Assembly (NCBI RefSeq): GCF_014652535.1
Contig: NZ_BMYZ01000002.1
Coordinates: forward strand, 310,001-374,000
Origin: Cellvibrio zantedeschiae
GTDB taxonomy: Bacteria > Pseudomonadota > Gammaproteobacteria > Pseudomonadales > Cellvibrionaceae
DNA: 64,000 nucleotides
Direction: 5' to 3'
A program made the position numbers and the translations under genes. This document shows, one piece after another, positions 1 to 64,000 of this stretch (positions are counted from its first letter, which is position 1; each line of letters begins with the position of its first letter). The notes beneath the pieces are model-generated. The model saw nothing but the letters and a program-made list of their open reading frames with translations, did not search any database and had not been told where the DNA came from.

Positions 1-153
1 GTTGATATAAGGCTTTAGTTGCAGACAATCGCCCAATGCTCTTTGAATTGCAAGCATGATATTGCGACTTACGGGAATCACGAGCTGGCTAGTGTCCCTA
101 ATCAGCTAGACTAGCTACAATTCATATATAAAGAAAATATCAGGAATTGGTGT
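1..153. other. Leader region before the first gene; no gene seen
   Basis: No reading frame with a convincing start was recognised here. An AT-rich stretch (CATATATAAAG near 124-133) could be a -10 region for the ATPase gene that follows, but no good -35 was found. AGGA around 142 is a plausible ribosome binding site for the ATG at 154. Confidence 0.35.
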
Positions 154-1917
154 ATGGCCTTGGACCTAGTGTTGGATTTGCGTGGCGTCTTAATGGATTT
201 GGTGGCCGACGGTCGCCTGCTGCAGGAAGATGCAAATGTATTGTTGGGCGCGTCGCGTACGCGTGAACAGGCGATTATGCATCCCATCGTTTATATCGCC
301 TCGCAAAATTTGGATGATCACAAGCGCCCCGGCAAAATGCTGGATGGCGATGCTTTAACCGAATGGTTAGCCGAAAAATCGAAACATCCGCTCGTTCACA
401 TTGATCCCATGAAAATCAACACCGCCAAGGTAACCGAAATTATGGGTTATGCCTTTGCGAAGCGCCACGGTATTTTGTGTGTTGAAGTGACACAGGATGA
501 AGTCGTGGTCGCCTGTACCCAGCCTTTTGTGAGTGGCTGGGAGCCGCAACTTGAGCATGTAGCGCGTCGTCGCGTCAGGCGTGTAATTGCCAATCCGGCG
601 GATATCGAACGTTATATGGTGGAGTTTTACACACTCGCGCGTTCAGTGACGGGCGCAAGCGGCGGTGCCTCGGCTTCTGCGATTACCAACTTCGAGCAGT
701 TGGTGGAGTTGGGCAAATCAACTGATCCTGACGCGAATGACCAGCACATCGTAAAAATTGTGGATTGGTTGCTTCAATATGCTTATGACCAGCGCGCGAG
801 TGATATTCATATAGAACCACGCAGAGAAGTAGGGCGCATTCGTTTTCGTATCGACGGTGTTTTGCATTACGTTTACGAGTTGCCGGCGAATGTTGCGACA
901 GCGGTTACCAGCCGTTTTAAAGTGTTGGGACGCATGGATATCTCCGAGCGCCGCAAACCGCAAGATGGCCGTATCAAAACTCGCCGTAGCGATGGTAGTG
1001 AAATTGAATTGCGGATGAGCACCTTGCCAACGGCTTTCGGCGAAAAATTGGTCATGCGTATTTTTGATCCAGAAGTATTATTGCGCAGCTTTACTGATTT
1101 GGGGTTGGTGGGTGAAGACTACACGCGCTGGCGCACCATGCTTGATCGCCCTAATGGAATTGTGTTGGTCACTGGCCCAACGGGTTCCGGTAAAACCACA
1201 ACGCTTTATTCGTCCTTGCGCCAAATTTCCACTGCAGAAGTTAATGTAAGCACCATTGAAGATCCTATCGAAATGGTGGAAGAAAGTTTTAACCAAACGC
1301 AAGTGCATCACAAAATTGGTTTGGATTTCGCCGCTGGTATTCGCAGTTTAATGCGGCAGGATCCAGACATTATTATGGTGGGCGAAATTCGCGATTTGGA
1401 AACCGCGCAAATGGCGGTGCAAGCAGCACTCACCGGCCACTTGGTGTTATCAACTGTTCATACTAACGACGCACCTTCAACAGTCGCACGTATGCTGGAT
1501 TTGGGAATTCCTTCTTATTTAATTAATGCCACTTTACTTGGTGTTATGGCCCAGCGTTTAGTGCGCACACTTTGTCCGCACTGCAAGGAAGAAGGGCAAA
1601 TCAGTAGCGATGACTGGCAACAATTAGTTGCGCCCTGGAAAGTAAATGTTCCCGCTAAAATTTGCCGTCCCGTAGGCTGTCTGGAGTGTCGCAACACCGG
1701 TTATTTAGGTCGCCAGGGTTTATACGAGATTTTAGTTTTATCCGAAACACTTAAAGAAAAAATCACCAGTGATTGTAATATTATTGATATGCGCCGCCAG
1801 GCAATGAAAGAAGGTATGCGCACTTTGCGTTTGTCCGGCGCACAAAAAATTGCTGCGGGTTTAACTACTCTGGAGGAAGTTTTACGTGTTGCACCGCCAG
1901 CGGAAAAGGCAAACTAA
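154..1917 (+). CDS. GspE/PilB-family secretion ATPase (orphan)
   Basis: This is a 587-residue AAA-type ATPase of the type II secretion/type IV pilus family, which drives pseudopilus or pilus assembly at the inner membrane. An N-terminal region (about 1-180) resembles the GspE/MshE N domain. The catalytic core follows, with Walker A GPTGSGKTT at about 341-349, the Asp box and Walker B (DPDIIMVGEIRD), and a His box (STVHTND). Two CxxC pairs at about Cys474/477 and Cys509/512 form the zinc-binding module typical of GspE and PilB. Neighbours are not gsp or pil genes, so it is an orphan in this window. Whether it serves a pilus, a type II system or another filament cannot be told from sequence alone. 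The family is certain; the partner system is not. Confidence 0.93.
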   Translation: MALDLVLDLRGVLMDLVADGRLLQEDANVLLGASRTREQAIMHPIVYIASQNLDDHKRPGKMLDGDALTEWLAEKSKHPLVHIDPMKINTAKVTEIMGYAFAKRHGILCVEVTQDEVVVACTQPFVSGWEPQLEHVARRRVRRVIANPADIERYMVEFYTLARSVTGASGGASASAITNFEQLVELGKSTDPDANDQHIVKIVDWLLQYAYDQRASDIHIEPRREVGRIRFRIDGVLHYVYELPANVATAVTSRFKVLGRMDISERRKPQDGRIKTRRSDGSEIELRMSTLPTAFGEKLVMRIFDPEVLLRSFTDLGLVGEDYTRWRTMLDRPNGIVLVTGPTGSGKTTTLYSSLRQISTAEVNVSTIEDPIEMVEESFNQTQVHHKIGLDFAAGIRSLMRQDPDIIMVGEIRDLETAQMAVQAALTGHLVLSTVHTNDAPSTVARMLDLGIPSYLINATLLGVMAQRLVRTLCPHCKEEGQISSDDWQQLVAPWKVNVPAKICRPVGCLECRNTGYLGRQGLYEILVLSETLKEKITSDCNIIDMRRQAMKEGMRTLRLSGAQKIAAGLTTLEEVLRVAPPAEKAN

Positions 1918-1919
1918 TC

Positions 1920-2426
1920 ATGGCAACCACAGCAATTATTTATGGCGGCACCCGTAAGCAGGGAAACACGATCAACCTGATAAATGCAGCGGCACAAAAA
2001 CTGTCGGCAGATATTTTTGACGTGTCTGATTACAAAATATCATTTTATGATCATGAGCATAAAAATCGCGACGACGATTTCCTTCCGCTAATAAAAAAAC
2101 TGCTGCAATACGATTGCTGGATTTTTGCATCACCCATTTATTGGTACACCATGAGTGCACAATTAAAGGTGTTTGTTGACCGAATCTCGGATCTTATGGA
2201 TATAGAAAAAGATGTGGGCAGACAAATGCGCGGATTAGGCGCGGCTCTCATTGCGACAGGTGTAGAAGAAAGCTGCCCGATTTGCTACGAAGACGTTTTT
2301 ATTAACAGCTTCAACTATCTCGATATGAATTATTTGGGTTGCCTCTATATGGATACGAGCAAAGGTATGGATTTGGAACTGCTGGAATCCAACTTAAATC
2401 TTTTTGTTGAATCCTTAAGGGCATAA
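1920..2426 (+). CDS. NAD(P)H-dependent FMN reductase-like flavodoxin-fold protein
   Basis: A 168-residue protein of the flavodoxin-like NAD(P)H-dependent oxidoreductase family. The N-terminal GGTRKQGNT segment matches the FMN phosphate-binding loop, and the ASPIYWYTMSAQLKVFVDR segment matches the second flavin-binding loop seen in NADPH-dependent FMN reductases. Members reduce FMN, quinones or azo/nitro compounds in the cytosol. It begins two bases after the stop of the ATPase gene, so the two are probably co-transcribed, although no functional link is obvious. Paired cysteines in a CPICYED segment could be redox active, but this is inference. Substrate unknown. Confidence 0.8.
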   Translation: MATTAIIYGGTRKQGNTINLINAAAQKLSADIFDVSDYKISFYDHEHKNRDDDFLPLIKKLLQYDCWIFASPIYWYTMSAQLKVFVDRISDLMDIEKDVGRQMRGLGAALIATGVEESCPICYEDVFINSFNYLDMNYLGCLYMDTSKGMDLELLESNLNLFVESLRA

Positions 2427-2742
2427 TTCATAGTGTATTTCCCGATGTTTTAAATTAAACATCTTCGTAAGTCCCTCCTCTCGTTGCTCATTCTAGTTCA
2501 TCGCTCATCCCATTTCATCGCAATAATTATTCCTTCGCCGCTTATTGGTCACAATAAGCCTCTATCCTCACTTGGTTCAGTTATTGCCTTAGTCCTCTTG
2601 GCTTCTTTAAAACGTAGCTGCAGCACCTGTTAACAGCAGATGCGCACTCTTCAAGCGCATTAAAAAAAGGCGCGCACCTTTTTGCATCATGGTTGCCGAT
2701 GTTGATTCGCTGATTTACCTATAATTAGGAAGGGTACTTTTT
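2427..2742. other. Intergenic region with two hairpins
   Basis: No gene seen. A hairpin GATGTTT/AAACATC lies at 2444-2463 just after the reductase gene and could end its transcript, though no long T run follows. A second hairpin (AAAAAGG at 2664-2670, CCTTTTT at 2677-2683) is terminator-like. The segment AGGAAGGG near 2728-2735 is a strong ribosome binding site for the ATG at 2743. Confidence 0.4.
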
Positions 2743-5700
2743 ATGGCTATACGTGTTGCCATTCACCATGTCACTGAATATAAGTTCGACCGCTTAACGT
2801 CCTTATTCCCCCACGTATTGCGTTTACGCCCGGCGCCTCATTCGCGAACTAAAATCCATAGCTACGCGTTAAAAATTGAACCTGAAAATCATTTTATTAA
2901 TTGGCAGCAGGATCCTTTTGGAAACTTCCAGGCGCGCCTGGTTTTCCCTGATCAATGTAAAAAATTAAAAATATCGGTAGAAGTCATAGCAGAAATGACT
3001 TCGATAAATCCATTTGATTTTTTTGTGGAAGAATATGCCGAATACATTCCATTTGATTACGATGAGCAATTAAAACGCGAATTGATTCCCTATTTGGAAG
3101 TTATAGAAAATGGACCTCAGCTAATTGCACTAATTGAAGATATTAAAGCAGAGATACGCCATCGCCTCGTATCAGAGAAGCCTTGGCATGTGAACGATTT
3201 TCTAGTTCAGGTGAATCAAAAATTACAACAATTAATTGGTTACGGTGTGCGACTGGAGCCGGGCATTCAAACCTGTGAAGAAACCTTAACGCTTGCAAAA
3301 GGATCGTGCCGCGATACCGCGTGGTTGTTAGTGCAAGTATTCCGTCATTTAGGTTATGCCTCACGTTTTGCATCTGGCTATTTGGTGCAATTAACGTCAG
3401 ATATTAAAGCACTGGATGGTCCCAGCGGACCCGAAAAAGATTTCACAGATTTGCATGCATGGACAGAAATTTTTATTCCCGGTGCAGGTTGGATTGGTTT
3501 AGATCCAACATCAGGTTTACTGGCGACAGAAGGGCATATTCCGCTCGCCTGCACGCCAGATCCTATTTCAGCTGCACCCATTACAGGCGCTACGGGCAAA
3601 TGTGAAGTTGAGTTTGCCTACAGCAATGAGGTTTTCCGCGTGTTGGAAGATCCGCGTGTAACAAAACCCTATACTGAAGATCAATGGGCAACAATTAATG
3701 CACTGGGTGCAGCGGTTGACAAACAATTAATTGAACAAGATGTTCGTTTAACCACGGGTGGCGAACCTACTTTTGTTTCCATTGATGATATGGAATCCGA
3801 GCAATGGAATACTGGTGCATTGGGTGCCGACAAATTAAAGCTTGCGAAAGATTTATTATTGCGTATGCGCAAAACTTTTGCGCCTTTCGGATTGTTACAT
3901 TACGGTCAAGGAAAATGGTACCCCGGTGAGGAAATTCCACGTTGGGCGTTAGGATGTTTTTGGCGTACTGATGGTGAACCCTTGTGGCGCGATGATAAAT
4001 ATTTAGCGCGTGTTGATAAGTCCTACGGTTTTAATCATGAAAGCGCAAAGAAGTTTGCGCAGGCCTTGTGTAGAAAAATTGTTGTCAATAGCGAGCATTT
4101 AATGCCCGCTTACGAAGACGTGCTCTATTATATGTGGGCAGAACAACAATTGCCTGTTGGAATAGATCCACTCAAAGCCGATTTAAAAGATGATTTAGAA
4201 CGTCGCCGTTTGGCAGCATTACTGTCTCGCGGTTTAAATATAGAAACGGGTTATGTGTTGCCTATTGAATGGAATTACGCACACAGCACCTGGTTAACTG
4301 GCCGCTGGAAATTACGCACCAGCGCGCTCATGTTAATTCCGGGAGACTCACCCCTTGGTTTACGCTTACCTTTAAACTCAGTTGGCTTTCCTGAAAAAGA
4401 ATATGATCGCTATCAACCTGAATCCGATCCTATCGAAGAAAAACCATCGTTAAATGCTGCCGGAAAAACCCATCAAGCTGTGCGTGTGAGTTCATTAGAA
4501 CAATTGGTACAAAAGTTTTCATCCAAACGCAAAGCCAATCCAAAATCTGTAACACAAACCATTGCCGAGCAAGCTATTAATCCAAAACCAATGGAGAAGC
4601 CGCATTATTTGGAAGCAGGTTATATCATTCGCACTGCAATGTGTTTTGAAGCGCGCGAAGGACGCATGCATATTTTTATGCCGCCGCTCACTTATCTAGA
4701 ACATTACGTGGCGTTAATTGAGGCCATTGAAGATGTAGCAAAAGAACTAAATATGCCGGTTGTGTTGGAGGGTTATGAGCCGCCAAAAGATTACCGCATC
4801 AAGAAATTTTTAATCACACCCGACCCAGGTGTAATTGAAGTTAATATTCATCCGGTAGAAACCTGGCCGGAATTAGTTAGCAATACCGAAGCGCTTTATG
4901 AAGATGCTCGACAAACACGCTTGGGCACTGAAAAATTTATGTTAGATGGCCGCCACTCAGGAACAGGCGGCGGCAATCACGTTACATTTGGTGGTTGGAC
5001 CCCAGCGAACAGCCCGTTTTTGCGCCGGCCAGATTTATTGCGCAGCCTGGTTACTTTTTGGCAACATCACCCCGCGCTTTCTTATTTGTTTTCAGGATTA
5101 TTTATCGGGCCAACAAGTCAATCACCGCGCGTGGATGAAGGCCGCGATGAAATGTTGTACGAATTGGAAATTGCATTTAAAGAAATGCCTGATGGTTTGG
5201 TTGATCAACCCTGGTTAACAGATCGTTTGATGCGTAATTTATTAATCGATATCACCGGTAATACCCATCGCGCCGAATTTTGTATCGATAAACTTTATTC
5301 ACCGGGAAGTGCAAGTGGTCGCCAGGGGATTTTGGAGTTTCGCGGTTTTGAAATGCCGCCGCATGCGCGCATGTCGCTTGTACAAATTTTATTACTACGT
5401 TGCTTGATCAGTCGCTTCTGGAAGGAGCCTTATAAAAAACCTCTCGTGCGTTGGGGCACCGCGTTGCACGACAAATTTATGTTGCCGCATTATGTATGGG
5501 AAGACATGCGCGATGTGGTGCAAGACTTAAATGATCACGGCTATCCATTTCAACTTGAATGGCTTGCAGCATTTGAAGAATTTCGCTTTCCGCATTATGG
5601 CCGTATGCAGTTGGATGATATTCAAATTGAATTGCGCTGGGCGATTGAACCCTGGCATGTATTAGGCGAAGAAGTTTCAAGCTTCGGCACGTCGCGTTAT

Positions 5701-6189
5701 GTAGATTCTTCTATCGAACGCTTGCAAGTAAAAATTTCCGGGCTCACACCTGGCCGCCATGTACTCGCATGTAACGGACGTCGCGTATGTTTGAATGCAA
5801 CCGCCAAGCATGGCGAATACGTTGGCGGCGTTCGCTATCGCGCATGGCAACCACCTTCTGCATTGCACCCAACTATTGGTATTCATTCACCGCTAGTATT
5901 TGATTTGATAGATACCTGGAATGGAAAATCAATTGGCGGTTGCACTTATCACGTTAGTCACCCGGGTGGTCGTAGTTATGATCGCTTTCCGGTTAACGCG
6001 AACGAAGCTGAGTCCCGTCGTGGCAATCGCTTCTTCGATTTTAATCACACTCCTGGTGCGTTACCTGTTTCTCCAGCGGGAAAAATTTTGCGCGAATTTT
6101 TTGAGCATAAACATCCCCCAAGGCCTATGGCTCCGCCACCAGAAGAGCCGGCAGACGAATATCCTCATACATTGGATTTGCGGCGGTAA
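2743..6189 (+). CDS. Transglutaminase-like protein fused to DUF2126
   Basis: A very large 1148-residue protein. The first 300 residues are a bacterial transglutaminase-like cysteine protease fold with N-terminal beta domain. The triad is visible as Cys189 (KGSCRDTAWL), His238 (DLHAW) and Asp254 (GLDPTSG). From about residue 330 to the end is the DUF2126 (COG4196) region, starting at TTGGEPTFVSIDD and containing GTGGGNHVTFGG and IGPTSQSPRVDEGR segments typical of that family. This fused form is always found with ATP-grasp/alpha-E genes and a second transglutaminase, as here. Comparative work (Iyer, Aravind and colleagues on amidoligase systems) proposes peptide bond formation and removal on proteins or small peptides; no reaction has been shown as far as I know. 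No signal peptide, so probably cytosolic. Strong Shine-Dalgarno upstream. Confidence 0.92.
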   Translation: MAIRVAIHHVTEYKFDRLTSLFPHVLRLRPAPHSRTKIHSYALKIEPENHFINWQQDPFGNFQARLVFPDQCKKLKISVEVIAEMTSINPFDFFVEEYAEYIPFDYDEQLKRELIPYLEVIENGPQLIALIEDIKAEIRHRLVSEKPWHVNDFLVQVNQKLQQLIGYGVRLEPGIQTCEETLTLAKGSCRDTAWLLVQVFRHLGYASRFASGYLVQLTSDIKALDGPSGPEKDFTDLHAWTEIFIPGAGWIGLDPTSGLLATEGHIPLACTPDPISAAPITGATGKCEVEFAYSNEVFRVLEDPRVTKPYTEDQWATINALGAAVDKQLIEQDVRLTTGGEPTFVSIDDMESEQWNTGALGADKLKLAKDLLLRMRKTFAPFGLLHYGQGKWYPGEEIPRWALGCFWRTDGEPLWRDDKYLARVDKSYGFNHESAKKFAQALCRKIVVNSEHLMPAYEDVLYYMWAEQQLPVGIDPLKADLKDDLERRRLAALLSRGLNIETGYVLPIEWNYAHSTWLTGRWKLRTSALMLIPGDSPLGLRLPLNSVGFPEKEYDRYQPESDPIEEKPSLNAAGKTHQAVRVSSLEQLVQKFSSKRKANPKSVTQTIAEQAINPKPMEKPHYLEAGYIIRTAMCFEAREGRMHIFMPPLTYLEHYVALIEAIEDVAKELNMPVVLEGYEPPKDYRIKKFLITPDPGVIEVNIHPVETWPELVSNTEALYEDARQTRLGTEKFMLDGRHSGTGGGNHVTFGGWTPANSPFLRRPDLLRSLVTFWQHHPALSYLFSGLFIGPTSQSPRVDEGRDEMLYELEIAFKEMPDGLVDQPWLTDRLMRNLLIDITGNTHRAEFCIDKLYSPGSASGRQGILEFRGFEMPPHARMSLVQILLLRCLISRFWKEPYKKPLVRWGTALHDKFMLPHYVWEDMRDVVQDLNDHGYPFQLEWLAAFEEFRFPHYGRMQLDDIQIELRWAIEPWHVLGEEVSSFGTSRYVDSSIERLQVKISGLTPGRHVLACNGRRVCLNATAKHGEYVGGVRYRAWQPPSALHPTIGIHSPLVFDLIDTWNGKSIGGCTYHVSHPGGRSYDRFPVNANEAESRRGNRFFDFNHTPGALPVSPAGKILREFFEHKHPPRPMAPPPEEPADEYPHTLDLRR

Positions 6190-6318
6190 ACTTCAAATAA
6201 TGAGTCGTCATAACAGCTTTGCTTAGAACAAATTGTCTTGCAGCTGTTTTATAAAACATAGGAGTGTTAAAAAGCGCTAAAATGATTTTACTATTTTTTA
6301 TAACAGAATCTCTAAATC

Positions 6319-8868
6319 ATGAATCCTTATTCCGCGCAGATGGAAAATCAAAATATAAATCGTGAATTCGGTTATCAACCAGCTACCGATAGTTTGGATG
6401 AAGCCTATACGAACACTGGCGAAATTCGTTCGCATTGGAAATATCTTTTAGAAAGCTTGCACAGTCTTGGTGCTGAGGCCATTGAGGAGCGTCAGAAGAA
6501 AGTTCGCCGTATTCTGCGTGATGACGGTGCAACCTACAAAATTTATGATGAGCCCAATGCTAGCCAAACATGGCAGTTAAATCCGGTTCCTTTATTAATC
6601 AGCAGTGAGGAGTGGAGCCGCACAGAAACAGCACTAATCGAGCGCGCGGAATTATTTAATGCCATTTTGTTGGATATTTATGGCGATCGTAAATTAGTTC
6701 AGTACGGTATTATTCCACCTGAATTGCCGTTTTCCCATGCTGGATATTTGCGCCCTTGTCATCAAATAAAAATGCAAGGTGAGCATCAGCTGATTTTACA
6801 TGGCGTTGATTTAGTCCGCAGTGCTGATGGCAAAATGAAAATCATGGCTGATCGAACTCAGGCTCCCTCTGGTGCCGGTTACGCCTTGGAAAATCGCACG
6901 GTAATGAATCGCGTCTTCCCCAGTTTATTCCGCGACAGCCACGTTCATCGCCTCTCGTTATTTTTTTCGCGCATGCGACAAAAATTACATGAATTAAACC
7001 CTAATGGTGGCATTGCCCGCATAGTTGTTTTAACTCCCGGTGCCTACAACGAAACTTATTTTGAACATGCATATCTTGCCAACTATTTGGGTTTTCAATT
7101 AGTGCAGGGTAGTGACCTTACTGTTCGTAATGGCTATCTGTGGATGAAATCACTCGATGGTTTAAAGCGTGTAGATGTTATTTTGCGCCGCGTTGATGAT
7201 GTCTATTGTGATCCGGTTGAATTAAAAGGTGATTCGCAATTGGGTGTACCGGGTTTGCTGGAAGTTGCGCGCATGGGTAATGTTGCTATAGCCAATCCGC
7301 TCGGGTCCAGTGTTTTGGAAAACCCCGCACTCTTGCGCTATCTGCCAGAGATTTCCAAAGCACTTCTTGGTCGTGAATTGCAAATGGAATCGGTAAAAAC
7401 CTGGTGGTGTGGAGACAAGCAGGATTTGGAGTATGTGTGTGCAAACTTGAAAGATTTGCTTATCAAACCTACTTATCGTAAACCCGGCTTATATGAAGTT
7501 TACGGCGCCGAGCTCGACGATACTAAGTTACAAGCCTGGCAAAATCGTATTCGCAAACATCCGTACCAATTTGCGGCGCAGGAATATGTTGCTAGTGCAA
7601 AAACACCGACATGGCATAAAGGTAATTTTTTACCACGCGCTTCTATTTTGCGTACTTTTGCTGTAGCTAGTGAGTCTTCGTATGCAGTTTTGCCCGGCGG
7701 CCTGACGCGCGTTAATTTGGATTCTGATAAAAAAATTATTTCCAACCAACGCGGTTCGGTTTCAAAAGATACCTGGGTGTTAGCGTCAGAGCCAGAAAAA
7801 CACATCACCTTGCGCGCACCGGAAATTCAACAGAGCCAGGAAAGTGTAGGTGAACTACCTAGCCGAGTTGTAGAAAATCTTTTTTGGATGGGGCGATACG
7901 CGGAGCGTGCCGAATCAGCATTGCGTTTATTGCGCACTGTGTTTCTTCAACTTAATAAAACGGAAACTTTACCTGATAGTATTTTTCGAACGCTTTTAAA
8001 ATCTATTACTGATGTCACGTCAACTTATCCCGGTTTTACCAGTTTTGATGCTGAGCTACTTAAGAATCCTGAATCAGAAATGATTTCGATAATTTTGGAT
8101 CAGCATCGTATTGGCAGTGTGGCTAATAATTTAGTTGCTATGATTAAATCGGCTGAGCAAGTGAAAGAGCAGTTATCGAGTGACACTCAGCGGATCATCA
8201 ATAATATTGGCGATGAGCTTGATAATTTAAAATTGATTTTAAAACCCGGTGCACTTTCTGCACCGGAAGAAGCTTTAGGGCCATTAGTAACAGCCTTATT
8301 AGCATTCGCGGGTTTGATTCACGAAAGTATGATTCGTGGTAACGGTTGGCATTTTATGGAAATGGGCCGCCGTATGGAACGTGCGTTACAGATCATTAGT
8401 GGCTTACGTTCCATGTTGACCAGTAAGTTCGATGATATTGAGCAAGAGGTTCTAGTCGAAACTGCACTTCTGTGTGGTGAGGCGTTAATTTCTTATCGCC
8501 GCCGTTATCAAAGTGGTGTGAATATTGAAAATGGATTGGAAATGATTTTGCTTAACGCCAAGAATCCACGCTCCTTGCTATTTCAAGTTGAAGAGCTGGC
8601 AATGCATTTTGCTGATTTGCCGGGCACTAAAGAAACGCTCAACGCCGAAAATAAATTTTTGTTGGAAGCCATCACAACACTTAAGCTGAGCGACGTGAAA
8701 AATCTTGCTAAAGCTGAAACCGGAGTGCGTCAGGATTTAGATCAAACATTAGCGCGGGTTCAATATCTTGTTAGCAGCGCAGCTAAGGCAATTAGCCAGC
8801 GTTATTTTGATCATGCTCAAGGTCCACAGTTATTGGTAAAAAATACTGAATGGCAAGACCACCTTTGA
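6319..8868 (+). CDS. Circularly permuted ATP-grasp protein fused to alpha-E domain
   Basis: An 849-residue fusion. Residues about 1-490 are the circularly permuted type 2 ATP-grasp family (COG2308), with IKPTYRKPG and FAAQEYV segments of the nucleotide-binding half. Residues from about 515 (SRVVENLFWMGRYAERAE) to the end are the helical alpha-E domain (COG2307). In many bacteria these are two adjacent genes; here they are one reading frame. ATP-grasp enzymes join a carboxylate to an amine through an acyl phosphate, so a peptide or isopeptide ligase role is expected, with alpha-E as an obligate partner of unknown function. It lies 130 bases after the DUF2126 gene and 28 bases before the second transglutaminase, which suggests one operon. 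No obvious Shine-Dalgarno precedes the start, so the exact start is less sure. Confidence 0.92.
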   Translation: MNPYSAQMENQNINREFGYQPATDSLDEAYTNTGEIRSHWKYLLESLHSLGAEAIEERQKKVRRILRDDGATYKIYDEPNASQTWQLNPVPLLISSEEWSRTETALIERAELFNAILLDIYGDRKLVQYGIIPPELPFSHAGYLRPCHQIKMQGEHQLILHGVDLVRSADGKMKIMADRTQAPSGAGYALENRTVMNRVFPSLFRDSHVHRLSLFFSRMRQKLHELNPNGGIARIVVLTPGAYNETYFEHAYLANYLGFQLVQGSDLTVRNGYLWMKSLDGLKRVDVILRRVDDVYCDPVELKGDSQLGVPGLLEVARMGNVAIANPLGSSVLENPALLRYLPEISKALLGRELQMESVKTWWCGDKQDLEYVCANLKDLLIKPTYRKPGLYEVYGAELDDTKLQAWQNRIRKHPYQFAAQEYVASAKTPTWHKGNFLPRASILRTFAVASESSYAVLPGGLTRVNLDSDKKIISNQRGSVSKDTWVLASEPEKHITLRAPEIQQSQESVGELPSRVVENLFWMGRYAERAESALRLLRTVFLQLNKTETLPDSIFRTLLKSITDVTSTYPGFTSFDAELLKNPESEMISIILDQHRIGSVANNLVAMIKSAEQVKEQLSSDTQRIINNIGDELDNLKLILKPGALSAPEEALGPLVTALLAFAGLIHESMIRGNGWHFMEMGRRMERALQIISGLRSMLTSKFDDIEQEVLVETALLCGEALISYRRRYQSGVNIENGLEMILLNAKNPRSLLFQVEELAMHFADLPGTKETLNAENKFLLEAITTLKLSDVKNLAKAETGVRQDLDQTLARVQYLVSSAAKAISQRYFDHAQGPQLLVKNTEWQDHL

Positions 8869-8896
8869 ATAAATCCTCGCTGAGCCATTGTCGCTT

Positions 8897-9781
8897 ATGA
8901 AATATATTGTTCGCCATAAAACTCGTTATAAATATGCTTTAGCGGTAAGTAATTGTTACAACCTTGCTTATGTATTGCCACGCAACACTCCGCAGCAGCA
9001 GGTGGATGCGATTGATATAAAAATTTCACCAACAGCAACAACTCATAACACACGTACCGATTGCTACGGCAACCAATTCTTGCAGTTTTCTATTGAAAAA
9101 GATCATAGCGATCTGGAGCTGTCCATCACCAGCACTCTTCATGTGAAAGACGCAGAAGCTAATATTAATTTGGATTTTGGAAATCCGTGCAGTTACGTAA
9201 AGTATTTATTGGAAAACACCAGGACGATTGAGTGTGTAAATGCGCGTGAATTTATTCTGGACTCACCCATGGTACATGCGCAGCCGTATCTTGCTGAATA
9301 CGCAGCAGCGTCGTTTACAGAAGATCGCCCATTCCTGTCGGCAGTTATGGAGCTAACCCAGCGAATTTTTAACGATTTTACTTACGACCCTGAATTTTCT
9401 GATGTGGCCACGCCCTTGGCTGAAGTGTTTAAACATAAGCGTGGTGTCTGCCAGGACTTTGCGCATTTTGCAATTGGTTGTTTACGTTCACTCGGTTACC
9501 CCGCTCGTTATGTCAGTGGTTATTTGGAAACCTTGCCGCCACCTGGCGAAGAAAAATTAATTGGTGCAGATGCAACTCACGCATGGTTTGCGGTTTATTC
9601 ACCGGGCGAAGGATGGTTTGAGTTTGATCCTACAAATAACACTGTAACGGGCGAGCAACATATTACAACTGCGTGGGGCCGGGACTATTCTGATGTAACA
9701 CCACTTAAAGGCGTGATTTTTGGTGGCGGTCATTCACCGCAACTATTTGTATCTGTAGATGTGCAGCGGGTCAGTGAATAA
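8897..9781 (+). CDS. Transglutaminase-like domain protein
   Basis: A 294-residue transglutaminase-like protein (COG1305 type) with an N-terminal beta domain (MKYIVRHKTRYKY) and a papain-like core. Catalytic residues are visible as Cys185 in HKRGVCQDFAH, His in DATHAWF and Asp in FEFDPTNN. A TTG nine bases upstream is in frame, but the ATG at 8897 gives the usual family N-terminus. Third gene of the transglutaminase-DUF2126, ATP-grasp/alpha-E, transglutaminase cluster. Family members probably cut or transfer amide bonds; the natural substrate of this cluster is not known. Confidence 0.9.
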   Translation: MKYIVRHKTRYKYALAVSNCYNLAYVLPRNTPQQQVDAIDIKISPTATTHNTRTDCYGNQFLQFSIEKDHSDLELSITSTLHVKDAEANINLDFGNPCSYVKYLLENTRTIECVNAREFILDSPMVHAQPYLAEYAAASFTEDRPFLSAVMELTQRIFNDFTYDPEFSDVATPLAEVFKHKRGVCQDFAHFAIGCLRSLGYPARYVSGYLETLPPPGEEKLIGADATHAWFAVYSPGEGWFEFDPTNNTVTGEQHITTAWGRDYSDVTPLKGVIFGGGHSPQLFVSVDVQRVSE

Positions 9782-9967
9782 TTTTAGCTCCTCCTATTTC
9801 ATTAATTAGAGAAGAAGTTTTCGCTAAATCCAAGCCGAGTGTTGTAAGATTCAAGAATTCGTACCCTTTCTGTTTTTGGATAACAGGATAATTTAAGCTG
9901 GCTTTGTGGCTAGCCTAAGGTGAGGGAGCCCATACACCGCTCCGCAACTACAGGTCATGGTATTTAA
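9782..9967. other. Junction between core genes and the cassette-like array
   Basis: No gene seen. Base composition shifts from here to a more AT-rich pattern that lasts to about 15.6 kb. A small hairpin (GGAGC/GCTCC near 9925-9942) is present. None of the 15-base repeats found downstream is present on this left side, and no integron attI site or integrase gene was recognised. Confidence 0.3.
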
Positions 9968-10438
9968 ATGAAACAGGAATGTTCTTGTAGTTGCGGTAAA
10001 TCTACCCTAATCATTTGCACCACTCCCATTTCCAGATTTGCTTGTCATTGCTTGAACTGCCAAGGTTACACAGGTTTGCCCTTGAGTGATGATTGTGCAT
10101 TTCTAGCAAAAGATGTTGTCGTACCCCAAGTAAACTCCATCCAATATTCTAAAAGTAATTCTTTAATATCTCTGAAAAGAGGCAAGTGTAGTTCTTGTGG
10201 CTCGCCCGTAATTTCAATTTTTAATGTTTTCGGATTTTTAAGTTTTGTTTATATCCCTAGTAAAAATATACCACCTAATATAAATATTACTCGCATTGAT
10301 GCGCATACATTTTATAAACGACGCGTTTCCGAAATATATGATAGAGCTCCAAAATACTACGGATATTGGTCTAGTCAGTTAAATACAGTGCGTATATTAT
10401 TATGGGCATTGCTAAGATTAAAAATACATAAAGGATAA
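9968..10438 (+). CDS. GFA/CENP-V-like zinc protein
   Basis: A 156-residue protein with the cysteine layout of the GFA (glutathione-dependent formaldehyde-activating enzyme/CENP-V) family: CSCSCGKS near the N-terminus, CHCLNCQGYTG at about 28-38 and RGKCSSCGSPV at about 74-84. These cysteines bind zinc in the family. The C-terminal half is divergent and rich in Lys, Tyr and Ile. First gene of a run of nine small + strand genes. GFA-like proteins are frequent passengers of integron cassettes in marine and soil bacteria (general knowledge). The biochemical role of such divergent members is unknown, and a formaldehyde role should not be assumed. Confidence 0.75.
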   Translation: MKQECSCSCGKSTLIICTTPISRFACHCLNCQGYTGLPLSDDCAFLAKDVVVPQVNSIQYSKSNSLISLKRGKCSSCGSPVISIFNVFGFLSFVYIPSKNIPPNINITRIDAHTFYKRRVSEIYDRAPKYYGYWSSQLNTVRILLWALLRLKIHKG

Positions 10439-10594
10439 TTGCAAGTATTAATTAGCGCCCACTTAGGTTTGTAATTTTCAAGTCGGGGCTCTAGCTATGC
10501 ACTTTTTTCTGCTCTAAAACATTCATAAAACCACCAGTTAAAATTAGTTGCCGAAATCGGCGTTAGGCGAAAAAGCCACACAGGAAATGTGAAA
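10439..10594. other. Inter-cassette spacer with attC-like right end
   Basis: No gene. The heptamer GTTAGGC at 10562-10568 matches the integron attC right-end consensus GTTRRRY and follows a short GCCGA/TCGGC inverted repeat at about 10551-10561. A matching left end (RYYYAAC) after the preceding gene is not evident, so a complete attC is not shown. The 15-base repeat of the other spacers is absent here. Confidence 0.3.
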
Positions 10595-11047
10595 ATGATC
10601 GGAAGTTGTTTGTGTGGTGCAGTCACATTTAACGTGAAATTTGACTCCCTTAAAGCATATCAATGTCACTGTTCTCTTTGTAGAAAACAAACCGGAGCGG
10701 CGTCTAGTTGCGGAACTGTTGTTCACGTCAATAAATTTGAATGGCTCTCGGGGGAAAGTAATATTTCAGCTTGGGTTAAAAGCACAGGATACACGTCCCA
10801 TTTTTGTAGCAGCTGCGGCTCATCTGTTCCAAATAAATTCAGGGGGAATCCGTATTATTGGGTTCCCGCTGGTTTAATGGATAGCGAAAATATCGAAGTC
10901 GTTGCAAATATTTTTGTTTGTGATGTAGCGAGTTGGAGTCAGGTTTCTACAAGTATAAACCCCTATGAAACCAGACCAGAGGTAGAAAATTTAATCGCGC
11001 AATTGTGCGGCGACACCTATCAAGCCAATCAAACATACGGTTTTTAA
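10595..11047 (+). CDS. GFA/CENP-V family protein
   Basis: A 150-residue GFA-family protein, closer to the consensus than the preceding gene: GSCLCGAVTF at the N-terminus, CHCSLCRKQTGAA, then FCSSCGSSVP. Two zinc sites of the CENP-V fold are expected. A GTG six bases upstream is in frame, but AGGAA at 10582-10586 is spaced correctly (8 bases) for the ATG at 10595 and too close for the GTG. The two adjacent GFA genes are clearly different in sequence, so they are not a recent tandem duplication. Enzymatic role unproven for most of this family. Confidence 0.88.
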   Translation: MIGSCLCGAVTFNVKFDSLKAYQCHCSLCRKQTGAASSCGTVVHVNKFEWLSGESNISAWVKSTGYTSHFCSSCGSSVPNKFRGNPYYWVPAGLMDSENIEVVANIFVCDVASWSQVSTSINPYETRPEVENLIAQLCGDTYQANQTYGF

Positions 11048-11122
11048 AGGCGTTTGTTTGATTAACCCTCTGGCAACTTTTTCAATAAGAAAGAATTCAG
11101 TGTTGTCAGAATAAAATTAAAT

Positions 11123-11137
11123 GTCCGCTTTTGGCCG
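11123..11137 (+). repeat. 15-base inter-cassette motif, copy A
   Basis: GTCCGCTTTTGGCCG, 76 bases after the stop of the second GFA gene and 100 bases before the next start. First of seven related copies spaced between the small genes of this region. Confidence 0.8.
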
Positions 11138-11236
11138 AATGATTGATCTGAGTTTTAGGTGAGTTAAATAATGATGTCCTAGTAGTAAGTTGGGCTGTCT
11201 ATTTTTGTAGGGTAAGACCAAATATAAGGGCAAAGT

Positions 11237-11662
11237 ATGAAGTACGATGATGCATCGTGGCATTTTGAATCAGATAGTTTTGGTGATTTGCCAGAAATTA
11301 ATGGTTATACCCATACTGGAACATTCCTAGCTTGGGCAATAATCAAAGGCTTAGCTGGAGAACTTCACACAGAAGAATGGCCAGAAGAAATACAAAAATT
11401 AAAGTCTAGGGAAATCACTCCTGCTGAGTTTTTCAGAAATAACTGTGACGGAAAGTTTACCGATGAAGACCTAAATGATCTTGGTAATAAATTCGTTCAG
11501 TTATTCTATGAAAATCAGTATTTCGGAGTCTATGCAGACGCCGCTGACCCAGAAGACCAATTTGAGAATATATACGAGATCCCTAGTAGCTGGGAAACCT
11601 ACGAAAAAGTAGCCCCCAAATTAGATCATGCTTTCAATCTCTGGAAACGCCAAAATTTATAG
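11237..11662 (+). CDS. Small acidic hypothetical protein (KYDDASWH family)
   Basis: A 141-residue acidic soluble protein beginning MKYDDASWHFE, with THTGTFLAWAI and a C-terminal VAPKLDHAFNLWKRQN. I recall this N-terminal signature from a family of uncharacterised bacterial proteins (possibly DUF7832), but I cannot confirm the number. Such small acidic proteins are often immunity proteins of polymorphic toxins or passenger genes of mobile cassettes; that is inference only. No signal peptide or membrane segment. AGGG six bases or so before the ATG supports the start. No catalytic motif seen. Confidence 0.75.
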   Translation: MKYDDASWHFESDSFGDLPEINGYTHTGTFLAWAIIKGLAGELHTEEWPEEIQKLKSREITPAEFFRNNCDGKFTDEDLNDLGNKFVQLFYENQYFGVYADAADPEDQFENIYEIPSSWETYEKVAPKLDHAFNLWKRQNL

Positions 11663-11922
11663 CAAGTGACTGTGGTAAAGACTTCTCTAGGTTGGCCCTT
11701 GTAACGTCGATATAAGGCGCGTTGTAGAGCCGCTACGAGAGTCTGCTTTTGGCCGAACGTAATTAGACGCTTCGAGTAATAAGGCAGGTTTATTCCACTA
11801 AACCCTCCTGTAAGAACAATGTGTTGATTTTTCTATAGAATTGAATGCTCATTTATCTTATTTACAATGCTCAAATGCATTCTCTGTGAAAAACTATTTT
11901 CTTTACGGTAAATAGTTTAGAA
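11663..11922. other. AT-rich inter-cassette spacer
   Basis: The spacer after the KYDDASWH gene is unusually long (445 bases to the next well-supported start at 12108). It holds one copy of the 15-base motif at 11741-11755 and no other gene that I can support, apart from the doubtful 62-codon frame at 11923. Confidence 0.4.
11741..11755 (+). repeat. 15-base inter-cassette motif, copy B
   Basis: GTCTGCTTTTGGCCG, 79 bases after the stop of the preceding gene. Differs from copy A only by C to T at position 4. Confidence 0.8.
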
Positions 11923-12111
11923 ATGTGCTGGAATGTTATTGCTCATTCGAGTGGGTCGGATCATGTGCATGCCAGATTTTGTTTATCCCGAAAGCATGGG
12001 AAAGCAAGAGTTTTGATATTAAAATCACATGATCACAGTATTCTTCTGGCAAAAACCTTAGAAGAGATAACGCGCATGCGCGGCATACAGATGTCAGGCG
12101 AAATTCAATGA
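11923..12111 (+). CDS. Possible short ORF, doubtful
   Basis: A 62-codon frame whose stop overlaps the start of the next gene (ATGA). Its product is basic, rich in His and Ser, with no recognisable domain, and it has no good ribosome binding site. The ATGA overlap is the only argument for translation coupling with the secreted protein downstream. It may be a chance frame or a decayed remnant (its ILKSHDHSILLAKTLEEITRM stretch looks protein-like). Confidence 0.25.
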   Translation: MCWNVIAHSSGSDHVHARFCLSRKHGKARVLILKSHDHSILLAKTLEEITRMRGIQMSGEIQ

Positions 12112-12677
12112 ACTACAAATTCTTATGTATTACTGCGTTACTATGCAGTTTTAGCAATGCAGCAATCAGTGAAAACTACGAGACCGAATCCCTAGGTCTG
12201 ATCAAAAACTTTTATACATGGGTTATAGAAAATGAAAGTGAAGTTTCAAAGCTAGAGCCCACTATTGTTGACGTTCCAGGAAACAATAGATTTTTCTTAG
12301 ATACCACCAATCTGTCTAAATTTTCATCTGCTTTTTTAGAAAGCGGCTATTTCTCAAAAACCTTTCAAACATCTCTAGAGGCTTATTACGTCAAATATAA
12401 AAATAAATTTGATGCTTATCCTCAAAAAGAGTTTGATGATCTTGCAAAATATGGGCGCGGCCCCCTTATGGAAGTAGAAGATATGGACATTTATTTTTGT
12501 GCGCAAGAATATGAATACAAGTCAGAATTTGTAGAAGCAATGAAAGTTAAAAGTATCACAAAAAAAGGTAATGAGTTAACGGTTTCAGTTGTTTCACCGT
12601 ATGAGTGGGTAAATGTATTTAAGTTAACTAAAGAGAACGGTAAATTGCGTATTTCCGGATTTTGTATGTTTATGTAA
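12108..12677 (+). CDS. Secreted hypothetical protein, DUF3828-like
   Basis: A 189-residue protein with a clear N-terminal signal peptide (hydrophobic FLCITALLCSFSNAA, cleavage likely after about residue 20). The mature part starts with LIKNFYTWVIENE, followed by a central YYVKYKNKFDAYP segment and a C-terminal KENGKLRISGF segment. This order resembles periplasmic NTF2-like DUF3828 proteins, but the match is from memory and weak. Expected location is the periplasm. Passenger gene of the cassette-like array; function unknown. Confidence 0.72.
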   Translation: MNYKFLCITALLCSFSNAAISENYETESLGLIKNFYTWVIENESEVSKLEPTIVDVPGNNRFFLDTTNLSKFSSAFLESGYFSKTFQTSLEAYYVKYKNKFDAYPQKEFDDLAKYGRGPLMEVEDMDIYFCAQEYEYKSEFVEAMKVKSITKKGNELTVSVVSPYEWVNVFKLTKENGKLRISGFCMFM

Positions 12678-12681
12678 TTGT

Positions 12682-12797
12682 GCCTAACAAATTAATCAAG
12701 CAGATGGTTTTAAAGTTGCACTTTTGCTATCCCGCTGAGCACTATTTTATGGCAAAAGTTCAATCTAAAAACTACCGCTCATCGCAACGCTAGAGTT
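12682..12797 (+). other. attC-like spacer (degenerate)
   Basis: Five bases after the stop of the secreted protein gene, GCCTAAC (12682-12688) is followed by AAATTAATCAAGC, a close match to the left end of many integron attC sites (RYYYAAC then an A/T-rich stretch and CAAGC). The expected right end GTTRRRY is not intact; CGCTAGAG at 12789-12796 could be a mutated form. This is the one spacer between genes 2 and 9 of the array that lacks the 15-base motif. Confidence 0.4.
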
Positions 12798-12803
12798 TTG
12801 AGT

Positions 12804-13142
12804 ATGAAAGAAATCAGTAGTTTAATTGATAAGGTGATTTTAATAGGAATTACGGTTTTAGATAAAAACGAAAAATTAATTACGCAAATTCAAGTTTATG
12901 GCCCGGTTATTCGGGTATCCGCTGAGGGAATCATTATCAAGCGCAATGTAACGTCAACAGAGTTTGCTATACCTCCAGATTTTGAACATATTACTGAAGC
13001 AGAAGAAGGCGAGTATCGATTACGTTCTTCCGGTGAAGTAGTAGTTAATCCGGACTATATTTCATCGTGGACATTACGAAGCGGTAGCAAAGAAGAAGTT
13101 GAATACTATACGAATTTTGGTTTTAAGGGCTACATCAAATAA
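12804..13142 (+). CDS. Small hypothetical protein, immunity-like
   Basis: A 112-residue soluble protein starting MKEISSLIDKVILIGITVLD, mostly beta-strand in appearance, with FAIPPDFEHI and GEYRLRSSGEVVVNPDYISSW. The C-terminal phrase resembles short proteins I associate with immunity or contact-dependent systems, without a name I can defend. An in-frame TTG lies six bases upstream; ATG with TAGAG eight bases before it is preferred. Unknown function. Confidence 0.7.
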   Translation: MKEISSLIDKVILIGITVLDKNEKLITQIQVYGPVIRVSAEGIIIKRNVTSTEFAIPPDFEHITEAEEGEYRLRSSGEVVVNPDYISSWTLRSGSKEEVEYYTNFGFKGYIK

Positions 13143-13262
13143 CTTTGGTAGGTATATTCGTGTAGTACACATTAAAGTTGTTATTTTTAACGCAAAATTA
13201 ACACTAAGAAAAATCTGTAGTCCAAAATCGCTCTAACAAGCGGAAATGTTGACCTAACTAAT

Positions 13263-13277
13263 GTCTGCTTATGGCCG
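13263..13277 (+). repeat. 15-base inter-cassette motif, copy C
   Basis: GTCTGCTTATGGCCG, 121 bases after the preceding stop. AAGCGGA at 13237-13243 can pair with TCTGCTT of this copy (one G-T pair), giving an imperfect hairpin around CCTAAC. Confidence 0.78.
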
Positions 13278-13357
13278 AAAACACCAGCATAAATCTGCCA
13301 GTTTAGCCCGCCAGGTGCGCACCAATAAGCACCCAGTTGGTTTGAGGGAAACAATAA

Positions 13358-13720
13358 ATGACTAAATCAAAAATACTATTAGTGCTAACTTACATTATGA
13401 GCGTTTCGATATTGATCGTCGGCGCATTTTCGTTCAACTCAATAAATCGAGATTTAGAAGACGGCTTTGCAAAGGTATCAATAGTCGCAAGCAGTCCCGA
13501 ACTGACGGAGCAGTTTTACCAAAAGGTTAAGTCAGGTGTGTTCACTAGTTCGGACTACCTTGAGTTATTTAGAAAAAATTTTGAGGCCGAAAAGTCAGTT
13601 GCCAATTATGCAAAATCACTTATTAATATGAATAATGCAATGAGGGACATTATTGTGTCTATTGGGATACTGCAATTGCTCTTGCTGACTCTATACGTGA
13701 AATATAATAAGAAGACCTAA
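13358..13720 (+). CDS. Small membrane protein with two transmembrane helices
   Basis: A 120-residue protein with one hydrophobic helix at about 5-25 (ILLVLTYIMSVSILIVGAF) and another near 95-112 (IIVSIGILQLLLLTLYV), separated by an extracytoplasmic stretch of about 70 residues. The N-terminal MTKSK and the C-terminal KYNKKT are positively charged, which suggests both ends are in the cytoplasm. GAGGGA eight bases before the ATG is a good ribosome binding site. No family recognised; passenger gene of the array. Confidence 0.68.
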   Translation: MTKSKILLVLTYIMSVSILIVGAFSFNSINRDLEDGFAKVSIVASSPELTEQFYQKVKSGVFTSSDYLELFRKNFEAEKSVANYAKSLINMNNAMRDIIVSIGILQLLLLTLYVKYNKKT

Positions 13721-13755
13721 AACGTACTGTAGGTAAAAAATTTGATTGTTGAAAT

Positions 13756-13770
13756 GTCTGCTAATGGCCG
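13756..13770 (+). repeat. 15-base inter-cassette motif, copy D
   Basis: GTCTGCTAATGGCCG, 36 bases after the preceding stop and 48 bases before the next start. Confidence 0.75.
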
Positions 13771-13817
13771 GAACTAAAACTTGAAATTCCCACCCAAACT
13801 CGGTCTTATGTGAAATT

Positions 13818-14261
13818 ATGAATTGGAAAATTGTCCTAGAGGAATTTAAACATCAAGACATGCTTGTAGATATTTACTATGAGCAAATGGACACTGAAGC
13901 GTGGGTTAGAGTATTTAACTGGCTTGCGAATTGCCCAGAGCTTAAATCTATAAATTGTTATATTCCAACGGCTGATGAGAACTTGCAGCATCTACCAGAG
14001 AACATCGGAGATTATATAGAGCAAGAAGGATTCTATTGCTTTATTTCACTAACAGTTTCTGGAATTGACTTATACTTGCGATTTTACATAAAGTCTGAGA
14101 TAGAGGGTGACATTTTGCCAAAAGATATAGACACAGAGGAGAAGCTGCTGTCACTTTTGGAATTTTTGGAAAAAATTAGGCTTGTTGCCGGTGTTCCAAA
14201 ATATATTGTGTGCCCTGAAAATTGTAAAAAAGCTTATATTATTAATGGTCAAGTTGTGTAA
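13818..14261 (+). CDS. Hypothetical soluble protein
   Basis: A 147-residue acidic protein without signal peptide or membrane helix. It opens MNWKIVLEEFKHQDMLVDIYYE and has a Trp-rich early segment (WVRVFNWLANCP), a central FYCFISLTVSGIDLYLRFYI strand-like region and a CPENCKKAYII tail. I do not recognise the family. The layout (helix-strand, acidic, about 150 residues) is common among immunity-type passenger genes, but that is only a guess. Weak ribosome binding site. Confidence 0.68.
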   Translation: MNWKIVLEEFKHQDMLVDIYYEQMDTEAWVRVFNWLANCPELKSINCYIPTADENLQHLPENIGDYIEQEGFYCFISLTVSGIDLYLRFYIKSEIEGDILPKDIDTEEKLLSLLEFLEKIRLVAGVPKYIVCPENCKKAYIINGQVV

Positions 14262-14301
14262 CTAGTACACATAACATGCGCTCAAGGAATCGTGGCCTGA
14301 T

Positions 14302-14326
14302 GTCCGCTTATGTCCGCTTATGGCCG
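14302..14326 (+). repeat. 15-base inter-cassette motif, copy E, with internal tandem duplication
   Basis: The ten bases TGTCCGCTTA occur twice in a row (14301-14310 and 14311-14320) before TGGCCG, so the motif is extended to 25 bases. It lies 41 bases after the preceding stop. Confidence 0.78.
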
Positions 14327-14387
14327 ATGGTTGGCTGAAGGTCTTGGTTGCATAGCTATAGTCTCCACGTTTTTAGGTAAGACCAGC

Positions 14388-14753
14388 ATGAAAATGAAAA
14401 AAACATTTGTTCTCATTACTTTAGCTTTTCTAGCTAATTGTGCTCTACATAAAGATCGTTGGGTAACATCTACATTTTCAGCATCTCAAATTAATTCAGT
14501 TGTACTAAATACTAATCTTGGAACTGAGGAATATAGTCTTTTTTTATGCTCAAAACCAAATTCTGTTGGAGAGCTAAGGTTAAGCAATAATTCAAGTCGC
14601 TTCTTTTGTGTCTCTAAGGCTGGTGAAGTAAAGTTTGCCACTATTAGGAAATCCGAATCAAATACAAAGATCTGTCTTTGGAAAGAGCATGGTTTTTGTG
14701 CTGACGGAGTTTGTGAAAGTATTTCTTCGGCTAGTGACTGCAAAACACTTTAG
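14388..14753 (+). CDS. Small lipoprotein
   Basis: A 121-residue predicted lipoprotein: MKMKKTFVLITLAFLANC gives a basic n-region, hydrophobic core and lipobox LANC with Cys as the acylated residue. The mature domain has four further cysteines near the C-terminus (CLWKEHGFCADGVCE and a final SDCKTL), so disulfides are likely. The same frame is open further upstream through the repeat at 14302, but the lipobox and AGGT near 14374 fix this start. Family not recognised; acts at an envelope membrane. Confidence 0.72.
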   Translation: MKMKKTFVLITLAFLANCALHKDRWVTSTFSASQINSVVLNTNLGTEEYSLFLCSKPNSVGELRLSNNSSRFFCVSKAGEVKFATIRKSESNTKICLWKEHGFCADGVCESISSASDCKTL

Positions 14754-14850
14754 TTTAACGTTTTGTAATTAGGTAAATATTGGCCCAAAAACTTCCTAAG
14801 TTTGGTAGTTATAGCCACAACATAACGACAGTTATTGAGTTATCAAGAAC

Positions 14851-14865
14851 GTCTGCTTTTGGCCG
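14851..14865 (+). repeat. 15-base inter-cassette motif, copy F
   Basis: GTCTGCTTTTGGCCG, 98 bases after the stop of the lipoprotein gene and 86 before the next start. Identical to copy B. Confidence 0.8.
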
Positions 14866-14950
14866 GAATCTAAATTTTGTATCAAAGTCTTCTACAGAAA
14901 GCCGTTTGAAAATTTATCTGGGCATTAGCCCCTTTAACTTTGGAGAGAAA

Positions 14951-15565
14951 ATGGAAAGTCACAAAGAATATGTTTCCGGGCTTGGAAAGGAGTCAAAAAT
15001 TCCTCCAGAAATCAAGGGGTGGAACTGGGGTGCCTTTTTCCTAAATTGGATTTGGGGTATTGGTAACAATACCTATATCGCATTCTTAATGTTTATTCCC
15101 TTTGTCAATTTTATAATGATATTTATCCTTGGTGCGAAGGGGAACGAGTGGGCTTGGCAAAATAAAAAATGGAAAGACGTAAATCATTTTAAATCTGTTC
15201 AAAGAAAATGGTTATTAGCCAGCCTGGGAATAATCGGAGTATTTTTCCCATTACTTTTTCTGTCCGTCTCCTCCGCGCTGAAAGGGGAGGCTTACGATCA
15301 ATCACTCTCCATTATTCGTGAAAATCAGCAAGTTATAGAAATGGTAGGCAAGCCAATTGAACCTGGATATTTCATACTCGGCAGTATTAGTACGCAGGGT
15401 CCGAATGGTCAGGCCTCACTTGAATACAACATTTCCGGTCCTAAAGCCTCTGCTGTTGTTTATGTATACGCTAATAAGCATGCGGGCACCTGGAACTTAG
15501 AACAAGTGGTAGTGAATGACGAGGAAAACCATAAAAAGATCAATGTGATTCCAAGAGAAAACTAA
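14951..15565 (+). CDS. Membrane protein with C-terminal Coa1/Tim21-like domain
   Basis: A 204-residue protein. N-terminal PPEIKGWNWGAFFLNWIWGIGNNTYIA followed by helices at about 36-58 and 84-106 resembles bacterial DUF2628-like membrane segments. The C-terminal soluble part (about 112-200), with MVGKPIEPGYFILGSIS and SGPKASAVVYVYANKHAGTWNLEQ, matches the cytochrome oxidase assembly factor Coa1 domain found in many uncharacterised bacterial proteins. GGAGAG nine bases before the ATG at 14951 sets the start; the frame stays open upstream through repeat copy F, which I regard as non-coding. The Coa1 label describes fold, not proven function in respiration. Last gene of the array. Confidence 0.75.
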   Translation: MESHKEYVSGLGKESKIPPEIKGWNWGAFFLNWIWGIGNNTYIAFLMFIPFVNFIMIFILGAKGNEWAWQNKKWKDVNHFKSVQRKWLLASLGIIGVFFPLLFLSVSSALKGEAYDQSLSIIRENQQVIEMVGKPIEPGYFILGSISTQGPNGQASLEYNISGPKASAVVYVYANKHAGTWNLEQVVVNDEENHKKINVIPREN

Positions 15566-15593
15566 TGTGCGGTAAACGAGGCTAGATAAGTTG

Positions 15594-15624
15594 AGCGGAT
15601 GTCCGCTTTTGGCCGTTAGCGGAA
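15594..15624. repeat. 15-base inter-cassette motif, copy G, palindromic form
   Basis: GTCCGCTTTTGGCCG at 15601-15615 is flanked on both sides by AGCGGA: 15594-15599 forms the perfect palindrome AGCGGA-TG-TCCGCT, and TTAGCGGA at 15616-15623 can pair with TCCGCT across the GGCC. It is the last copy, 36 bases after the final small gene, and the only one with the right-hand arm. Confidence 0.75.
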
Positions 15625-15659
15625 AAGATGGAGGCCAATTATCATCAGCCTCCATCTTT
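15624..15659. terminator. Bidirectional intrinsic terminator, array end/GH43
   Basis: AAAGATGGAGGC (15624-15635) pairs with GCCTCCATCTTT (15648-15659), a 12-bp stem between convergent genes. It ends the GH43 transcript on the minus strand (CTTTT follows) and the array on the plus strand. Confidence 0.75.
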
Positions 15660-15673
15660 GTAACAAACCTCAT

Positions 15674-17695
15674 TTATTCCTTTTCAGTATTCCAATCAAA
15701 ACGGACACCGTCAGAATTGTCGGAAAGCGGTCCGGGGCTGTCAGCGAGGACTTTTCCGGTTGCTGGGTCTATGCGTAAAAATTTCTGCGTGTTTAGCGAC
15801 ATGAGAATTAATTCGCCTTGAAGCGTTTCCATCCATTGGAAGGTTTGGTTGGGTGTAATGCGGCCTGCACTTAACACAACCTTGTTTTCGTTTTTAACTG
15901 AGACATATTTTTTGCCGGCACGCAGTGCTACGCGGCCCAAGCCTTGGTCTTCAACCTTAAAAATATTCTTGTCACTAAAGTTCAAGAATACATCGCGCTC
16001 ATGTGATTTCAATTTAATAGTTTGTTGGAACGGAATAGGGCGCATTAAACCTTTTGGATTGGGTTCGTAGATATCAATGCTGTCGAAATCTGCATAACCG
16101 CCCGGTTTGCCTTGGGTGTTGTAATTAAACAAGGCATAGCGCATTCCTTGGAAGGTGGCCAAATTGAAGACCATGGTAAATTCTTTGCCGATTGGTTCGA
16201 ATTTTTTACCGTCAAGCGAATAACTGAAATGCGTTTTTTCGGTTATGTAGTCACACTCGGCGCGCAACCAAAAACGCGATGCGGTAGTAGGAATTCGCTC
16301 GGTGGTATTAGTAGTAAAATCGTAATAGGCAATTGCGGAACCTTTTTCGCTTTTTTCAATGCCAAGCCATGCGTAGGGTTTGCCGAAAATATTTAGGCCA
16401 GCAACATCACCTGCTTTTAATCCAGAAGTTTCAATAACCACTGTAGGTGTTGAGCGCGGTCCAATTGAGCGTTGCGTTAGACTATTTTTCGCCTGCCAAA
16501 AATCATTTGATGGCAAGGAATACAAACGCAAAAATCCGGGGCGCTCTTTTAATGTCCACTTGCTGTTATCGGGAGCATGGCTCCATTGCCAAATAGGATT
16601 CAATGTCTGGCTGGAAAAATCGTCACTTCTTTTGTAGGGCACAGTAACTGGATCAACAAAACCTGTATTGGGTTTTACCCAGGTGCGTGGAGTTCTGGTT
16701 AAGTTTTTCGGCAAGCCAAAATAAGGCCAGCCATCTTTCCAGGTAATGGGTGATAGCGATGTGGTGCGCCCAACTGAGTTGTGATCCATCATGGTAAAGC
16801 CCCACCATTCTCCCGTGCCGGTTTCTACTATGCCGCCCTGGTGTAATGACATACGACCGTTGGGTTTGTAATTTGGTGGAGTAATTGCTGACATAGGGCT
16901 TGAGGGATTAGGTACGCGATAACCTTGATGCAAACCAAAGTCTTCGTCGCGGCTTACGGCTAAATTTACTTCATAAGGGCCGTAAATATTTTTGGCTCTT
17001 GCTGCAGGCATACGCATTTCACCGTCGTACCATGCGCTTAGTATGTAATACATACCTTTAATTTTATAAATGTGTAAGCCTTCACCCATGCCAGCTTCTT
17101 TGGCAATAATTTCACGCTCTGTTCCTGGCACTACATCATTCAAGTCATCGGTAAGTTGCATGAGTTTGATGGACCTGTAACCAGTAACGGCATAAATTTT
17201 TCCATCATCGTCAAACAGCAATGAAGCATCGTAAAGATTTGCTTTGATTTGTTTGTGAGTCCACGGCCCAGCAGGATTAGTTGCGGTGTAAAGCTGAGTT
17301 CCCTTTTTATTAACATTGCTAATGATGTAGTAGGTGCCATTGTGGTAACGAAAACTGGGTGCCCAAATTCCCTGGCCGTAAATGGCTTTGCCATCCTCAA
17401 GACGAAACTCGGGGCCAAGATCCAACGTATCCAACACATAACCAAGTAACTTCCAATTAACCAAATCCCGTGAGTGCATGATCGGCAAGCCGGGCATGCT
17501 GTGCATGGTGGTGCCCGTTAAATAATAATCATCGCCTACGCGAAGAATATCCGGGTCGGAAAACTCGTCATAAAAAAGCGGGTTAGTGTAGGTGCCATTG
17601 CCATTATCTGCGGTCCAGGTTGTGCTGGCATTTTGTGCGTTTGCAGATACGGCCAACAAAAGCAGCCATGGGCATAGTTTTATTATCCTTCGCAT
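15674..17695 (-). CDS. Secreted GH43-family glycosidase with C-terminal beta-trefoil-like module
   Basis: A 673-residue enzyme with signal peptide (cleavage likely after ANA, residue 20). The five-bladed propeller of glycoside hydrolase 43 follows, with general base Asp47 (FSDPDIL), pKa-tuning Asp156 (YDASLLF) and general acid Glu205 (GMGEGLH) all present. GH43 enzymes release arabinofuranose or xylose, or cut arabinan or xylan; the layout resembles subfamily 12-type arabinofuranosidases, which is a guess. A beta-sandwich covers about 350-550. The last 100 residues (VALRAGKKYVSVK, then FLRIDPATGKVLAD) look like a fascin/trefoil carbohydrate-binding module. Its product probably acts with the hydrolase and TonB receptor nearby. 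Confidence 0.92.
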   Translation of the reverse strand: MRRIIKLCPWLLLLAVSANAQNASTTWTADNGNGTYTNPLFYDEFSDPDILRVGDDYYLTGTTMHSMPGLPIMHSRDLVNWKLLGYVLDTLDLGPEFRLEDGKAIYGQGIWAPSFRYHNGTYYIISNVNKKGTQLYTATNPAGPWTHKQIKANLYDASLLFDDDGKIYAVTGYRSIKLMQLTDDLNDVVPGTEREIIAKEAGMGEGLHIYKIKGMYYILSAWYDGEMRMPAARAKNIYGPYEVNLAVSRDEDFGLHQGYRVPNPSSPMSAITPPNYKPNGRMSLHQGGIVETGTGEWWGFTMMDHNSVGRTTSLSPITWKDGWPYFGLPKNLTRTPRTWVKPNTGFVDPVTVPYKRSDDFSSQTLNPIWQWSHAPDNSKWTLKERPGFLRLYSLPSNDFWQAKNSLTQRSIGPRSTPTVVIETSGLKAGDVAGLNIFGKPYAWLGIEKSEKGSAIAYYDFTTNTTERIPTTASRFWLRAECDYITEKTHFSYSLDGKKFEPIGKEFTMVFNLATFQGMRYALFNYNTQGKPGGYADFDSIDIYEPNPKGLMRPIPFQQTIKLKSHERDVFLNFSDKNIFKVEDQGLGRVALRAGKKYVSVKNENKVVLSAGRITPNQTFQWMETLQGELILMSLNTQKFLRIDPATGKVLADSPGPLSDNSDGVRFDWNTEKE

Positions 17696-18074
17696 TTTTG
17701 TCTCTCACTAAATAGGAATGTGTTGGGCGTTTTATAATCAATGGTGATTTGAGCTTGTTAGAGTGAATTAGAAAAAATCTGGAGCATTCTGCGCTATTTG
17801 GTGAATTTGCTAAGTGAAAAAAACGCAAAAAAACTTTAAATTTTAAAATAGTCGGTGAATTACTCTGGTTTCAGTTGATTGTGTCCACTGTTGAGGTGAG
17901 GCTGGATTAAGTAGTATGTGAAATTGGTTTTCACCTGAACGCGCTGTATTTGTATAAAATACCATGCGTTTTATTTCTAGACCGGCAGTCACATCACACC
18001 TATGTCGGCACTTATATCTGTAGCTCTCCGCATAATTCAAAAAATTATCTCATCACCAAACGCAGGTCTTACCT
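17696..18074. other. Divergent intergenic region
   Basis: No gene seen. It separates the GH43 gene (minus) from the hydrolase gene (plus) and must hold both promoters. AT-rich stretches at 17830-17850 and 18040-18055 are candidate -10 areas, but I could not pick a convincing -35/-10 pair. Confidence 0.35.
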
Positions 18075-19100
18075 ATGAATAAGCTACATACAAAAATCAG
18101 CTATTTTTTGCTCATCCTTTGTTTAAGCTTTTGCCAGCTGGCTAAAGCAGAGCATGCCATCCTTGAGCATAAAGATATCCAATGGGCACAAGCTAAAGGC
18201 TTTACATTAACAGCGGATATTTATGTGCCGGATATTAAGAAAAAGAACCTGCCGGTGTTGATTGTTTATCACGGTGGTGGATGGTTGCTCAATTCAAAAT
18301 CCATCATGACTGATATGTCTAAATACATGGCGACCAATGCTGATTTGGTGGTGGTAAACGTGAACTATCGTTTATTAGGTGACAACAACAATACAACCAC
18401 GCTCAATGAAATGGTTGAAGACGCACTCGGTGCTGTACTTTGGGTAAAAGATAACATCAAGCAGTACGGCGGCAACCCAAATAAAATTGCGGTGACAGGT
18501 GATAGTGCAGGCGGGCAGTTGGCAGCCATGGTGATATTGGCTGGCCACAAGCTCGAATCAGACGGCTTTGCGGGTGACACGCTCGGCTTCAAGCCTAGCT
18601 ATTTACCGGCTAATAAAACAGCAGAGCAAGTTGCGAAGCAAGACGGCGCGCGAGTGCAAGCTGGTGTATTGAGTTACGCAGCCTACGATATGTATGCGAC
18701 AGGCAAGAGTGGCTTTGAAGCGCCAAACAATAAATTTTGGGAGTGGGCAAAAGCCAAGCCGCGTGGAATCTTTGGTGGCGATATTAATGCCGAGAACCAC
18801 CCTGAGTTTTATAAAGCGGTTTCGCCCATTTACTCAGTACCAAAAAATACAGAGCGCAAACTTCCGCCGCAATTTATTTATGTAGGTAGCAAAGATGGTT
18901 TAACCACTCCTGAAGTGGCGACCCGTTTTGTGGATTTGTTGAAGCAAGCAAACCAGCCGGTGGAATTTAAAATTTACGAAGGCAAAGGTCACGGTTTCCT
19001 CGATAGCGGTTGTAACGATTACAACCACGGTTGCTTTAAAGACCTGGCGACAACGGCGCTTGATGATGCGATAGTGTTTTTAAATAAAACATTCAAATAA
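18075..19100 (+). CDS. Secreted alpha/beta-hydrolase (carboxylesterase type)
   Basis: A 341-residue hydrolase with signal peptide (MNKLHTKISYFLLILCLSFC, cleavage near AKAEH). The oxyanion-hole motif HGGGW begins at His66, and the nucleophile is Ser144 in GDSAGGQ. A C-terminal KGHGFLDSG provides the catalytic His, and YVGSKDGL the acid. This is the hormone-sensitive-lipase/BD-FAE-like layout; such enzymes beside GH43 genes often remove acetyl or feruloyl groups from xylan side chains, which is inferred from context. Predicted periplasmic or outer-membrane associated. A strong terminator follows. Confidence 0.88.
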   Translation: MNKLHTKISYFLLILCLSFCQLAKAEHAILEHKDIQWAQAKGFTLTADIYVPDIKKKNLPVLIVYHGGGWLLNSKSIMTDMSKYMATNADLVVVNVNYRLLGDNNNTTTLNEMVEDALGAVLWVKDNIKQYGGNPNKIAVTGDSAGGQLAAMVILAGHKLESDGFAGDTLGFKPSYLPANKTAEQVAKQDGARVQAGVLSYAAYDMYATGKSGFEAPNNKFWEWAKAKPRGIFGGDINAENHPEFYKAVSPIYSVPKNTERKLPPQFIYVGSKDGLTTPEVATRFVDLLKQANQPVEFKIYEGKGHGFLDSGCNDYNHGCFKDLATTALDDAIVFLNKTFK

Positions 19101-19130
19101 GTTGTAAGTAAAAATAGTTTTTCAATAATA

Positions 19131-19161
19131 AAAAAAGCCGCATTTTATATGCGGCTTTTTT
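19131..19161 (+). terminator. Intrinsic terminator after the hydrolase gene
   Basis: A perfect 13-bp stem, AAAAAAGCCGCAT (19131-19143) with ATGCGGCTTTTTT (19149-19161), loop of five bases and a T run. It lies 30 bases after the stop. Confidence 0.88.
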
Positions 19162-19211
19162 TATGGCGATTTATTTTCACCAGGAAAATATTACTTTCCA
19201 GATATAAAAAA

Positions 19212-19275
19212 CCCCTGCAAGCAGGGGGAAGGCACTCCCCGCGAAGGGAGTGAATGCTACCCCTGAAAACAGGGG
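19212..19275. repeat. Three consecutive GC-rich hairpins
   Basis: Three perfect short hairpins in a row: CCCCTGC-AA-GCAGGGG (19212-19227), CACTCCC/GGGAGTG (19233-19252) and CCCCTG-AAAA-CAGGGG (19260-19275). The first and third share the same ends. On the minus strand a run of six T follows hairpin 1. They lie between convergent genes, inside the 430-base gene-free stretch 19101-19530, which otherwise holds only two terminators and AT-rich sequence. Confidence 0.7.
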
Positions 19276-19480
19276 GGAGTTAGCAAATCGATGGGAGGCA
19301 AAATATAGAAGTCACTCAAATAGGGTTTTAATTTTTTTATGAGTTTTTTTATACAAATCGAAAGTTAAAGAATTCTTGCGATTTTTTGCAGTGAATTGAA
19401 TATTTTTTGAACGGATATGTATTGCAGATAATTTTTTTAATGCGGGGAAATAAAAAACTATTTTGAATGTAATCGGTTAG

Positions 19481-19514
19481 AAAAACTTCTCCCTGAAAAA
19501 ATCAGGGAGAAGTT
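19481..19514 (-). terminator. Intrinsic terminator of the first TonB-receptor gene
   Basis: A 13-bp stem (19484-19496 with 19502-19514) closing around five A residues; on the minus strand it ends in TTTTT. It begins 17 bases after the receptor stop codon. Confidence 0.85.
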
Positions 19515-19530
19515 AATTGGCGAAACGATT

Positions 19531-22500
19531 TTAGAACGATGCGTTAACACCGAGTGTTGCGATGTAACCGGTTTTGAATGAGCTATAAGTTGCGCTGTCA
19601 TATGCGAATGTCATACGCAGTGGTTCATTAGTAATGTTAGAAACACTGAAGCTCACTTTTGGTTTACCCATAACATCTGCAAACTCGTAGCTGGTAGAAA
19701 GATCTAACTGCCCGCGAGCATCTGTCATGAGTTCTGCACCGAGTACACCATTTTGGTTAGGACCCGATGAAGTTTGTTTGTCGTTCCATACATAGGTCAA
19801 ACGAACAGATGCACCAAAGTCTTCCCAGTAAGCGGTGAAGTTATAGGTTTCCGGTGAAACGCCAATTGCTTTTGCAGGGGCGCCAGCACCTTCACCACGT
19901 TGATAAATGTGGGTGTAGTTAGCGTTGAAGCCGAAGCCATTAAACAAAAAGTCCAAGGGTTGTACCCAGGTCAATTCAGCACCTTCAATCTCAAGGTTGC
20001 CAGGAGCATTTACTTGCTGGCTTACCAAAATCGGTGCAACGTCTGGTCCGCCACGCGCATTAATTGCAGCTTGTCGGCTTTCACCAATACTGTTGAATGG
20101 AATAGTTTCTGTACTACCTATACCCACTAACAGTTGGCTAAACGGAACGTTGAAGGTATTGCTCACGGTGAAGCCGGTCATTTGCTTACCAAAGAAGGTA
20201 GCGCCCACATAACCTTCATCACCGGTATACCACTCACCGCCAAAGTCGATGTTGGTGGAGAGGTATGGAGACAACCCCGGGTTACCATAGCTTGCGTTTT
20301 GAGCAGAAGGATCACTGAAGTTGGTGCCCGGAAGCATCGCACTTGGGTTAGGGCGGGTCATGGTGCGTGATGCTGCAAAGCGCAAAACAATGTCATCCGT
20401 CGCTTTAAAAGTGGCGTTGAACGATGGCAACAGGAAGTTATAGTTCACAGGCGCTGCAACATAGAAACGTTTTTCAGGAATAGCTGGCGTGGTTGCCGTT
20501 GCCGGTTGGGCTGCAATGGTTACTGGGCCAGAGATTGTTTGATCCGTATCTATGTAACGGCCACCTACATTGAAATGCATCTCATGGCCGACAACTTCAG
20601 TCATGGTATTGAATTCCAAATAAGCGCCCTGTGTGGTTTCTTCCATTAACGCGGTAGATGCGCCGGTTGATGAGCCACCACCTTCGGGTGCTGAATCGCG
20701 CAGGTTGAAATAGTTTGTCGCCTCTTTGAATTTATCAAACTGCACGGTGATAAAACCTGGGCCTTTGGCGAGATATGAACTTAATTGGCTAAGCGGTACA
20801 CGTGAGTTGGGGTTCAAACCGTTACAAGCTTTACGGCCAGTAGCAGGGCTGTTGCCGCTTGCGTCCAAGCCATCGCGGCAGACAACATCTTCCCAGCGGC
20901 CACTGTTGTCAGAGCCGGCAATTTTGCGAGAAGCTTTATCGTAGGCCAAGCCGAACTTGATGTTGTTATCATCGTCACCAAAGCGGTAATCGGCATGTGC
21001 GCCGTCGGTTTCGGTGTGACGTTTCTCGTTAGAAATATTCAGACGACCACCGTTCCAACCCCAACCTAATTCAGGGTTGTTGAAGTCAACTTTTCCGTTG
21101 GCATCTTTCACGTCAAATGTGGGTACTTCACCGTTGGTATAGTTAACGTAAATACCTTTGTTGAGTTGGGTTGCAACCATAACGGTAGGCGCTTCACGGA
21201 ACCAATCACTGCGGCTGCTGTTTGCTTGGATATCAAGGGTGTGAGCATCGCCAAATTCAAAATGCGCACCGGGGTTGATGTTATAAAACTGCGCGCTTTC
21301 CTTGTATGGCCGTGCTTCCTGGAAGAACTGCACGTTGGCAAAAGTGCCTGATTGCACAACGTTGTGCTCGTCCAAGGTCATGTTCAGGGGAATCATGGAG
21401 CCGTTGCGGCCAACCATGGTCATGGCCAAACGCTCTACATCCTTTTTAACGTTGGTAGACATTACATCCAAATAGAATTTGGTTTGATCGTTTGGACGAT
21501 ATTCAAATGACGCCAGGCCGGTGGTACGACCGTCGGTACCACTCATATAGGCCTGACGACCGAGGCGTGGCATAAGTGCTTCGGAGATTTGAGTGATATT
21601 TAAACCCGGGTTTTTCGCTAATAAAAATGCCTGGTCGATGATGGTGCCATCAACCAATCCAGCGCCTGAGTTTACCGGTACCTTGCCGTTACCAAAGTTG
21701 GGGCTGGTTGCGGTTTGGTCCAGGCCGGCTAATAGCCAGTTGTTACTGCCAGATGGGTTACAGCCACCGGTTGTTGCCAGGGTTTGGCTCGCCCCTGGGG
21801 TGGTACCGCAAATTTTGTGTGAGGTGTTGAGGTTGCTGTAACCAATGGTTTCATAACCATTTGCCGCTAGTTTTTTGTCGACGTGAGAAAAGCCGAGCAA
21901 CACACCAAATTCATCGTTACGCCAGCTGGTACTGGCAGAGATTTTTGGGCTGTGGGTGGATTGCAACTCAGTGTATACATCTTGGGCACTTAGGTTTGCA
22001 CGGAATCCATCTTCTTTATAGTCAAATGGACGCGCCGCACGAATGTTTACAATGCCCGAAATACCACCTTCAAGCATGCTGGCAGTTGGGGTTTTCTGGA
22101 TATCAAAACGGGTAAACAATTCGGTGGGGAAGAGGTTCAAATCCACTTCACGGTTTTGGTTTTGGGTATCAATGGTGCCCGAAGTTGCTACTGCGATTTG
22201 CGAGCCGTTGAGCAACACTTTGGTAAAGCTTGTACCTAAACCACGCACAGAAACGTTAACACCCTCACCAAAAGGGTCGCGGTTAATCTGCACGCCAGGC
22301 ATGCGGTTAATGGCTTCTGCGATGTTTGAGTCGGCAAACTTACCTATATCTTCCGCGAATACCGATTCAACCAGCGCGGTAGATTCACGTTTAGCATTGG
22401 TGGCACTTTGTAAGCTGCCTTTATAGCCGGTGATTACGATTTCTTCGGTTTCCGGGGTTGATTCCGCCGCTTGGGTCATAGCTGCAATAACACTTAAGCT

Positions 22501-22548
22501 CAGCACGCTTAAGTGAAACATCCGGTTGTGTACTTTGCTTTTGTTCAT
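19531..22548 (-). CDS. TonB-dependent receptor (carbohydrate-type)
   Basis: A 1005-residue outer-membrane receptor. The N-terminal MNKSKVHNRMFHLSVLSLS is a signal peptide, followed by a TonB-box-like EEIVITGYKGSLQSA and the plug domain (about 60-170) with MPGVQINRDPFGEGVNVSVRGLG. The remainder is the 22-strand barrel, ending in an aromatic residue (GVNASF). The size and plug sequence match the family used by Cellvibrio, Xanthomonas and Caulobacter relatives for oligosaccharide uptake. GGAG before the ATG at 22548 sets the start rather than a longer frame. A membrane-spanning AraC regulator lies directly upstream on the same strand, and GH43 and an esterase lie beyond the 3' end, so an arabinose- or xylose-containing substrate is likely (inference). 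Confidence 0.92.
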   Translation of the reverse strand: MNKSKVHNRMFHLSVLSLSVIAAMTQAAESTPETEEIVITGYKGSLQSATNAKRESTALVESVFAEDIGKFADSNIAEAINRMPGVQINRDPFGEGVNVSVRGLGTSFTKVLLNGSQIAVATSGTIDTQNQNREVDLNLFPTELFTRFDIQKTPTASMLEGGISGIVNIRAARPFDYKEDGFRANLSAQDVYTELQSTHSPKISASTSWRNDEFGVLLGFSHVDKKLAANGYETIGYSNLNTSHKICGTTPGASQTLATTGGCNPSGSNNWLLAGLDQTATSPNFGNGKVPVNSGAGLVDGTIIDQAFLLAKNPGLNITQISEALMPRLGRQAYMSGTDGRTTGLASFEYRPNDQTKFYLDVMSTNVKKDVERLAMTMVGRNGSMIPLNMTLDEHNVVQSGTFANVQFFQEARPYKESAQFYNINPGAHFEFGDAHTLDIQANSSRSDWFREAPTVMVATQLNKGIYVNYTNGEVPTFDVKDANGKVDFNNPELGWGWNGGRLNISNEKRHTETDGAHADYRFGDDDNNIKFGLAYDKASRKIAGSDNSGRWEDVVCRDGLDASGNSPATGRKACNGLNPNSRVPLSQLSSYLAKGPGFITVQFDKFKEATNYFNLRDSAPEGGGSSTGASTALMEETTQGAYLEFNTMTEVVGHEMHFNVGGRYIDTDQTISGPVTIAAQPATATTPAIPEKRFYVAAPVNYNFLLPSFNATFKATDDIVLRFAASRTMTRPNPSAMLPGTNFSDPSAQNASYGNPGLSPYLSTNIDFGGEWYTGDEGYVGATFFGKQMTGFTVSNTFNVPFSQLLVGIGSTETIPFNSIGESRQAAINARGGPDVAPILVSQQVNAPGNLEIEGAELTWVQPLDFLFNGFGFNANYTHIYQRGEGAGAPAKAIGVSPETYNFTAYWEDFGASVRLTYVWNDKQTSSGPNQNGVLGAELMTDARGQLDLSTSYEFADVMGKPKVSFSVSNITNEPLRMTFAYDSATYSSFKTGYIATLGVNASF

Positions 22549-23034
22549 TTGAAACTCCACTTTATTATTAATTATCAATTAATAAAAAACGGGTCTGGCT
22601 GAAGCTGTTTATGACAGGACAGCTTGTTGAGCTCACGACAAGTTTGCGGTTCGCAGGCCGAGAGCTAATGAAACCGTGCCTTTTCAGCATCCTTCCAGAC
22701 TGATTTTTATTAGATTTTTGATCTTCGGTCGACTTGTATACTAGTGCGCTCGAGACGTGGCTAAAATATAGAAGGGAGAGCTGTGAAGCTTTAACTTTTG
22801 CTGGGTTTTCTTTTAATTTTTAAAAGTTAAAGGATTTTTGCATTTTTTTTACCAATGAAATTGGGTAAATATTGCCTTTCGTACGAGCCTAAGCTCACAG
22901 CATTCCTGGCAGTTTTCGTAGCAGTAGGGATTTGGGGGTATTAGATTGATGTCCCAAAGGTTTTGGGTCAGGTAAAAGCTTGTAGATGTTCAGGTAAGAA
23001 AGGTTGCAGATCAGGTAAAAAGGAGGGGTGAAAT
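22549..23034. other. Upstream region of the first TonB receptor
   Basis: No gene in these 486 bases. The part nearest the start (22593-22700) folds into several helices on the minus strand and is listed separately. Further upstream the sequence is AT-rich (22790-22860); a TATATT at about 22763-22768 on the minus strand is a possible -10. The regulator target, if any, should be here. Confidence 0.35.
22593..22700 (-). promoter_or_regulatory. Candidate structured 5' leader of TonB receptor
   Basis: On the minus strand the ends pair: CCAGAC (22695-22700) with GTCTGG (22593-22598), extended after a bulge by TTCAG (22683-22687) with CTGAA (22599-22603). Inside are AACCGT/GCGGTT (22672-22677 with 22646-22651), ACAAG/CTTGT (22638-22642 with 22623-22627) and ACAGCT/AGCTGT (22619-22624 with 22603-22608); the last two overlap slightly, so they may alternate. 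A run of six T follows at 22589-22584, and the receptor ATG is 45 bases downstream of the element. It does not match the cobalamin, TPP or other riboswitch signatures I know. Confidence 0.35.
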
Positions 23035-24192
23035 TTAAGCCTTTTCTGAAAGGCTGAAGTCTTTGAAAGTCTTGGGTGCGCAGTTGTAGGTCGCTTTAAA
23101 AAGCTTATTAAAGTAACTAACGTTGTTATAACCCACGGCGTAAGCAATCTCGGAAACGTTTGCTTCTTTACTCTCTGACAGCAGGCGAGCCGCCTCAGTG
23201 AGCCGCAACTTATTGAGATAGCCGCTAAAGGTCAGGCCTAGTTCTTCTTTTAGAATGTCGTTGATTTTCGCTCTGTTAATTCCCAGGCTATTAGTCACCA
23301 TTTCAATACTTAAGTCAGGGTTGACGTATTCAGTGGCAATAAAAGTCAATACTGCAACTTTCTCCTTATCTTTTTGCGGTTCGATTGAAAGCTTTTTATA
23401 AGCGATGAGGGGTTGGTCTTGTCGCAACTTTTCTTTTAAGTCTTCAACCAAAACCGTGGTATATCTGCGAAATAACCACACGAAGCTTAATACCCAAATA
23501 AGGGCTACAAGCGCGCCTATCACGTAAAGGTGCCCGGTGTCTCGGCCTTGCAGTCTCACGTCCGCTATTTTCACATGAATCTTGGTGTTGGACGGGGTGT
23601 AGAGCGAATTTGTCCAGGCGAAGCCCATGACTTTATCCTGGTGATAACCGGTATCGCCCAATTGGAGGTGATATTGTCCTAGCCACCAGTCCGGGGTAAA
23701 TATTTCATCGAAAGCGATGTTGACTGTGGCCCAATCGTTACTACAAACGAAGGCTTTGGAAGATACGCGACGCGTGACTGGGTTATTAAGATCAGTGACC
23801 TTATCGTCAAAACTGAATAGCGTGAAAATCAATACGTTTTTTGGATCACAAACAATCTTGAAAGAAATATTGCGGTATTTGCTGAGGTCGACCAGTCTGT
23901 AGGGTTGAACTGGATCGGTGAAATTGAACGAATAATGCACGTAAGGAAACTGCTGAGAGGGATCCAACATGAACTCGTATTCAACTGTTCCTACCTCGTC
24001 CTTCAGGCTAAGTTTTGTCAGCCCCCGTGGTTCTTTTGGTGCGGTTGAGGAGGTCCATATAAAGCTTTTGTCTCGCGCAGGAAATAGTGAGACATCCAGT
24101 CGCGATTTAACTAACCCGCCATAGATCAATGCGCCCGTAAACATTATCAAGGCTAAAATTAAGATGGATGCATTTCGATAAAACTTGAGCAT
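23035..24192 (-). CDS. Membrane-spanning AraC-family regulator
   Basis: A 385-residue one-component regulator. An N-terminal membrane helix (about 8-30) is followed by an extracytoplasmic domain (about 35-220). This has the look of a CBM11/CIA30-like beta-sandwich (YRLVDLSKYRNISFKIV, then DWATVNIAFDEIF). A second helix lies at about 224-245, then a linker and a C-terminal AraC double helix-turn-helix (about 280-380; SIEMVTNSLGINRAKIND and VSEIAYAVGYNNVSYFNKLF). The layout implies that a periplasmic ligand, probably a sugar, directly controls DNA binding at the membrane. It lies just upstream of the TonB receptor on the same strand. Ligand unknown. Confidence 0.85.
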   Translation of the reverse strand: MLKFYRNASILILALIMFTGALIYGGLVKSRLDVSLFPARDKSFIWTSSTAPKEPRGLTKLSLKDEVGTVEYEFMLDPSQQFPYVHYSFNFTDPVQPYRLVDLSKYRNISFKIVCDPKNVLIFTLFSFDDKVTDLNNPVTRRVSSKAFVCSNDWATVNIAFDEIFTPDWWLGQYHLQLGDTGYHQDKVMGFAWTNSLYTPSNTKIHVKIADVRLQGRDTGHLYVIGALVALIWVLSFVWLFRRYTTVLVEDLKEKLRQDQPLIAYKKLSIEPQKDKEKVAVLTFIATEYVNPDLSIEMVTNSLGINRAKINDILKEELGLTFSGYLNKLRLTEAARLLSESKEANVSEIAYAVGYNNVSYFNKLFKATYNCAPKTFKDFSLSEKA

Positions 24193-24503
24193 CGAAGAGA
24201 AAACCTATGACAAGCAGACGCGCTGTACTTGATTAAATTGGAGTGATTGTTTTATTAATTTTAATAAGTCAGCCGTTTCTGTAAGGGTTGTCGCCACCTA
24301 TATAGTTATAAGTCTACTAATGCGACATAAGCTGAAGGCGAGATTATAATACTATAATATGCGGATGTTGCTGATTGCAATCAATAAAAAATGTGTTTTG
24401 CGAGGCGGGGGGAAGGGGATAAATAAAGGAAGAATGCGTGGTTTGGGGCGTAAAAAAGGCGAACTCTTTGTCAGTTCGCCCTCTTCATAAAGGTAAGTCG
24501 GAC
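24193..24503. other. Region between regulator and permease genes
   Basis: No gene. It holds the regulator promoter on the minus strand (AT-rich TATAATACTATAATAT at 24345-24360) and the permease terminator at 24452-24481. Confidence 0.35.
24452..24480 (-). terminator. Intrinsic terminator of the TauE/SafE gene
   Basis: GGCGAACT (24458-24465) pairs with AGTTCGCC (24473-24480); on the minus strand TTTTTT follows (24457-24452). Confidence 0.8.
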
Positions 24504-25286
24504 CTAAAGCGCTAGTTTGCTTCCCGCATAAAGCATCATCATCGCCAATGCCGGGCGTAAATACTTTTCTGCAGCGCGGTGCGCTAAATGGCTACCTAAA
24601 TAAATGCCGGGTAATGAACCAATCAATAAGTTCACCAGCAAGCTCCAATCAACGTTACCAAAACTCGCATGGCCAATACCGGCAACCAATGTGAGCGGCA
24701 CGGCGTGTGCGATTTCAGTTCCTACCAAGCGCACCACAGGCAAGAGTGGGTAGAGCAGGAATAATGCAACCGTACCTAACGCACCGGCGCCAATTGACGT
24801 GAGCGTTACAATTACGCCCATGATTAAACCTACAATAACCGTTGCAATGTCTTGTTGTTTGCGGCTCATGCGGGTAATCCACACGTCGTTGCGGTGGCTG
24901 TAATCCATGATTTTTTGTTTGAACAAAATCGCCAGGGCAGTAAACAGCATTGCCCAGCCCAGGGACTTCTTAATCACCTTGTTAATGGTTGCAGTATCCA
25001 AACCACTGGAATGAAGTGCCCATAAGGTTAACAAAGCTGCCGGTACGCTTCCCAATGCCAGCATTAAGGTGATGTGCCAGTCGATATTACGTTTTTTGTT
25101 GTGTACATGAATGCCGCCAGATTTGGTGATGGCCGCATAAAGCAAATCTGTGCCTACCGCATTGGCAGGGCTGACACCAAAGTAGAGCAAAATCGGGGTC
25201 ATCAAGGAGCCACCGCCCACACCGGTCAAACCAACCACGAAACCAACGAACAAACCTGCAAGCGCGTAGGGATACTGAAAATCCAT
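24504..25286 (-). CDS. TauE/SafE-family anion permease
   Basis: A 260-residue polytopic membrane protein of the TauE/SafE (DUF81) family, with the hallmark LTGVGGGSLMTPILLYFG in the first helix pair and the second half-repeat around LTSIGAGALGTVALF. Family members export sulfite, sulfoacetate or related organic anions; the substrate here is unknown. Longer in-frame starts exist at 25319 and 25376. The start at 25286 (MDFQYPYALAG) gives the usual family length, but no strong ribosome binding site decides it. It ends in a good terminator and seems to be transcribed alone. Confidence 0.87.
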   Translation of the reverse strand: MDFQYPYALAGLFVGFVVGLTGVGGGSLMTPILLYFGVSPANAVGTDLLYAAITKSGGIHVHNKKRNIDWHITLMLALGSVPAALLTLWALHSSGLDTATINKVIKKSLGWAMLFTALAILFKQKIMDYSHRNDVWITRMSRKQQDIATVIVGLIMGVIVTLTSIGAGALGTVALFLLYPLLPVVRLVGTEIAHAVPLTLVAGIGHASFGNVDWSLLVNLLIGSLPGIYLGSHLAHRAAEKYLRPALAMMMLYAGSKLAL

Positions 25287-25558
25287 AAAAATAAAGCCTA
25301 ATTGTTTGGTTTTAATCATTATCTGCTGATTTTTCAGCAGGGCGCGCAGGTTAACAGCCTGGCATCGCCTTTCCAAAGGCCAAAAAGTTTGGGGGTTATG
25401 CTTTTGCGGTATATGAAGTCGCTGGCGAGCGGAGCGGATTTAATAATGGGAATAAATGAAAAGTTGTCTGGGGAATGAATTGAAATTTGCAGCCCCAAAA
25501 GCGACTGCTGCTATAGTTTGCCTTTCTACGGACCTATAAATTATTAAACAGGACAATA

Positions 25559-26305
25559 ATGAAAGACCAAAAACTCCCCAATCAATCTGCTGGAACCTAT
25601 CGCACCTTAAGAAACGGCCTCGCTTTGTTGGCTTTTTTGTTCCCCATTTTATTGGCGCTGGGCGCTTACGTGCGAGCAGGCTTACCGCTTGCAGGCTCCA
25701 TTAGCGAGTACTACCACTACTTTGACCCGGTAAAACAAGAATACGGCCGCGGTCTTATGCGGGATCTTCTGGTCGGCCTTTTATGTGGGCAAGCTGCTTT
25801 ATTGTTTGTTTATAAAGGTTTTACCCGATTGGAAGATTACGCGCTCAATATTGCTGGCATTGCGGCTACAGGGTTGGCACTTTTCCCCATGCGCTGGCCC
25901 GCACCTTCGGCCTTTGATCCGTTTTCCACACACGGTGTTTTTGCTGCGATTTTTTTCATCAGCATTGCCTATGTGTGCATTTGGCGTGCGAACGATACGC
26001 TTCATTTAATCGTCGATGAAAAAGTGCGCAAGAGCTACGCACGTATCTACAAATTACTGGGCATTCTCATGCTGGTTTTGCCCGCCCTGGTATGGGCATG
26101 GCTTTATTATTTGCCGTTGAAGAAATCTTTAATATTTTTTATTGAAATGGGTTCTGTTTATACCTTTGCGACTTATTGGGTACTCAAAAGTCGGGAAGCA
26201 AAAATGAGTGGGTTGGATGAGCAAGCTGCGACAGGGAATTTGTCTGTTCCAGATCATAGTATTAAGGATATGTTTAGGGAATTGCCTGTCCAGCATCGCG
26301 AATAA
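25559..26305 (+). CDS. Polytopic membrane protein of unknown function
   Basis: A 248-residue protein with about six hydrophobic helices (first at about 22-40, then about 66-84, 92-108, 120-140, 162-180 and 190-205). The short loop after helix 1 holds AGSISEYYHYFDPV. The general plan resembles DUF998-like proteins, but I do not recognise a named family. The C-terminal 40 residues are soluble and acidic. AGGACAATA precedes the ATG. A possible promoter has TTGCAG at 25487 and TATAGT at 25512 (19-base spacing). Confidence 0.7.
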   Translation: MKDQKLPNQSAGTYRTLRNGLALLAFLFPILLALGAYVRAGLPLAGSISEYYHYFDPVKQEYGRGLMRDLLVGLLCGQAALLFVYKGFTRLEDYALNIAGIAATGLALFPMRWPAPSAFDPFSTHGVFAAIFFISIAYVCIWRANDTLHLIVDEKVRKSYARIYKLLGILMLVLPALVWAWLYYLPLKKSLIFFIEMGSVYTFATYWVLKSREAKMSGLDEQAATGNLSVPDHSIKDMFRELPVQHRE

Positions 26306-26418
26306 TTTATGAAATATCGTGCGCTTTTACAATTGTGAAACAATTTTAAATGGCGGGCGCGTTATAGTAGTGGCTATTGTAATGCGCTTAGTCGCCCGAC
26401 ATTTCAGGACAAGTTTTT

Positions 26419-27012
26419 ATGACAATAGAATCCACACAGGACCGTATCAAAATCCAAAAAGTAGAAGTGCTTTCTGATGACTGGTACATACTGCGCAAAA
26501 CCACTTTTGAATTCAAACGCAATAACGGCAGCTGGCAAACCATGAGTCGAGAGACTTATGATCGCGGTAACGGCGCCACTATTTTGCTCTATAACCGAGC
26601 GAAAAAAACCGTGATACTGACCCGTCAATTTCGTTTTCCCGCGTTCGTTAATAATCATTCTGGAATGTTGATAGAAACTTGTGCGGGCTTGTTGGATAAA
26701 GACGACCCTGAAACCTGTATTCGCAAGGAGACGGAAGAGGAGACAGGTTTTAAAGTAAAGAATGTAACCAAAGTTTTTGAAGCTTTTATGAGCCCAGGTT
26801 CGGTTACCGAAAAATTATTTTTCTTTGTGGGCGAATATTTCGCGGAAGATAAAATCAGTAGCGGCGGTGGAAAATATGCAGAAGGAGAAGATATAGAGGC
26901 GCTGGAAATTCCGCTGGATGAGGCTATGCAAATGATTGTGCGCGGCGAGATTATGGATGGCAAAACGATTATGCTCTTGCAATACGCAAAGCTGAATCGG
27001 TTGATTGATTAA
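26419..27012 (+). CDS. nudK: GDP-mannose pyrophosphatase NudK (Nudix hydrolase)
   Basis: A 197-residue Nudix hydrolase. The Nudix helix is GLLDKDDPETCIRKETEEET followed by GF, with the E to D and R to K changes also typical of Escherichia coli NudK, and SPGSVTEKLFFFVGEY follows as in that subfamily. NudK splits GDP-mannose and related sugar nucleotides to GMP and sugar-1-phosphate, and is close to ADP-ribose pyrophosphatases. Cytosolic and single-gene. An in-frame methionine at the annotated start follows CAAGTTTTT, with AGGACAAG as the ribosome binding site. A shared terminator separates it from the convergent GH2 gene. Confidence 0.88.
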   Translation: MTIESTQDRIKIQKVEVLSDDWYILRKTTFEFKRNNGSWQTMSRETYDRGNGATILLYNRAKKTVILTRQFRFPAFVNNHSGMLIETCAGLLDKDDPETCIRKETEEETGFKVKNVTKVFEAFMSPGSVTEKLFFFVGEYFAEDKISSGGGKYAEGEDIEALEIPLDEAMQMIVRGEIMDGKTIMLLQYAKLNRLID

Positions 27013-27030
27013 AAAATGTTGTTGTTAAAT

Positions 27031-27070
27031 AAAAAGGGCGACCTGAATTTTAAATCAGGTCGCCCTTTTT
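27031..27070. terminator. Bidirectional intrinsic terminator, nudK/GH2
   Basis: A perfect 16-bp stem: 27031-27046 (AAAAAGGGCGACCTGA) with 27055-27070, eight-base loop. The A and T runs on both sides serve both convergent genes. Confidence 0.9.
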
Positions 27071-27082
27071 AATTCGTATAGA

Positions 27083-29449
27083 TTAAAGCGAAGTTTCACC
27101 CGCAGCGAGTTCTTTGGCTTCTGCTTTAATTTTGACTCCAGCGATATTGCTACCTACTTCAATCAATGCGCTGGAAACACCGTCGATTGATTTGATCTCT
27201 GCAGGACTAACCAGTTTTGCATCACCACTTACGCTGAAAGTTACGGGCACGCCGTTGTCGTGGGTGATATTGCCTGCGGCATCGCGCAATTGTGCACGTA
27301 CAAACACAACATCTTTGACACCTGCTTGCGGAGCCATACCGTTTGCGTCAATGCTGAGTTTAACTTGAGTTGCTTTGCCTGCAGTCGTCACCTTGTGTTC
27401 GATTACCGCCTTTTCCCCGACGTAAGCAATCGCTTTTAATTCACCCGCTCTAAATTCTTTAACTTTGAAAGTAAAAGGTGGATGTTTCAAGTTAGTAGTG
27501 TTTTTATTGGCGTCAGGTTTTTGTTTGCCTAGTGATTCGCCATTTAAAAATAACTCTACCTGATCAGCGTTGCTGAATACACGCACATCCAGAGTTGATT
27601 TTTCATTCCATTCGCTTGCGATAAATACCATAGGGCCGCTGGCAAATTTGTTTGATTGCTCATCGATATCGCGTTGGCTTTGGTAGAAGTAATAAGAATA
27701 TTTTGGCAGGCGCTCAATACTCATTACCCCAGAGGATTCCAGATCGGGCGAGTAGCCGCGGTTATAATCAAACATTACCCAGTACCCGTCTGAATAGGCA
27801 GGAGTGCTTGCAAGATTATCGTTGTGCGCCTCTTGAATGTTTGCAGCTTGTTGCAATAAACGTTTTTCGCCATCACCCAATAATTGGCGGCTGGAACGAT
27901 CTGCTTGCAGTAAATTTGCCCACGCCGTTTGGTTCAAGCCAGCATTCATTGCATAGTATTCCCAATCGCCATACTCACTTACGTTGTAAGGTTTGGTTGG
28001 CGTTTTGTAGTGTTCCAAACGGTGTTGACGCGCTTGCAAATAAATATCGTAACCATATTCTTGCCAACCCGCTGAATAAACATTTTTACCTGGATACTCC
28101 TCATGAATAATTTTGGTGAGTGAATCAATAAAGGGTTCGGTCATCCAAGATTCGTTTAATGAACATTCCCACGCAAGTACAGAAGCATGGTTGCGGTCGC
28201 GGCGAATTAAATCGCGGCAAGTTTGTTGAACTTGTGCCTGGAATGCAGCGTCTTCAGAAAAATATTGCCAACCTAATACAGAATCCAACAACACCAAACC
28301 TAATTCGTCCGCCGCTGCCATAAAGGCTGGCGAATGTGGGTAGTGCGACAGGCGCACATAATCAAAACCGGCAGATTTAATTAACACTGCGTCGCGGTAA
28401 TCCGCTGCATCGGAGGTTGCGTAGCCAACGTAAGGATATTCCTGATGGCGATTCACGCCGCGCAAGAAAGTTTTTTTACCGTTAATCAATAATTGATGAT
28501 CTGTGGTGAAGGTAAATTCGCGAATACCAATGCGAGTTTCCTTTTTCTCCACCAGATTTTTTCCATCAAATACTTGAGTGACCAAATTATAAAGGTTGGG
28601 GCTTTGTGGCGACCAAAGCTTAGGTGTGGTTACCGATAATTGATGTTCCAGATTCGCATCGGTTTTGGTGGCAATTTTTAAGGGTTCATTTTTAACTTCT
28701 GTGACTAATTTGTCACCATCAAATAGTTGCTGGCTAATGTAGACAGTTTTCTCCGCCGCACTGCTGTTAACGACATTGGTTTTTACATTAATGCTGGCTT
28801 TTCCTTCGGTGACTTCCGGATAAGTTACAAAAATTCCGCCACCGGCTACTTTGTCTGCAGCGACAGCATCGCTGATATACACATCATTTTTAACAATCAA
28901 ATGCACATTGCGATACAAGCCGCCGTAAGTATTAAAGTCCAAATCTTTTAAGGGTTTTGGGCCTGTTATCGGATTATCGCGGTTATCCAAATGCACAACC
29001 AATTCGTTGGGTGTATCAAACTTTAATTCAGTGGTTAGATCTACAGTAAGCGGTAAATAACCACCAAGGTGACTGGCGATTTTTTTGCCGTTTAAAAATA
29101 CTTCGGCGGCATTCATGGCGGCATCGAAGCGAATAAAAACAGGTTTGTTTTTCCAGCTTGCATCGGCGGTGATGGTTTTCTTATACCAGGCGTCGCCTTG
29201 CCATTGATTAGTCACTACTAAGGATTCAACCTCAGTTGTATGGGGTAGTTGAACTTTTTCCCAACCCGTCAAAGCGCTACCGCTTGCGAGGTCGGCTGCA
29301 GTATCAGATTTTGCGAATTGCCAATCGCTGTTAAAAAGCGTTTCACTTGCAAGTGGTGGAGCTTTTTCTTCGTGGCTGCAGGCGCTGATTAAACTGGCAA
29401 GCGCTATGACCAAGCCGATTTTTAAAAATTGTGGTGATGGTGTTTTCAT
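27083..29449 (-). CDS. GH2-family beta-galactosidase-like lipoprotein
   Basis: A 788-residue glycoside hydrolase family 2 enzyme with a lipoprotein signal (IALASLISAC, lipobox Cys at about 24). It has the sugar-binding N domain (about 30-200), immunoglobulin-like domain (about 210-310), a TIM barrel and C-terminal beta domains. The acid/base is Glu433 (CSLNESW) and the nucleophile Glu492 (NVSEYGDW). The last domain (about 690-788) is an invasin/Big-type sandwich. Next to a GH53 endo-galactanase it most likely removes beta-1,4-linked galactose from galacto-oligosaccharides; beta-glucuronidase activity cannot be excluded from sequence. Expected on a membrane surface, periplasmic side. Confidence 0.88.
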   Translation of the reverse strand: MKTPSPQFLKIGLVIALASLISACSHEEKAPPLASETLFNSDWQFAKSDTAADLASGSALTGWEKVQLPHTTEVESLVVTNQWQGDAWYKKTITADASWKNKPVFIRFDAAMNAAEVFLNGKKIASHLGGYLPLTVDLTTELKFDTPNELVVHLDNRDNPITGPKPLKDLDFNTYGGLYRNVHLIVKNDVYISDAVAADKVAGGGIFVTYPEVTEGKASINVKTNVVNSSAAEKTVYISQQLFDGDKLVTEVKNEPLKIATKTDANLEHQLSVTTPKLWSPQSPNLYNLVTQVFDGKNLVEKKETRIGIREFTFTTDHQLLINGKKTFLRGVNRHQEYPYVGYATSDAADYRDAVLIKSAGFDYVRLSHYPHSPAFMAAADELGLVLLDSVLGWQYFSEDAAFQAQVQQTCRDLIRRDRNHASVLAWECSLNESWMTEPFIDSLTKIIHEEYPGKNVYSAGWQEYGYDIYLQARQHRLEHYKTPTKPYNVSEYGDWEYYAMNAGLNQTAWANLLQADRSSRQLLGDGEKRLLQQAANIQEAHNDNLASTPAYSDGYWVMFDYNRGYSPDLESSGVMSIERLPKYSYYFYQSQRDIDEQSNKFASGPMVFIASEWNEKSTLDVRVFSNADQVELFLNGESLGKQKPDANKNTTNLKHPPFTFKVKEFRAGELKAIAYVGEKAVIEHKVTTAGKATQVKLSIDANGMAPQAGVKDVVFVRAQLRDAAGNITHDNGVPVTFSVSGDAKLVSPAEIKSIDGVSSALIEVGSNIAGVKIKAEAKELAAGETSL

Positions 29450-29511
29450 AATTATTTCTCACGGGTAGAAATTTATTTGTACTGTGTTTTTAAACTTAAG
29501 CGGGAGTCGTC

Positions 29512-29530
29512 ATCCTCGCGTAGCGGGGAT
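29512..29530. repeat. Short palindromic unit
   Basis: ATCCTCGC-GTA-GCGGGGAT forms an eight-pair hairpin with one T-G pair in the 108-base gap between the GH53 and GH2 genes. It resembles the common dispersed palindromes around ATCCCCGC seen in many proteobacterial genomes; no T run follows on the minus strand. Confidence 0.45.
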
Positions 29531-29557
29531 CAGCTTTTGCCTTTTAATTTGGTTTAT

Positions 29558-30700
29558 TTAATTCTTCGCTTCCCTAAAAAAATTAAACGCAGGCAAGGTA
29601 GTGTTGCGTCTGCCAGCATCAAAAAACGCGCCGTTTTCCCAATGCGAGCCTTGGCCCCATTGGGTTTTGCATTTAGTAGAAATCCACGCCGGTTCCCAAT
29701 AAATTAAACCTATACCGCCACCGGCTTTAATACTTTTACTGAGTGCGAGCAAATAATCCAGTTGGCCATTAGGTGTTGCCGGGTAGTCTGGCAATACGGC
29801 ATCTTTCCACATGACGTTGTCGGCTTTATCAAAGTTTTGCATGGTCCAGGGGTAGCCTGTTTCAACGACCATTACTGGTTTGCCTTGTTTTTGAGTTAAT
29901 TCGCGAATGGCATCGCCAACACCGGGATTGCCTTCAGTCGCAGTAACTTTAAATTTAGACCATTGTGGATAGTAGGAAAGGCCGATTACATCAAAATCAG
30001 TAATGCCGTGTTTTGTTGCTTCCGGAAACCACCACAAACCATTTTCCGGTTGGGCGATGTGTAACACTATGGCAATTTTCTTTTGATTTTTTTGGCTGAA
30101 ATCGCGTACTGCTTTTATGCCGCTATTAAGCAGAGCCGCATTGCGCTCCCAATTTAAATGTTCGCCCGTGGTTTTATCTTTGGGTTGCATGATTTCAACA
30201 TTGGTTTCGTTGCCCACTTGCACCATGTTAGGCGTTAAACCTTGGGCCTCCAATTTTTGCAAAGTGTCTTGCGTGTAATCGTAAAGCGCTTTGGCGAGTT
30301 CCGGTGTGGTGGCAATATCTTTCCATGCATCGGGAATTTCCTGGCGCTGTGGGTCGGTCCAGGTATCGGAATAATGGAAGTCGAGTAACACGCGCATATT
30401 GAAGGCTTTAGCGCGTTTAATGGTTTTGGCTACATCGTCAAGATTAGAGTATTTCGTCCAGGTCGCGTTGTGCCACAAGCGCACACGAACAATATCGGTA
30501 CCGTAGCTGGCGAAAATTTCAAAAGGATCTTTTTGTTTTCCTCGATCAGAATAAGTGCCGCCGCAATCTTCCATTTCGTTCACGTAAGATAAATCTGCAC
30601 CGGTAAAAAATGGTGCTGGCTTTGTTATTTCTTGCGCAAAACAAATGACAGAGAACGCACTCGTCATAGTAATTAAAAGAGGGCAGAGATATTTTTTCAT
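29558..30700 (-). CDS. GH53 endo-beta-1,4-galactanase
   Basis: A 380-residue secreted arabinogalactan endo-beta-1,4-galactosidase. The signal peptide runs to about residue 22 (AFSVICFAQ). The TIM barrel starts at FFTGADLSYVNEMEDCGG and has acid/base Glu165 (QVGNETN) and nucleophile Glu280 (VVETGYPW), both characteristic of glycoside hydrolase family 53. It cuts galactan side chains of pectin into oligosaccharides. It is flanked on the same strand by a TonB receptor upstream and the GH2 exo-enzyme downstream, making a compact galactan uptake and degradation unit. Confidence 0.95.
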   Translation of the reverse strand: MKKYLCPLLITMTSAFSVICFAQEITKPAPFFTGADLSYVNEMEDCGGTYSDRGKQKDPFEIFASYGTDIVRVRLWHNATWTKYSNLDDVAKTIKRAKAFNMRVLLDFHYSDTWTDPQRQEIPDAWKDIATTPELAKALYDYTQDTLQKLEAQGLTPNMVQVGNETNVEIMQPKDKTTGEHLNWERNAALLNSGIKAVRDFSQKNQKKIAIVLHIAQPENGLWWFPEATKHGITDFDVIGLSYYPQWSKFKVTATEGNPGVGDAIRELTQKQGKPVMVVETGYPWTMQNFDKADNVMWKDAVLPDYPATPNGQLDYLLALSKSIKAGGGIGLIYWEPAWISTKCKTQWGQGSHWENGAFFDAGRRNTTLPAFNFFREAKN

Positions 30701-30744
30701 GGAGATTCCTGCATAATATTTTTTTAAATAGATTTCGAGTCCTT

Positions 30745-30774
30745 TAAAAAACTGCGGCTACCTGAGTAGCCGCA
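30745..30774 (-). terminator. Terminator or attenuator between TonB receptor and GH53
   Basis: TGCGGCTAC (30753-30761) pairs with GTAGCCGCA (30766-30774), loop CTGA; the minus strand then runs into TTTTTT. It lies 33 bases after the receptor stop, so it could reduce read-through into the enzyme genes. Confidence 0.78.
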
Positions 30775-30806
30775 CAAGGGATCAATCACTTCATGCAGTA
30801 CAACAA

Positions 30807-33434
30807 TTACAACTTCCAGGTAAAGTCTAACAAGTAGCTACGACCGTAATCGTCAAAACGTTTCAGGTTTGCTGGTTGATTATTTTGCGATAAACGCATT
30901 GGCTCATTGGTTAAGTTGTACGCCTGGAAGCGCACGTTCCAATGCTCGTTAATATCGTAAGCAAGGCTTAAGCCCAAGCTTAATTCCGAGTCCATTGTCG
31001 TTAAGTCATAGCTATCCCATGTGAACGCACTGGTATAAGCGGAGTGATATTTCCAACCAATACGTGCATCCACACCGTAGTTGCTGTACCACAAATCAAG
31101 AGTTGCCGTGTCGCGTGCTAAACCAGCCATCGGCAGCGGATTATCGCTAGGCGCAAATTCGTGAATGTTAGATTCAGCAAATGCATAGTTGGAGTAAATA
31201 CCAAAGCCTTCAACAGGTAAGAAAGTAAATGGCATTTGGAAAGTTAATTCTGCACCGCGAACATAGCCACCTTTGCCATTTACCGGGCCGTAGATATCAA
31301 AAGTACCTTGCTGACCGGTGAAGCTTCCAACAGTCGCGTTGCCAATGTAGTTTTCAATATCTTTGTAGTAAACGCTGAGTGCAGCCAAAGATTCAGGTGC
31401 GAAATACCATTCGTAAGAAACGTCAACTTGATCTGACGTAAATGGTTTTAACAATGGGTTGCCTGCACCACCCGAACTGCCGGTGTTGATTGCGCTGATG
31501 TATTGACCCGCACGCATTTCATCAAGTGGCGGACGAGATATTGCGCGCGAAACACCAAAACGCAATTTTTGTTGATCATCCAGGCTGAGGTTCAAGCCAG
31601 CGCTTGGCAATGCTTTGGAGAAATCGTTATCAACATGCGCACCATTTAACGCGTAACTTTCGGTGCTGATTTTTACCTGGCGTACACCAACATTAGCGTC
31701 GTATTCGAAGCCTGCGAGTTCGCCTTCAAAATCCAGCTTCACGTATCCCGCATTGTTTTTCTCTTCAACTTTCCAGTAACGGCCTTCGTTGACAGCGGCA
31801 GCACCGTAATTAACGCCGCCGTAAATAAGTTGTGCTGTTTCTTTGTAAGAGGGCGCGTTTAAAAATGGAATTGTGTCAAATGCATCCAGGGTGTATGAGC
31901 TTAAGAAGCCCGCCGGGAATTTTACAGCGGTGCCGTTATCGGCAGCATCAGTTCTGGTCATTGCAAAGTCAGTCCAGATCACTTCTTTCTCTCGGTCAGC
32001 TGTGCGCACGCCAAACGTGAGGCTGCGCAAATCACCTGCGTCTAAATCGCGCTTGAAATCAAACTGCGCACTTAACAAATCATCTTCCAGGTCTGAACCT
32101 TCGTTCACGTTGGAAATCCAGTTGTATGAGGCTTTTTCTGGCGTTAAAAGCGCTGAGCCAGCTGGTGCTGAAATTGAAGGCGTGCCACGTAAATCGTAGC
32201 TCCAGGTTTCAGCATATTGGTCGAGGTAAATTGCGTTCCAATAGTTTTCGCGTTTTGCGGTTGATGAAGAAATATCTGCATCAATTTTCCAGTTGTCGAT
32301 ACCGGTGTAACTGAATTTCAAGCCTTGGGTAATACCGCTATTTTCTTGTGAGTAACCTGCAAGTACGTGACGAATTTGTCCTTCCCAACCGTTAATGGTT
32401 GCTGCAACAGCTTGCTTGTTAACAAGCACAACATTGCTTAGTAAGTTATCGGGGCGACCATCTTTATTGGTGTCTTCAATGCCCCAACCGCCCCACGGGC
32501 CTGGGTTGAGTCCAATGTCTTGACCCCAGGTTTGGTTTTGCTCTTCACTCATTGCAAAACTGGTGTAAAGGAAATCGTATTTAACATTGAGTGTATCGCT
32601 AGGCGCCCACTCCATTACCGCCATTACGCCTTCGCGATCTTGCTCGAGTTTTTTAACTTCAGCGGCAACGCCCCAAGGGGTGCTACCAATTGCGCCCTTG
32701 CCATCCAGATTCCAATCGCCGCTGCTAAAACCCCAGCCTTGCAATGAACCGTAGGCATTTTTTTGTTTTTGCTTGGATGCGCCAATCGCTACTGCAAACT
32801 CGTCGCTGAACTTGTGAACCAACGCCGCACTGAAACGGTTGCCGAGTGGATCGTAATCAGGAATATCTTTGCCCGCTTCGTTTTGTTGTACGCCTGCGCG
32901 AATGGTTGCTTCAGGGCCGTTGTACGAAAGTGGGGAAATCGTTTTTAAATTGATTGAGCCTGCGATACCACCTTCAATCAAATCTGCAGATTGGGTTTTA
33001 TAAACTTCAGCAGCGGATACCAATTCAGAAGGATACTGCTCATAGCGAATGGCACGACCTGGCTCCGGGCTTGCAACTTCGCGGCCGTTTACTGTGCCGA
33101 ATACCATGCGTGGGCCAAGGCCGCGAATGGCTGCCTGGCTTTCGTTACCACGGTCACGTGAACCGTTTACGCCAGGGAGGCGAACTAAGGCTTCTGCGAT
33201 AGTTACTGCAGGTGTTGCGTTGATGTCATCCATCGACAAGGCTTCCATCACCTTGTCGCTGCTTTGTTTCACTTCGATTGCTTTTTCCAGGGCGGCACGC
33301 ATACCGGTAATAACGATTTCTTCCGCCTCTGGCGTTGCGGCCGGTGTAGTTTGGGCGCTTGCTACACCGCTAATGCTTAATGCAAACAGCAAGCTTGCTT
33401 TAGATATGTATGTTGTTGGGAGTTTATAGTTCAT
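30807..33434 (-). CDS. TonB-dependent receptor (galactan locus)
   Basis: An 875-residue outer-membrane receptor with signal peptide (about 1-28, ending GVASAQ), a TonB-box-like EEIVITGMRAALEKAIEVK and a plug domain (about 55-170; ALVRLPGVNGSRDRGNESQ, then IRGLGPRMVFGTVNGREV). The 22-strand barrel ends in YLLDFTWKL. It is placed upstream of GH53 and GH2 on the same strand, so it most likely imports galacto-oligosaccharides released by the galactanase. Different in length and sequence from the receptor at 19.5-22.5 kb, so not a recent copy. Expression is probably set by the AT-rich region before it. Confidence 0.92.
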   Translation of the reverse strand: MNYKLPTTYISKASLLFALSISGVASAQTTPAATPEAEEIVITGMRAALEKAIEVKQSSDKVMEALSMDDINATPAVTIAEALVRLPGVNGSRDRGNESQAAIRGLGPRMVFGTVNGREVASPEPGRAIRYEQYPSELVSAAEVYKTQSADLIEGGIAGSINLKTISPLSYNGPEATIRAGVQQNEAGKDIPDYDPLGNRFSAALVHKFSDEFAVAIGASKQKQKNAYGSLQGWGFSSGDWNLDGKGAIGSTPWGVAAEVKKLEQDREGVMAVMEWAPSDTLNVKYDFLYTSFAMSEEQNQTWGQDIGLNPGPWGGWGIEDTNKDGRPDNLLSNVVLVNKQAVAATINGWEGQIRHVLAGYSQENSGITQGLKFSYTGIDNWKIDADISSSTAKRENYWNAIYLDQYAETWSYDLRGTPSISAPAGSALLTPEKASYNWISNVNEGSDLEDDLLSAQFDFKRDLDAGDLRSLTFGVRTADREKEVIWTDFAMTRTDAADNGTAVKFPAGFLSSYTLDAFDTIPFLNAPSYKETAQLIYGGVNYGAAAVNEGRYWKVEEKNNAGYVKLDFEGELAGFEYDANVGVRQVKISTESYALNGAHVDNDFSKALPSAGLNLSLDDQQKLRFGVSRAISRPPLDEMRAGQYISAINTGSSGGAGNPLLKPFTSDQVDVSYEWYFAPESLAALSVYYKDIENYIGNATVGSFTGQQGTFDIYGPVNGKGGYVRGAELTFQMPFTFLPVEGFGIYSNYAFAESNIHEFAPSDNPLPMAGLARDTATLDLWYSNYGVDARIGWKYHSAYTSAFTWDSYDLTTMDSELSLGLSLAYDINEHWNVRFQAYNLTNEPMRLSQNNQPANLKRFDDYGRSYLLDFTWKL

Positions 33435-33856
33435 GTTGGTGTAATTCCTCTCTGGTCTAAATACGTTGTTTTTATTTGTAAATATGCATATATATCATAT
33501 TTATATTCTTATATTTGCAACAATGTAATCTTTTGTCAAGAGTTAGCCTCAGGTTATCTACGCAATAATCCGTTGATAAATATGGTCTTTTGGACTTTAT
33601 GGCGTCTTAATTTTGATTGCCATTTATCTTGATTATTACTTTAACAAAGGCGCTCTAAGACGAACTAATGTCTTTTAATTCAACGGTTTATAAATCCGGA
33701 ATTGCGAGTTCCCGAAGCTGTATTCAATTGGATGAACAGTGTGGCGTTGTGTGTTTAATGACCAAATTTCTTTGCAATCGAATTCATTGAATTGCAGGTT
33801 TAGTTGAGGTGGTTCAAGCGGTAAGGTGAGCGCATAAAAATAGCTGGAGCCTTAGT
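33435..33856. other. Divergent regulatory region, TonB receptor/pullulanase
   Basis: No gene in these 422 bases. The receptor side is very AT-rich (33470-33530) and contains an imperfect inverted repeat, TTGTAAATAT (33476-33485) and ATATTTGCAA (33511-33520). The pullulanase side has no clear promoter that I can defend. AGCTGGAGCCTTAGT carries GGAG before the pullulanase ATG. Confidence 0.4.
33476..33520. promoter_or_regulatory. Inverted repeat, possible operator
   Basis: TTGTAAATAT and ATATTTGCAA are inverted copies with one mismatch, separated by 25 bases, 42 bases upstream of the receptor start. Position and symmetry fit a regulator site, but the region is so AT-rich that chance is possible. 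Confidence 0.3.
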
Positions 33857-36580
33857 ATGAAAAATCTTTTTTGGATACTTGCGCTATCTCTTCTCAATAT
33901 TTTTGCCGTAGCAGCTGAGGCAAGCGCGGTTAGAAATTCTGGCGCTCATTGGGTGAGTCAAAATAGTCTGGTTTTCTTCAAGCAACCGACGGCTGTGCGA
34001 TTTGAGCTGGAACTGGGTCTTGCGGATAAATCTAAAAAGCCAATCCGTTTAAATCCGAACGGCACATTTAAAGGTGACCAATTTCCGCATCTCAAAGACT
34101 TATCTGTAGCAACTATTAATCTATCTGCAGATGTTATGAAAGATCTGCTTAAAAACGAGTTAGTGTTAAATCAGTACAGCGACCAGGGTCTATTGTTGGC
34201 GGCCTCTGAAGTTCAAACAGCGGGCATCATCGACGAGCTCTATACCGCAGGTACAAATGATGCTGATGAGATTACTGATTTTGGCGCAAGTGTTTTAGCC
34301 GATGCAGTGCAATTTAAAGTTTGGGCACCCACTGCAAAAAAAGTGAAGGTTTTATTATTCGACGCAAATAAAAAGCCGCTTACGCCTGCTGTGCTTGCGA
34401 TGCAAGAAGATCGCTCCACTGGAACCTGGGTCGCTAAAGGCGGTAAAGACTTGGCGTTTGCTTATTACCAATTTGAAGTGACCGTTTATCACCCTGCGAG
34501 CAAAAAAATGGAAGTGTTGGTGGTAAGTGATCCTTATTCACATAGTTTGTCTGCCGATGGTTTTTATTCGCAAGTAATCGATTTAAACGATGCCAAAACC
34601 CAACCTGAAGCTTGGTCGAGCCAAGCGCGTCCGCGTGTGGATGCACCTGAAGATAATATTTTGTACGAAGTCCACATCCGCGATTTTAGCGCAAGTGATA
34701 AGAGTATTAAGAATCCAGATGTTCGCGGAAAGTATGCGGCTTTTTTGGAAAAAGATAGCGATGGAATAAAGCATTTAACCGAGCTGCGTGCCGCGGGTTT
34801 AAATGTAATCCATTTAATGCCGGCCTTTGATTTCGGCACAGTAAATTCAGATCCGGAAAAAACGATTTCATTGGATGATAAGTTGGAAAAAGTTTGCCGC
34901 ATAAATCCAAAAAATCCTGCTTGTACAAAAAATTTTAATCCTGAACAAAGATTGCGAGATTTATTAACGGGTTTGAATCCACGTACTGGTGATGCCCAAG
35001 CCATTATCGAATCCCTGCGTACGCAAGATAATTACAATTGGGGTTACGATCCATTTCATTACACTGTTCCGCAATCGTCTTACGCAATTAACCCAGAGGG
35101 TGCTGCGCGTGTTGTTGAGTTTCGCGCGATGGTAAGGCAGCTGCATGATATGGGTTTTAAAGTCATTATGGATGTGGTGTACAACCACACCTATGCTGCT
35201 GGCCTGCATGAGAAATCTGTGCTCGATAAAATTGTGCCCAATTATTACCATCGTTTAAATCCCGTCACCGGTGCTATTGAGCAATCGACTTGTTGTGACA
35301 ATACTGCAACAGAACATGTGATGATGGCAAAGCTAATGACGGATTCTTTAGCGGTGTGGGCACGTGATTATCGTATTGACGGTTTCCGTTTTGATTTAAT
35401 GGGGCATCAACCGAAAAATCTTATGTTAAAAGTGCGCGATGCCGTGCGTAAGATTGACCCTAATACTTATTTCTACGGTGAGGGCTGGAATTTTGGTGAG
35501 GTCGCCAATAACAAACGCTTTGTGCAATCCACGCAAATGGAATTGGGCGGAACTGAAATTGGAACCTATACCGATAGACTGCGCGACGCTGTGCGCGGTG
35601 GTTCAAGTATGGATAGCGGAAAAAATTTGCGCGTTAACCAAGGCATCGGCAATGGTTTGTTTGTCGTTCCCAATGACATGCAAGCTGCAGATAACAACAA
35701 AACCAAATATTTAAATTACATTGACCAAATTCAAGTTGGCCTTGCGGGTAACCTGGCGCAATTTCCGTTAAAGGATACGAGCGGTAAAGAGGTAGTGGGT
35801 AGCGGTGTGGATTACAACGGCAGTCCCGCCGGTTACGCAAAAGATCCCGCTGATACGATTAATTACGTATCCAAACACGATAATCAAACCCTGTGGGACA
35901 ACAACCAATACCGCATAGCTTACAGTGTTTCGAGTGCTGATCGTGTGCGTATGCAAGCGCTGTCGTTAGCTTATCCGTTGCTAGCACAAGGTATTCCTTT
36001 CTTACACATGGGTTGTGAATTTTTGCGTTCGAAATCTTTCTTGCGCGATAGTTACGATTACGGTGATTGGTTTAATGCGGTAGATTTTTCCAAACAATCC
36101 AATAATTACGATGTCGGCTTGCCACCAGAAGTAAAAGATAAAGATAACTGGCCGATTATTTCCGATGTTTTGCAAAAATCGGAAGGCCGAGATCATGTAA
36201 CTTCTGCGCATATATCCCTAAGCAATGCCATGTTTTTGGATTTTATTAAAATCCGTAGCAGTTCACCGTTGTTTAGATTGCGCACGGCGGATGAGATTAT
36301 CAAACGCGTGAGTTTCCCTAATGCGGGAGCAAATCATCAAGCAGGTTTGGTGGTGATGAAAATTGATAATAGTGATTTGGTGATTGATCCTAACATAAAA
36401 GAAATTATGGTGGTCTTTAATAACGGCACGACCCCGCAAACTTTTGCTTATGCTGGTGCTAAGCAATTTAAGTTGCATCCTGTGCAGGCTAAAGGTGCGG
36501 ATGTATTAGTAAAAACCAGTCGCGCTAATTCAAAAGGGTTCGTCGTTCCTAAATTTACGGTGGCGGTATTTGTAAAGTAG
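33857..36580 (+). CDS. Pullulanase-type alpha-1,6-glucosidase (GH13)
   Basis: A 907-residue debranching enzyme with a signal peptide (about 1-20, ending VAAEA). N-terminal pullulanase domains occupy about 25-260, including the CBM48-like VQFKVWAPTAKKVKVLLFD. The GH13 barrel follows with YEVHIRDFSA, VYNHT, nucleophile Asp513 (GFRFDLMGH), acid/base Glu542 (YGEGWNFGE) and Asp675 (SKHDNQT). It hydrolyses alpha-1,6 links of pullulan or branched malto-oligosaccharides. It is divergent from the galactan receptor, which does not match its substrate, so the adjacency may be accidental. No terminator was seen directly after it; a structured repeat region follows. Confidence 0.94.
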   Translation: MKNLFWILALSLLNIFAVAAEASAVRNSGAHWVSQNSLVFFKQPTAVRFELELGLADKSKKPIRLNPNGTFKGDQFPHLKDLSVATINLSADVMKDLLKNELVLNQYSDQGLLLAASEVQTAGIIDELYTAGTNDADEITDFGASVLADAVQFKVWAPTAKKVKVLLFDANKKPLTPAVLAMQEDRSTGTWVAKGGKDLAFAYYQFEVTVYHPASKKMEVLVVSDPYSHSLSADGFYSQVIDLNDAKTQPEAWSSQARPRVDAPEDNILYEVHIRDFSASDKSIKNPDVRGKYAAFLEKDSDGIKHLTELRAAGLNVIHLMPAFDFGTVNSDPEKTISLDDKLEKVCRINPKNPACTKNFNPEQRLRDLLTGLNPRTGDAQAIIESLRTQDNYNWGYDPFHYTVPQSSYAINPEGAARVVEFRAMVRQLHDMGFKVIMDVVYNHTYAAGLHEKSVLDKIVPNYYHRLNPVTGAIEQSTCCDNTATEHVMMAKLMTDSLAVWARDYRIDGFRFDLMGHQPKNLMLKVRDAVRKIDPNTYFYGEGWNFGEVANNKRFVQSTQMELGGTEIGTYTDRLRDAVRGGSSMDSGKNLRVNQGIGNGLFVVPNDMQAADNNKTKYLNYIDQIQVGLAGNLAQFPLKDTSGKEVVGSGVDYNGSPAGYAKDPADTINYVSKHDNQTLWDNNQYRIAYSVSSADRVRMQALSLAYPLLAQGIPFLHMGCEFLRSKSFLRDSYDYGDWFNAVDFSKQSNNYDVGLPPEVKDKDNWPIISDVLQKSEGRDHVTSAHISLSNAMFLDFIKIRSSSPLFRLRTADEIIKRVSFPNAGANHQAGLVVMKIDNSDLVIDPNIKEIMVVFNNGTTPQTFAYAGAKQFKLHPVQAKGADVLVKTSRANSKGFVVPKFTVAVFVK

Positions 36581-36642
36581 TTTGTTAGTGTTTTAACTCT
36601 AACTGCAGTTGGTTCTTCACACTTTATTTCGCCTGCTGGCGA

Positions 36643-36721
36643 GTTACTTTTCTTTCGGCAATTGCTCCTGCATTGCTCTAACTCCTGCATCCATGCAGTC
36701 GTGCTTCGCTGAAAAAGTAAC
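36643..36721. repeat. Structured repeat, candidate third unit
   Basis: Outer stem GTTACTTTT (36643-36651) with AAAAGTAAC (36713-36721) encloses two hairpins: 36658-36676 with loop TCCT (one bulged base) and CTGCAT-CC-ATGCAG at 36685-36698. This has the same plan as the two better units at 36835-36917 and 50893-50975. Confidence 0.6.
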
Positions 36722-36723
36722 CA

Positions 36724-36745
36724 CAAAATTGCAGGAGCAATTTTG
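36724..36745. repeat. Isolated hairpin with AGGA loop
   Basis: CAAAATTGC-AGGA-GCAATTTTG, a perfect nine-base-pair stem, same loop type as the neighbouring units. Confidence 0.7.
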
Positions 36746-36767
36746 CACAGCGAAGCTGCCCGCAGGG

Positions 36768-36789
36768 TGAATGCCAAGGATGGCATTCA
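36768..36789. repeat. Isolated hairpin with AGGA loop
   Basis: TGAATGCCA-AGGA-TGGCATTCA, a perfect nine-base-pair stem, between the first and second closed units. Confidence 0.7.
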
Positions 36790-36834
36790 TGAAAAGAAAG
36801 TCGACCCGGTTCGTCCCTGTTTCCTGCGCGCTTC

Positions 36835-36917
36835 AGAAAATAGCCGTCGTTCCGACGCGACATCCATGTCGCGTAGTCACTCAAACGCACTTCCTGTGCG
36901 CTTGCCAGCTATTTTCT
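36835..36917. repeat. Structured dispersed repeat, copy 1
   Basis: Outer stem AGAAAATAGC (36835-36844) with GCTATTTTCT (36908-36917). Inside lie hairpin A, ACGCGACAT-CC-ATGTCGCGT (36855-36874), and hairpin B, CGCAC-TTCCT-GTGCG (36886-36900). Similarity to the reverse complement of copy 2 extends outside, to about 36811 (CCTGCGCG-type flank) and 36928 (CAGTGCTCG). Confidence 0.85.
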
Positions 36918-37048
36918 TCCAGTGCTCGGGGGGCTCGCATGGGATAAGAGCAAAAGCACGGCAACAGCGGCGAGCGATGATAATTTCTTGATCCTCAACC
37001 AAAAATAAGTAAAGTTATGACCTCGACTTTCTGACTGGTCATATCACC

Positions 37049-37813
37049 ATGAAATACATTGCAAGTTTTTTACTCGCCTTAATCTCCATCACCAGCATTT
37101 CGGTTCATGCCGATAGCCAATTCAAACTACTCGTGCTCGCCATTCCCAACAAATATCACTACGAATATATTCCCGTTGCGCGGGAGAGTTTGGAAAAGCT
37201 TTCCAAGTTACATGCTTTTGAATTTACCTGGACCAACCAGCCGCAAGTATTTGAAGGTGATTTAAGTCAATACACCGCAGTTATGTTTTTGAATACGCCG
37301 GGCGATGAGCTGAATGAAAACCAACGCAAAAAATTTGAAGAATATATGCGCAATGGTGGCAATGCTGTGGTTGTCCATCGCGCCATTATTACTACCGCAG
37401 GTTCCTGGCCTTGGTATGAGCAATTAGTGGGGCGCTCGTTCAAAATTCATCCTATGTTGCAAACCGCTGTAGTAAATACAGTCGACAAAAAATTCCCCGC
37501 AAGTTTTGGTATTCCAGAACGTTGGATTTGGAGTGATGAATGGTACGAGTTTACTAATCCACACAACGTAAAAATCAATCCGATTTTAAATGTTGATGAA
37601 TCCAGTTATGACCCCACCAAAATCTGGCCGGGACAGGTGGCAACTGGAATGGGTAAAAATCATCCAGTGAGTTGGTATCATCAGCATGAGCGTGGGCGGG
37701 TTTTTGTGTCAGCACTTGGCCACAATGTTGAAATGTATAAGGACCCGCAATATTTAAATCATTTGCTCGGTGGCATTTATTGGGCGGCCACTGGCAAGGG
37801 TGCCCAGCCTTAA
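37049..37813 (+). CDS. Secreted ThuA-like protein
   Basis: A 254-residue protein with a signal peptide (about 1-21, ending VHADS) and a ThuA-like class I glutamine amidotransferase fold: FKLLVLAIPNKYHYE, AVMFLNTPGDELN, YMRNGGNAVVVHR and PVSWYHQHERGRVFVSALGHN. ThuA-like proteins occur in trehalose and other sugar catabolic loci and in ketosugar metabolism, but most secreted ones have no proven reaction; the amidotransferase Cys nucleophile is not present in the usual place. It ends 73 bases before glnE and may be transcribed separately. Confidence 0.85.
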   Translation: MKYIASFLLALISITSISVHADSQFKLLVLAIPNKYHYEYIPVARESLEKLSKLHAFEFTWTNQPQVFEGDLSQYTAVMFLNTPGDELNENQRKKFEEYMRNGGNAVVVHRAIITTAGSWPWYEQLVGRSFKIHPMLQTAVVNTVDKKFPASFGIPERWIWSDEWYEFTNPHNVKINPILNVDESSYDPTKIWPGQVATGMGKNHPVSWYHQHERGRVFVSALGHNVEMYKDPQYLNHLLGGIYWAATGKGAQP

Positions 37814-37886
37814 GATTGATCTTAAAAATTACGACAGCCTGCGCGGGGCGCGCTAAACTAGAGCTATCTTTTATGAGGTAGCTTTT

Positions 37887-40800
37887 ATGTTTGATCTTGT
37901 TGGCGTGCCCGAAGCCCTGCGTCTCTCAGCCAGCCGTTACTGGGAGCAATTTGAACAAAACCGTATCAAGCAAGAATTACCAGCACTTGATAGTGTGTTG
38001 GCTAATCGTATTTCCCTCGCTGAATTTAATACACAATTGACTCGCGCTTTTGCAGCCAGTGAGTTTATTGGAAAAACCTGTGCAATCCATCCTTCGTTTT
38101 TAATTGAATTGGTGGAGTCTGGCATTCTGTTTGAGCCTTTGGGTGATGAAGCCTTATTGCCGTTTGAAGCTGCTATAGATGCATGCACTAACGACGCAGA
38201 TTTAGATAAAACCCTGCGCCAGTTCCGTAACAAAGCCATGATTCGCATTATCTGGCGCGATTTAAATCGCTGCGCCAATATGCAAACTATTACCGGCGAA
38301 TTATCGCGCTTTGCAGATGCTGCGATTCAATTCACCGCCAATTACCACTATCGCCAATTAGAAAAAATGTATGGAATGCCGATTGGTCGCGAGTCTGGCG
38401 TTGCGCAACCTTTATTGGTTCTTGGTATGGGTAAGTTGGGCGCGCGCGAATTAAATGTGTCTTCTGATATAGATTTGATTTTTACTTATCCCGAATCGGG
38501 TAACACTAATCACGAATCCCGTGTGTTGAGCAATCAGGAATTTTTTACCAAGCTCGGCCAAAAATTAATTAATAGTTTGGATAAAGTCACTGCTGATGGT
38601 TTTGTGTTTCGTGTGGATATGCGTTTGCGTCCCCACGGACAAAGTGGAGCGCTGGTATTAAATTTTGCAGGCATGGAAGATTACTACCAAACCCAGGGGC
38701 GCGATTGGGAACGCTATGCCATGATTAAAGCGCGCACTGTGGCTGCCGCGCAGGGCACACTTAAAGATGATGATTATGTAAAACGCGAACGCAAATATTT
38801 GCGCACTATGCTCCGTCCATTCACCTATCGCCAATATATTGATTTCAGTGCGATTGAATCCCTGCGTGAAATGAAAGGTTTAATTGCTCGCCAAGTTCAA
38901 CGTAAGGGCATGAATCTGGATGTGAAGCTCGGTGAAGGTGGAATTCGCGAAGTTGAATTTGTTGTGCAGGTTTTCCAATTAATTCGCGGTGGGCGCGACG
39001 CGCATTTGCGTAAGCGTCAGGTTATGGTTTTATTACCGATTCTTGAGCAAGAAAATTATTTACCCAAAGGCGCTGGTGCTGCGTTAAGTGAGGCTTACGA
39101 ATTTTTGCGTAACACCGAGCATGCTATTCAAGGTTACCAAGACCGACAAACACAAGCGCTACCCACAGATGAGCTAGGTCAATTGCGTTTGGCCTGGGCT
39201 ATGGGCTTTGAAAATTGGGACGCGTTTATTGCGGTGCTCAATAATTATCGTCAGCGTGTTAACCATGAATTTAAAGCGGTAATTGCTGACCCCGAAAATA
39301 AAGAAGAAGTAAACTCAACGGCGCTCGATATTTGGCAGGGTATGTGGGATGCGAGCGTTCAATCAGGTGCAATTAGTGTAGAGGATGCACGTGCACTTTT
39401 GCATGGCGAGCAACTCGATAACCCGGAAGATTTAATAAAGTTGTTGCACGATTTGCGCGAAAATCGTTCGGTTGTAAATATGCAGGCGAGCAGCCGCAGT
39501 CGCCTGGATGATTTTGTTCCGCGTTTGTTATTAATGATTAGCGAACACGCGGAGCAGGGCGAGTTAATGGTTTCGTTTGTAGAAACATTTAAACGCATTG
39601 TGCCGCTGGTGGAATCTATAGTGCGCCGCAGTGCTTATTTAGTGTTGCTGATTGAAAACCCTATCGCTTTGCATCAGTTGGTAAAACTCTGTGCGGCGAG
39701 CCCGATGATTTCCGAGCAAATCGCGAAATATCCCGCGCTGCTAGATGAACTCCTTACTCCGGTAAATCTTTATTTCACTGCCGATGATGATCACCAGAAA
39801 ATTAAATCTGATTTGCAGGATGAGCTTCGTCGCGAGGTGTTGCGCCTGGAGTGGGAAGATCTTGAAGGCCACATGGAAGTATTGCGTTACTTCCGCTCCG
39901 CTCACAGTTTGCGTGTTGCGGCAGGCGAGGTGAGTGAAACCCTGCCATTGATGAAAGTGAGCGACTATCTCACCTTTATTGCAGAAGCGATTTTGGAGCA
40001 TGTATTGCGGCTGGCCTGGGAGCATATGGTTGCAAAGCACGGCCGGCCATTGCGTGCTGATGGCACAGCGGAATTGGAACCGAATTTTGTCATAGTCGGT
40101 TACGGTAAGTTGGGTGGTATTGAGCTGGGGCACGGTTCTGATTTGGACTTGGTGTTTATCCATAATGCTGATACTACGCTTTCCACCGAGGGGTTGGCTG
40201 AAGGCAAGGGCATCATCGATAACCTGACTTTTTATGCGCGTTTAGGGCAACGCATTATCTTTATACTTAATACCCAAACGGCCTCTGGCAAGCTTTACGA
40301 AGTGGATATGCGCCTGCGTCCATCGGGTAACTCCGGTATGTTGGTATCAACTTTGGCTGCGTTCGAGCGCTACCAACACAAAGAGGCCTGGACGTGGGAG
40401 CATCAAGCACTGGTGCGTGCTCGGGTAGTGGCGGGTTCGGCAGAGCTGGCAACTCAGTTTGATCAGGTGCGTTTGGCAATTTTGCACCAACAAAGGGATT
40501 TGCCCAAGTTGCGGCAGGAAGTTCGGGACATGCGCCTGAAAATGCGCGATCAACTGGGCAGTGAAAAGGGGAAGCGTTCCAATATATTTAATTTGAAACA
40601 GGATGCCGGTGGTATCGTGGATATTGAATTTATGGTTCAATACGCGGCCTTGGCTTGGGCATATCAGGCGCCCAAGATCGTCCAATACACGGATAACATT
40701 CGCATACTTGGATCTTTGGAAGAAGCAGGCCTATTGGATGCCACTTCCGTCGCCCAGCTGATCGCCGCTTACAAAGCCTACCGATCCATCGGGCACCGCC

Positions 40801-40904
40801 TTGCACTGCAACAACAAGAAGCGGTTTTGGCCGGTGAAAATCTCTTTGATACCGAGCGGGAACAAGTCAGTCATATCTGGCAACAGCTCATTGAAGCTGA
40901 ATGA
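37887..40904 (+). CDS. glnE: Bifunctional glutamine synthetase adenylyltransferase/deadenylase
   Basis: A 1005-residue GlnE, full length for the family. Two nucleotidyltransferase domains are visible: LGMGKLGARELNVSSDIDLI at about 171-190 (deadenylylation) and VGYGKLGGIELGHGSDLDLV at about 738-757 (adenylylation), each followed by its helical domain. The central linker (about 430-640) is the regulatory region. GlnE adds or removes AMP on glutamine synthetase under PII control and so matches GS activity to nitrogen supply. GAGG precedes the ATG. Followed by ilvE after 82 bases, as in Pseudomonas relatives. Confidence 0.97.
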   Translation: MFDLVGVPEALRLSASRYWEQFEQNRIKQELPALDSVLANRISLAEFNTQLTRAFAASEFIGKTCAIHPSFLIELVESGILFEPLGDEALLPFEAAIDACTNDADLDKTLRQFRNKAMIRIIWRDLNRCANMQTITGELSRFADAAIQFTANYHYRQLEKMYGMPIGRESGVAQPLLVLGMGKLGARELNVSSDIDLIFTYPESGNTNHESRVLSNQEFFTKLGQKLINSLDKVTADGFVFRVDMRLRPHGQSGALVLNFAGMEDYYQTQGRDWERYAMIKARTVAAAQGTLKDDDYVKRERKYLRTMLRPFTYRQYIDFSAIESLREMKGLIARQVQRKGMNLDVKLGEGGIREVEFVVQVFQLIRGGRDAHLRKRQVMVLLPILEQENYLPKGAGAALSEAYEFLRNTEHAIQGYQDRQTQALPTDELGQLRLAWAMGFENWDAFIAVLNNYRQRVNHEFKAVIADPENKEEVNSTALDIWQGMWDASVQSGAISVEDARALLHGEQLDNPEDLIKLLHDLRENRSVVNMQASSRSRLDDFVPRLLLMISEHAEQGELMVSFVETFKRIVPLVESIVRRSAYLVLLIENPIALHQLVKLCAASPMISEQIAKYPALLDELLTPVNLYFTADDDHQKIKSDLQDELRREVLRLEWEDLEGHMEVLRYFRSAHSLRVAAGEVSETLPLMKVSDYLTFIAEAILEHVLRLAWEHMVAKHGRPLRADGTAELEPNFVIVGYGKLGGIELGHGSDLDLVFIHNADTTLSTEGLAEGKGIIDNLTFYARLGQRIIFILNTQTASGKLYEVDMRLRPSGNSGMLVSTLAAFERYQHKEAWTWEHQALVRARVVAGSAELATQFDQVRLAILHQQRDLPKLRQEVRDMRLKMRDQLGSEKGKRSNIFNLKQDAGGIVDIEFMVQYAALAWAYQAPKIVQYTDNIRILGSLEEAGLLDATSVAQLIAAYKAYRSIGHRLALQQQEAVLAGENLFDTEREQVSHIWQQLIEAE

Positions 40905-40986
40905 TGTCTCGCATTAAAAATTTCGACCTGTGGCGAGTTTATTTGCGGCAGTCTATTGATAACAGAATTTGATTTAGGAGTTGGCT

Positions 40987-41916
40987 ATGTCTTTTGCCGA
41001 TCGTGATGGCGTAATTTGGTTAGATGGTGAGTTAATTCCGTGGCGCGATGCCAAAGTCCACGTATTAACCCACACCCTGCATTACGGCATGGGCGTATTT
41101 GAAGGCGTGCGTGCATACAACAGCTCAACTCTGGGTACCAGTATTTTTCGTTTGCAAGAGCATACTGATCGTTTGTTCCGCTCTGCGCACATCATGCGCA
41201 TGAAACTTCCTTTCGACAAAGAAACAATCAACCAGGCGCAAAAACAAGTCGTGCGTGAAAACGGTTTGACTGAAGCTTATTTGCGCCCAATGGCGTTTTA
41301 CGGTTCAGAAGGTATGGGTTTGCGTGCGGATAACTTGAAAGCACACGTGATGGTTGCGGCCTGGAACTGGCCTTCATACATGTCGCCCGAAGCGCGCGAT
41401 ATCGGTATTAAAGTTCGCACCTCAAGCTACACTCGCCACCACGTCAATATTTCTATGTGCAAAGCGAAAGCGAACGGTCACTACATCAACTCCTTGCTTG
41501 CACTGCAAGAAGCGTTGGATTGTGGCTGTGAAGAAGCTTTGTTGTTGGACAACGAAGGTTACGTTGCTGAAGGCAGCGGCGAAAACTTCTTCCTGGTGCG
41601 CGATGGCATTATTTACACACCAGAATTGACCTCATGCCTTGACGGCATTACCCGTAACACTATTTTCCAATTGGCTGCCGATTGCGGTTACACCATTAAA
41701 GAAAAGCGTTTAACGCGCGACGAAGTTTATGTTGCCGACGAAGCATTTTTCACCGGTACCGCTGCCGAAGTTTTACCTATCCGTGAATTGGATGGTCGTA
41801 AGATTGGTGAAGGTCGCCGTGGCCCAATTACCACGCGCTTGCAGGATTTATATTTCAAAGCCGTGCGCGGCGAACTTGCTGACCACACGAACTGGTTGGC
41901 GCCGGTCGCCAAGTAA
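40987..41916 (+). CDS. ilvE: Branched-chain amino acid aminotransferase
   Basis: A 309-residue fold-type IV PLP enzyme. THTLHYGMGVFEGVRAY is the family opening, the PLP-binding Lys is about residue 161 (CKAKANGHY), and GYVAEGSGENFFLV follows. It catalyses the last step of Leu, Ile and Val synthesis by transfer of the amino group from glutamate. AGGAG at 40976-40980 fits the ATG at 40987, not an upstream in-frame TTG at 40981. A terminator follows. Confidence 0.96.
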   Translation: MSFADRDGVIWLDGELIPWRDAKVHVLTHTLHYGMGVFEGVRAYNSSTLGTSIFRLQEHTDRLFRSAHIMRMKLPFDKETINQAQKQVVRENGLTEAYLRPMAFYGSEGMGLRADNLKAHVMVAAWNWPSYMSPEARDIGIKVRTSSYTRHHVNISMCKAKANGHYINSLLALQEALDCGCEEALLLDNEGYVAEGSGENFFLVRDGIIYTPELTSCLDGITRNTIFQLAADCGYTIKEKRLTRDEVYVADEAFFTGTAAEVLPIRELDGRKIGEGRRGPITTRLQDLYFKAVRGELADHTNWLAPVAK

Positions 41917-41922
41917 TCCGTT

Positions 41923-41954
41923 ACAACAAGGGAGCTTCGGCTCCTTTTGTTTTT
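41923..41954 (+). terminator. Intrinsic terminator after ilvE
   Basis: CAAGGGAGC with GCTCCTTTTG closing on TTCG, followed by a T run (TTTTTG). It lies seven bases after the stop. Confidence 0.78.
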
Positions 41955-42075
41955 GGGCTGATTAATTGTTTTTGGCAAGACTAATGAATCACTACGCATT
42001 CTTGCGGGTTAATTTCCGCATTGCATTTCCATGTTGAAACAGCGAGGGCAGGGTTATTCATTTGGAAAAGGGTCT

Positions 42076-43302
42076 ATGAATTCCACAAAGTTTTCTTTAG
42101 CCAGTATTCCGGTTTTATGGGTTTCCGCCGCGGTATTTTTATTTGGTGCCCTGGCGTTAATTCTGTCCAGTGGTTACACCTACGGTCCCGTACTTTTATT
42201 GTTGCCTGCGTTAGTTTATTTGTGTGTGCGGCCTTACCCCCTGTTAAGTTTGCACGACAAAATGATTATGGCCTCGTTGTTTATTTATTTTGCGGTAGGT
42301 TGTGCCACTAATGCAGTGCATCGTTTGCCATCGAATGCTTACGATAACTTTTCGCGTTTTTTGCTTGCTATTCCTGTGTTGTTATTGCTGCTTCGTTTCC
42401 CTGTTAAACCTGTGTTTTTCTGGAGTGGGATTGCGCTGGGCTCAGTAGGTGCAGCTGTTATTGCGATTCAGGAATTTTATATAAAGGGTGAAATGCGTGT
42501 AGGCGGGCATAACAATCCTATTCAGTTTGGTGATATCTCTATGCTCTTTGCCTGTCTGTTAATGGCGGGACTTGTGTGGTCAAAGCAGCACTCGAGATGG
42601 ATGTTTGCTTTATGTGTGCTGGGTGTTATCGGTGGCATTTTTGCTTCCTTATTATCGGGTGCGCGCGGTGGCTGGTTAGCCTTGCCGGTGGTAGCCATAT
42701 TTTTATTTGTAAGTAACGGCCTTTATAAAAATAAAAAGCAATCGCTGGTATTGATTGGGATTTTTATTGGTTTGGCAGTGCTGTTTTATTTCTATCAACA
42801 AAAAGTTTTTTTGCAGTTGCGGATTCAGGAAGGTCTGTCTGATTTGCAGCAATTCACGGAAGCACAAAACGCCAATACGTCTTTAGGTATACGTTTCACC
42901 TTGTGGCATAGCGGTTTAAATTTGGTAGCACAACACCCGTTGCTGGGCTGGGGCAGCATAGCAAATTATGTGAATATTACCGGTGATTCGTCTGTAGTCT
43001 TTCAGCGTTTCAATCATTTCCACAATGAAATCTTGGATGCAATGGCGAAGCGTGGGTTATTAGGCGGTATAGCGCTTTTGGTAATCTATGGCGTGCCCGC
43101 GTTATTGTTTTATCGCCAACTTAAGCAGGCTTCGATAGTAGTTAAATCTTTTGCTCAGGCTGGGTTAATCCTGGTGCTGGCAAGCTTCGTATTTGGCTTG
43201 ACCCAATCGTTTTTCTGTCACGCCAGCGGAGTTATGGTCTACGCCTTTATGCTGGTAATCTTATGGGCGCAAAGTCGTGCGGCGTTAGCACGAGCTGAAT
43301 AA
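42076..43302 (+). CDS. O-antigen ligase/polymerase family membrane protein
   Basis: A polytopic protein of about 408 residues with at least ten hydrophobic helices and the Wzy_C signature region: LGIRFTLWHSGLNLVAQHPLLGWG, then a large loop with FNHFHNEILDAMAKRGLLGG, where the His is the conserved ligase residue. WaaL-type enzymes attach O-antigen from undecaprenyl diphosphate to the lipid A core at the outer face of the inner membrane. Context (glycosyltransferase, msbA, hldE) supports this over a sugar polymerase. An upstream in-frame ATG at 42031 would add 15 residues; GGAAAAGG before 42076 favours the shorter form. Confidence 0.82.
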   Translation: MNSTKFSLASIPVLWVSAAVFLFGALALILSSGYTYGPVLLLLPALVYLCVRPYPLLSLHDKMIMASLFIYFAVGCATNAVHRLPSNAYDNFSRFLLAIPVLLLLLRFPVKPVFFWSGIALGSVGAAVIAIQEFYIKGEMRVGGHNNPIQFGDISMLFACLLMAGLVWSKQHSRWMFALCVLGVIGGIFASLLSGARGGWLALPVVAIFLFVSNGLYKNKKQSLVLIGIFIGLAVLFYFYQQKVFLQLRIQEGLSDLQQFTEAQNANTSLGIRFTLWHSGLNLVAQHPLLGWGSIANYVNITGDSSVVFQRFNHFHNEILDAMAKRGLLGGIALLVIYGVPALLFYRQLKQASIVVKSFAQAGLILVLASFVFGLTQSFFCHASGVMVYAFMLVILWAQSRAALARAE

Positions 43303-43402
43303 AAGCTACAGGCAACAAAATATTACAGAAAGTTTTAGTGCAGGGGTGGATTATGCACAGCCTGCCCCCAATTAGAATTGAAGCTAGATGCCAGAGGTGG
43401 CA

Positions 43403-44167
43403 ATGCCCAGTATTTCGGCCGTATTGATTGTAAAAAACGAAGCAAACAAATTGCCGGAATGCCTGCAGTCATTAAGCTGGGTAAATGAAATTATTGTGCT
43501 GGATTCCGGTAGCAGCGATAACACTTTAGAGATTGCACAAGGATTTTCTGCAAAAGTATTTACCAATACCGATTGGCAGGGTTTTGGAGTGCAGCGTGAG
43601 CGCGCTGCAAATTACGCGACCAGCGATTGGATATTTATGATTGATGCCGACGAGCGTGTAACGCCGGAGTTAGAATCCGCGATTAAAGCGGCGATCAGTC
43701 AAGGCGATGCCGTATGGCAAATTAATCGCCTCGCGTGGTGTTTTGGACGATTTATAAAACATTCGGGCATGCATCCCGATTGGATTCCACGTTTGTATCC
43801 GCGCAATAAAGCAAAGTTTGATGAAACCCGTGTGCACGAGCGATTGGTAAACCATTTGAATTTACCAGTGCGCCGTTTAGATGGGGTTTTACTACATTAT
43901 TTATTTGATAGTGTTCGCCATCAGCAACAAAAAGCTGCGCACTACGCAGAAGAATGGGCACTGCAACGCGCGGCTGCGGGAAAAAAAACATTTCTTACGT
44001 CGGCTGTCTTACATGCTTTAGCGTGCTTTTTGCGTATGTATGTTTTTCGTTTGGGATTTTTGGATGGCAAGCAAGGTTTTTTGTTGGCGCTGTTACTTTC
44101 ACAATCTACGTTTAGTAAATATGCTGAATTGTGGCAATTAACTAACAACCGAAATGTAAAACGCTAA
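43403..44167 (+). CDS. LPS core-type family 2 glycosyltransferase
   Basis: A 254-residue GT2 enzyme: SISAVLIVKNEANKLPECL at the N-terminus, VLDSGSSDNT for nucleotide binding and DADERVTPEL for the metal-binding DxD. It is closest by layout to WaaE/KdtX-type core glucosyltransferases. The C-terminal region has a hydrophobic stretch that may touch the membrane. AGAGGTGG fits the ATG at 43403; an in-frame ATG at 43388 lacks a binding site. Donor and acceptor sugars are not predictable. Lies between waaL-like and msbA genes. Confidence 0.87.
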   Translation: MPSISAVLIVKNEANKLPECLQSLSWVNEIIVLDSGSSDNTLEIAQGFSAKVFTNTDWQGFGVQRERAANYATSDWIFMIDADERVTPELESAIKAAISQGDAVWQINRLAWCFGRFIKHSGMHPDWIPRLYPRNKAKFDETRVHERLVNHLNLPVRRLDGVLLHYLFDSVRHQQQKAAHYAEEWALQRAAAGKKTFLTSAVLHALACFLRMYVFRLGFLDGKQGFLLALLLSQSTFSKYAELWQLTNNRNVKR

Positions 44168-44191
44168 TTGCGGAGAAGTTCAAGGTAACTT

Positions 44192-45964
44192 ATGTCACAA
44201 ACAACAAGTTCTTCAGGGACATCTGCGCTAAATATTTATTTGCGACTATTGACCTATCTTAAACCCTATAAGCTCACATTTGCGTTAGGCATTATTGGTT
44301 TTGTTGCTTACGCGGCTTCCAACTACGCGTTTCTTGAGGTGTTAAAAAACCTGCTTACCGTATTGGAAAAAAACGATCCTGTTGATCGTTATTTAATTCC
44401 ATTAGCAATTATAGCGACGACCATAGTGCGCAGTGTGGGTGCATTTATGGGGAGTTATTACCTCGGTAAGGTTGCCAATGGCATTGTCCACGCCATGCGT
44501 GTGCAAGTTTTTAACCACATGACGACGCTCCCCACGAAAATTTTCGATCAGCGAAATTCGGGTCATTTAATTTCAGTTATTACTTACAACATCAACGGCG
44601 TTGCGTCTGCTGCAACCGACGCAATGAAAATTTCGTTGCGTGAAGGTGCGACTGTTATAGGCATGTTGATTTATTTATTTTACAAAGACTGGCAACTTAC
44701 CTTGGTGTTTATGGTGGTCGCTCCATTAATTGGTTGGTTGGTAAGTTCTGTGGGAAAACGTTTGCGACGCTTAAGTAATAAAGTGCAAACAAGCGTAGGG
44801 GATATCACGCAAGTCTCCGGTGAAATGGTAAATGGCTACAAGGTTATGCGCACTTTTGGCGGTGAGCAGTATGAGCAGCAACGTTTTGACGAAGCCAGTA
44901 AAAGAAATTATGCGCAGAATATGAAAATTGTAATGACCTCGGCTGCGAATACTCCAGTCATTCAAATGCTGGTCGCCTTTGCAATGGCTGCACTTATTTT
45001 TGTTGCAATGAACGTAACAAAAATGCGTGAGCCAGCAGAGTTTGTAACTTATATCAGCGCTGTTGCACTTGTCATTCAACCTATGCGTCGCTTGGGTGAA
45101 GTAACACCCATGATTTTAAAAGGTGTTGCCGCTGCAGATAGCGTTTTCCAATTATTGGATGAGCCGTCCGAACAAGATCAGGGTTCCTATGAAGTTGTGC
45201 GCGCCAAAGGCGAAGTCACTTTTGAGCACGTTCAATTTTCATATGCAGAGCAAGATGTAGCGGCGCTCAAAGATATTTCGCTAAAAGTTTTACCAGGGGA
45301 GGTAGTTGCACTAGTAGGGCGGTCAGGTAGCGGAAAATCCACTTTGGTAAATTTACTCCCGCGTTTTTATGACGTTGATAATGGCGTGATTGCTATAGAT
45401 GGCGTTCCTATTAATGATTACAAGCTCACCAATCTTCGCGAGCAAATCGCATTTGTGAATCAGCAGGTTACTTTGTTTGAAGGCAGCGTGGCTGACAATA
45501 TTGCTTATGGTCGTGCTGACAAGGTGTCTATCGATCAAATCAAACGTGCGGCCGATCTTGCCTACGCCACAGAATTTATCGAACAATTGCCGCAAGGGTT
45601 TGACACGCAAATTGGCGAGGGCGGCGCACGTCTTTCTGGTGGACAGCGCCAACGTTTGGCCATTGCGCGTGCAATCTTGAAGGATTCACCCATTTTAATT
45701 TTGGATGAAGCAACTTCCGCACTCGATAATGAGTCTGAGCGTTATATCCAGGCGGCAATGGAACAAGTGATGAAAGGTCGTACGACTTTTGTAATTGCGC
45801 ATCGCCTCTCAACTATTGAGCATGCTGATCGTATAGTTGTCATGGAAAATGGCAGAATAGTGGAAGAAGGCTCCCACAAAGAATTGCTTGAACGCAATGG
45901 AGCCTACACAAAGTTGCATGCTGCCCAGTTTCATGGTGAGATGGGCTCTCCGGCTAGTTTATAA
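44192..45964 (+). CDS. msbA: Lipid A export ABC transporter
   Basis: A 590-residue ABC half-transporter with six membrane helices (about 20-310) and an ATPase domain: Walker A VGRSGSGKST, signature ARLSGGQRQRL, Walker B ILILDEATSALD and the H-loop AHRLST. MsbA homodimers flip lipid A-core across the inner membrane. Start 24 bases after the glycosyltransferase stop with GGAGAAG. The LPS context supports MsbA over a generic multidrug exporter. Confidence 0.93.
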   Translation: MSQTTSSSGTSALNIYLRLLTYLKPYKLTFALGIIGFVAYAASNYAFLEVLKNLLTVLEKNDPVDRYLIPLAIIATTIVRSVGAFMGSYYLGKVANGIVHAMRVQVFNHMTTLPTKIFDQRNSGHLISVITYNINGVASAATDAMKISLREGATVIGMLIYLFYKDWQLTLVFMVVAPLIGWLVSSVGKRLRRLSNKVQTSVGDITQVSGEMVNGYKVMRTFGGEQYEQQRFDEASKRNYAQNMKIVMTSAANTPVIQMLVAFAMAALIFVAMNVTKMREPAEFVTYISAVALVIQPMRRLGEVTPMILKGVAAADSVFQLLDEPSEQDQGSYEVVRAKGEVTFEHVQFSYAEQDVAALKDISLKVLPGEVVALVGRSGSGKSTLVNLLPRFYDVDNGVIAIDGVPINDYKLTNLREQIAFVNQQVTLFEGSVADNIAYGRADKVSIDQIKRAADLAYATEFIEQLPQGFDTQIGEGGARLSGGQRQRLAIARAILKDSPILILDEATSALDNESERYIQAAMEQVMKGRTTFVIAHRLSTIEHADRIVVMENGRIVEEGSHKELLERNGAYTKLHAAQFHGEMGSPASL

Positions 45965-45981
45965 CATAGGATATTGTTGAT

Positions 45982-47406
45982 ATGCGTTTAACCATGCCGC
46001 AGTTTGATTCGTCCCACGTACTCATTATTGGGGATGTGATGCTAGACCGCTACTGGCATGGCTCCAGTAATCGCGTTTCACCTGAAGCTCCTGTTCCTAT
46101 AGTCAATGTTTCCCTTGAGGAAGAGCGCCCAGGTGGTGCTGGTAACGTTGCACTCAATATTGCCGCCCTTGGGGGCCGTGTTTCGTTAGTAGGAGTGGTG
46201 GGTGACGATCCCGCTGCCGCGCTTTTGAAAAGCCGTCTTGATGCGGCAGGAATCTTTTCCGATCTGCAAGTTTCCAAGTACAAGCCTACAATCACCAAAT
46301 TACGTGTAATGAGCCGCCATCAGCAGCTTTTACGCATGGATTTTGAAGAAGTATTTGGCGTTGAAGATAGCGACAGTTTTGAAGATAAGATTGCTCCAGT
46401 ATTACCTCACGCCGACATCCTTGTTTTGTCTGATTACGCCAAAGGCACGCTTCAGGATTGCCAGGCGTTAATCAAGCGCGCCAAAACAGCGGGCATTCCA
46501 GTATTAGTAGACCCCAAAGGCGGGGATTTTGAGCGCTATCAAGGCGCGAGCCTGTTAACCCCGAATATCGCTGAGTTAGAGGCGGTTGTCGGCCGATGCG
46601 AGAGCGAGCAGGACATAGTCAGAAAAGGTCTGCAGTTGATCGCAAAGCTCAATATCGATGCGCTTCTGGTGACACGCGGTGAAATGGGTATGACGCTTTT
46701 GCGCGCTCATCAAGCAGCTATACATTTGCCGGCGCGCGCACGTGAAGTTTATGACGTAACGGGTGCTGGTGATACGGTGATTGCGGTTTTGGCGGCGGTA
46801 TTGGCGACAGGCCAAGCATTACCTGACGCAGTTGCCCTCGCAAACCTTGCTGCTGGAATCGTGGTTGGAAAACTCGGTGCTGCGACTGTCAGCGCCCCTG
46901 AGCTGCGCCGTGCAATTCATAGTGAGCACGGCTTTGAGCGCGGGATAGTATCGGAAGACCAATTGATACAAGCGATTGAAGCGTCCCGCGCTAACGGTGA
47001 GCGCATAGTATTCACTAACGGGTGTTTCGACATTATCCACGCGGGACACGTTGGCTATCTGGATGAGGCACGCAAGCAAGGCGACCGTTTGATTGTTGCC
47101 TTGAATAGCGATGCTTCAGTGCGTCGTTTGAAAGGGCAGGGGCGACCCATTAATCCTGTGGATAGACGCATGGCGGTATTGGCTGGTTTGGAATCAGTTG
47201 ATTGGGTTGTCAGTTTTGATGACGACACTCCCGAGCGCTTATTGCGGCGTATTAAGCCGGATGTGTTGGTAAAAGGCGGTGACTACCGTGCTGATCAAAT
47301 TGTGGGGGGGACGATTGTCAAAGCTAATGGGGGCAATGTGAAAGTGCTTCGATTTTTTGAAAATTGTTCAACTACGTCCATCGTAAATCGAATTCGCCAA
47401 CAGTAA
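45982..47406 (+). CDS. hldE: Bifunctional heptose 7-phosphate kinase/heptose 1-phosphate adenylyltransferase
   Basis: A 474-residue fusion. The PfkB-type kinase domain (about 1-320) has GGAGNVALNIAALGG and the catalytic base Asp264 in VTGAGDT. The nucleotidyltransferase domain (about 340-474) begins FTNGCFDIIHAGHVGYL with the HxGH motif. It makes ADP-heptose for the LPS inner core. It follows msbA by 17 bases, so it is co-transcribed, and it ends at a strong terminator. Confidence 0.97.
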   Translation: MRLTMPQFDSSHVLIIGDVMLDRYWHGSSNRVSPEAPVPIVNVSLEEERPGGAGNVALNIAALGGRVSLVGVVGDDPAAALLKSRLDAAGIFSDLQVSKYKPTITKLRVMSRHQQLLRMDFEEVFGVEDSDSFEDKIAPVLPHADILVLSDYAKGTLQDCQALIKRAKTAGIPVLVDPKGGDFERYQGASLLTPNIAELEAVVGRCESEQDIVRKGLQLIAKLNIDALLVTRGEMGMTLLRAHQAAIHLPARAREVYDVTGAGDTVIAVLAAVLATGQALPDAVALANLAAGIVVGKLGAATVSAPELRRAIHSEHGFERGIVSEDQLIQAIEASRANGERIVFTNGCFDIIHAGHVGYLDEARKQGDRLIVALNSDASVRRLKGQGRPINPVDRRMAVLAGLESVDWVVSFDDDTPERLLRRIKPDVLVKGGDYRADQIVGGTIVKANGGNVKVLRFFENCSTTSIVNRIRQQ

Positions 47407-47421
47407 TTATTCCGCGTAATT

Positions 47422-47458
47422 AAAAAGGCCTTGTGCGTGATAGCAGCAAGGCCTTTTT
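47422..47458. terminator. Bidirectional intrinsic terminator, hldE/DUF4136
   Basis: AAAAAGGCCTTG (47422-47433) pairs with CAAGGCCTTTTT (47447-47458). A and T runs on both sides serve both convergent genes. Confidence 0.88.
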
Positions 47459-47479
47459 TATATCTAGAGTTTTCGTAGT

Positions 47480-48031
47480 TTATTTCGGTGGGAATTGCTG
47501 CACCAAATTAATCAGGACTTTATTTAACTCTGTCTGATTTTTGAGCGAAAAATAATTCAAAGGTACATCTTCTGCACTGCCACGCCACACAACTTGGTTG
47601 GTATTTTGTGCGGTGATATCCAAAATAATTAACCCCGCCATTTGACTACCTTTGTTTAGCAGGTTATTAGTTCCAATACCTACTCCACCGTGTCGGCCTA
47701 TAGGCAAACCAATTGAAATCCCAACACCTGTTGATGAAGGTGTTACAGCGTGTTTGATAATGTTTAGGTCGAGTACCAAATCCGGCATTTCAGTAACAAG
47801 TTTAAAACCTTGCAATGCGAGCTGTTGTTCAATTTCATGTTGAATTGCTATTTGGTTGCTCGTATTGATATCGGATGAAAAGTTATGCCAGCTAAAAGTT
47901 TTATAGGCATTGAAATCAGTTCCGGGCTTGAAATCCTGCGTTATTTTGCTGGACGTTGCGCAGCCGCTAAGTGCGCAGACAAACAGAATAAAAATTGAAA
48001 TTGTGTATTTATGTGCAAAAGCCTTGAGCAT
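47480..48031 (-). CDS. DUF4136 lipoprotein
   Basis: A 183-residue protein with a lipoprotein signal (hydrophobic IFILFVCALSGC, lipobox LSGC) and a DUF4136 domain: FNAYKTFSWHNFSSD, PDLVLDLNIIKHAV and AGLIILDITAQNTNQVVWRGSAED. DUF4136 proteins are outer-membrane lipoproteins of unknown role. GGAGA six bases before the ATG at 48031 sets this start; the frame is open further upstream to 48148. The upstream region is shared with the divergent uppP gene. Confidence 0.86.
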   Translation of the reverse strand: MLKAFAHKYTISIFILFVCALSGCATSSKITQDFKPGTDFNAYKTFSWHNFSSDINTSNQIAIQHEIEQQLALQGFKLVTEMPDLVLDLNIIKHAVTPSSTGVGISIGLPIGRHGGVGIGTNNLLNKGSQMAGLIILDITAQNTNQVVWRGSAEDVPLNYFSLKNQTELNKVLINLVQQFPPK

Positions 48032-48215
48032 AGCGTTCTCCAGGTTAAGCCGGTCGCGGGCGCGTATTAATTTGGTCATCATAATCCTATTAAATACGAT
48101 TGCAATAAACGATTGTGAGGCAAGCATCAACAGCGGCGGTAATAGCACACAATAATTGCCGTTTAACGTATATCTCGTTAGTATGGGGCTGCTATTAAAA
48201 TTTATTGGTGTATTT

Positions 48216-49028
48216 ATGGAAAATATTTTGCAAGCTATTTTGCTCGGTATTATTGAAGGTGTTACCGAGTTCTTACCTATCTCCAGTACGGGGCACCTTA
48301 TTGTAGCAAGCGATTTAATTGGTTTTCATAATGATGGGCGTGTGTTTGAAATTGCAATTCAATTGGGCGCAATTTTAGCGGTAGTAGTTGAATACAGACG
48401 TAAATTTTTTGGCGTCGCTCAGGGAATGTTTAGCGATGCTAAATCTCAAAACTTTATCCTTAATTTATTGATTGCATTTTTACCCGCAGCCATTATGGGG
48501 GTGTTATTTATTTCCCTTATCAAGACCTATTTATTTAATCCTTTGAGCGTTGCAACCATGCTGATCCTCGGGGGAATCATTATTCTTTGGGCTGAGCGAC
48601 GTCAACATCAAGTTCGGGTTACGAATGTAGATGACATGACCTGGAAGGATGCGCTTAAGGTGGGTTTGTTTCAGGTTGTCTCTATGATTCCCGGTACGTC
48701 GCGTTCAGGTGCAACCATTATTGGTGGTTTATTTATAGGATTGGATCGCAAAGTCGCAGCGGAGTTTTCGTTTTTTCTCGCGGTTCCCACCATGTTTGCA
48801 GCAACATTTTACGATATCTATAAACACCGTGATTTGCTACATGCGGGTGACTTTCCGGTATTTGCAGCCGGTTTTGTTACAGCATTTTTTGCGGCTTGGT
48901 TGGCAGTGAGAACTTTGGTGCGCTTTGTTGCCAATCATACCTATGAGATTTTTGCCTGGTATCGCATTGCTTTCGGTTTGGTGATTTTATTGACGGCCTA
49001 CACTGGGCTAGTTACCTGGAACAATTAA
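48216..49028 (+). CDS. uppP: Undecaprenyl-diphosphatase
   Basis: A 270-residue integral membrane phosphatase (BacA/UppP family): [20 protein letters not shown] near the N-terminus and [17 protein letters not shown] in the second half, both carrying the family's catalytic residues. It releases undecaprenyl phosphate, the carrier lipid for peptidoglycan, O-antigen and other glycans. Longer in-frame starts exist upstream at 48156 and 48183; 48216 ([11 protein letters not shown]) matches the family N-terminus. Confidence 0.95.
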
Positions 49029-49059
49029 GTATCTGTGAAAAAATATCAGCATTGGTGAT

Positions 49060-49440
49060 TTAATTAATAAATTTCACAATGCTGGTATCTTTCTCGCGAG
49101 TTTTCCCTGCATGTTGCAGTGCAGCTAAATAATCCTGCCAAAGTTTTTCCTGCGTTGAACCCAACTCATGCAGATATGACCAGGTATAAATACCTGAATC
49201 ATGCCCGTCATCAAAAAATAATTTGATTGCATAGTTGCCTGCACGCTCAATCTTGCTGATGCCTACATCCTTTTTGCCAAATTGCAAAACCGCTTGATTT
49301 GGGCCATGCCCCATAACTTCAGCGCTGGGTGAATGAACGCGCAAAAATTCCGCGCTCAGCAAAAATTGCTCTGCTCCAAAATGCAGTTCCAATTGTTGTG
49401 ACTGCTTGTGAAGCTGGATTTTGGTAGGGGATTTTTGCAT
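49060..49440 (-). CDS. DUF971 (GBBH-like N-domain) protein
   Basis: A 126-residue single-domain DUF971 protein, equivalent to the N-terminal domain of gamma-butyrobetaine hydroxylase: LELHFGAEQFLLSAEFLRVHSPSAE, then RAGNYAIKLFFDDGHDSGIYTWSYL. Often found downstream of hslU in gammaproteobacteria, as here (58 bases). Possible role in iron-sulfur or metal handling has been suggested for relatives; function unproven. The histidines of the domain are partly present (DGHDSG). Confidence 0.9.
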   Translation of the reverse strand: MQKSPTKIQLHKQSQQLELHFGAEQFLLSAEFLRVHSPSAEVMGHGPNQAVLQFGKKDVGISKIERAGNYAIKLFFDDGHDSGIYTWSYLHELGSTQEKLWQDYLAALQHAGKTREKDTSIVKFIN

Positions 49441-49498
49441 CTGAATTCTAGCCTATGAGATATGCGGGATTGACAATGGTTCAAACCCGCGATTTGAA

Positions 49499-50821
49499 TT
49501 AAAGAATATAGCGGCTCAAATCTTCATTCTTCGCCAGCTCACCTAAATGTTGTTCCACATAAGCGGCATCAATTTCAATGTGAGTTTTATCAGTGCCAGC
49601 GTCAAACGAAATATCTTCCAGCAAGCGTTCTAAGATGGTGTGAAGACGACGTGCGCCAATGTTTTCGGTACGTTCGTTGACTTCGTAAGCAGTTTCGGCG
49701 ATGCGCCTAATGCCATCTTTGGTAAAACTGATATCGAGATTTTCAGTTTTCAATAACGCTATTTGCTGTTCAGTTAAAGATGCTTTTGGTTCGGTGAGAA
49801 TGCGTTCGAAATCATCTGGCGTTAGAGCTTGTAACTCAACGCGAATTGGCAAACGGCCTTGTAATTCGGGAATTAAATCTGAAGGTTTGCTTAAGTGAAA
49901 TGCTCCAGAAGTGATAAACAAAATATGATCTGTTTTAATCATGCCGTGTTTGGTGGAAACGGTGCAACCTTCAATCAAAGGCAATAGATCGCGCTGCACA
50001 CCTTCACGCGAAACATCTGCACCGCTTACGTTTCCTCGGCGAGCAACCTTATCAATCTCATCAATAAACACAATGCCATTTTGTTCAACCGCTTCTACGG
50101 CTTGGTTTTTAATATCTTCTTCGCTGACAAGTTTTGCAGCTTCGTCATCCTGCAGTTGCTTGAAAGCTTTCTTCACCGTCATCTTTGCTTTTTTGGTTTT
50201 GTCGCGGCCTAAAGACGAAAACATATTTTGCAATTGATTGGTCATGTCTTCCATGCCCGGCGGTGCCATTATTTCTACACCGACGCTGGTAGCAGCAACA
50301 TCAATTTCAATTTCTTTATCGTCCAATTCGCCTTCGCGCAATTTTTTACGGAAGATTTGGCGCGTGGCAGATTCGTGTTTGGATTCTTCACCCGATAAAT
50401 CGCGCGCGGGTGGCAAGAGCGCATCGAGTATGCGTTCTTCTGCCGCTTCTGCCGCGCGAAACTCAACGCTCTTTACTGCTTGCTCGCGGCGCATTTTTAT
50501 AGCGACATCCACCAAATCGCGAATAATGGATTCCACATCGCGACCTACGTAACCCACCTCGGTAAATTTGGTCGCTTCAACTTTAATAAATGGAGCATTG
50601 GCTAATTTTGCCAAGCGACGCGCAATTTCAGTTTTACCAACACCGGTCGGGCCAATCATCAAAATATTTTTAGGGGTAATTTCGTTGCGCATATCAGCCG
50701 CAACCTGCATCCGCCGCCAACGGTTACGCAAGGCAATCGCCACAGCCCGCTTGGCATTTTGTTGGCCGACAATATGTTTATCTAATTCATGCACGATTTC
50801 GCGCGGAGTCATGGAAGACAT
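49499..50821 (-). CDS. hslU: ATP-dependent protease ATPase subunit HslU
   Basis: A 440-residue AAA+ unfoldase: [20 protein letters not shown] at the start, Walker [14 protein letters not shown], Walker [11 protein letters not shown], the long intermediate domain (about 110-240) and the C-terminal EDLSRYIL tail that docks into HslV. It unfolds substrates for the HslV peptidase in the cytosol. A longer in-frame start at 50857 adds MPQLKFL...; the start at 50821 matches the family. Unlike the usual tight hslVU spacing, 254 bases separate it from hslV, filled with a structured repeat. Confidence 0.97.
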
Positions 50822-50892
50822 AAAAAACTCTTGAAATAAAAATTTAAGTTGTGGCACCGAAAGGTTCCCTTGTGGCTTCGCCGAGCATTGGA

Positions 50893-50975
50893 AGAAATTT
50901 GGTGTAAAACAAACAGGATGTTTGTTTTAGTGACTACGCGACAAGGATGTCGCGTCGGAACGACAGCAAATTTCT
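50893..50975. repeat. Structured dispersed repeat, copy 2 (between hslV and hslU)
   Basis: Outer stem AGAAATTTG (50893-50901) with CAAATTTCT (50967-50975). Inside are hairpin B, TAAAACAAACA-GGA-TGTTTGTTTTA (50905-50929, 11 perfect pairs), and hairpin A, ACGCGACA-AGGA-TGTCGCGT (50936-50955). It is the reverse-complement relative of copy 1 at 36835. Flanks also match: CCGAGCATTGGA on the left and GAAACGCGCAGGA on the right. Confidence 0.85.
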
Positions 50976-51022
50976 GAAACGCGCAGGAGAAACGAAGCCG
51001 CAGGGTGCACTTTCTTTTGCTT

Positions 51023-51050
51023 ACTTTTCTTTATGCAAGTAAAGAAAAGT
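51023..51050. repeat. Long perfect hairpin in the hslV-hslU spacer
   Basis: ACTTTTCTTTA (51023-51033) pairs with TAAAGAAAAGT (51040-51050), loop TGCAAG. Located 25 bases downstream of the hslV stop on the minus strand; no T run follows, so it is not a classic terminator. The ACTTTTCTTT arm recurs at 36646-36655 beside the other repeat block. Confidence 0.7.
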
Positions 51051-51075
51051 GAGGCCCGCGGCAGGCGAATCTGAA

Positions 51076-51600
51076 TTAATAGTCCAACACCTCAATCGTG
51101 TGATTATTATTCGTAAACACACAAATATCCCCCGCAATTTTCAAACCTTTCTCAACAATAGAACGCGCATCCAGTTCAGTATTTTCCATCAACGCCCTTG
51201 CCGCAGCCTGGGCGTAATTTCCGCCGGAACCAATTGCAATTAAATCATCTTCTGGCTGGATAACATCGCCATTACCGGTAATGATGAGTGACGCTTCTTT
51301 ATCGGCAACTGCCAGCAACGCTTCCAGTCGTCGTAGGCTGCGATCCGTTCGCCAGTCTTTTGCGAGTTCAACGGCTGCTCGCGTGAGTTGGCCGTTATGG
51401 GCTTCTAACTTGGCTTCAAAGCGTTCAAAAAGAGTAAAGGCATCAGCAGTACCGCCAGCGAAACCTGCAATCACCTGATTTTTGTAAAGGCGGCGCACTT
51501 TACGTGCATTGCCTTTCATCACTGTATTACCGAGGGAAACCTGTCCGTCACCACCGATAACCACTTGGTTGTCGCGGCGAACGCAAAGAATAGTAGTCAC
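51076..51600 (-). CDS. hslV: ATP-dependent protease peptidase subunit HslV
   Basis: A 174-residue threonine peptidase of the proteasome-beta fold: [20 protein letters not shown] with Thr2 as nucleophile after Met removal, and [20 protein letters not shown]. It forms the double-hexamer core that degrades proteins delivered by HslU. Downstream of the SPOR gene and upstream of hslU on the same strand. Confidence 0.97.
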
Positions 51601-51726
51601 AAAAAATCCTTACAAAATGGGCTGACCTGAGTAACAGGAGGTGGGGGCGGGGACGGGGATTTCAAGCGGGGATTTACACGACGGGCAAGTTGCTCAACAA
51701 GTGAGTGTACTTGTTGAGCGTCCAGT

Positions 51727-52296
51727 TTATTTTTTTCCGCCTTTCGCCCGTTTCAACACAAGCGCAGTGTATTGATTTGCGACCAGGGACGAACGCGCTG
51801 TGGCGAGTTTTTCTTGTGAATCAAACGGGCCTACAACCACGCGGTGCCACACTTCGCCTTTGTGGATTTCTACCGATTCAATATGCGCATCCAAATTCAG
51901 CAGAATTAACTGGGCACGCAATTTATCGGCCTCGGCTTGATTGGGGAAGGAGCCTACCTGCAGGATGTATTCGATATTACTTTCAGAGCGTGCGGATGAT
52001 TTATCTGAATCGCCAATGGTTTCAGTGGCGGGTACGATTTGCTCGCTCTCTTGCAAAAGTTTGTAAAAATCAAAACGGGGTTTTGGTGTTTTGGATTCGC
52101 TGGCTGCGGGTTTTTGGTCTTCTACCGGCGTTTCTGGTTGCGCTTTGGGCGTATGGAAAGTGAACACTAATGCCATGGCAAAGGCGCCGCAAATAGCGCC
52201 AATAATAAACCACACCCAGGCAGGTGCCTGTTTGCCTTTAGGTGCAGATGCGCGGCGGCTGGGGCCGGCGTTACGTTTGGCGAAATCTTTGCTCAT
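51727..52296 (-). CDS. SPOR-domain cell-division protein, FtsN-like
   Basis: A 189-residue bitopic protein: short basic cytosolic N-terminus (KDFAKRNAGPSRRASAPKGK), one membrane helix at about 29-48, a Pro/Lys-rich periplasmic linker and a C-terminal SPOR domain (about 110-185; YILQVGSFPNQAEADKLRAQL, then VVVGPFDSQEKLATARSSL). SPOR domains bind denuded septal peptidoglycan. Its place just upstream of hslVU is where ftsN lies in related genomes, so it is likely the FtsN equivalent. Confidence 0.9.
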   Translation of the reverse strand: MSKDFAKRNAGPSRRASAPKGKQAPAWVWFIIGAICGAFAMALVFTFHTPKAQPETPVEDQKPAASESKTPKPRFDFYKLLQESEQIVPATETIGDSDKSSARSESNIEYILQVGSFPNQAEADKLRAQLILLNLDAHIESVEIHKGEVWHRVVVGPFDSQEKLATARSSLVANQYTALVLKRAKGGKK

Positions 52297-52404
52297 TATG
52301 ATTGGCTGTCTACAAATAAATCGGCTAACAGAAAAGTTTGCGCGATTGTAAAGGGATTAAGCCAATGAGTCACTAAATCCAGCGGCAATTCCAAACGCTA
52401 AGCG

Positions 52405-53271
52405 CTAAAGCTCCTGCAGGGCTTGTTTGAGAGTGTTGGTGTAGGTGTCAAAATTATGGATATCGCCGTGCCCCGCACCTTCAATTTCTACCAGTCGCGC
52501 GCGCGGGTTTAGCTTAAGCAAACGCTTGCTGTGCTCGATGGAAATCAGTTTATCTTGCGTGCCGTGCAGCAACAAAATGGGTGTGTGTAATTGCGGCAAA
52601 AGCTCGTTGGTTTTTAGGGGATATCGCAACACGAACGGCGGCACCCAGGGATAATATTCGCGTCCCATTTGCGTCATGCTTTCATAGGGCGATACCAGCA
52701 CAAGCAAATCTGCAGGAACTTGGGTCGCAAGTTTTGCAGCTAAACCAGTGCCGAGTGAACGCCCATAAAATACAACTTTTTTATCCTTATAGTTTGCGGC
52801 TACGAACTGCCACATATGCATCACATCGTCATTCAATTGCGCTTCATTTTTGATATGACCGGTGCTTTTACCAAAGCCACGATAATCTGGCATAAGTACA
52901 TCAAAACCGGTGGTTAACCAAAAATCTGCATGGGTAAACCAGGTTTCCAAACTGCCAGCATTGCCATGTAGAAATAGCACTATACCTTTACTTTTTTCAG
53001 GTGGTTGACGCAAATAAAGCGCGTGTAATTTTGCACGGGGAACATCGATATAAACTTCCGATGTATAAGCGAGATTAAATTTGAAGTTCGCGGCAATCGG
53101 TTCCGGATGAAAAAGTAATTTTTCCTGTTGGAACCAGATTAGAGTGATAGCCACACTCCAGAGCGCGATCACAAGAATAAGCAATTTGACCATGCGGCGA
53201 CGCAATCTCTGTAAAAAGCTGGGCGGTGGTTGATAAGCCGGAAACGTGGTTTCGGTAATGGGCTGATGCAT
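52405..53271 (-). CDS. Membrane-anchored alpha/beta-hydrolase (Bem46/ABHD13-like)
   Basis: A 288-residue protein with an N-terminal membrane helix (about 28-48) and an alpha/beta-hydrolase domain: LFLHGNAGSLETW, nucleophile Ser in YGRSLGTG, DYRGFGKSTG, acid in HGTQDKLIS and His in EGAGHGDIHNF. This is the COG1073 Bem46-like group, whose natural substrates are unknown. It sits between the SPOR gene and the quinoprotein gene, where argS is often found in related genomes. Confidence 0.85.
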   Translation of the reverse strand: MHQPITETTFPAYQPPPSFLQRLRRRMVKLLILVIALWSVAITLIWFQQEKLLFHPEPIAANFKFNLAYTSEVYIDVPRAKLHALYLRQPPEKSKGIVLFLHGNAGSLETWFTHADFWLTTGFDVLMPDYRGFGKSTGHIKNEAQLNDDVMHMWQFVAANYKDKKVVFYGRSLGTGLAAKLATQVPADLLVLVSPYESMTQMGREYYPWVPPFVLRYPLKTNELLPQLHTPILLLHGTQDKLISIEHSKRLLKLNPRARLVEIEGAGHGDIHNFDTYTNTLKQALQEL

Positions 53272-53273
53272 AG

Positions 53274-53306
53274 CAAGTCTGCGTTGGTCTAAGTCTGCGT
53301 TGGTTT
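53274..53306. repeat. Short tandem repeat
   Basis: AAGTCTGCGTTGGT occurs twice in tandem, 16 bases apart, just upstream of the hydrolase start codon (minus strand). Likely replication slippage. Confidence 0.6.
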
Positions 53307-53406
53307 AAGTTTGGTAATGGTTGATTCTTATACGTCAGCTGCACTTATCTAGACTACGCACTAGCGGTATGACTTTCCACGGTCTGTTTAACACTTTACT
53401 TGCGAC

Positions 53407-53436
53407 TTGCCGCAGCGAATTACCTCGCTGCGGCAA
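53407..53436. other. Strong hairpin after the quinoprotein gene
   Basis: TTGCCGCAGCGA (53407-53418) pairs perfectly with TCGCTGCGGCAA (53425-53436), 17 bases after the quinoprotein stop. No T run follows, so it may be a processing or stability element rather than an intrinsic terminator. Confidence 0.55.
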
Positions 53437-53452
53437 TTGCTTCAAGGATTGG

Positions 53453-55651
53453 CTACGGTAAGGCGTAGGCCATAATGGCGCCGCCAGGTTTTGCTTTGGG
53501 ATTTTTGCCTCCGCTCGCCCCAACCACCACAAATTGTTTGCCTTTAATGCTGTAAGTCGCAGGCGTTGCAATGCCTGCTGCGGGCAGCGTTGTTTGCCAT
53601 AAAAGCTTACCTGTAGCTTTGTCGAAGGCGCGGAATTGGTTGTCGTAAACCGTTGCTGCAATAAACAACAGCCCGCCCGCTGTTATGACAGTACCACCGT
53701 AATTTTCACTGCCGGTGTTCTTCAGGCCTTGCGCGGCAAGTTCCGGGTATTCGCCCAAGGGTTGTTTCCACACATATTTTCCGGTGTTTACGTCAAGCGC
53801 GCTCAGGGTTCCCCAAGGTGGGCTGATGGCCGGGTAGCCATCGGGATCAAGGAATCTTTTGTAACCATCAAATGCGTAAGGATCATTTTTGGTGGATGGA
53901 TAAGCTGGCACTGGCTCTTTGCTGGCCTTCAGGGTTTGGCTGGCATCGCCCATTAAAAAGGCGGTGAGGTTGGCCAGCTGCTTATCGCTCAATTGGTTTT
54001 TAAAGCCTGGCATACGGCCTGACCCATTGGCTATTTGCTTGCTAATTTGCGCAGTGGATAGGCGTTGGGCCACGGCTTCCAAATTCGGGAATTCCGGCGG
54101 GCTGCCTTTGCGATCTAAACCGTGGCAGGAGGAACACAGGTTTTGATACATGGCCTCGCCACTGTCCCCTCCAAGCTTGGGTTGCTGCTTTCTGAGTTTG
54201 ATCATCCAAGCCATTTCATTGGCGTTGATATATAGCAATCCTGTTTGCGGATCAAAAGCACTGCCGCCCCACTCCGCGCCACCATCCATTCCTGGCAACA
54301 AGACTGTTCCGCCTTCAGAGGGTGGATCAAATGGTCCGCGTGAACTCAACTTGGAAAAAGTTGCGGCAACTGCCGCATGTGCCTCCGGTGTGCGTGTGGT
54401 TAGCATATCGGCGGTAAGTTTTTGGCGAGCGAAAGGCTCAGGTGCCAACGGCATAATCTGTGTGGGTGAGGTGATTTCGCCGGGAATATCGGAAGCCGGA
54501 ACATTGATTTCCTGCAACGGATAAAGTGATTCGCCAGTGAGGCGATTGAGGATAAACACCAGTCCCGCTTTGGTGGCTTGCGCCACTGCGGGGATGCTTT
54601 TGCCATCGCGTGTTACGGTGATCAAGGTCGGTGGGGTTGGTGGGTCGCGATCCCAAACATCGTGTTTAACCAGTTGGAAATGCCATGCGCGCTTACCGGT
54701 AGCAGCATTTAACGCAACTACCGATGTACCAAAAAGATTGTCGCCAGTGCGGTCGCCGCCGTAAAAGTCTTTATCGCCCATGCCCGCAGAGGCGAGCGGA
54801 ACAAACACCAATCCGTTTTCGGGATCAAGTGTTAAGCCGGACCAGGCGTTGGCACCCATGGCAGTTTTCCAAGCGTCTTTTGGCCAGGTTTCGTAACCAA
54901 ATTCACCGGGCCAGGGAATGGTGTGGAAAATCCATTGCATCTTGCCTGTGCGCACATCGTAGGCGCGAATGTGTCCTGGCGTGTTGCCGGTGCTGCCCAT
55001 AATAATCAGGTCTTTATAAACAACCCCGGGCGACACTTCTGCGACAAAAACGCTATCGACATCGCGCCCCAAACCTTCACGTAAATCAATTTTTCCGTCT
55101 TGCCCAAAGCTTTTAATCAGCTCGCCAGTTTGCGCATTTACGGCTAAGAGATGTTTTTTAAAGCTGAATAAAATCCGCTGCTCTTTGCCATCGCTCCCTT
55201 CTTTTGTACCGCTCCAGTAAGACACACCGCGCAAGCGCTGCTTGGTATTAATGGCTTCACCAAACGCCGGGTCGAATACCCATTGCTGCTTTCCGGTAGC
55301 GGCATCAAGGCAAAACAGCCGACCTTTGGGTGAAACAAAAAATAACTTGCCGTCCACAATCAAAGGGTTTCCTTCCATATCAGACTGGCTTTGGCCTTCA
55401 CCAAAGGCATCGCCAGAATCAAAGCTCCAGGCGAGCTTAAGTTTGCTCACGTTTTGTGTGTTGATTTGGTTGAGTGTTGAGTAGTGAGTACCGTGCGGGT
55501 TGCCATGATAAAACGGCCAATCAGCACCGGATTGAAACGCATTGGTATCGGGTGGAGTTTGTAAATGTTGGCAGGCAACCAGCGCACTGAGCGCAAGTCC
55601 ACCTGTTGTCATGGCCAGGATTTTTACTGAGTGCTTTTTTAACATTTGCAT
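53453..55651 (-). CDS. PQQ-dependent dehydrogenase with embedded cytochrome c domain
   Basis: A 732-residue quinoprotein with a lipoprotein-like N-terminus (LSALVACQ). The eight-bladed PQQ propeller shows repeated Trp-docking motifs (LDAATGKQQWVFD, LNAATGKRAWHF, LNRLTGESLYPL, FDKATGKLLWQT). A c-type cytochrome domain (about 495-575) with CSSCH at Cys506-His510 and axial Met in SGRMPGF is inserted before the last blades rather than at the C-terminus. Such enzymes oxidise sugars or alcohols in the periplasm and pass electrons via heme to the respiratory chain. Substrate unknown; the glucose dehydrogenase label is often used for this group without proof. Confidence 0.9.
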   Translation of the reverse strand: MQMLKKHSVKILAMTTGGLALSALVACQHLQTPPDTNAFQSGADWPFYHGNPHGTHYSTLNQINTQNVSKLKLAWSFDSGDAFGEGQSQSDMEGNPLIVDGKLFFVSPKGRLFCLDAATGKQQWVFDPAFGEAINTKQRLRGVSYWSGTKEGSDGKEQRILFSFKKHLLAVNAQTGELIKSFGQDGKIDLREGLGRDVDSVFVAEVSPGVVYKDLIIMGSTGNTPGHIRAYDVRTGKMQWIFHTIPWPGEFGYETWPKDAWKTAMGANAWSGLTLDPENGLVFVPLASAGMGDKDFYGGDRTGDNLFGTSVVALNAATGKRAWHFQLVKHDVWDRDPPTPPTLITVTRDGKSIPAVAQATKAGLVFILNRLTGESLYPLQEINVPASDIPGEITSPTQIMPLAPEPFARQKLTADMLTTRTPEAHAAVAATFSKLSSRGPFDPPSEGGTVLLPGMDGGAEWGGSAFDPQTGLLYINANEMAWMIKLRKQQPKLGGDSGEAMYQNLCSSCHGLDRKGSPPEFPNLEAVAQRLSTAQISKQIANGSGRMPGFKNQLSDKQLANLTAFLMGDASQTLKASKEPVPAYPSTKNDPYAFDGYKRFLDPDGYPAISPPWGTLSALDVNTGKYVWKQPLGEYPELAAQGLKNTGSENYGGTVITAGGLLFIAATVYDNQFRAFDKATGKLLWQTTLPAAGIATPATYSIKGKQFVVVGASGGKNPKAKPGGAIMAYALP

Positions 55652-55953
55652 GGGCGTAACACCTCTCAGGTCGCAATGACTTTATTGTTGGTTCGCGATG
55701 TGTCGCAAGCATAGTGGAGGTGTTAACCGGGAACAATTGACCCGAGCGAAGCCTAAAAGCGCACCAACAAATATTTACCGGGGGGATGAAAAGTAAAACC
55801 CTGTGTTTGTAGGGCTTTTGCCATTAACGCTGCTGCGAAAGGGCAAAAAATTTGGAAGGGTAAACTTTTGCAAAACCGCGTATTGATTGCTCTGGACGCT
55901 ACCAGGGTGTTCTTTTTGCGAAGAGGGCAGGGCTGGCCTGCCCGAGAATCTGG
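55652..55953. other. Intergenic region, nothing clear
   Basis: Carries the quinoprotein upstream region (AGAGGTG near its start on the minus strand) and the 3' side of the oxidoreductase gene. A weak CCCT/AGGG hairpin at about 55799-55814 is the only structure seen. Confidence 0.3.
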
Positions 55954-56589
55954 TTACTTGAGCAACCTAAACGCATGCGACCATTGGTTATTGATAAAGC
56001 CCGGAATACACCAAAGTTGGCAAAGGGGTTCCAGTGCACGTGAGGCTTCAATCGCGCCCATGTCTGCAACTTCCCAGCCGAACTGGTTGAGGATTTCACC
56101 TACATCGGCTTTTGCAGCTGTGTCATTACCCGCAACAAACATAGTGGGTTTGCCGTCTGCAAATTGCGGGTCCACCATCAAACCGCTGCCCACACTGTTA
56201 AAGGCTTTAACAATACGTGCTTGCGGAAACCTGGCTTGTAAGCGCTCGCCAAGAGAATCATTAGGGCCGGTAAAAAATTGCAATACGCCCTTAACCGGCG
56301 GAGCATCTGAAATCGGATTGGTTGTATCTATGACGACTTTTCCAGAAAGCTGATGTTGAACACCGGCAAGCACAGTCTCTGCCACATCGCCCTTTACGGA
56401 CAGAACCAATAGATCACCAAAATCTGCCGCATCGTTTGCACTTAACGCTTTTGCAGTTGGATGCGCTGCAATAAATTCGCTCAGCTTACCGGTATCGCGT
56501 GTACCAAAAGCCACTTGATGGCCATGCTTGATAAAACCTTTTGCCAGGCTTTTAGCAACATCACCTGAACCTAAAATACCAACTTTCAT
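55954..56589 (-). CDS. NADP-binding oxidoreductase (COG2085, F420-reductase-like)
   Basis: A 211-residue Rossmann protein: VGILGSGDVAKSLAKGFIKHGH is the dinucleotide-binding fold, with GTRD suited to NADP phosphate, and VVIDTTNPISD and VKAFNSVGS follow. Related to the F420-dependent NADP reductase and the NADP-binding domain of STEAP. In gammaproteobacteria, which lack F420, the partner is unknown. GGAGCACGCT precedes the ATG on the minus strand. Confidence 0.87.
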   Translation of the reverse strand: MKVGILGSGDVAKSLAKGFIKHGHQVAFGTRDTGKLSEFIAAHPTAKALSANDAADFGDLLVLSVKGDVAETVLAGVQHQLSGKVVIDTTNPISDAPPVKGVLQFFTGPNDSLGERLQARFPQARIVKAFNSVGSGLMVDPQFADGKPTMFVAGNDTAAKADVGEILNQFGWEVADMGAIEASRALEPLCQLWCIPGFINNQWSHAFRLLK

Positions 56590-56689
56590 AGCGTGCTCCT
56601 TGTTATGTGTGGGAAGTGCTCGATCATACGCGCTTTAATGGGTAATCCCTATGACGAAAGTGATTGGGTTTAAGCAGTGAGTAAGAAAA

Positions 56690-58909
56690 CTATCCCATCT
56701 CCGACGGATCAACATCAACAGCCCAACGTACGCGTTTGCTTAAGGCATTTGCGTCCAGCTTTTCTACCAGCTGCGTTAACAAAAGATGCAAAGGTTTACG
56801 TTGCGCGCTGTTGAATTGAAGTTGAAAGCGGAAGCGGTCGCCGCGCCTTTCTATCATTGCTGGTAATGGACCAAGGTAGTTCAATTGCGGGCTTGAAGGA
56901 AAAATGGATTCGGCTTCATGGCGAGCGAGTTTCAAAAATTCCAATGCAATTTCGGGGCGCTTGGTTTCCGCGCGCAAGAGCGCGAGATAACGAAACGGCG
57001 GTAACTGGGTTATCTGCCGCTCCTGCAAAATTAAATCGGCGAAGGCTTGGTAACCTTTGAAAAATAAAGTCTGTACCAAGGGGTGATCAGTATGGTGACT
57101 TTGCAAAATCACTCGCCCGGATTTTTCGGCGCGACCAGCGCGTCCGGCAACTTGTAACAGGAGTTGCCCCATACGTTCCGGGCCGCGAAAATCGGTGCTG
57201 AATAAACCTGCATCGGCATCGATAATCACCACCAAGGTTACGTCGGCAAAGTGGTGGCCTTTAGCGAGCATTTGGGTGCCGATCAAAATGCACGGCTCGC
57301 CCTGGTGCACTTCATTGAGAATTTTGTCCATAGCGTTTTTATTGCGCGTGGAATCGCGGTCTACGCGAATGATCGGTGTATTCGGAAACCAATCACGCAA
57401 GGCAATTTCGCTGCGCTCTGTTCCCTGCCCCAAGGGCTGCAAACGGCTGCTTTTACAGCTTGGGCATTTATGCGGAACGGGGCGTTGGTGCCCGCAGTGG
57501 TGGCAATGCAAATGGCGCGGGGTCTGGTGCACGGTCATGCGTACATCGCAATGGGGGCAATTGGCAAGCCATCCACAATCGTGGCATTCCAGTGTGGGCG
57601 CATAACCGCGACGATTAAGAAAAACCAGAACCTGATTGCCAGCGGCTATTTCATTGCCAATCGCAATTTTAGTATCCAGCGCAAAGCCTTCGGTAAGGGT
57701 TTGGCCGCGAATATCCAACAATTGAATTTCCGCCGGTTTCGCATTGCCGGCACGGGCGTGCAAGTGCAGGTGTTGATAGCGACCTTGCTGGGCGTTATTG
57801 AGTGTTTCCAGCGAAGCCGTTGCCGAGCCGAGTATTAAAGGAATCTGCAGACGATTAGCGCGCACCACTGCTAAATCGCGGGCGGAATAACGAAACCCAT
57901 CTTGCTGCTTAAAAGAACCGTCGTGTTCTTCATCAATAATAATGATGCCCAGCGCGGGCATGGGGGTGAAAATTGCCGAGCGCGTGCCTATAAGAATCCG
58001 CGCTTTGCCGGAGCGCGCGTGCAGCCATGCATCCAACCGCTCGCGATCATTTAAACCCGAATGCAAAGCCGCAACTTCCACGGCAAAGCGTTTTTGGAAG
58101 CGGGCAATGGTCTGGGGGGTTAAACCAATCTCCGGCACCAAAACCAGGGCTTGTTGGCCGTGTTCCAAAACCTTTGCAATGGCCTGAAGATAAACTTCGG
58201 TTTTACCGCTGCCTGTTGCACCGTCCAACAGGCTGACCTGGAATTGGCCAAAGCTGATTTGGTCGAACGCAATTTGCTGCTCGTCACTCAGGGTTAAAGG
58301 CGCCTGGCGAAAAATACTTGCAGGCGTTTTAGGCGTTGTTTCATCCGCAAAGGTTTTTTCGATAATACCTTTGTCCGTTAAGGTTTTAATGATGGTTGCA
58401 GGGATTTCCAGCGCGGCAATATCGCTTCGGCTGAGTTTGTTGTGCGCCTGTAAAGCTTCTAATAATAAGGCTTGTTTGGGGGATCGCTTAAGTGCGCCTG
58501 CGGGCAGGCCTTTGCCTTCAGTAGTGAGTTGCCAGCAGGTTTCACGGCGCTCTTCAGCAGCTTCGCCCTGACGCAAAAGTACGGGCAGGGCGGTACTCAA
58601 TGCTTCACCTTCGGGGCATTGGTAGTAATCAGCGGCCCAGAGAATAAGCTCAAGCAGGGCGGAATCCAGTGCGGGAGTTTGGTCGATAATCGCCAATGCC
58701 GGGCGCAGCTTTTCGATATTCTGGTCTGTATGGGTTTTGGTTTGGATAAGTACGCCGGTCATCTCCTGATGCCCAAAAGGCACGCGCACCAAAACCCCTG
58801 CGCTCAATCTTTGCAATTCGCTCTCGCTCATATCCTCTGGAGGCAAATAGTCAAAGCGGCGTCGCAAAGGCGTCGGCAGGGCAATTTCTAGCAAGGTGAG
58901 TGAAGGCAT
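56690..58909 (-). CDS. priA: Primosomal replication helicase PriA
   Basis: A 739-residue PriA. The N-terminal 3'-end-binding domain occupies about 1-105. The DEXH helicase core has Walker A DGATGSGKTEVYL and IIIDEEHDGSFKQ, and the zinc module has eight cysteines from CHDCGWLANCPHC to CPSCKSSR inside the second helicase lobe. It reloads DnaB at stalled or broken forks. Upstream of rpmE divergently, a conserved arrangement. Confidence 0.97.
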   Translation of the reverse strand: MPSLTLLEIALPTPLRRRFDYLPPEDMSESELQRLSAGVLVRVPFGHQEMTGVLIQTKTHTDQNIEKLRPALAIIDQTPALDSALLELILWAADYYQCPEGEALSTALPVLLRQGEAAEERRETCWQLTTEGKGLPAGALKRSPKQALLLEALQAHNKLSRSDIAALEIPATIIKTLTDKGIIEKTFADETTPKTPASIFRQAPLTLSDEQQIAFDQISFGQFQVSLLDGATGSGKTEVYLQAIAKVLEHGQQALVLVPEIGLTPQTIARFQKRFAVEVAALHSGLNDRERLDAWLHARSGKARILIGTRSAIFTPMPALGIIIIDEEHDGSFKQQDGFRYSARDLAVVRANRLQIPLILGSATASLETLNNAQQGRYQHLHLHARAGNAKPAEIQLLDIRGQTLTEGFALDTKIAIGNEIAAGNQVLVFLNRRGYAPTLECHDCGWLANCPHCDVRMTVHQTPRHLHCHHCGHQRPVPHKCPSCKSSRLQPLGQGTERSEIALRDWFPNTPIIRVDRDSTRNKNAMDKILNEVHQGEPCILIGTQMLAKGHHFADVTLVVIIDADAGLFSTDFRGPERMGQLLLQVAGRAGRAEKSGRVILQSHHTDHPLVQTLFFKGYQAFADLILQERQITQLPPFRYLALLRAETKRPEIALEFLKLARHEAESIFPSSPQLNYLGPLPAMIERRGDRFRFQLQFNSAQRKPLHLLLTQLVEKLDANALSKRVRWAVDVDPSEMG

Positions 58910-59078
58910 AGCAGCGTGCGATTAGAATCCAGACAGGTTGCGCAGGATAGCCTATCTGCCGTTGGAGTGAATCTGCTTTTGTATTTAAGTTTGTTGCTGT
59001 TAAGGCGGGCCGATTAGCGCGCGCTTTTGGCGCTGGTGAATATTTGTGCAAAACCAGTCGGTGACAATGGATTTTTAC

Positions 59079-59106
59079 TTGCTTTGGTGCTGAATTCTGG
59101 TAGCAT
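59079..59106 (+). promoter_or_regulatory. Possible promoter of rpmE
   Basis: TTGCTT (59079-59084) and TAGCAT (59101-59106) with 16-base spacing, about 93 bases before the rpmE start. Moderate match only. Confidence 0.35.
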
Positions 59107-59198
59107 CGCGGCCTCTTTAAAAGAGCCAATCCTTTAACCGATGTGCGGTGCTCGGCAAGCGTCCGGGTGGCGGCACAGATTACTTAGGCAAAAACATC

Positions 59199-59420
59199 AT
59201 GAAACCAGAAATTCATCCAAATTACGTTGCTGTAAATGTTAGCTGCAGCTGCGGTAACAAATTCGTAACTGCTTCTACCTTGGGTAAGAGCGAGTTCCTT
59301 GTAGACGTGTGCAGCGAATGCCACCCTTTCTACACTGGCAAGCAAAAAATCGTTGATACCGGTGGTCGTATCGACAAGTTCACCAAGCGCTTCGGCAGCC
59401 GTATCGGCGCTAAGAAGTAA
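59199..59420 (+). CDS. rpmE: 50S ribosomal protein L31
   Basis: A 73-residue L31 of the zinc-binding type: VSCSCGNKF and [15 protein letters not shown] carry the four cysteines, and FTKRFGSR is the C-terminal signature. The in-frame extension upstream to 59148 is not part of the protein; ATG at 59199 matches the family start (MKPEIHPNY). The zinc form suggests that a zinc-free paralogue could exist elsewhere. Confidence 0.97.
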
Positions 59421-59424
59421 GCGA

Positions 59425-60294
59425 ATGGTGATGAGTCTGGCAAATCTCCCAGGCCCAAAAACAAAAACGCCGAGTGTGCAAACCCTCGGCGTTTTGCTTT
59501 TTGGGTTTTATTGTTTCGTATCCAGCGCCTTGGCTGGAGCAGATTGTATGCCCGCCGGCACGGGCGAAACCGCAGTGGTTGAACGAGTTTACGATGGCGA
59601 TACCATTAAGCTTAAAGACGGTCGCCATGTCCGTATATTGGGCGTGAATGCGCCCGAAGTTGATCATGGCAAAGAAAAAACCGGCCAAGCCTTGGGGGAG
59701 GAATCCCGTAAGGCCACAGAAGCTTTCCTAAAACCCAATAAAACAGTGAAGTTGTTTTACGACGAGCAGCGTGTCGATCGCTACGAGCGCACTCTCGCAC
59801 ACGTATACGACGCGCAAGGCAATAGTCTGGGGGCTACCCTGTTGCGCAATGGTTTGGGTTTTCATGTGGCGATTCCGCCAAACTTGAGCCTCAATGAGTG
59901 TTTGATTAGTCAGGAAGCTATAGCGCGCAAAAAGGGTTTGGGTGTGTGGAGTCATGCTGAGTGGCAGGCCAAACCCGCTTCATCTTTAACACTCGATAAC
60001 ACCGGCTTTCAACGTATTCGCGGACGTGTGGTGAGTGTGCGAAAAGCGCAATCTATTTGGCTTGAACTGGATGGTCCGCTAGTCATCAAAATTACCCCGA
60101 CGGATTTGAAAAATTTTTCGGTGGCAGATTGGCCGTCGTGGAGAGGTAAGGAGGTTGAAGTCCGCGGCTGGGTAACCGAGCGCGGTGGCAATGAGGAATC
60201 CGGCAAAAAAACGAAATCGAATGCTAAGAAGTCCTACAAGTCCTTAATTGTTCAACCGCGTATTGCGGGTAATCTGGATTTGTTAGGGAAGTAA
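59425..60294 (+). CDS. Secreted thermonuclease-like (SNase) protein
   Basis: A protein of about 289 residues. A hydrophobic segment (VLLFGFYCFVSSALAG) serves as signal peptide, and the staphylococcal-nuclease OB-fold follows: VERVYDGDTIKL, VRILGVNAPEV and YERTLAHVYD, holding the catalytic Arg and Asp/Glu positions. The C-terminal domain (about 190-289) resembles a second OB-like segment. Expected to degrade extracellular or periplasmic nucleic acids. The start is uncertain: the terminator-like stem of rpmE (59464-59495) lies within the first codons, so a start at an inner GTG or TTG is possible. Confidence 0.82.
   Translation: MVMSLANLPGPKTKTPSVQTLGVLLFGFYCFVSSALAGADCMPAGTGETAVVERVYDGDTIKLKDGRHVRILGVNAPEVDHGKEKTGQALGEESRKATEAFLKPNKTVKLFYDEQRVDRYERTLAHVYDAQGNSLGATLLRNGLGFHVAIPPNLSLNECLISQEAIARKKGLGVWSHAEWQAKPASSLTLDNTGFQRIRGRVVSVRKAQSIWLELDGPLVIKITPTDLKNFSVADWPSWRGKEVEVRGWVTERGGNEESGKKTKSNAKKSYKSLIVQPRIAGNLDLLGK
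59464..59495 (+). terminator. Terminator-like stem of rpmE inside nuclease 5' coding region
   Basis: AAAACGCCGAG (59464-59474) pairs with CTCGGCGTTTT (59485-59495), followed by GCTTTTTGG. It lies 43 bases after the rpmE stop. Confidence 0.75.
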
Positions 60295-60299
60295 AGTTT

Positions 60300-60329
60300 G
60301 CCAGTCTCCATCTTTTATCGGAGACTGGC
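60300..60329. terminator. Hairpin between nuclease and PBP1A genes
   Basis: GCCAGTCTCC (60300-60309) with GGAGACTGGC (60320-60329), a perfect ten-base-pair stem between convergent stops. T runs are weak, so efficiency is uncertain. Confidence 0.65.
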
Positions 60330-60341
60330 TGTAAAGAATTC

Positions 60342-62762
60342 TTAAAGCACACCCTCAGGCAAGGTTTCGTCTGCAGGTGCTTCGTCGGCAATACCCGCTG
60401 GTGTTGAGCCTGATGCTGAGATTTCGGTGGGGAATATTTCAAAAATGGCGTTTTCACCGGGTAGGGCAGGTTTGCCTGTTTCAGGGTTAATCCGCACTGT
60501 CACTATGCCGTCTGGTTGGCGAACGACTTGGTTGGGGATACCTTCCAACGCAGTGCGCATAAAATCGATCCAAATTGGCAAGGCTGCGGTCGAACCAAAT
60601 TCTCTTCTGCCCAACAGCGTATTTTTGTCGATTCCCACCCAAACAGTTGTAATCAAATTGGGGTTATAACCCGAGAACCACAGGTCGCGTGGGCCGTTGG
60701 TAGTGCCGGTCTTACCTGCCAAATCAGTACGCCCAAGGCTTTTGGCTGCTACACCCGTGCCCTTATCGACCACGTCTTTCAGGATTGAATCCATAATGTA
60801 AGCAATGCGTGCATCAATAATGCGCGGTGCGTGCTCTTCTTCAGCCACGCTTTCTCCTGTTGGGGCTTCCGCTGAATCTGTAAGCGTCTCAGCTTTCTTG
60901 TCAGGGCAAGTTTTACAGACGCGCTTGGGATGAGCTTCGTAAACGATTTCGCCTTGGCCGTTTTCAATCTTGCTGATCAGGTACGGATCAATTTTAAATC
61001 CACCGTTGGCAAAGCTGGCGTAGGCCGTTGCCATTTGCATAGGCGTCAAACCGTGGGCGCCCAGCGCAAGTGCGAGTTCGCGCGGGAATTCTTTTTTGTT
61101 AAAGCCAAAGCGCTCCAGGCTGTCAATTAATGTATCTACCCCAAGACTCTTGAGGATGCGAATGGACACCAGGTTTTTGGATCTATAAAGAGCCCTGCGC
61201 AAGCTGATGGGGCCGTCAAACTCGCCTTCATCGTTCTCTGGTCGCCAAACTTCACCGGTGTATTCGTTACGGATAACTATAGGAGCGTCGTTGATCATGG
61301 TGGCTGGCGTAAAGCCGTGTTCAAGCGCGCAGGTATAAAGCAATGGCTTAAAACTGGAGCCAGGTTGACGAGTACCTTGTAAAACACGGTTGAAGTGGCT
61401 TTGGTTGAAGTCAAAGCCACCTACCAGTGCGCGAATGGCGCCACTATTAGGATCGAGTGAAACCAGCGCACTTTGGGCCTCTGGCACTTGAGTCAGGCGC
61501 GGCTGGCCGTCTTTATCTCTACCCACACGCACTACATCGCCAGGATGTAAAAAATCCTTGGCAGATTTGGGCGCAGCTCCACGGCTGTCTTCGGTCAGGT
61601 AAGGGCGCTTATCAGATAGACCGTGCTGCCAATCCAGCTCCAGTCTGTCGCCATTGGCGCGCAGAAGGCTAATGCTTTTGTCAGCAACCGTTACTATTGC
61701 CATGGCTTCCAGGCCGCCCAAAACAGGTATGGCTTGTAGTTGGTCTTGCCAATCTTCCATTTCAGGATTTGTGGACGCGGCTAAACGGCGTTCAGGGCCA
61801 CGGTATCCATGGCGGTCGTCATAATTCATCAAGCCGTTGACCACCGCGACTTGAGCCGTTGCTTGCATAGCACTATCGACAGTGGTGTAAACCTTGTAGC
61901 CATCGGTATAAGCCGCTTCCCCAAAACGATCTATAGCTTCTTTACGTGCCATCTCGGAAATGTAAGGTGCCTGGGTTTCCTGACCGCTGCCATGGATTGA
62001 GGCCGTGTTTGGCTCGCGGATGGCGGCGTCATAAGCAGCTTTATCGATAAATTGCAGCTCGTGCATACGTCCAATGATCCAATTGCGGCGAGCCATTGAA
62101 CGTTTAGGGTTGGCAACGGGGTTGTAGGCGGATGGCGCTTTGAGCACGCCAACGATCATGGCGTTCTGTGCTATGGTTAATTCTTGTACATCTTTACCAT
62201 AATAAATCTGGGCTGCGGCTTGTAGACCGTAGGCGCGGTTGCCAAAAAACATTTTGTTGTTGAAGAGTTCGAGAATTTCTTCTTTTGTGAACTCTTGCTC
62301 AATTTGTATCGACAATAGGATTTCGTTGAATTTGCGCGAAAAAACTTGTTTGCGCGTGAGGAAGAAATCTCGCGCTAACTGTTGCGTAATTGTACTGCCG
62401 CCAGACTGAATCTCGCCGGATTTTAATATTTGTGAAGCTGCGCGCAACATGCCGCGGAGAGAAACGCCATGATGCTCAAAGAATTCTGCGTCTTCTGCCG
62501 CCAATAAAGCCTTTAAATATAACGGCGGAATCTGGTTGTATTTCAACGGTGTGCGACGCTGTTCACCAAACTCACCAATAAGTTTCCCATCACTTGAATA
62601 AACTCTAAGTGGGGTCTGTAATTTAACTTGTCGAAGGCTATCAACTGGCGGCAGTTTTGGGCTCAAATATAAGTAAAGCCCTGCAAATGTAACCGCGGTA
62701 ACGCTTACGCCTGCTAGTAACAACCAAAAAATAATACTGAAGACGGATTTTTTATTTAGCAT
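60342..62762 (-). CDS. mrcA: Penicillin-binding protein 1A
   Basis: An 806-residue class A PBP: membrane helix at about 10-32, GT51 glycosyltransferase (EDAEFFEHHGV, GGSTITQQLARDFFL, FFGNRAYGLQAAAQ), an OB-like insert and the transpeptidase with Ser469 in GSSFK, SKN and KTGTTNG. It polymerises and cross-links peptidoglycan. The start at 62762 (MLNKKSVF) has GGA before it; the frame extends upstream to 62813. Divergent from pilM, a conserved gammaproteobacterial arrangement. Confidence 0.97.
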   Translation of the reverse strand: MLNKKSVFSIIFWLLLAGVSVTAVTFAGLYLYLSPKLPPVDSLRQVKLQTPLRVYSSDGKLIGEFGEQRRTPLKYNQIPPLYLKALLAAEDAEFFEHHGVSLRGMLRAASQILKSGEIQSGGSTITQQLARDFFLTRKQVFSRKFNEILLSIQIEQEFTKEEILELFNNKMFFGNRAYGLQAAAQIYYGKDVQELTIAQNAMIVGVLKAPSAYNPVANPKRSMARRNWIIGRMHELQFIDKAAYDAAIREPNTASIHGSGQETQAPYISEMARKEAIDRFGEAAYTDGYKVYTTVDSAMQATAQVAVVNGLMNYDDRHGYRGPERRLAASTNPEMEDWQDQLQAIPVLGGLEAMAIVTVADKSISLLRANGDRLELDWQHGLSDKRPYLTEDSRGAAPKSAKDFLHPGDVVRVGRDKDGQPRLTQVPEAQSALVSLDPNSGAIRALVGGFDFNQSHFNRVLQGTRQPGSSFKPLLYTCALEHGFTPATMINDAPIVIRNEYTGEVWRPENDEGEFDGPISLRRALYRSKNLVSIRILKSLGVDTLIDSLERFGFNKKEFPRELALALGAHGLTPMQMATAYASFANGGFKIDPYLISKIENGQGEIVYEAHPKRVCKTCPDKKAETLTDSAEAPTGESVAEEEHAPRIIDARIAYIMDSILKDVVDKGTGVAAKSLGRTDLAGKTGTTNGPRDLWFSGYNPNLITTVWVGIDKNTLLGRREFGSTAALPIWIDFMRTALEGIPNQVVRQPDGIVTVRINPETGKPALPGENAIFEIFPTEISASGSTPAGIADEAPADETLPEGVL

Positions 62763-62852
62763 TTTTTCCAAGGGAATTAATGGGTTAGCGAATTTGGGCC
62801 AAGAGGCCGGCATTATACGAGCTTTTTGCCTGTTTACATATTCATCTGTTTG

Positions 62853-62880
62853 TTGCAGGCTTAAGTTAAAGTGCTATAAC
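62853..62880 (+). promoter_or_regulatory. Possible pilM promoter
   Basis: TTGCAG (62853-62858) and TATAAC (62875-62880) with 16-base spacing, 36 bases before the pilM start. A reasonable sigma-70 match. Confidence 0.45.
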
Positions 62881-62895
62881 ATAAACAACGTCTAA

Positions 62896-63983
<1,088 letters not shown>

Positions 63984-63984
<1 letters not shown>

Positions 63985-64000
63985 TGGCAAAGATTAACTT
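63984..64000 (+). CDS. pilN: PilN, partial (start only)
   Basis: The ATG at 63984 shares one base with the pilM stop; the visible codons read MAKIN, the usual start of PilN. The rest lies outside the window. GGAG at 63971-63974 is the ribosome binding site. Confidence 0.85.

Follow-up and report, generated by a model that had tools for sequence, protein, structure and literature searches.

Inverted repeat units in a Cellvibrio zantedeschiae contig belong to the TwoAYGGAY family, which looks like a dispersed, modular double-hairpin repeat with loops fitting the CsrA rule

Two 83-nt units lie in inverted orientation at 36835-36917 and 50893-50975 of the 64,000-nt stretch of Cellvibrio zantedeschiae DNA analysed here (the window), raising the question of what kind of element keeps its pairing while its sequence changes and how it came to stand at both places. 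Direct reading found both units at these coordinates and with the sequences given in a preliminary description. They belong to the arms (36792-36944 and 50866-51018) of an inverted pair of 153 nt with 76% complementarity; the one other inverted pair of at least 25 nt listed for the window is shorter. On either strand, each unit folded better than 200 of 200 dinucleotide shuffles (z -5.7 to -6.6). The window holds 39 hairpins with an arm of at least 7 and a loop of 3-6; GGA or TCC stands in or beside the loop of seven of them, and five of these seven are within the two elements. The preliminary description had also claimed that the outer stem and hairpin B diverge yet pair in both copies, that hairpin A is nearly unchanged, and that the hairpin loops carry TCC/GGA, all of which was confirmed for both window units.

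The unit was correctly located in that description, but its size of 83 nt was too small, the real extent reaching from about 50852 to 51069 for copy 2 and from about 36628 to 36944 for copy 1. Copy 2 (50852-51069, plus strand, extent inferred) is flanked by two genes with Pfam Proteasome and AAA domains, predicted to be HslV-like and HslU-like, and is antisense to both. Its core of outer stem and both GGA hairpins (50873-50985, plus strand; 129.6 bits with the model R1 described below) contains a pentaloop hairpin AGGAT at 50905-50929 (from the fold; arm 11 with a 3-nt loop GGA in the hairpin scan) and a hexaloop hairpin AAGGAT at 50936-50955 (arm 8), and is followed by a tail hairpin TTACTTTTCTTT ... 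AAAGAAAAGTGA at 51023-51050 (arm 11), all on the plus strand. In a by-eye comparison, copies from the distant genus g162 also ended in a tail hairpin resembling that of copy 2.

Copy 1 (36628-36944) has its GGA strand on the minus strand and stands between a pullulanase-type gene and a ThuA-domain gene, its extent being inferred from by-eye comparison with other copies and with the corresponding spacer of genome G012. In its core (36825-36937, minus strand; R1 129.4 bits), the outer stem encloses two hairpins, one with the pentaloop AGGAX and one with the hexaloop ANGGAT, the latter being hairpin A (36855-36874, minus strand, hexaloop ATGGAT). Two inserted modules, alpha and beta, were observed in the tail. 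Module alpha, at approximately 36657-36702 on the minus strand, is a CTGCATGGATGCAG type hairpin recognised by eye against other copies, while module beta, at approximately 36721-36793 on the plus strand and thus opposite to copy 1 (pattern match G000:C2:346743), carries its two GGA hairpins at 36724-36745 and 36768-36789. A 112-aa minus-strand ORF (window 36448-36786) overlaps this tail; the Pfam search of the two repeat-overlapping ORFs gave no match, and this ORF is probably not a gene.

The architecture, for which the preliminary description knew no name, has been named already as TwoAYGGAY (Rfam RF01731, clan CL00106). At the Rfam cut-off of 43 bits, copy 2 passes with 49.6 bits (50857-51015) and copy 1 fails with 38.6 bits (36848-36904). 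TwoAYGGAY has been listed as a probable RNA from the human gut, gammaproteobacteria and Clostridiales in a passage of PMC2864571 that is silent on dispersed copies. The family and the element here share two adjacent (A)NGGA-loop hairpins within an outer stem; the element differs in having a pentaloop in one of the two hairpins and a tail hairpin after the core. Compared with the AYGGAY loop of the name, the element has one ANGGAT hexaloop (N being any base) and one pentaloop a base shorter, with GGA kept in both. A search of other Rfam families at six loci with GGA modules returned only TwoAYGGAY, an adjacent tmRNA gene and sub-threshold matches.

In the own genome (G000, 4.27 Mb), the RF01731 search gave 29 matches at E<5e-4, the next one having E=9.4, and 12 of the 29 reached the Rfam cut-off. 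The covariance model R1, built from these 29 copies, found 33 copies in the own genome, 15 in G013, 12 and one weak copy in G016, 11 in G012 and one in G014, and none in 16 of the 21 genomes of the genus. Five copies were observed inside 4 kb at G000:C1:1852416-1856384 (L116). Outside the genus, RF01731 matched at E<=0.001 in 24 of 369 genomes of a class survey (own genome included), 16 of them above the cut-off, and six genomes besides the own one held at least 7 matches. In g162, RF01731 was present in 8 of 9 genomes with 5-18 matches each (94 in total). The exact core pattern was found in only three assemblies of an 84,980-species collection in which records near the own genome are possibly absent, namely the Cellvibrionaceae MAG P9_D7_14 and the gammaproteobacterial MAGs PMG_258 and PMG_192. 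Carriage by plasmids or phages was not supported, the search giving a single 46-base tail match in plasmids and none in phages.

Pairing was kept across these copies while the sequence changed. In the 29 own-genome copies, 98.2% of 984 cells were paired and 20 of 34 pairs had changed on both sides; the covariation score was 0.368 against a shuffle mean of 0.156 (sd 0.009), a value reached by 0 of 500 shuffles and by none of the slid versions of the alignment (highest 0.108). In the larger alignment A2, fitted to R1 and comprising 74 loci and 101 rows (64 distinct), 25 of 34 pairs were doubly changed across the distinct rows. Covariation is strong in both sets, and a one-off duplication with chance pairing, for which no favourable evidence was found, is refuted by the 33 own-genome copies together with the shuffle result and retains next to no probability.

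The compensatory changes proposed in the preliminary description were upheld for the outer stem, which varies pair by pair with single-pair compensation, whereas those of hairpin B are largely a swap among a few whole arm blocks. The hairpin-1 arms consist mainly of the blocks AAAACAAAC, AAAACGCAC and AAAACGGAC and their relatives with almost no intermediates, and they combine freely with hairpin-2 blocks, which favours block exchange. Such exchange among copies can mimic selection. On the GGA strand, G-U cells outnumbered A-C cells by 41:12 overall (31:5 in the outer stem, 10:7 in the hairpins) in an alignment fitted to R1, which leans the same way, and the GGA strand is thus more likely the folding one.

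Sites shared with relatives, found by masking the elements and then matching the flanks, gave at least 7 own copies and at least 9 comparisons. Same-lineage counterparts in at least one relative were found for L004, both copies of the L007 pair, L008, L018, L019 (for which another own copy is slightly nearer to the relative's counterpart) and L020. In nine shared-site comparisons, 20 stem pairs differed, of which 8 were double Watson-Crick changes, 8 single changes giving G-U, 1 A-C and 3 other. After insertion, pairing would be maintained by selection for the folded form, by sequence exchange among the copies, or by both.

Some of these sites also differ in the orientation of the element. At the L008 site in G016 and G013, the flanks align one way and the 214-221-nt element block the opposite way; since the G016 and G013 copies are much closer to L008 (3 and 10 differences) than to any other own copy (13 and 19 for the next best), this insertion was turned round in one lineage. 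The tail-to-tail L007 pair gave a better alignment inside out in G016 (L108), with 483 nt at 85.7% opposite to the flanks and the order of the pair swapped. In-place inversion of the element block between close relatives is thus seen in L008:1482-1702 against L034 and L166, and in L007 against L108. The copies at L087, at L112 and at the L004 site of G012 stand in the opposite orientation to the own copy, which is not their nearest copy. Three spacers contain an unlike, oppositely oriented copy in a relative (L020 and L024 in G016, L004 in G012), and we read these as separate insertions.

The preliminary description had suggested a dispersed, folded REP/MITE-like family, and this part of the proposal was borne out, with relatives lacking the element or carrying something else at the corresponding places; the link to RAYT genes, discussed below, was not. 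HslV was found in 18 of the 21 genomes of the genus. Compared with a full element in the own genome, the hslV-hslU gap measures 20 bp in G018 and 39 bp in G005 (both counted from the true stop). Short decayed pieces of the same element are present in G012 and G013 (partly by eye), a different double-GGA hairpin representing a further subfamily in G008 and G015 (L128, L125), and yet another palindrome in G016, G007, G011 and G020 (partly by eye); the rows of G000, G016, G012, G013, G010, G020, G001 and G011 were read by eye. At least four palindromic repeat types occur across the genus in this one spacer (window 50858-51075; L117-L134) of an expected two-gene operon. The copy 1 spacer, 468 bp long here, has a counterpart of 83 bp in G012, upstream of a gene whose protein shows 83% identity. 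With regard to the features of a MITE, the spacers are too diverged for the ends to be fixed, no target-site duplication was established at the short spacers, and terminal inversion was seen by eye only, in head-to-head pairs.

Copies were often found in close inverted pairs. In g162, 28 of the 30 pairs less than 1 kb apart were inverted (27 head-to-head and 1 tail-to-tail, besides 2 in tandem), and 26 of the 27 head-to-head pairs were spaced 86-263 nt. The own genome has nine close pairs, six head-to-head, two tail-to-tail and one in tandem (8 of 9 inverted). By eye, two subtypes recur in the head-to-head pairs of g162, each followed by a tail hairpin like that of the own genome.

The modules alpha and beta, nested in some copies, are themselves pairs of GGA hairpins. 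Exact beta sites number nine. Six of them are no more than about 210 nt away from an R1 core, on its tail side in five cases and on its 5' side in one, and the other three stand alone. One of these three is a tandem of double GGA hairpins with a 67-bp unit repeated 2.2 times (L250:1404-1550), a candidate sponge RNA. A GGA-hairpin array was also observed directly downstream of the tmRNA gene at L243:1430-1550 (hairpins by eye and by fold).

Of the 64 distinct rows, 57 have AGGA in the pentaloop and 63 have A, C or T as the base after it, and the hexaloop is mostly A-N-GGA-T here and A-N-GGA-C in the distant genus. Across the nine shared-site comparisons, N had changed in five and the pentaloop X in six, as against 0 or 1 for each column of A and GGA; the hexaloop ended in an unchanged base in all nine, so that only part of the freedom of A(N)GGAX is visible. 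The N and X variants could travel between sites by exchange between copies. Paired A(N)GGAX loops on stems are thus present, and their pattern fits the rule known for RsmE/CsrA, as judged by motif. The element loops also resemble the repeat of CsrB, CAGGA(U/C/A)G, and the consensus obtained by SELEX. CsrB and RsmX-Y-Z are regulated sRNA genes, whereas the RNA of the elements here is putative. These sponge RNAs share with the element the (A)NGGA-loop hairpins, which bind CsrA/RsmE there, and for RsmE a hexaloop set straight on the stem binds best and a pentaloop lacking N less well, as described in a passage of PMC4005645. On motif grounds, CsrA binding was earlier proposed for TwoAYGGAY by Gardner et al., according to a passage of PMC4333381. 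A CsrA family match was found in 14 of 14 tested genomes, the only one of G014 having an internal stop. Counting against CsrA binding, 24 of the 62 pattern matches in g162 have ACGA as their pentaloop (13 of 43 once the arm must be 6 long), a change that would destroy a GGA site; GGA is lost in a third or more of the g162 pentaloops.

The orientation of 32 of the 33 R1 copies to the neighbouring genes was neutral, with 12 sense, 13 antisense, 7 between convergent genes and none between divergent genes, as taken from crude ORF calls, of which one overlaps the copy in 5 of 32 cases. This neutral orientation argues against a role in messenger RNA and gives no sign of selection for presence in mRNA, and the lack of copies between divergent genes is in keeping with insertion that avoids promoters. 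Neither window copy showed a sigma-70-like promoter.

Four accounts may be set against a mobile element with CsrA-binding loops, a one-off duplication having been dealt with above. In a classical REP/REPIN system, single-stranded hairpin DNA would be copied in trans by a RAYT (Y1 HUH transposase), and the loops would be constrained by the transposase and not by CsrA. Inverted doublets, extragenic palindromes and compensatory changes are traits of REPINs, as a passage of PMC3116915 describes them, and are shared by the element, for which REPINs are the closest parallel; Y1_Tnp matches were found in 17 of 21 genus genomes and in 13 of 15 element-bearing genomes. Nevertheless, the element was not found at the examined RAYT loci and the RAYT link is not supported: R1 gave no match in 20 RAYT neighbourhoods from the genus, just 5 of them in R1-bearing genomes, and RF01731 none in 18 RAYT loci taken together with flanks of about 1.5 kb, 15 of them in element-rich genomes (the two sets overlap by 4 loci and cover part of the RAYT genes found). 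The only Y1/RAYT-like match of the own genome (L066:5200-5860, G000:C4) adjoins a different palindrome (GTACGATTAGCG...CGTAC, by eye), and G383 (one contig) and G392 contain 10 and 9 element matches and no Y1_Tnp match. The element also differs from REP/REPIN by its much longer unit and its two fixed-GGA loops, and no constant GTAG (or CGTC) tag stands at the hairpin foot, the flanking bases varying by eye in alignment A1. This account is accordingly considered unlikely. Dispersed palindromes without a dedicated transposase are also described, in a passage of PMC3733652, for the CGTC-tagged REPs, which unlike the element consist of a short hairpin and a CGTC tag and occur mainly in alphaproteobacteria. 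No mobilising enzyme for the element was found in the RAYT loci, the five-copy cluster and the G289 region. A cargo or transposase gene between inverted copies was rejected as a candidate, the cluster and the G289 region sharing no enzyme by eye; both contain ordinary-looking ORFs, and G289 also a neighbouring IS3-like transposase. Mitochondrial double-hairpin elements are small mobile units of two hairpins, as here, but mitochondrial, and we know of no GGA loop rule in them.

It is equally doubtful that the element is a multi-copy regulatory RNA gene, a CsrA sponge of the CsrB/RsmZ kind that spread since extra copies were useful, with mobility being incidental. The match of the loops to the high-affinity RsmE consensus, the free-standing and tandem GGA-hairpin arrays (67-bp unit, 2.2 times, in L250), the presence of csrA and the excess of G-U over A-C on the GGA strand are all in line with it; the lack of a promoter-like site at the two window copies, the neutral orientation and the frequent loss of GGA in the distant genus speak against it. 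Mutation alone, in which template switching in hairpins and conversion between copies rebuild perfect arms with no selection on the fold, would explain why the hairpin-1 arms come in few freely combining blocks with almost no intermediates and why G-U pairs are very few in the hairpin arms. As a full account it has little probability, since single G-U changes equal double changes at the shared sites (8 and 8) and A-C is rare (1), the outer stem has a G-U:A-C ratio of 31:5, and in the loops N and X are exchanged whereas A and GGA are kept.

Building on the observed copy number, structure, covariation, variable spacer occupancy, inverted pairing and loop constraint, we favour, at a probability of roughly 0.7, a mobile double-hairpin element that is non-autonomous and whose RNA, where produced, would bind CsrA. 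Such a unit would be about 200 nt long, with an outer stem closing the AGGAX pentaloop and ANGGAX hexaloop hairpins and a tail hairpin after it. Its copies would settle between genes, often as inverted and mostly head-to-head pairs, would take other GGA-hairpin modules into their tails, and could be inverted in place. The spread may be due to a trans-acting enzyme that works on the folded strand, for which a RAYT is not supported, and any transcript of the GGA strand should be able to bind CsrA through its two loops. What is new here is that TwoAYGGAY looks like a dispersed, mobile and modular repeat; no description of its mobility was found in the open-licence PMC papers searched.

A bolder and rather improbable extension is that TwoAYGGAY elements are transposable CsrA decoys, that is, mobile double hairpins with sites for a CsrA dimer, in which each jump or flip would alter the titration of this global RNA-binding regulator and from which CsrB-like sponges would be born by tandem growth and module nesting.

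For the family, an unexplained RNA-family entry becomes an apparent mobile element with a testable molecular grip. This poses the question of which agent spreads and inverts such long repeats of several hairpins when a genome yields no RAYT match, and it offers a possible origin for CsrA sponge RNAs.
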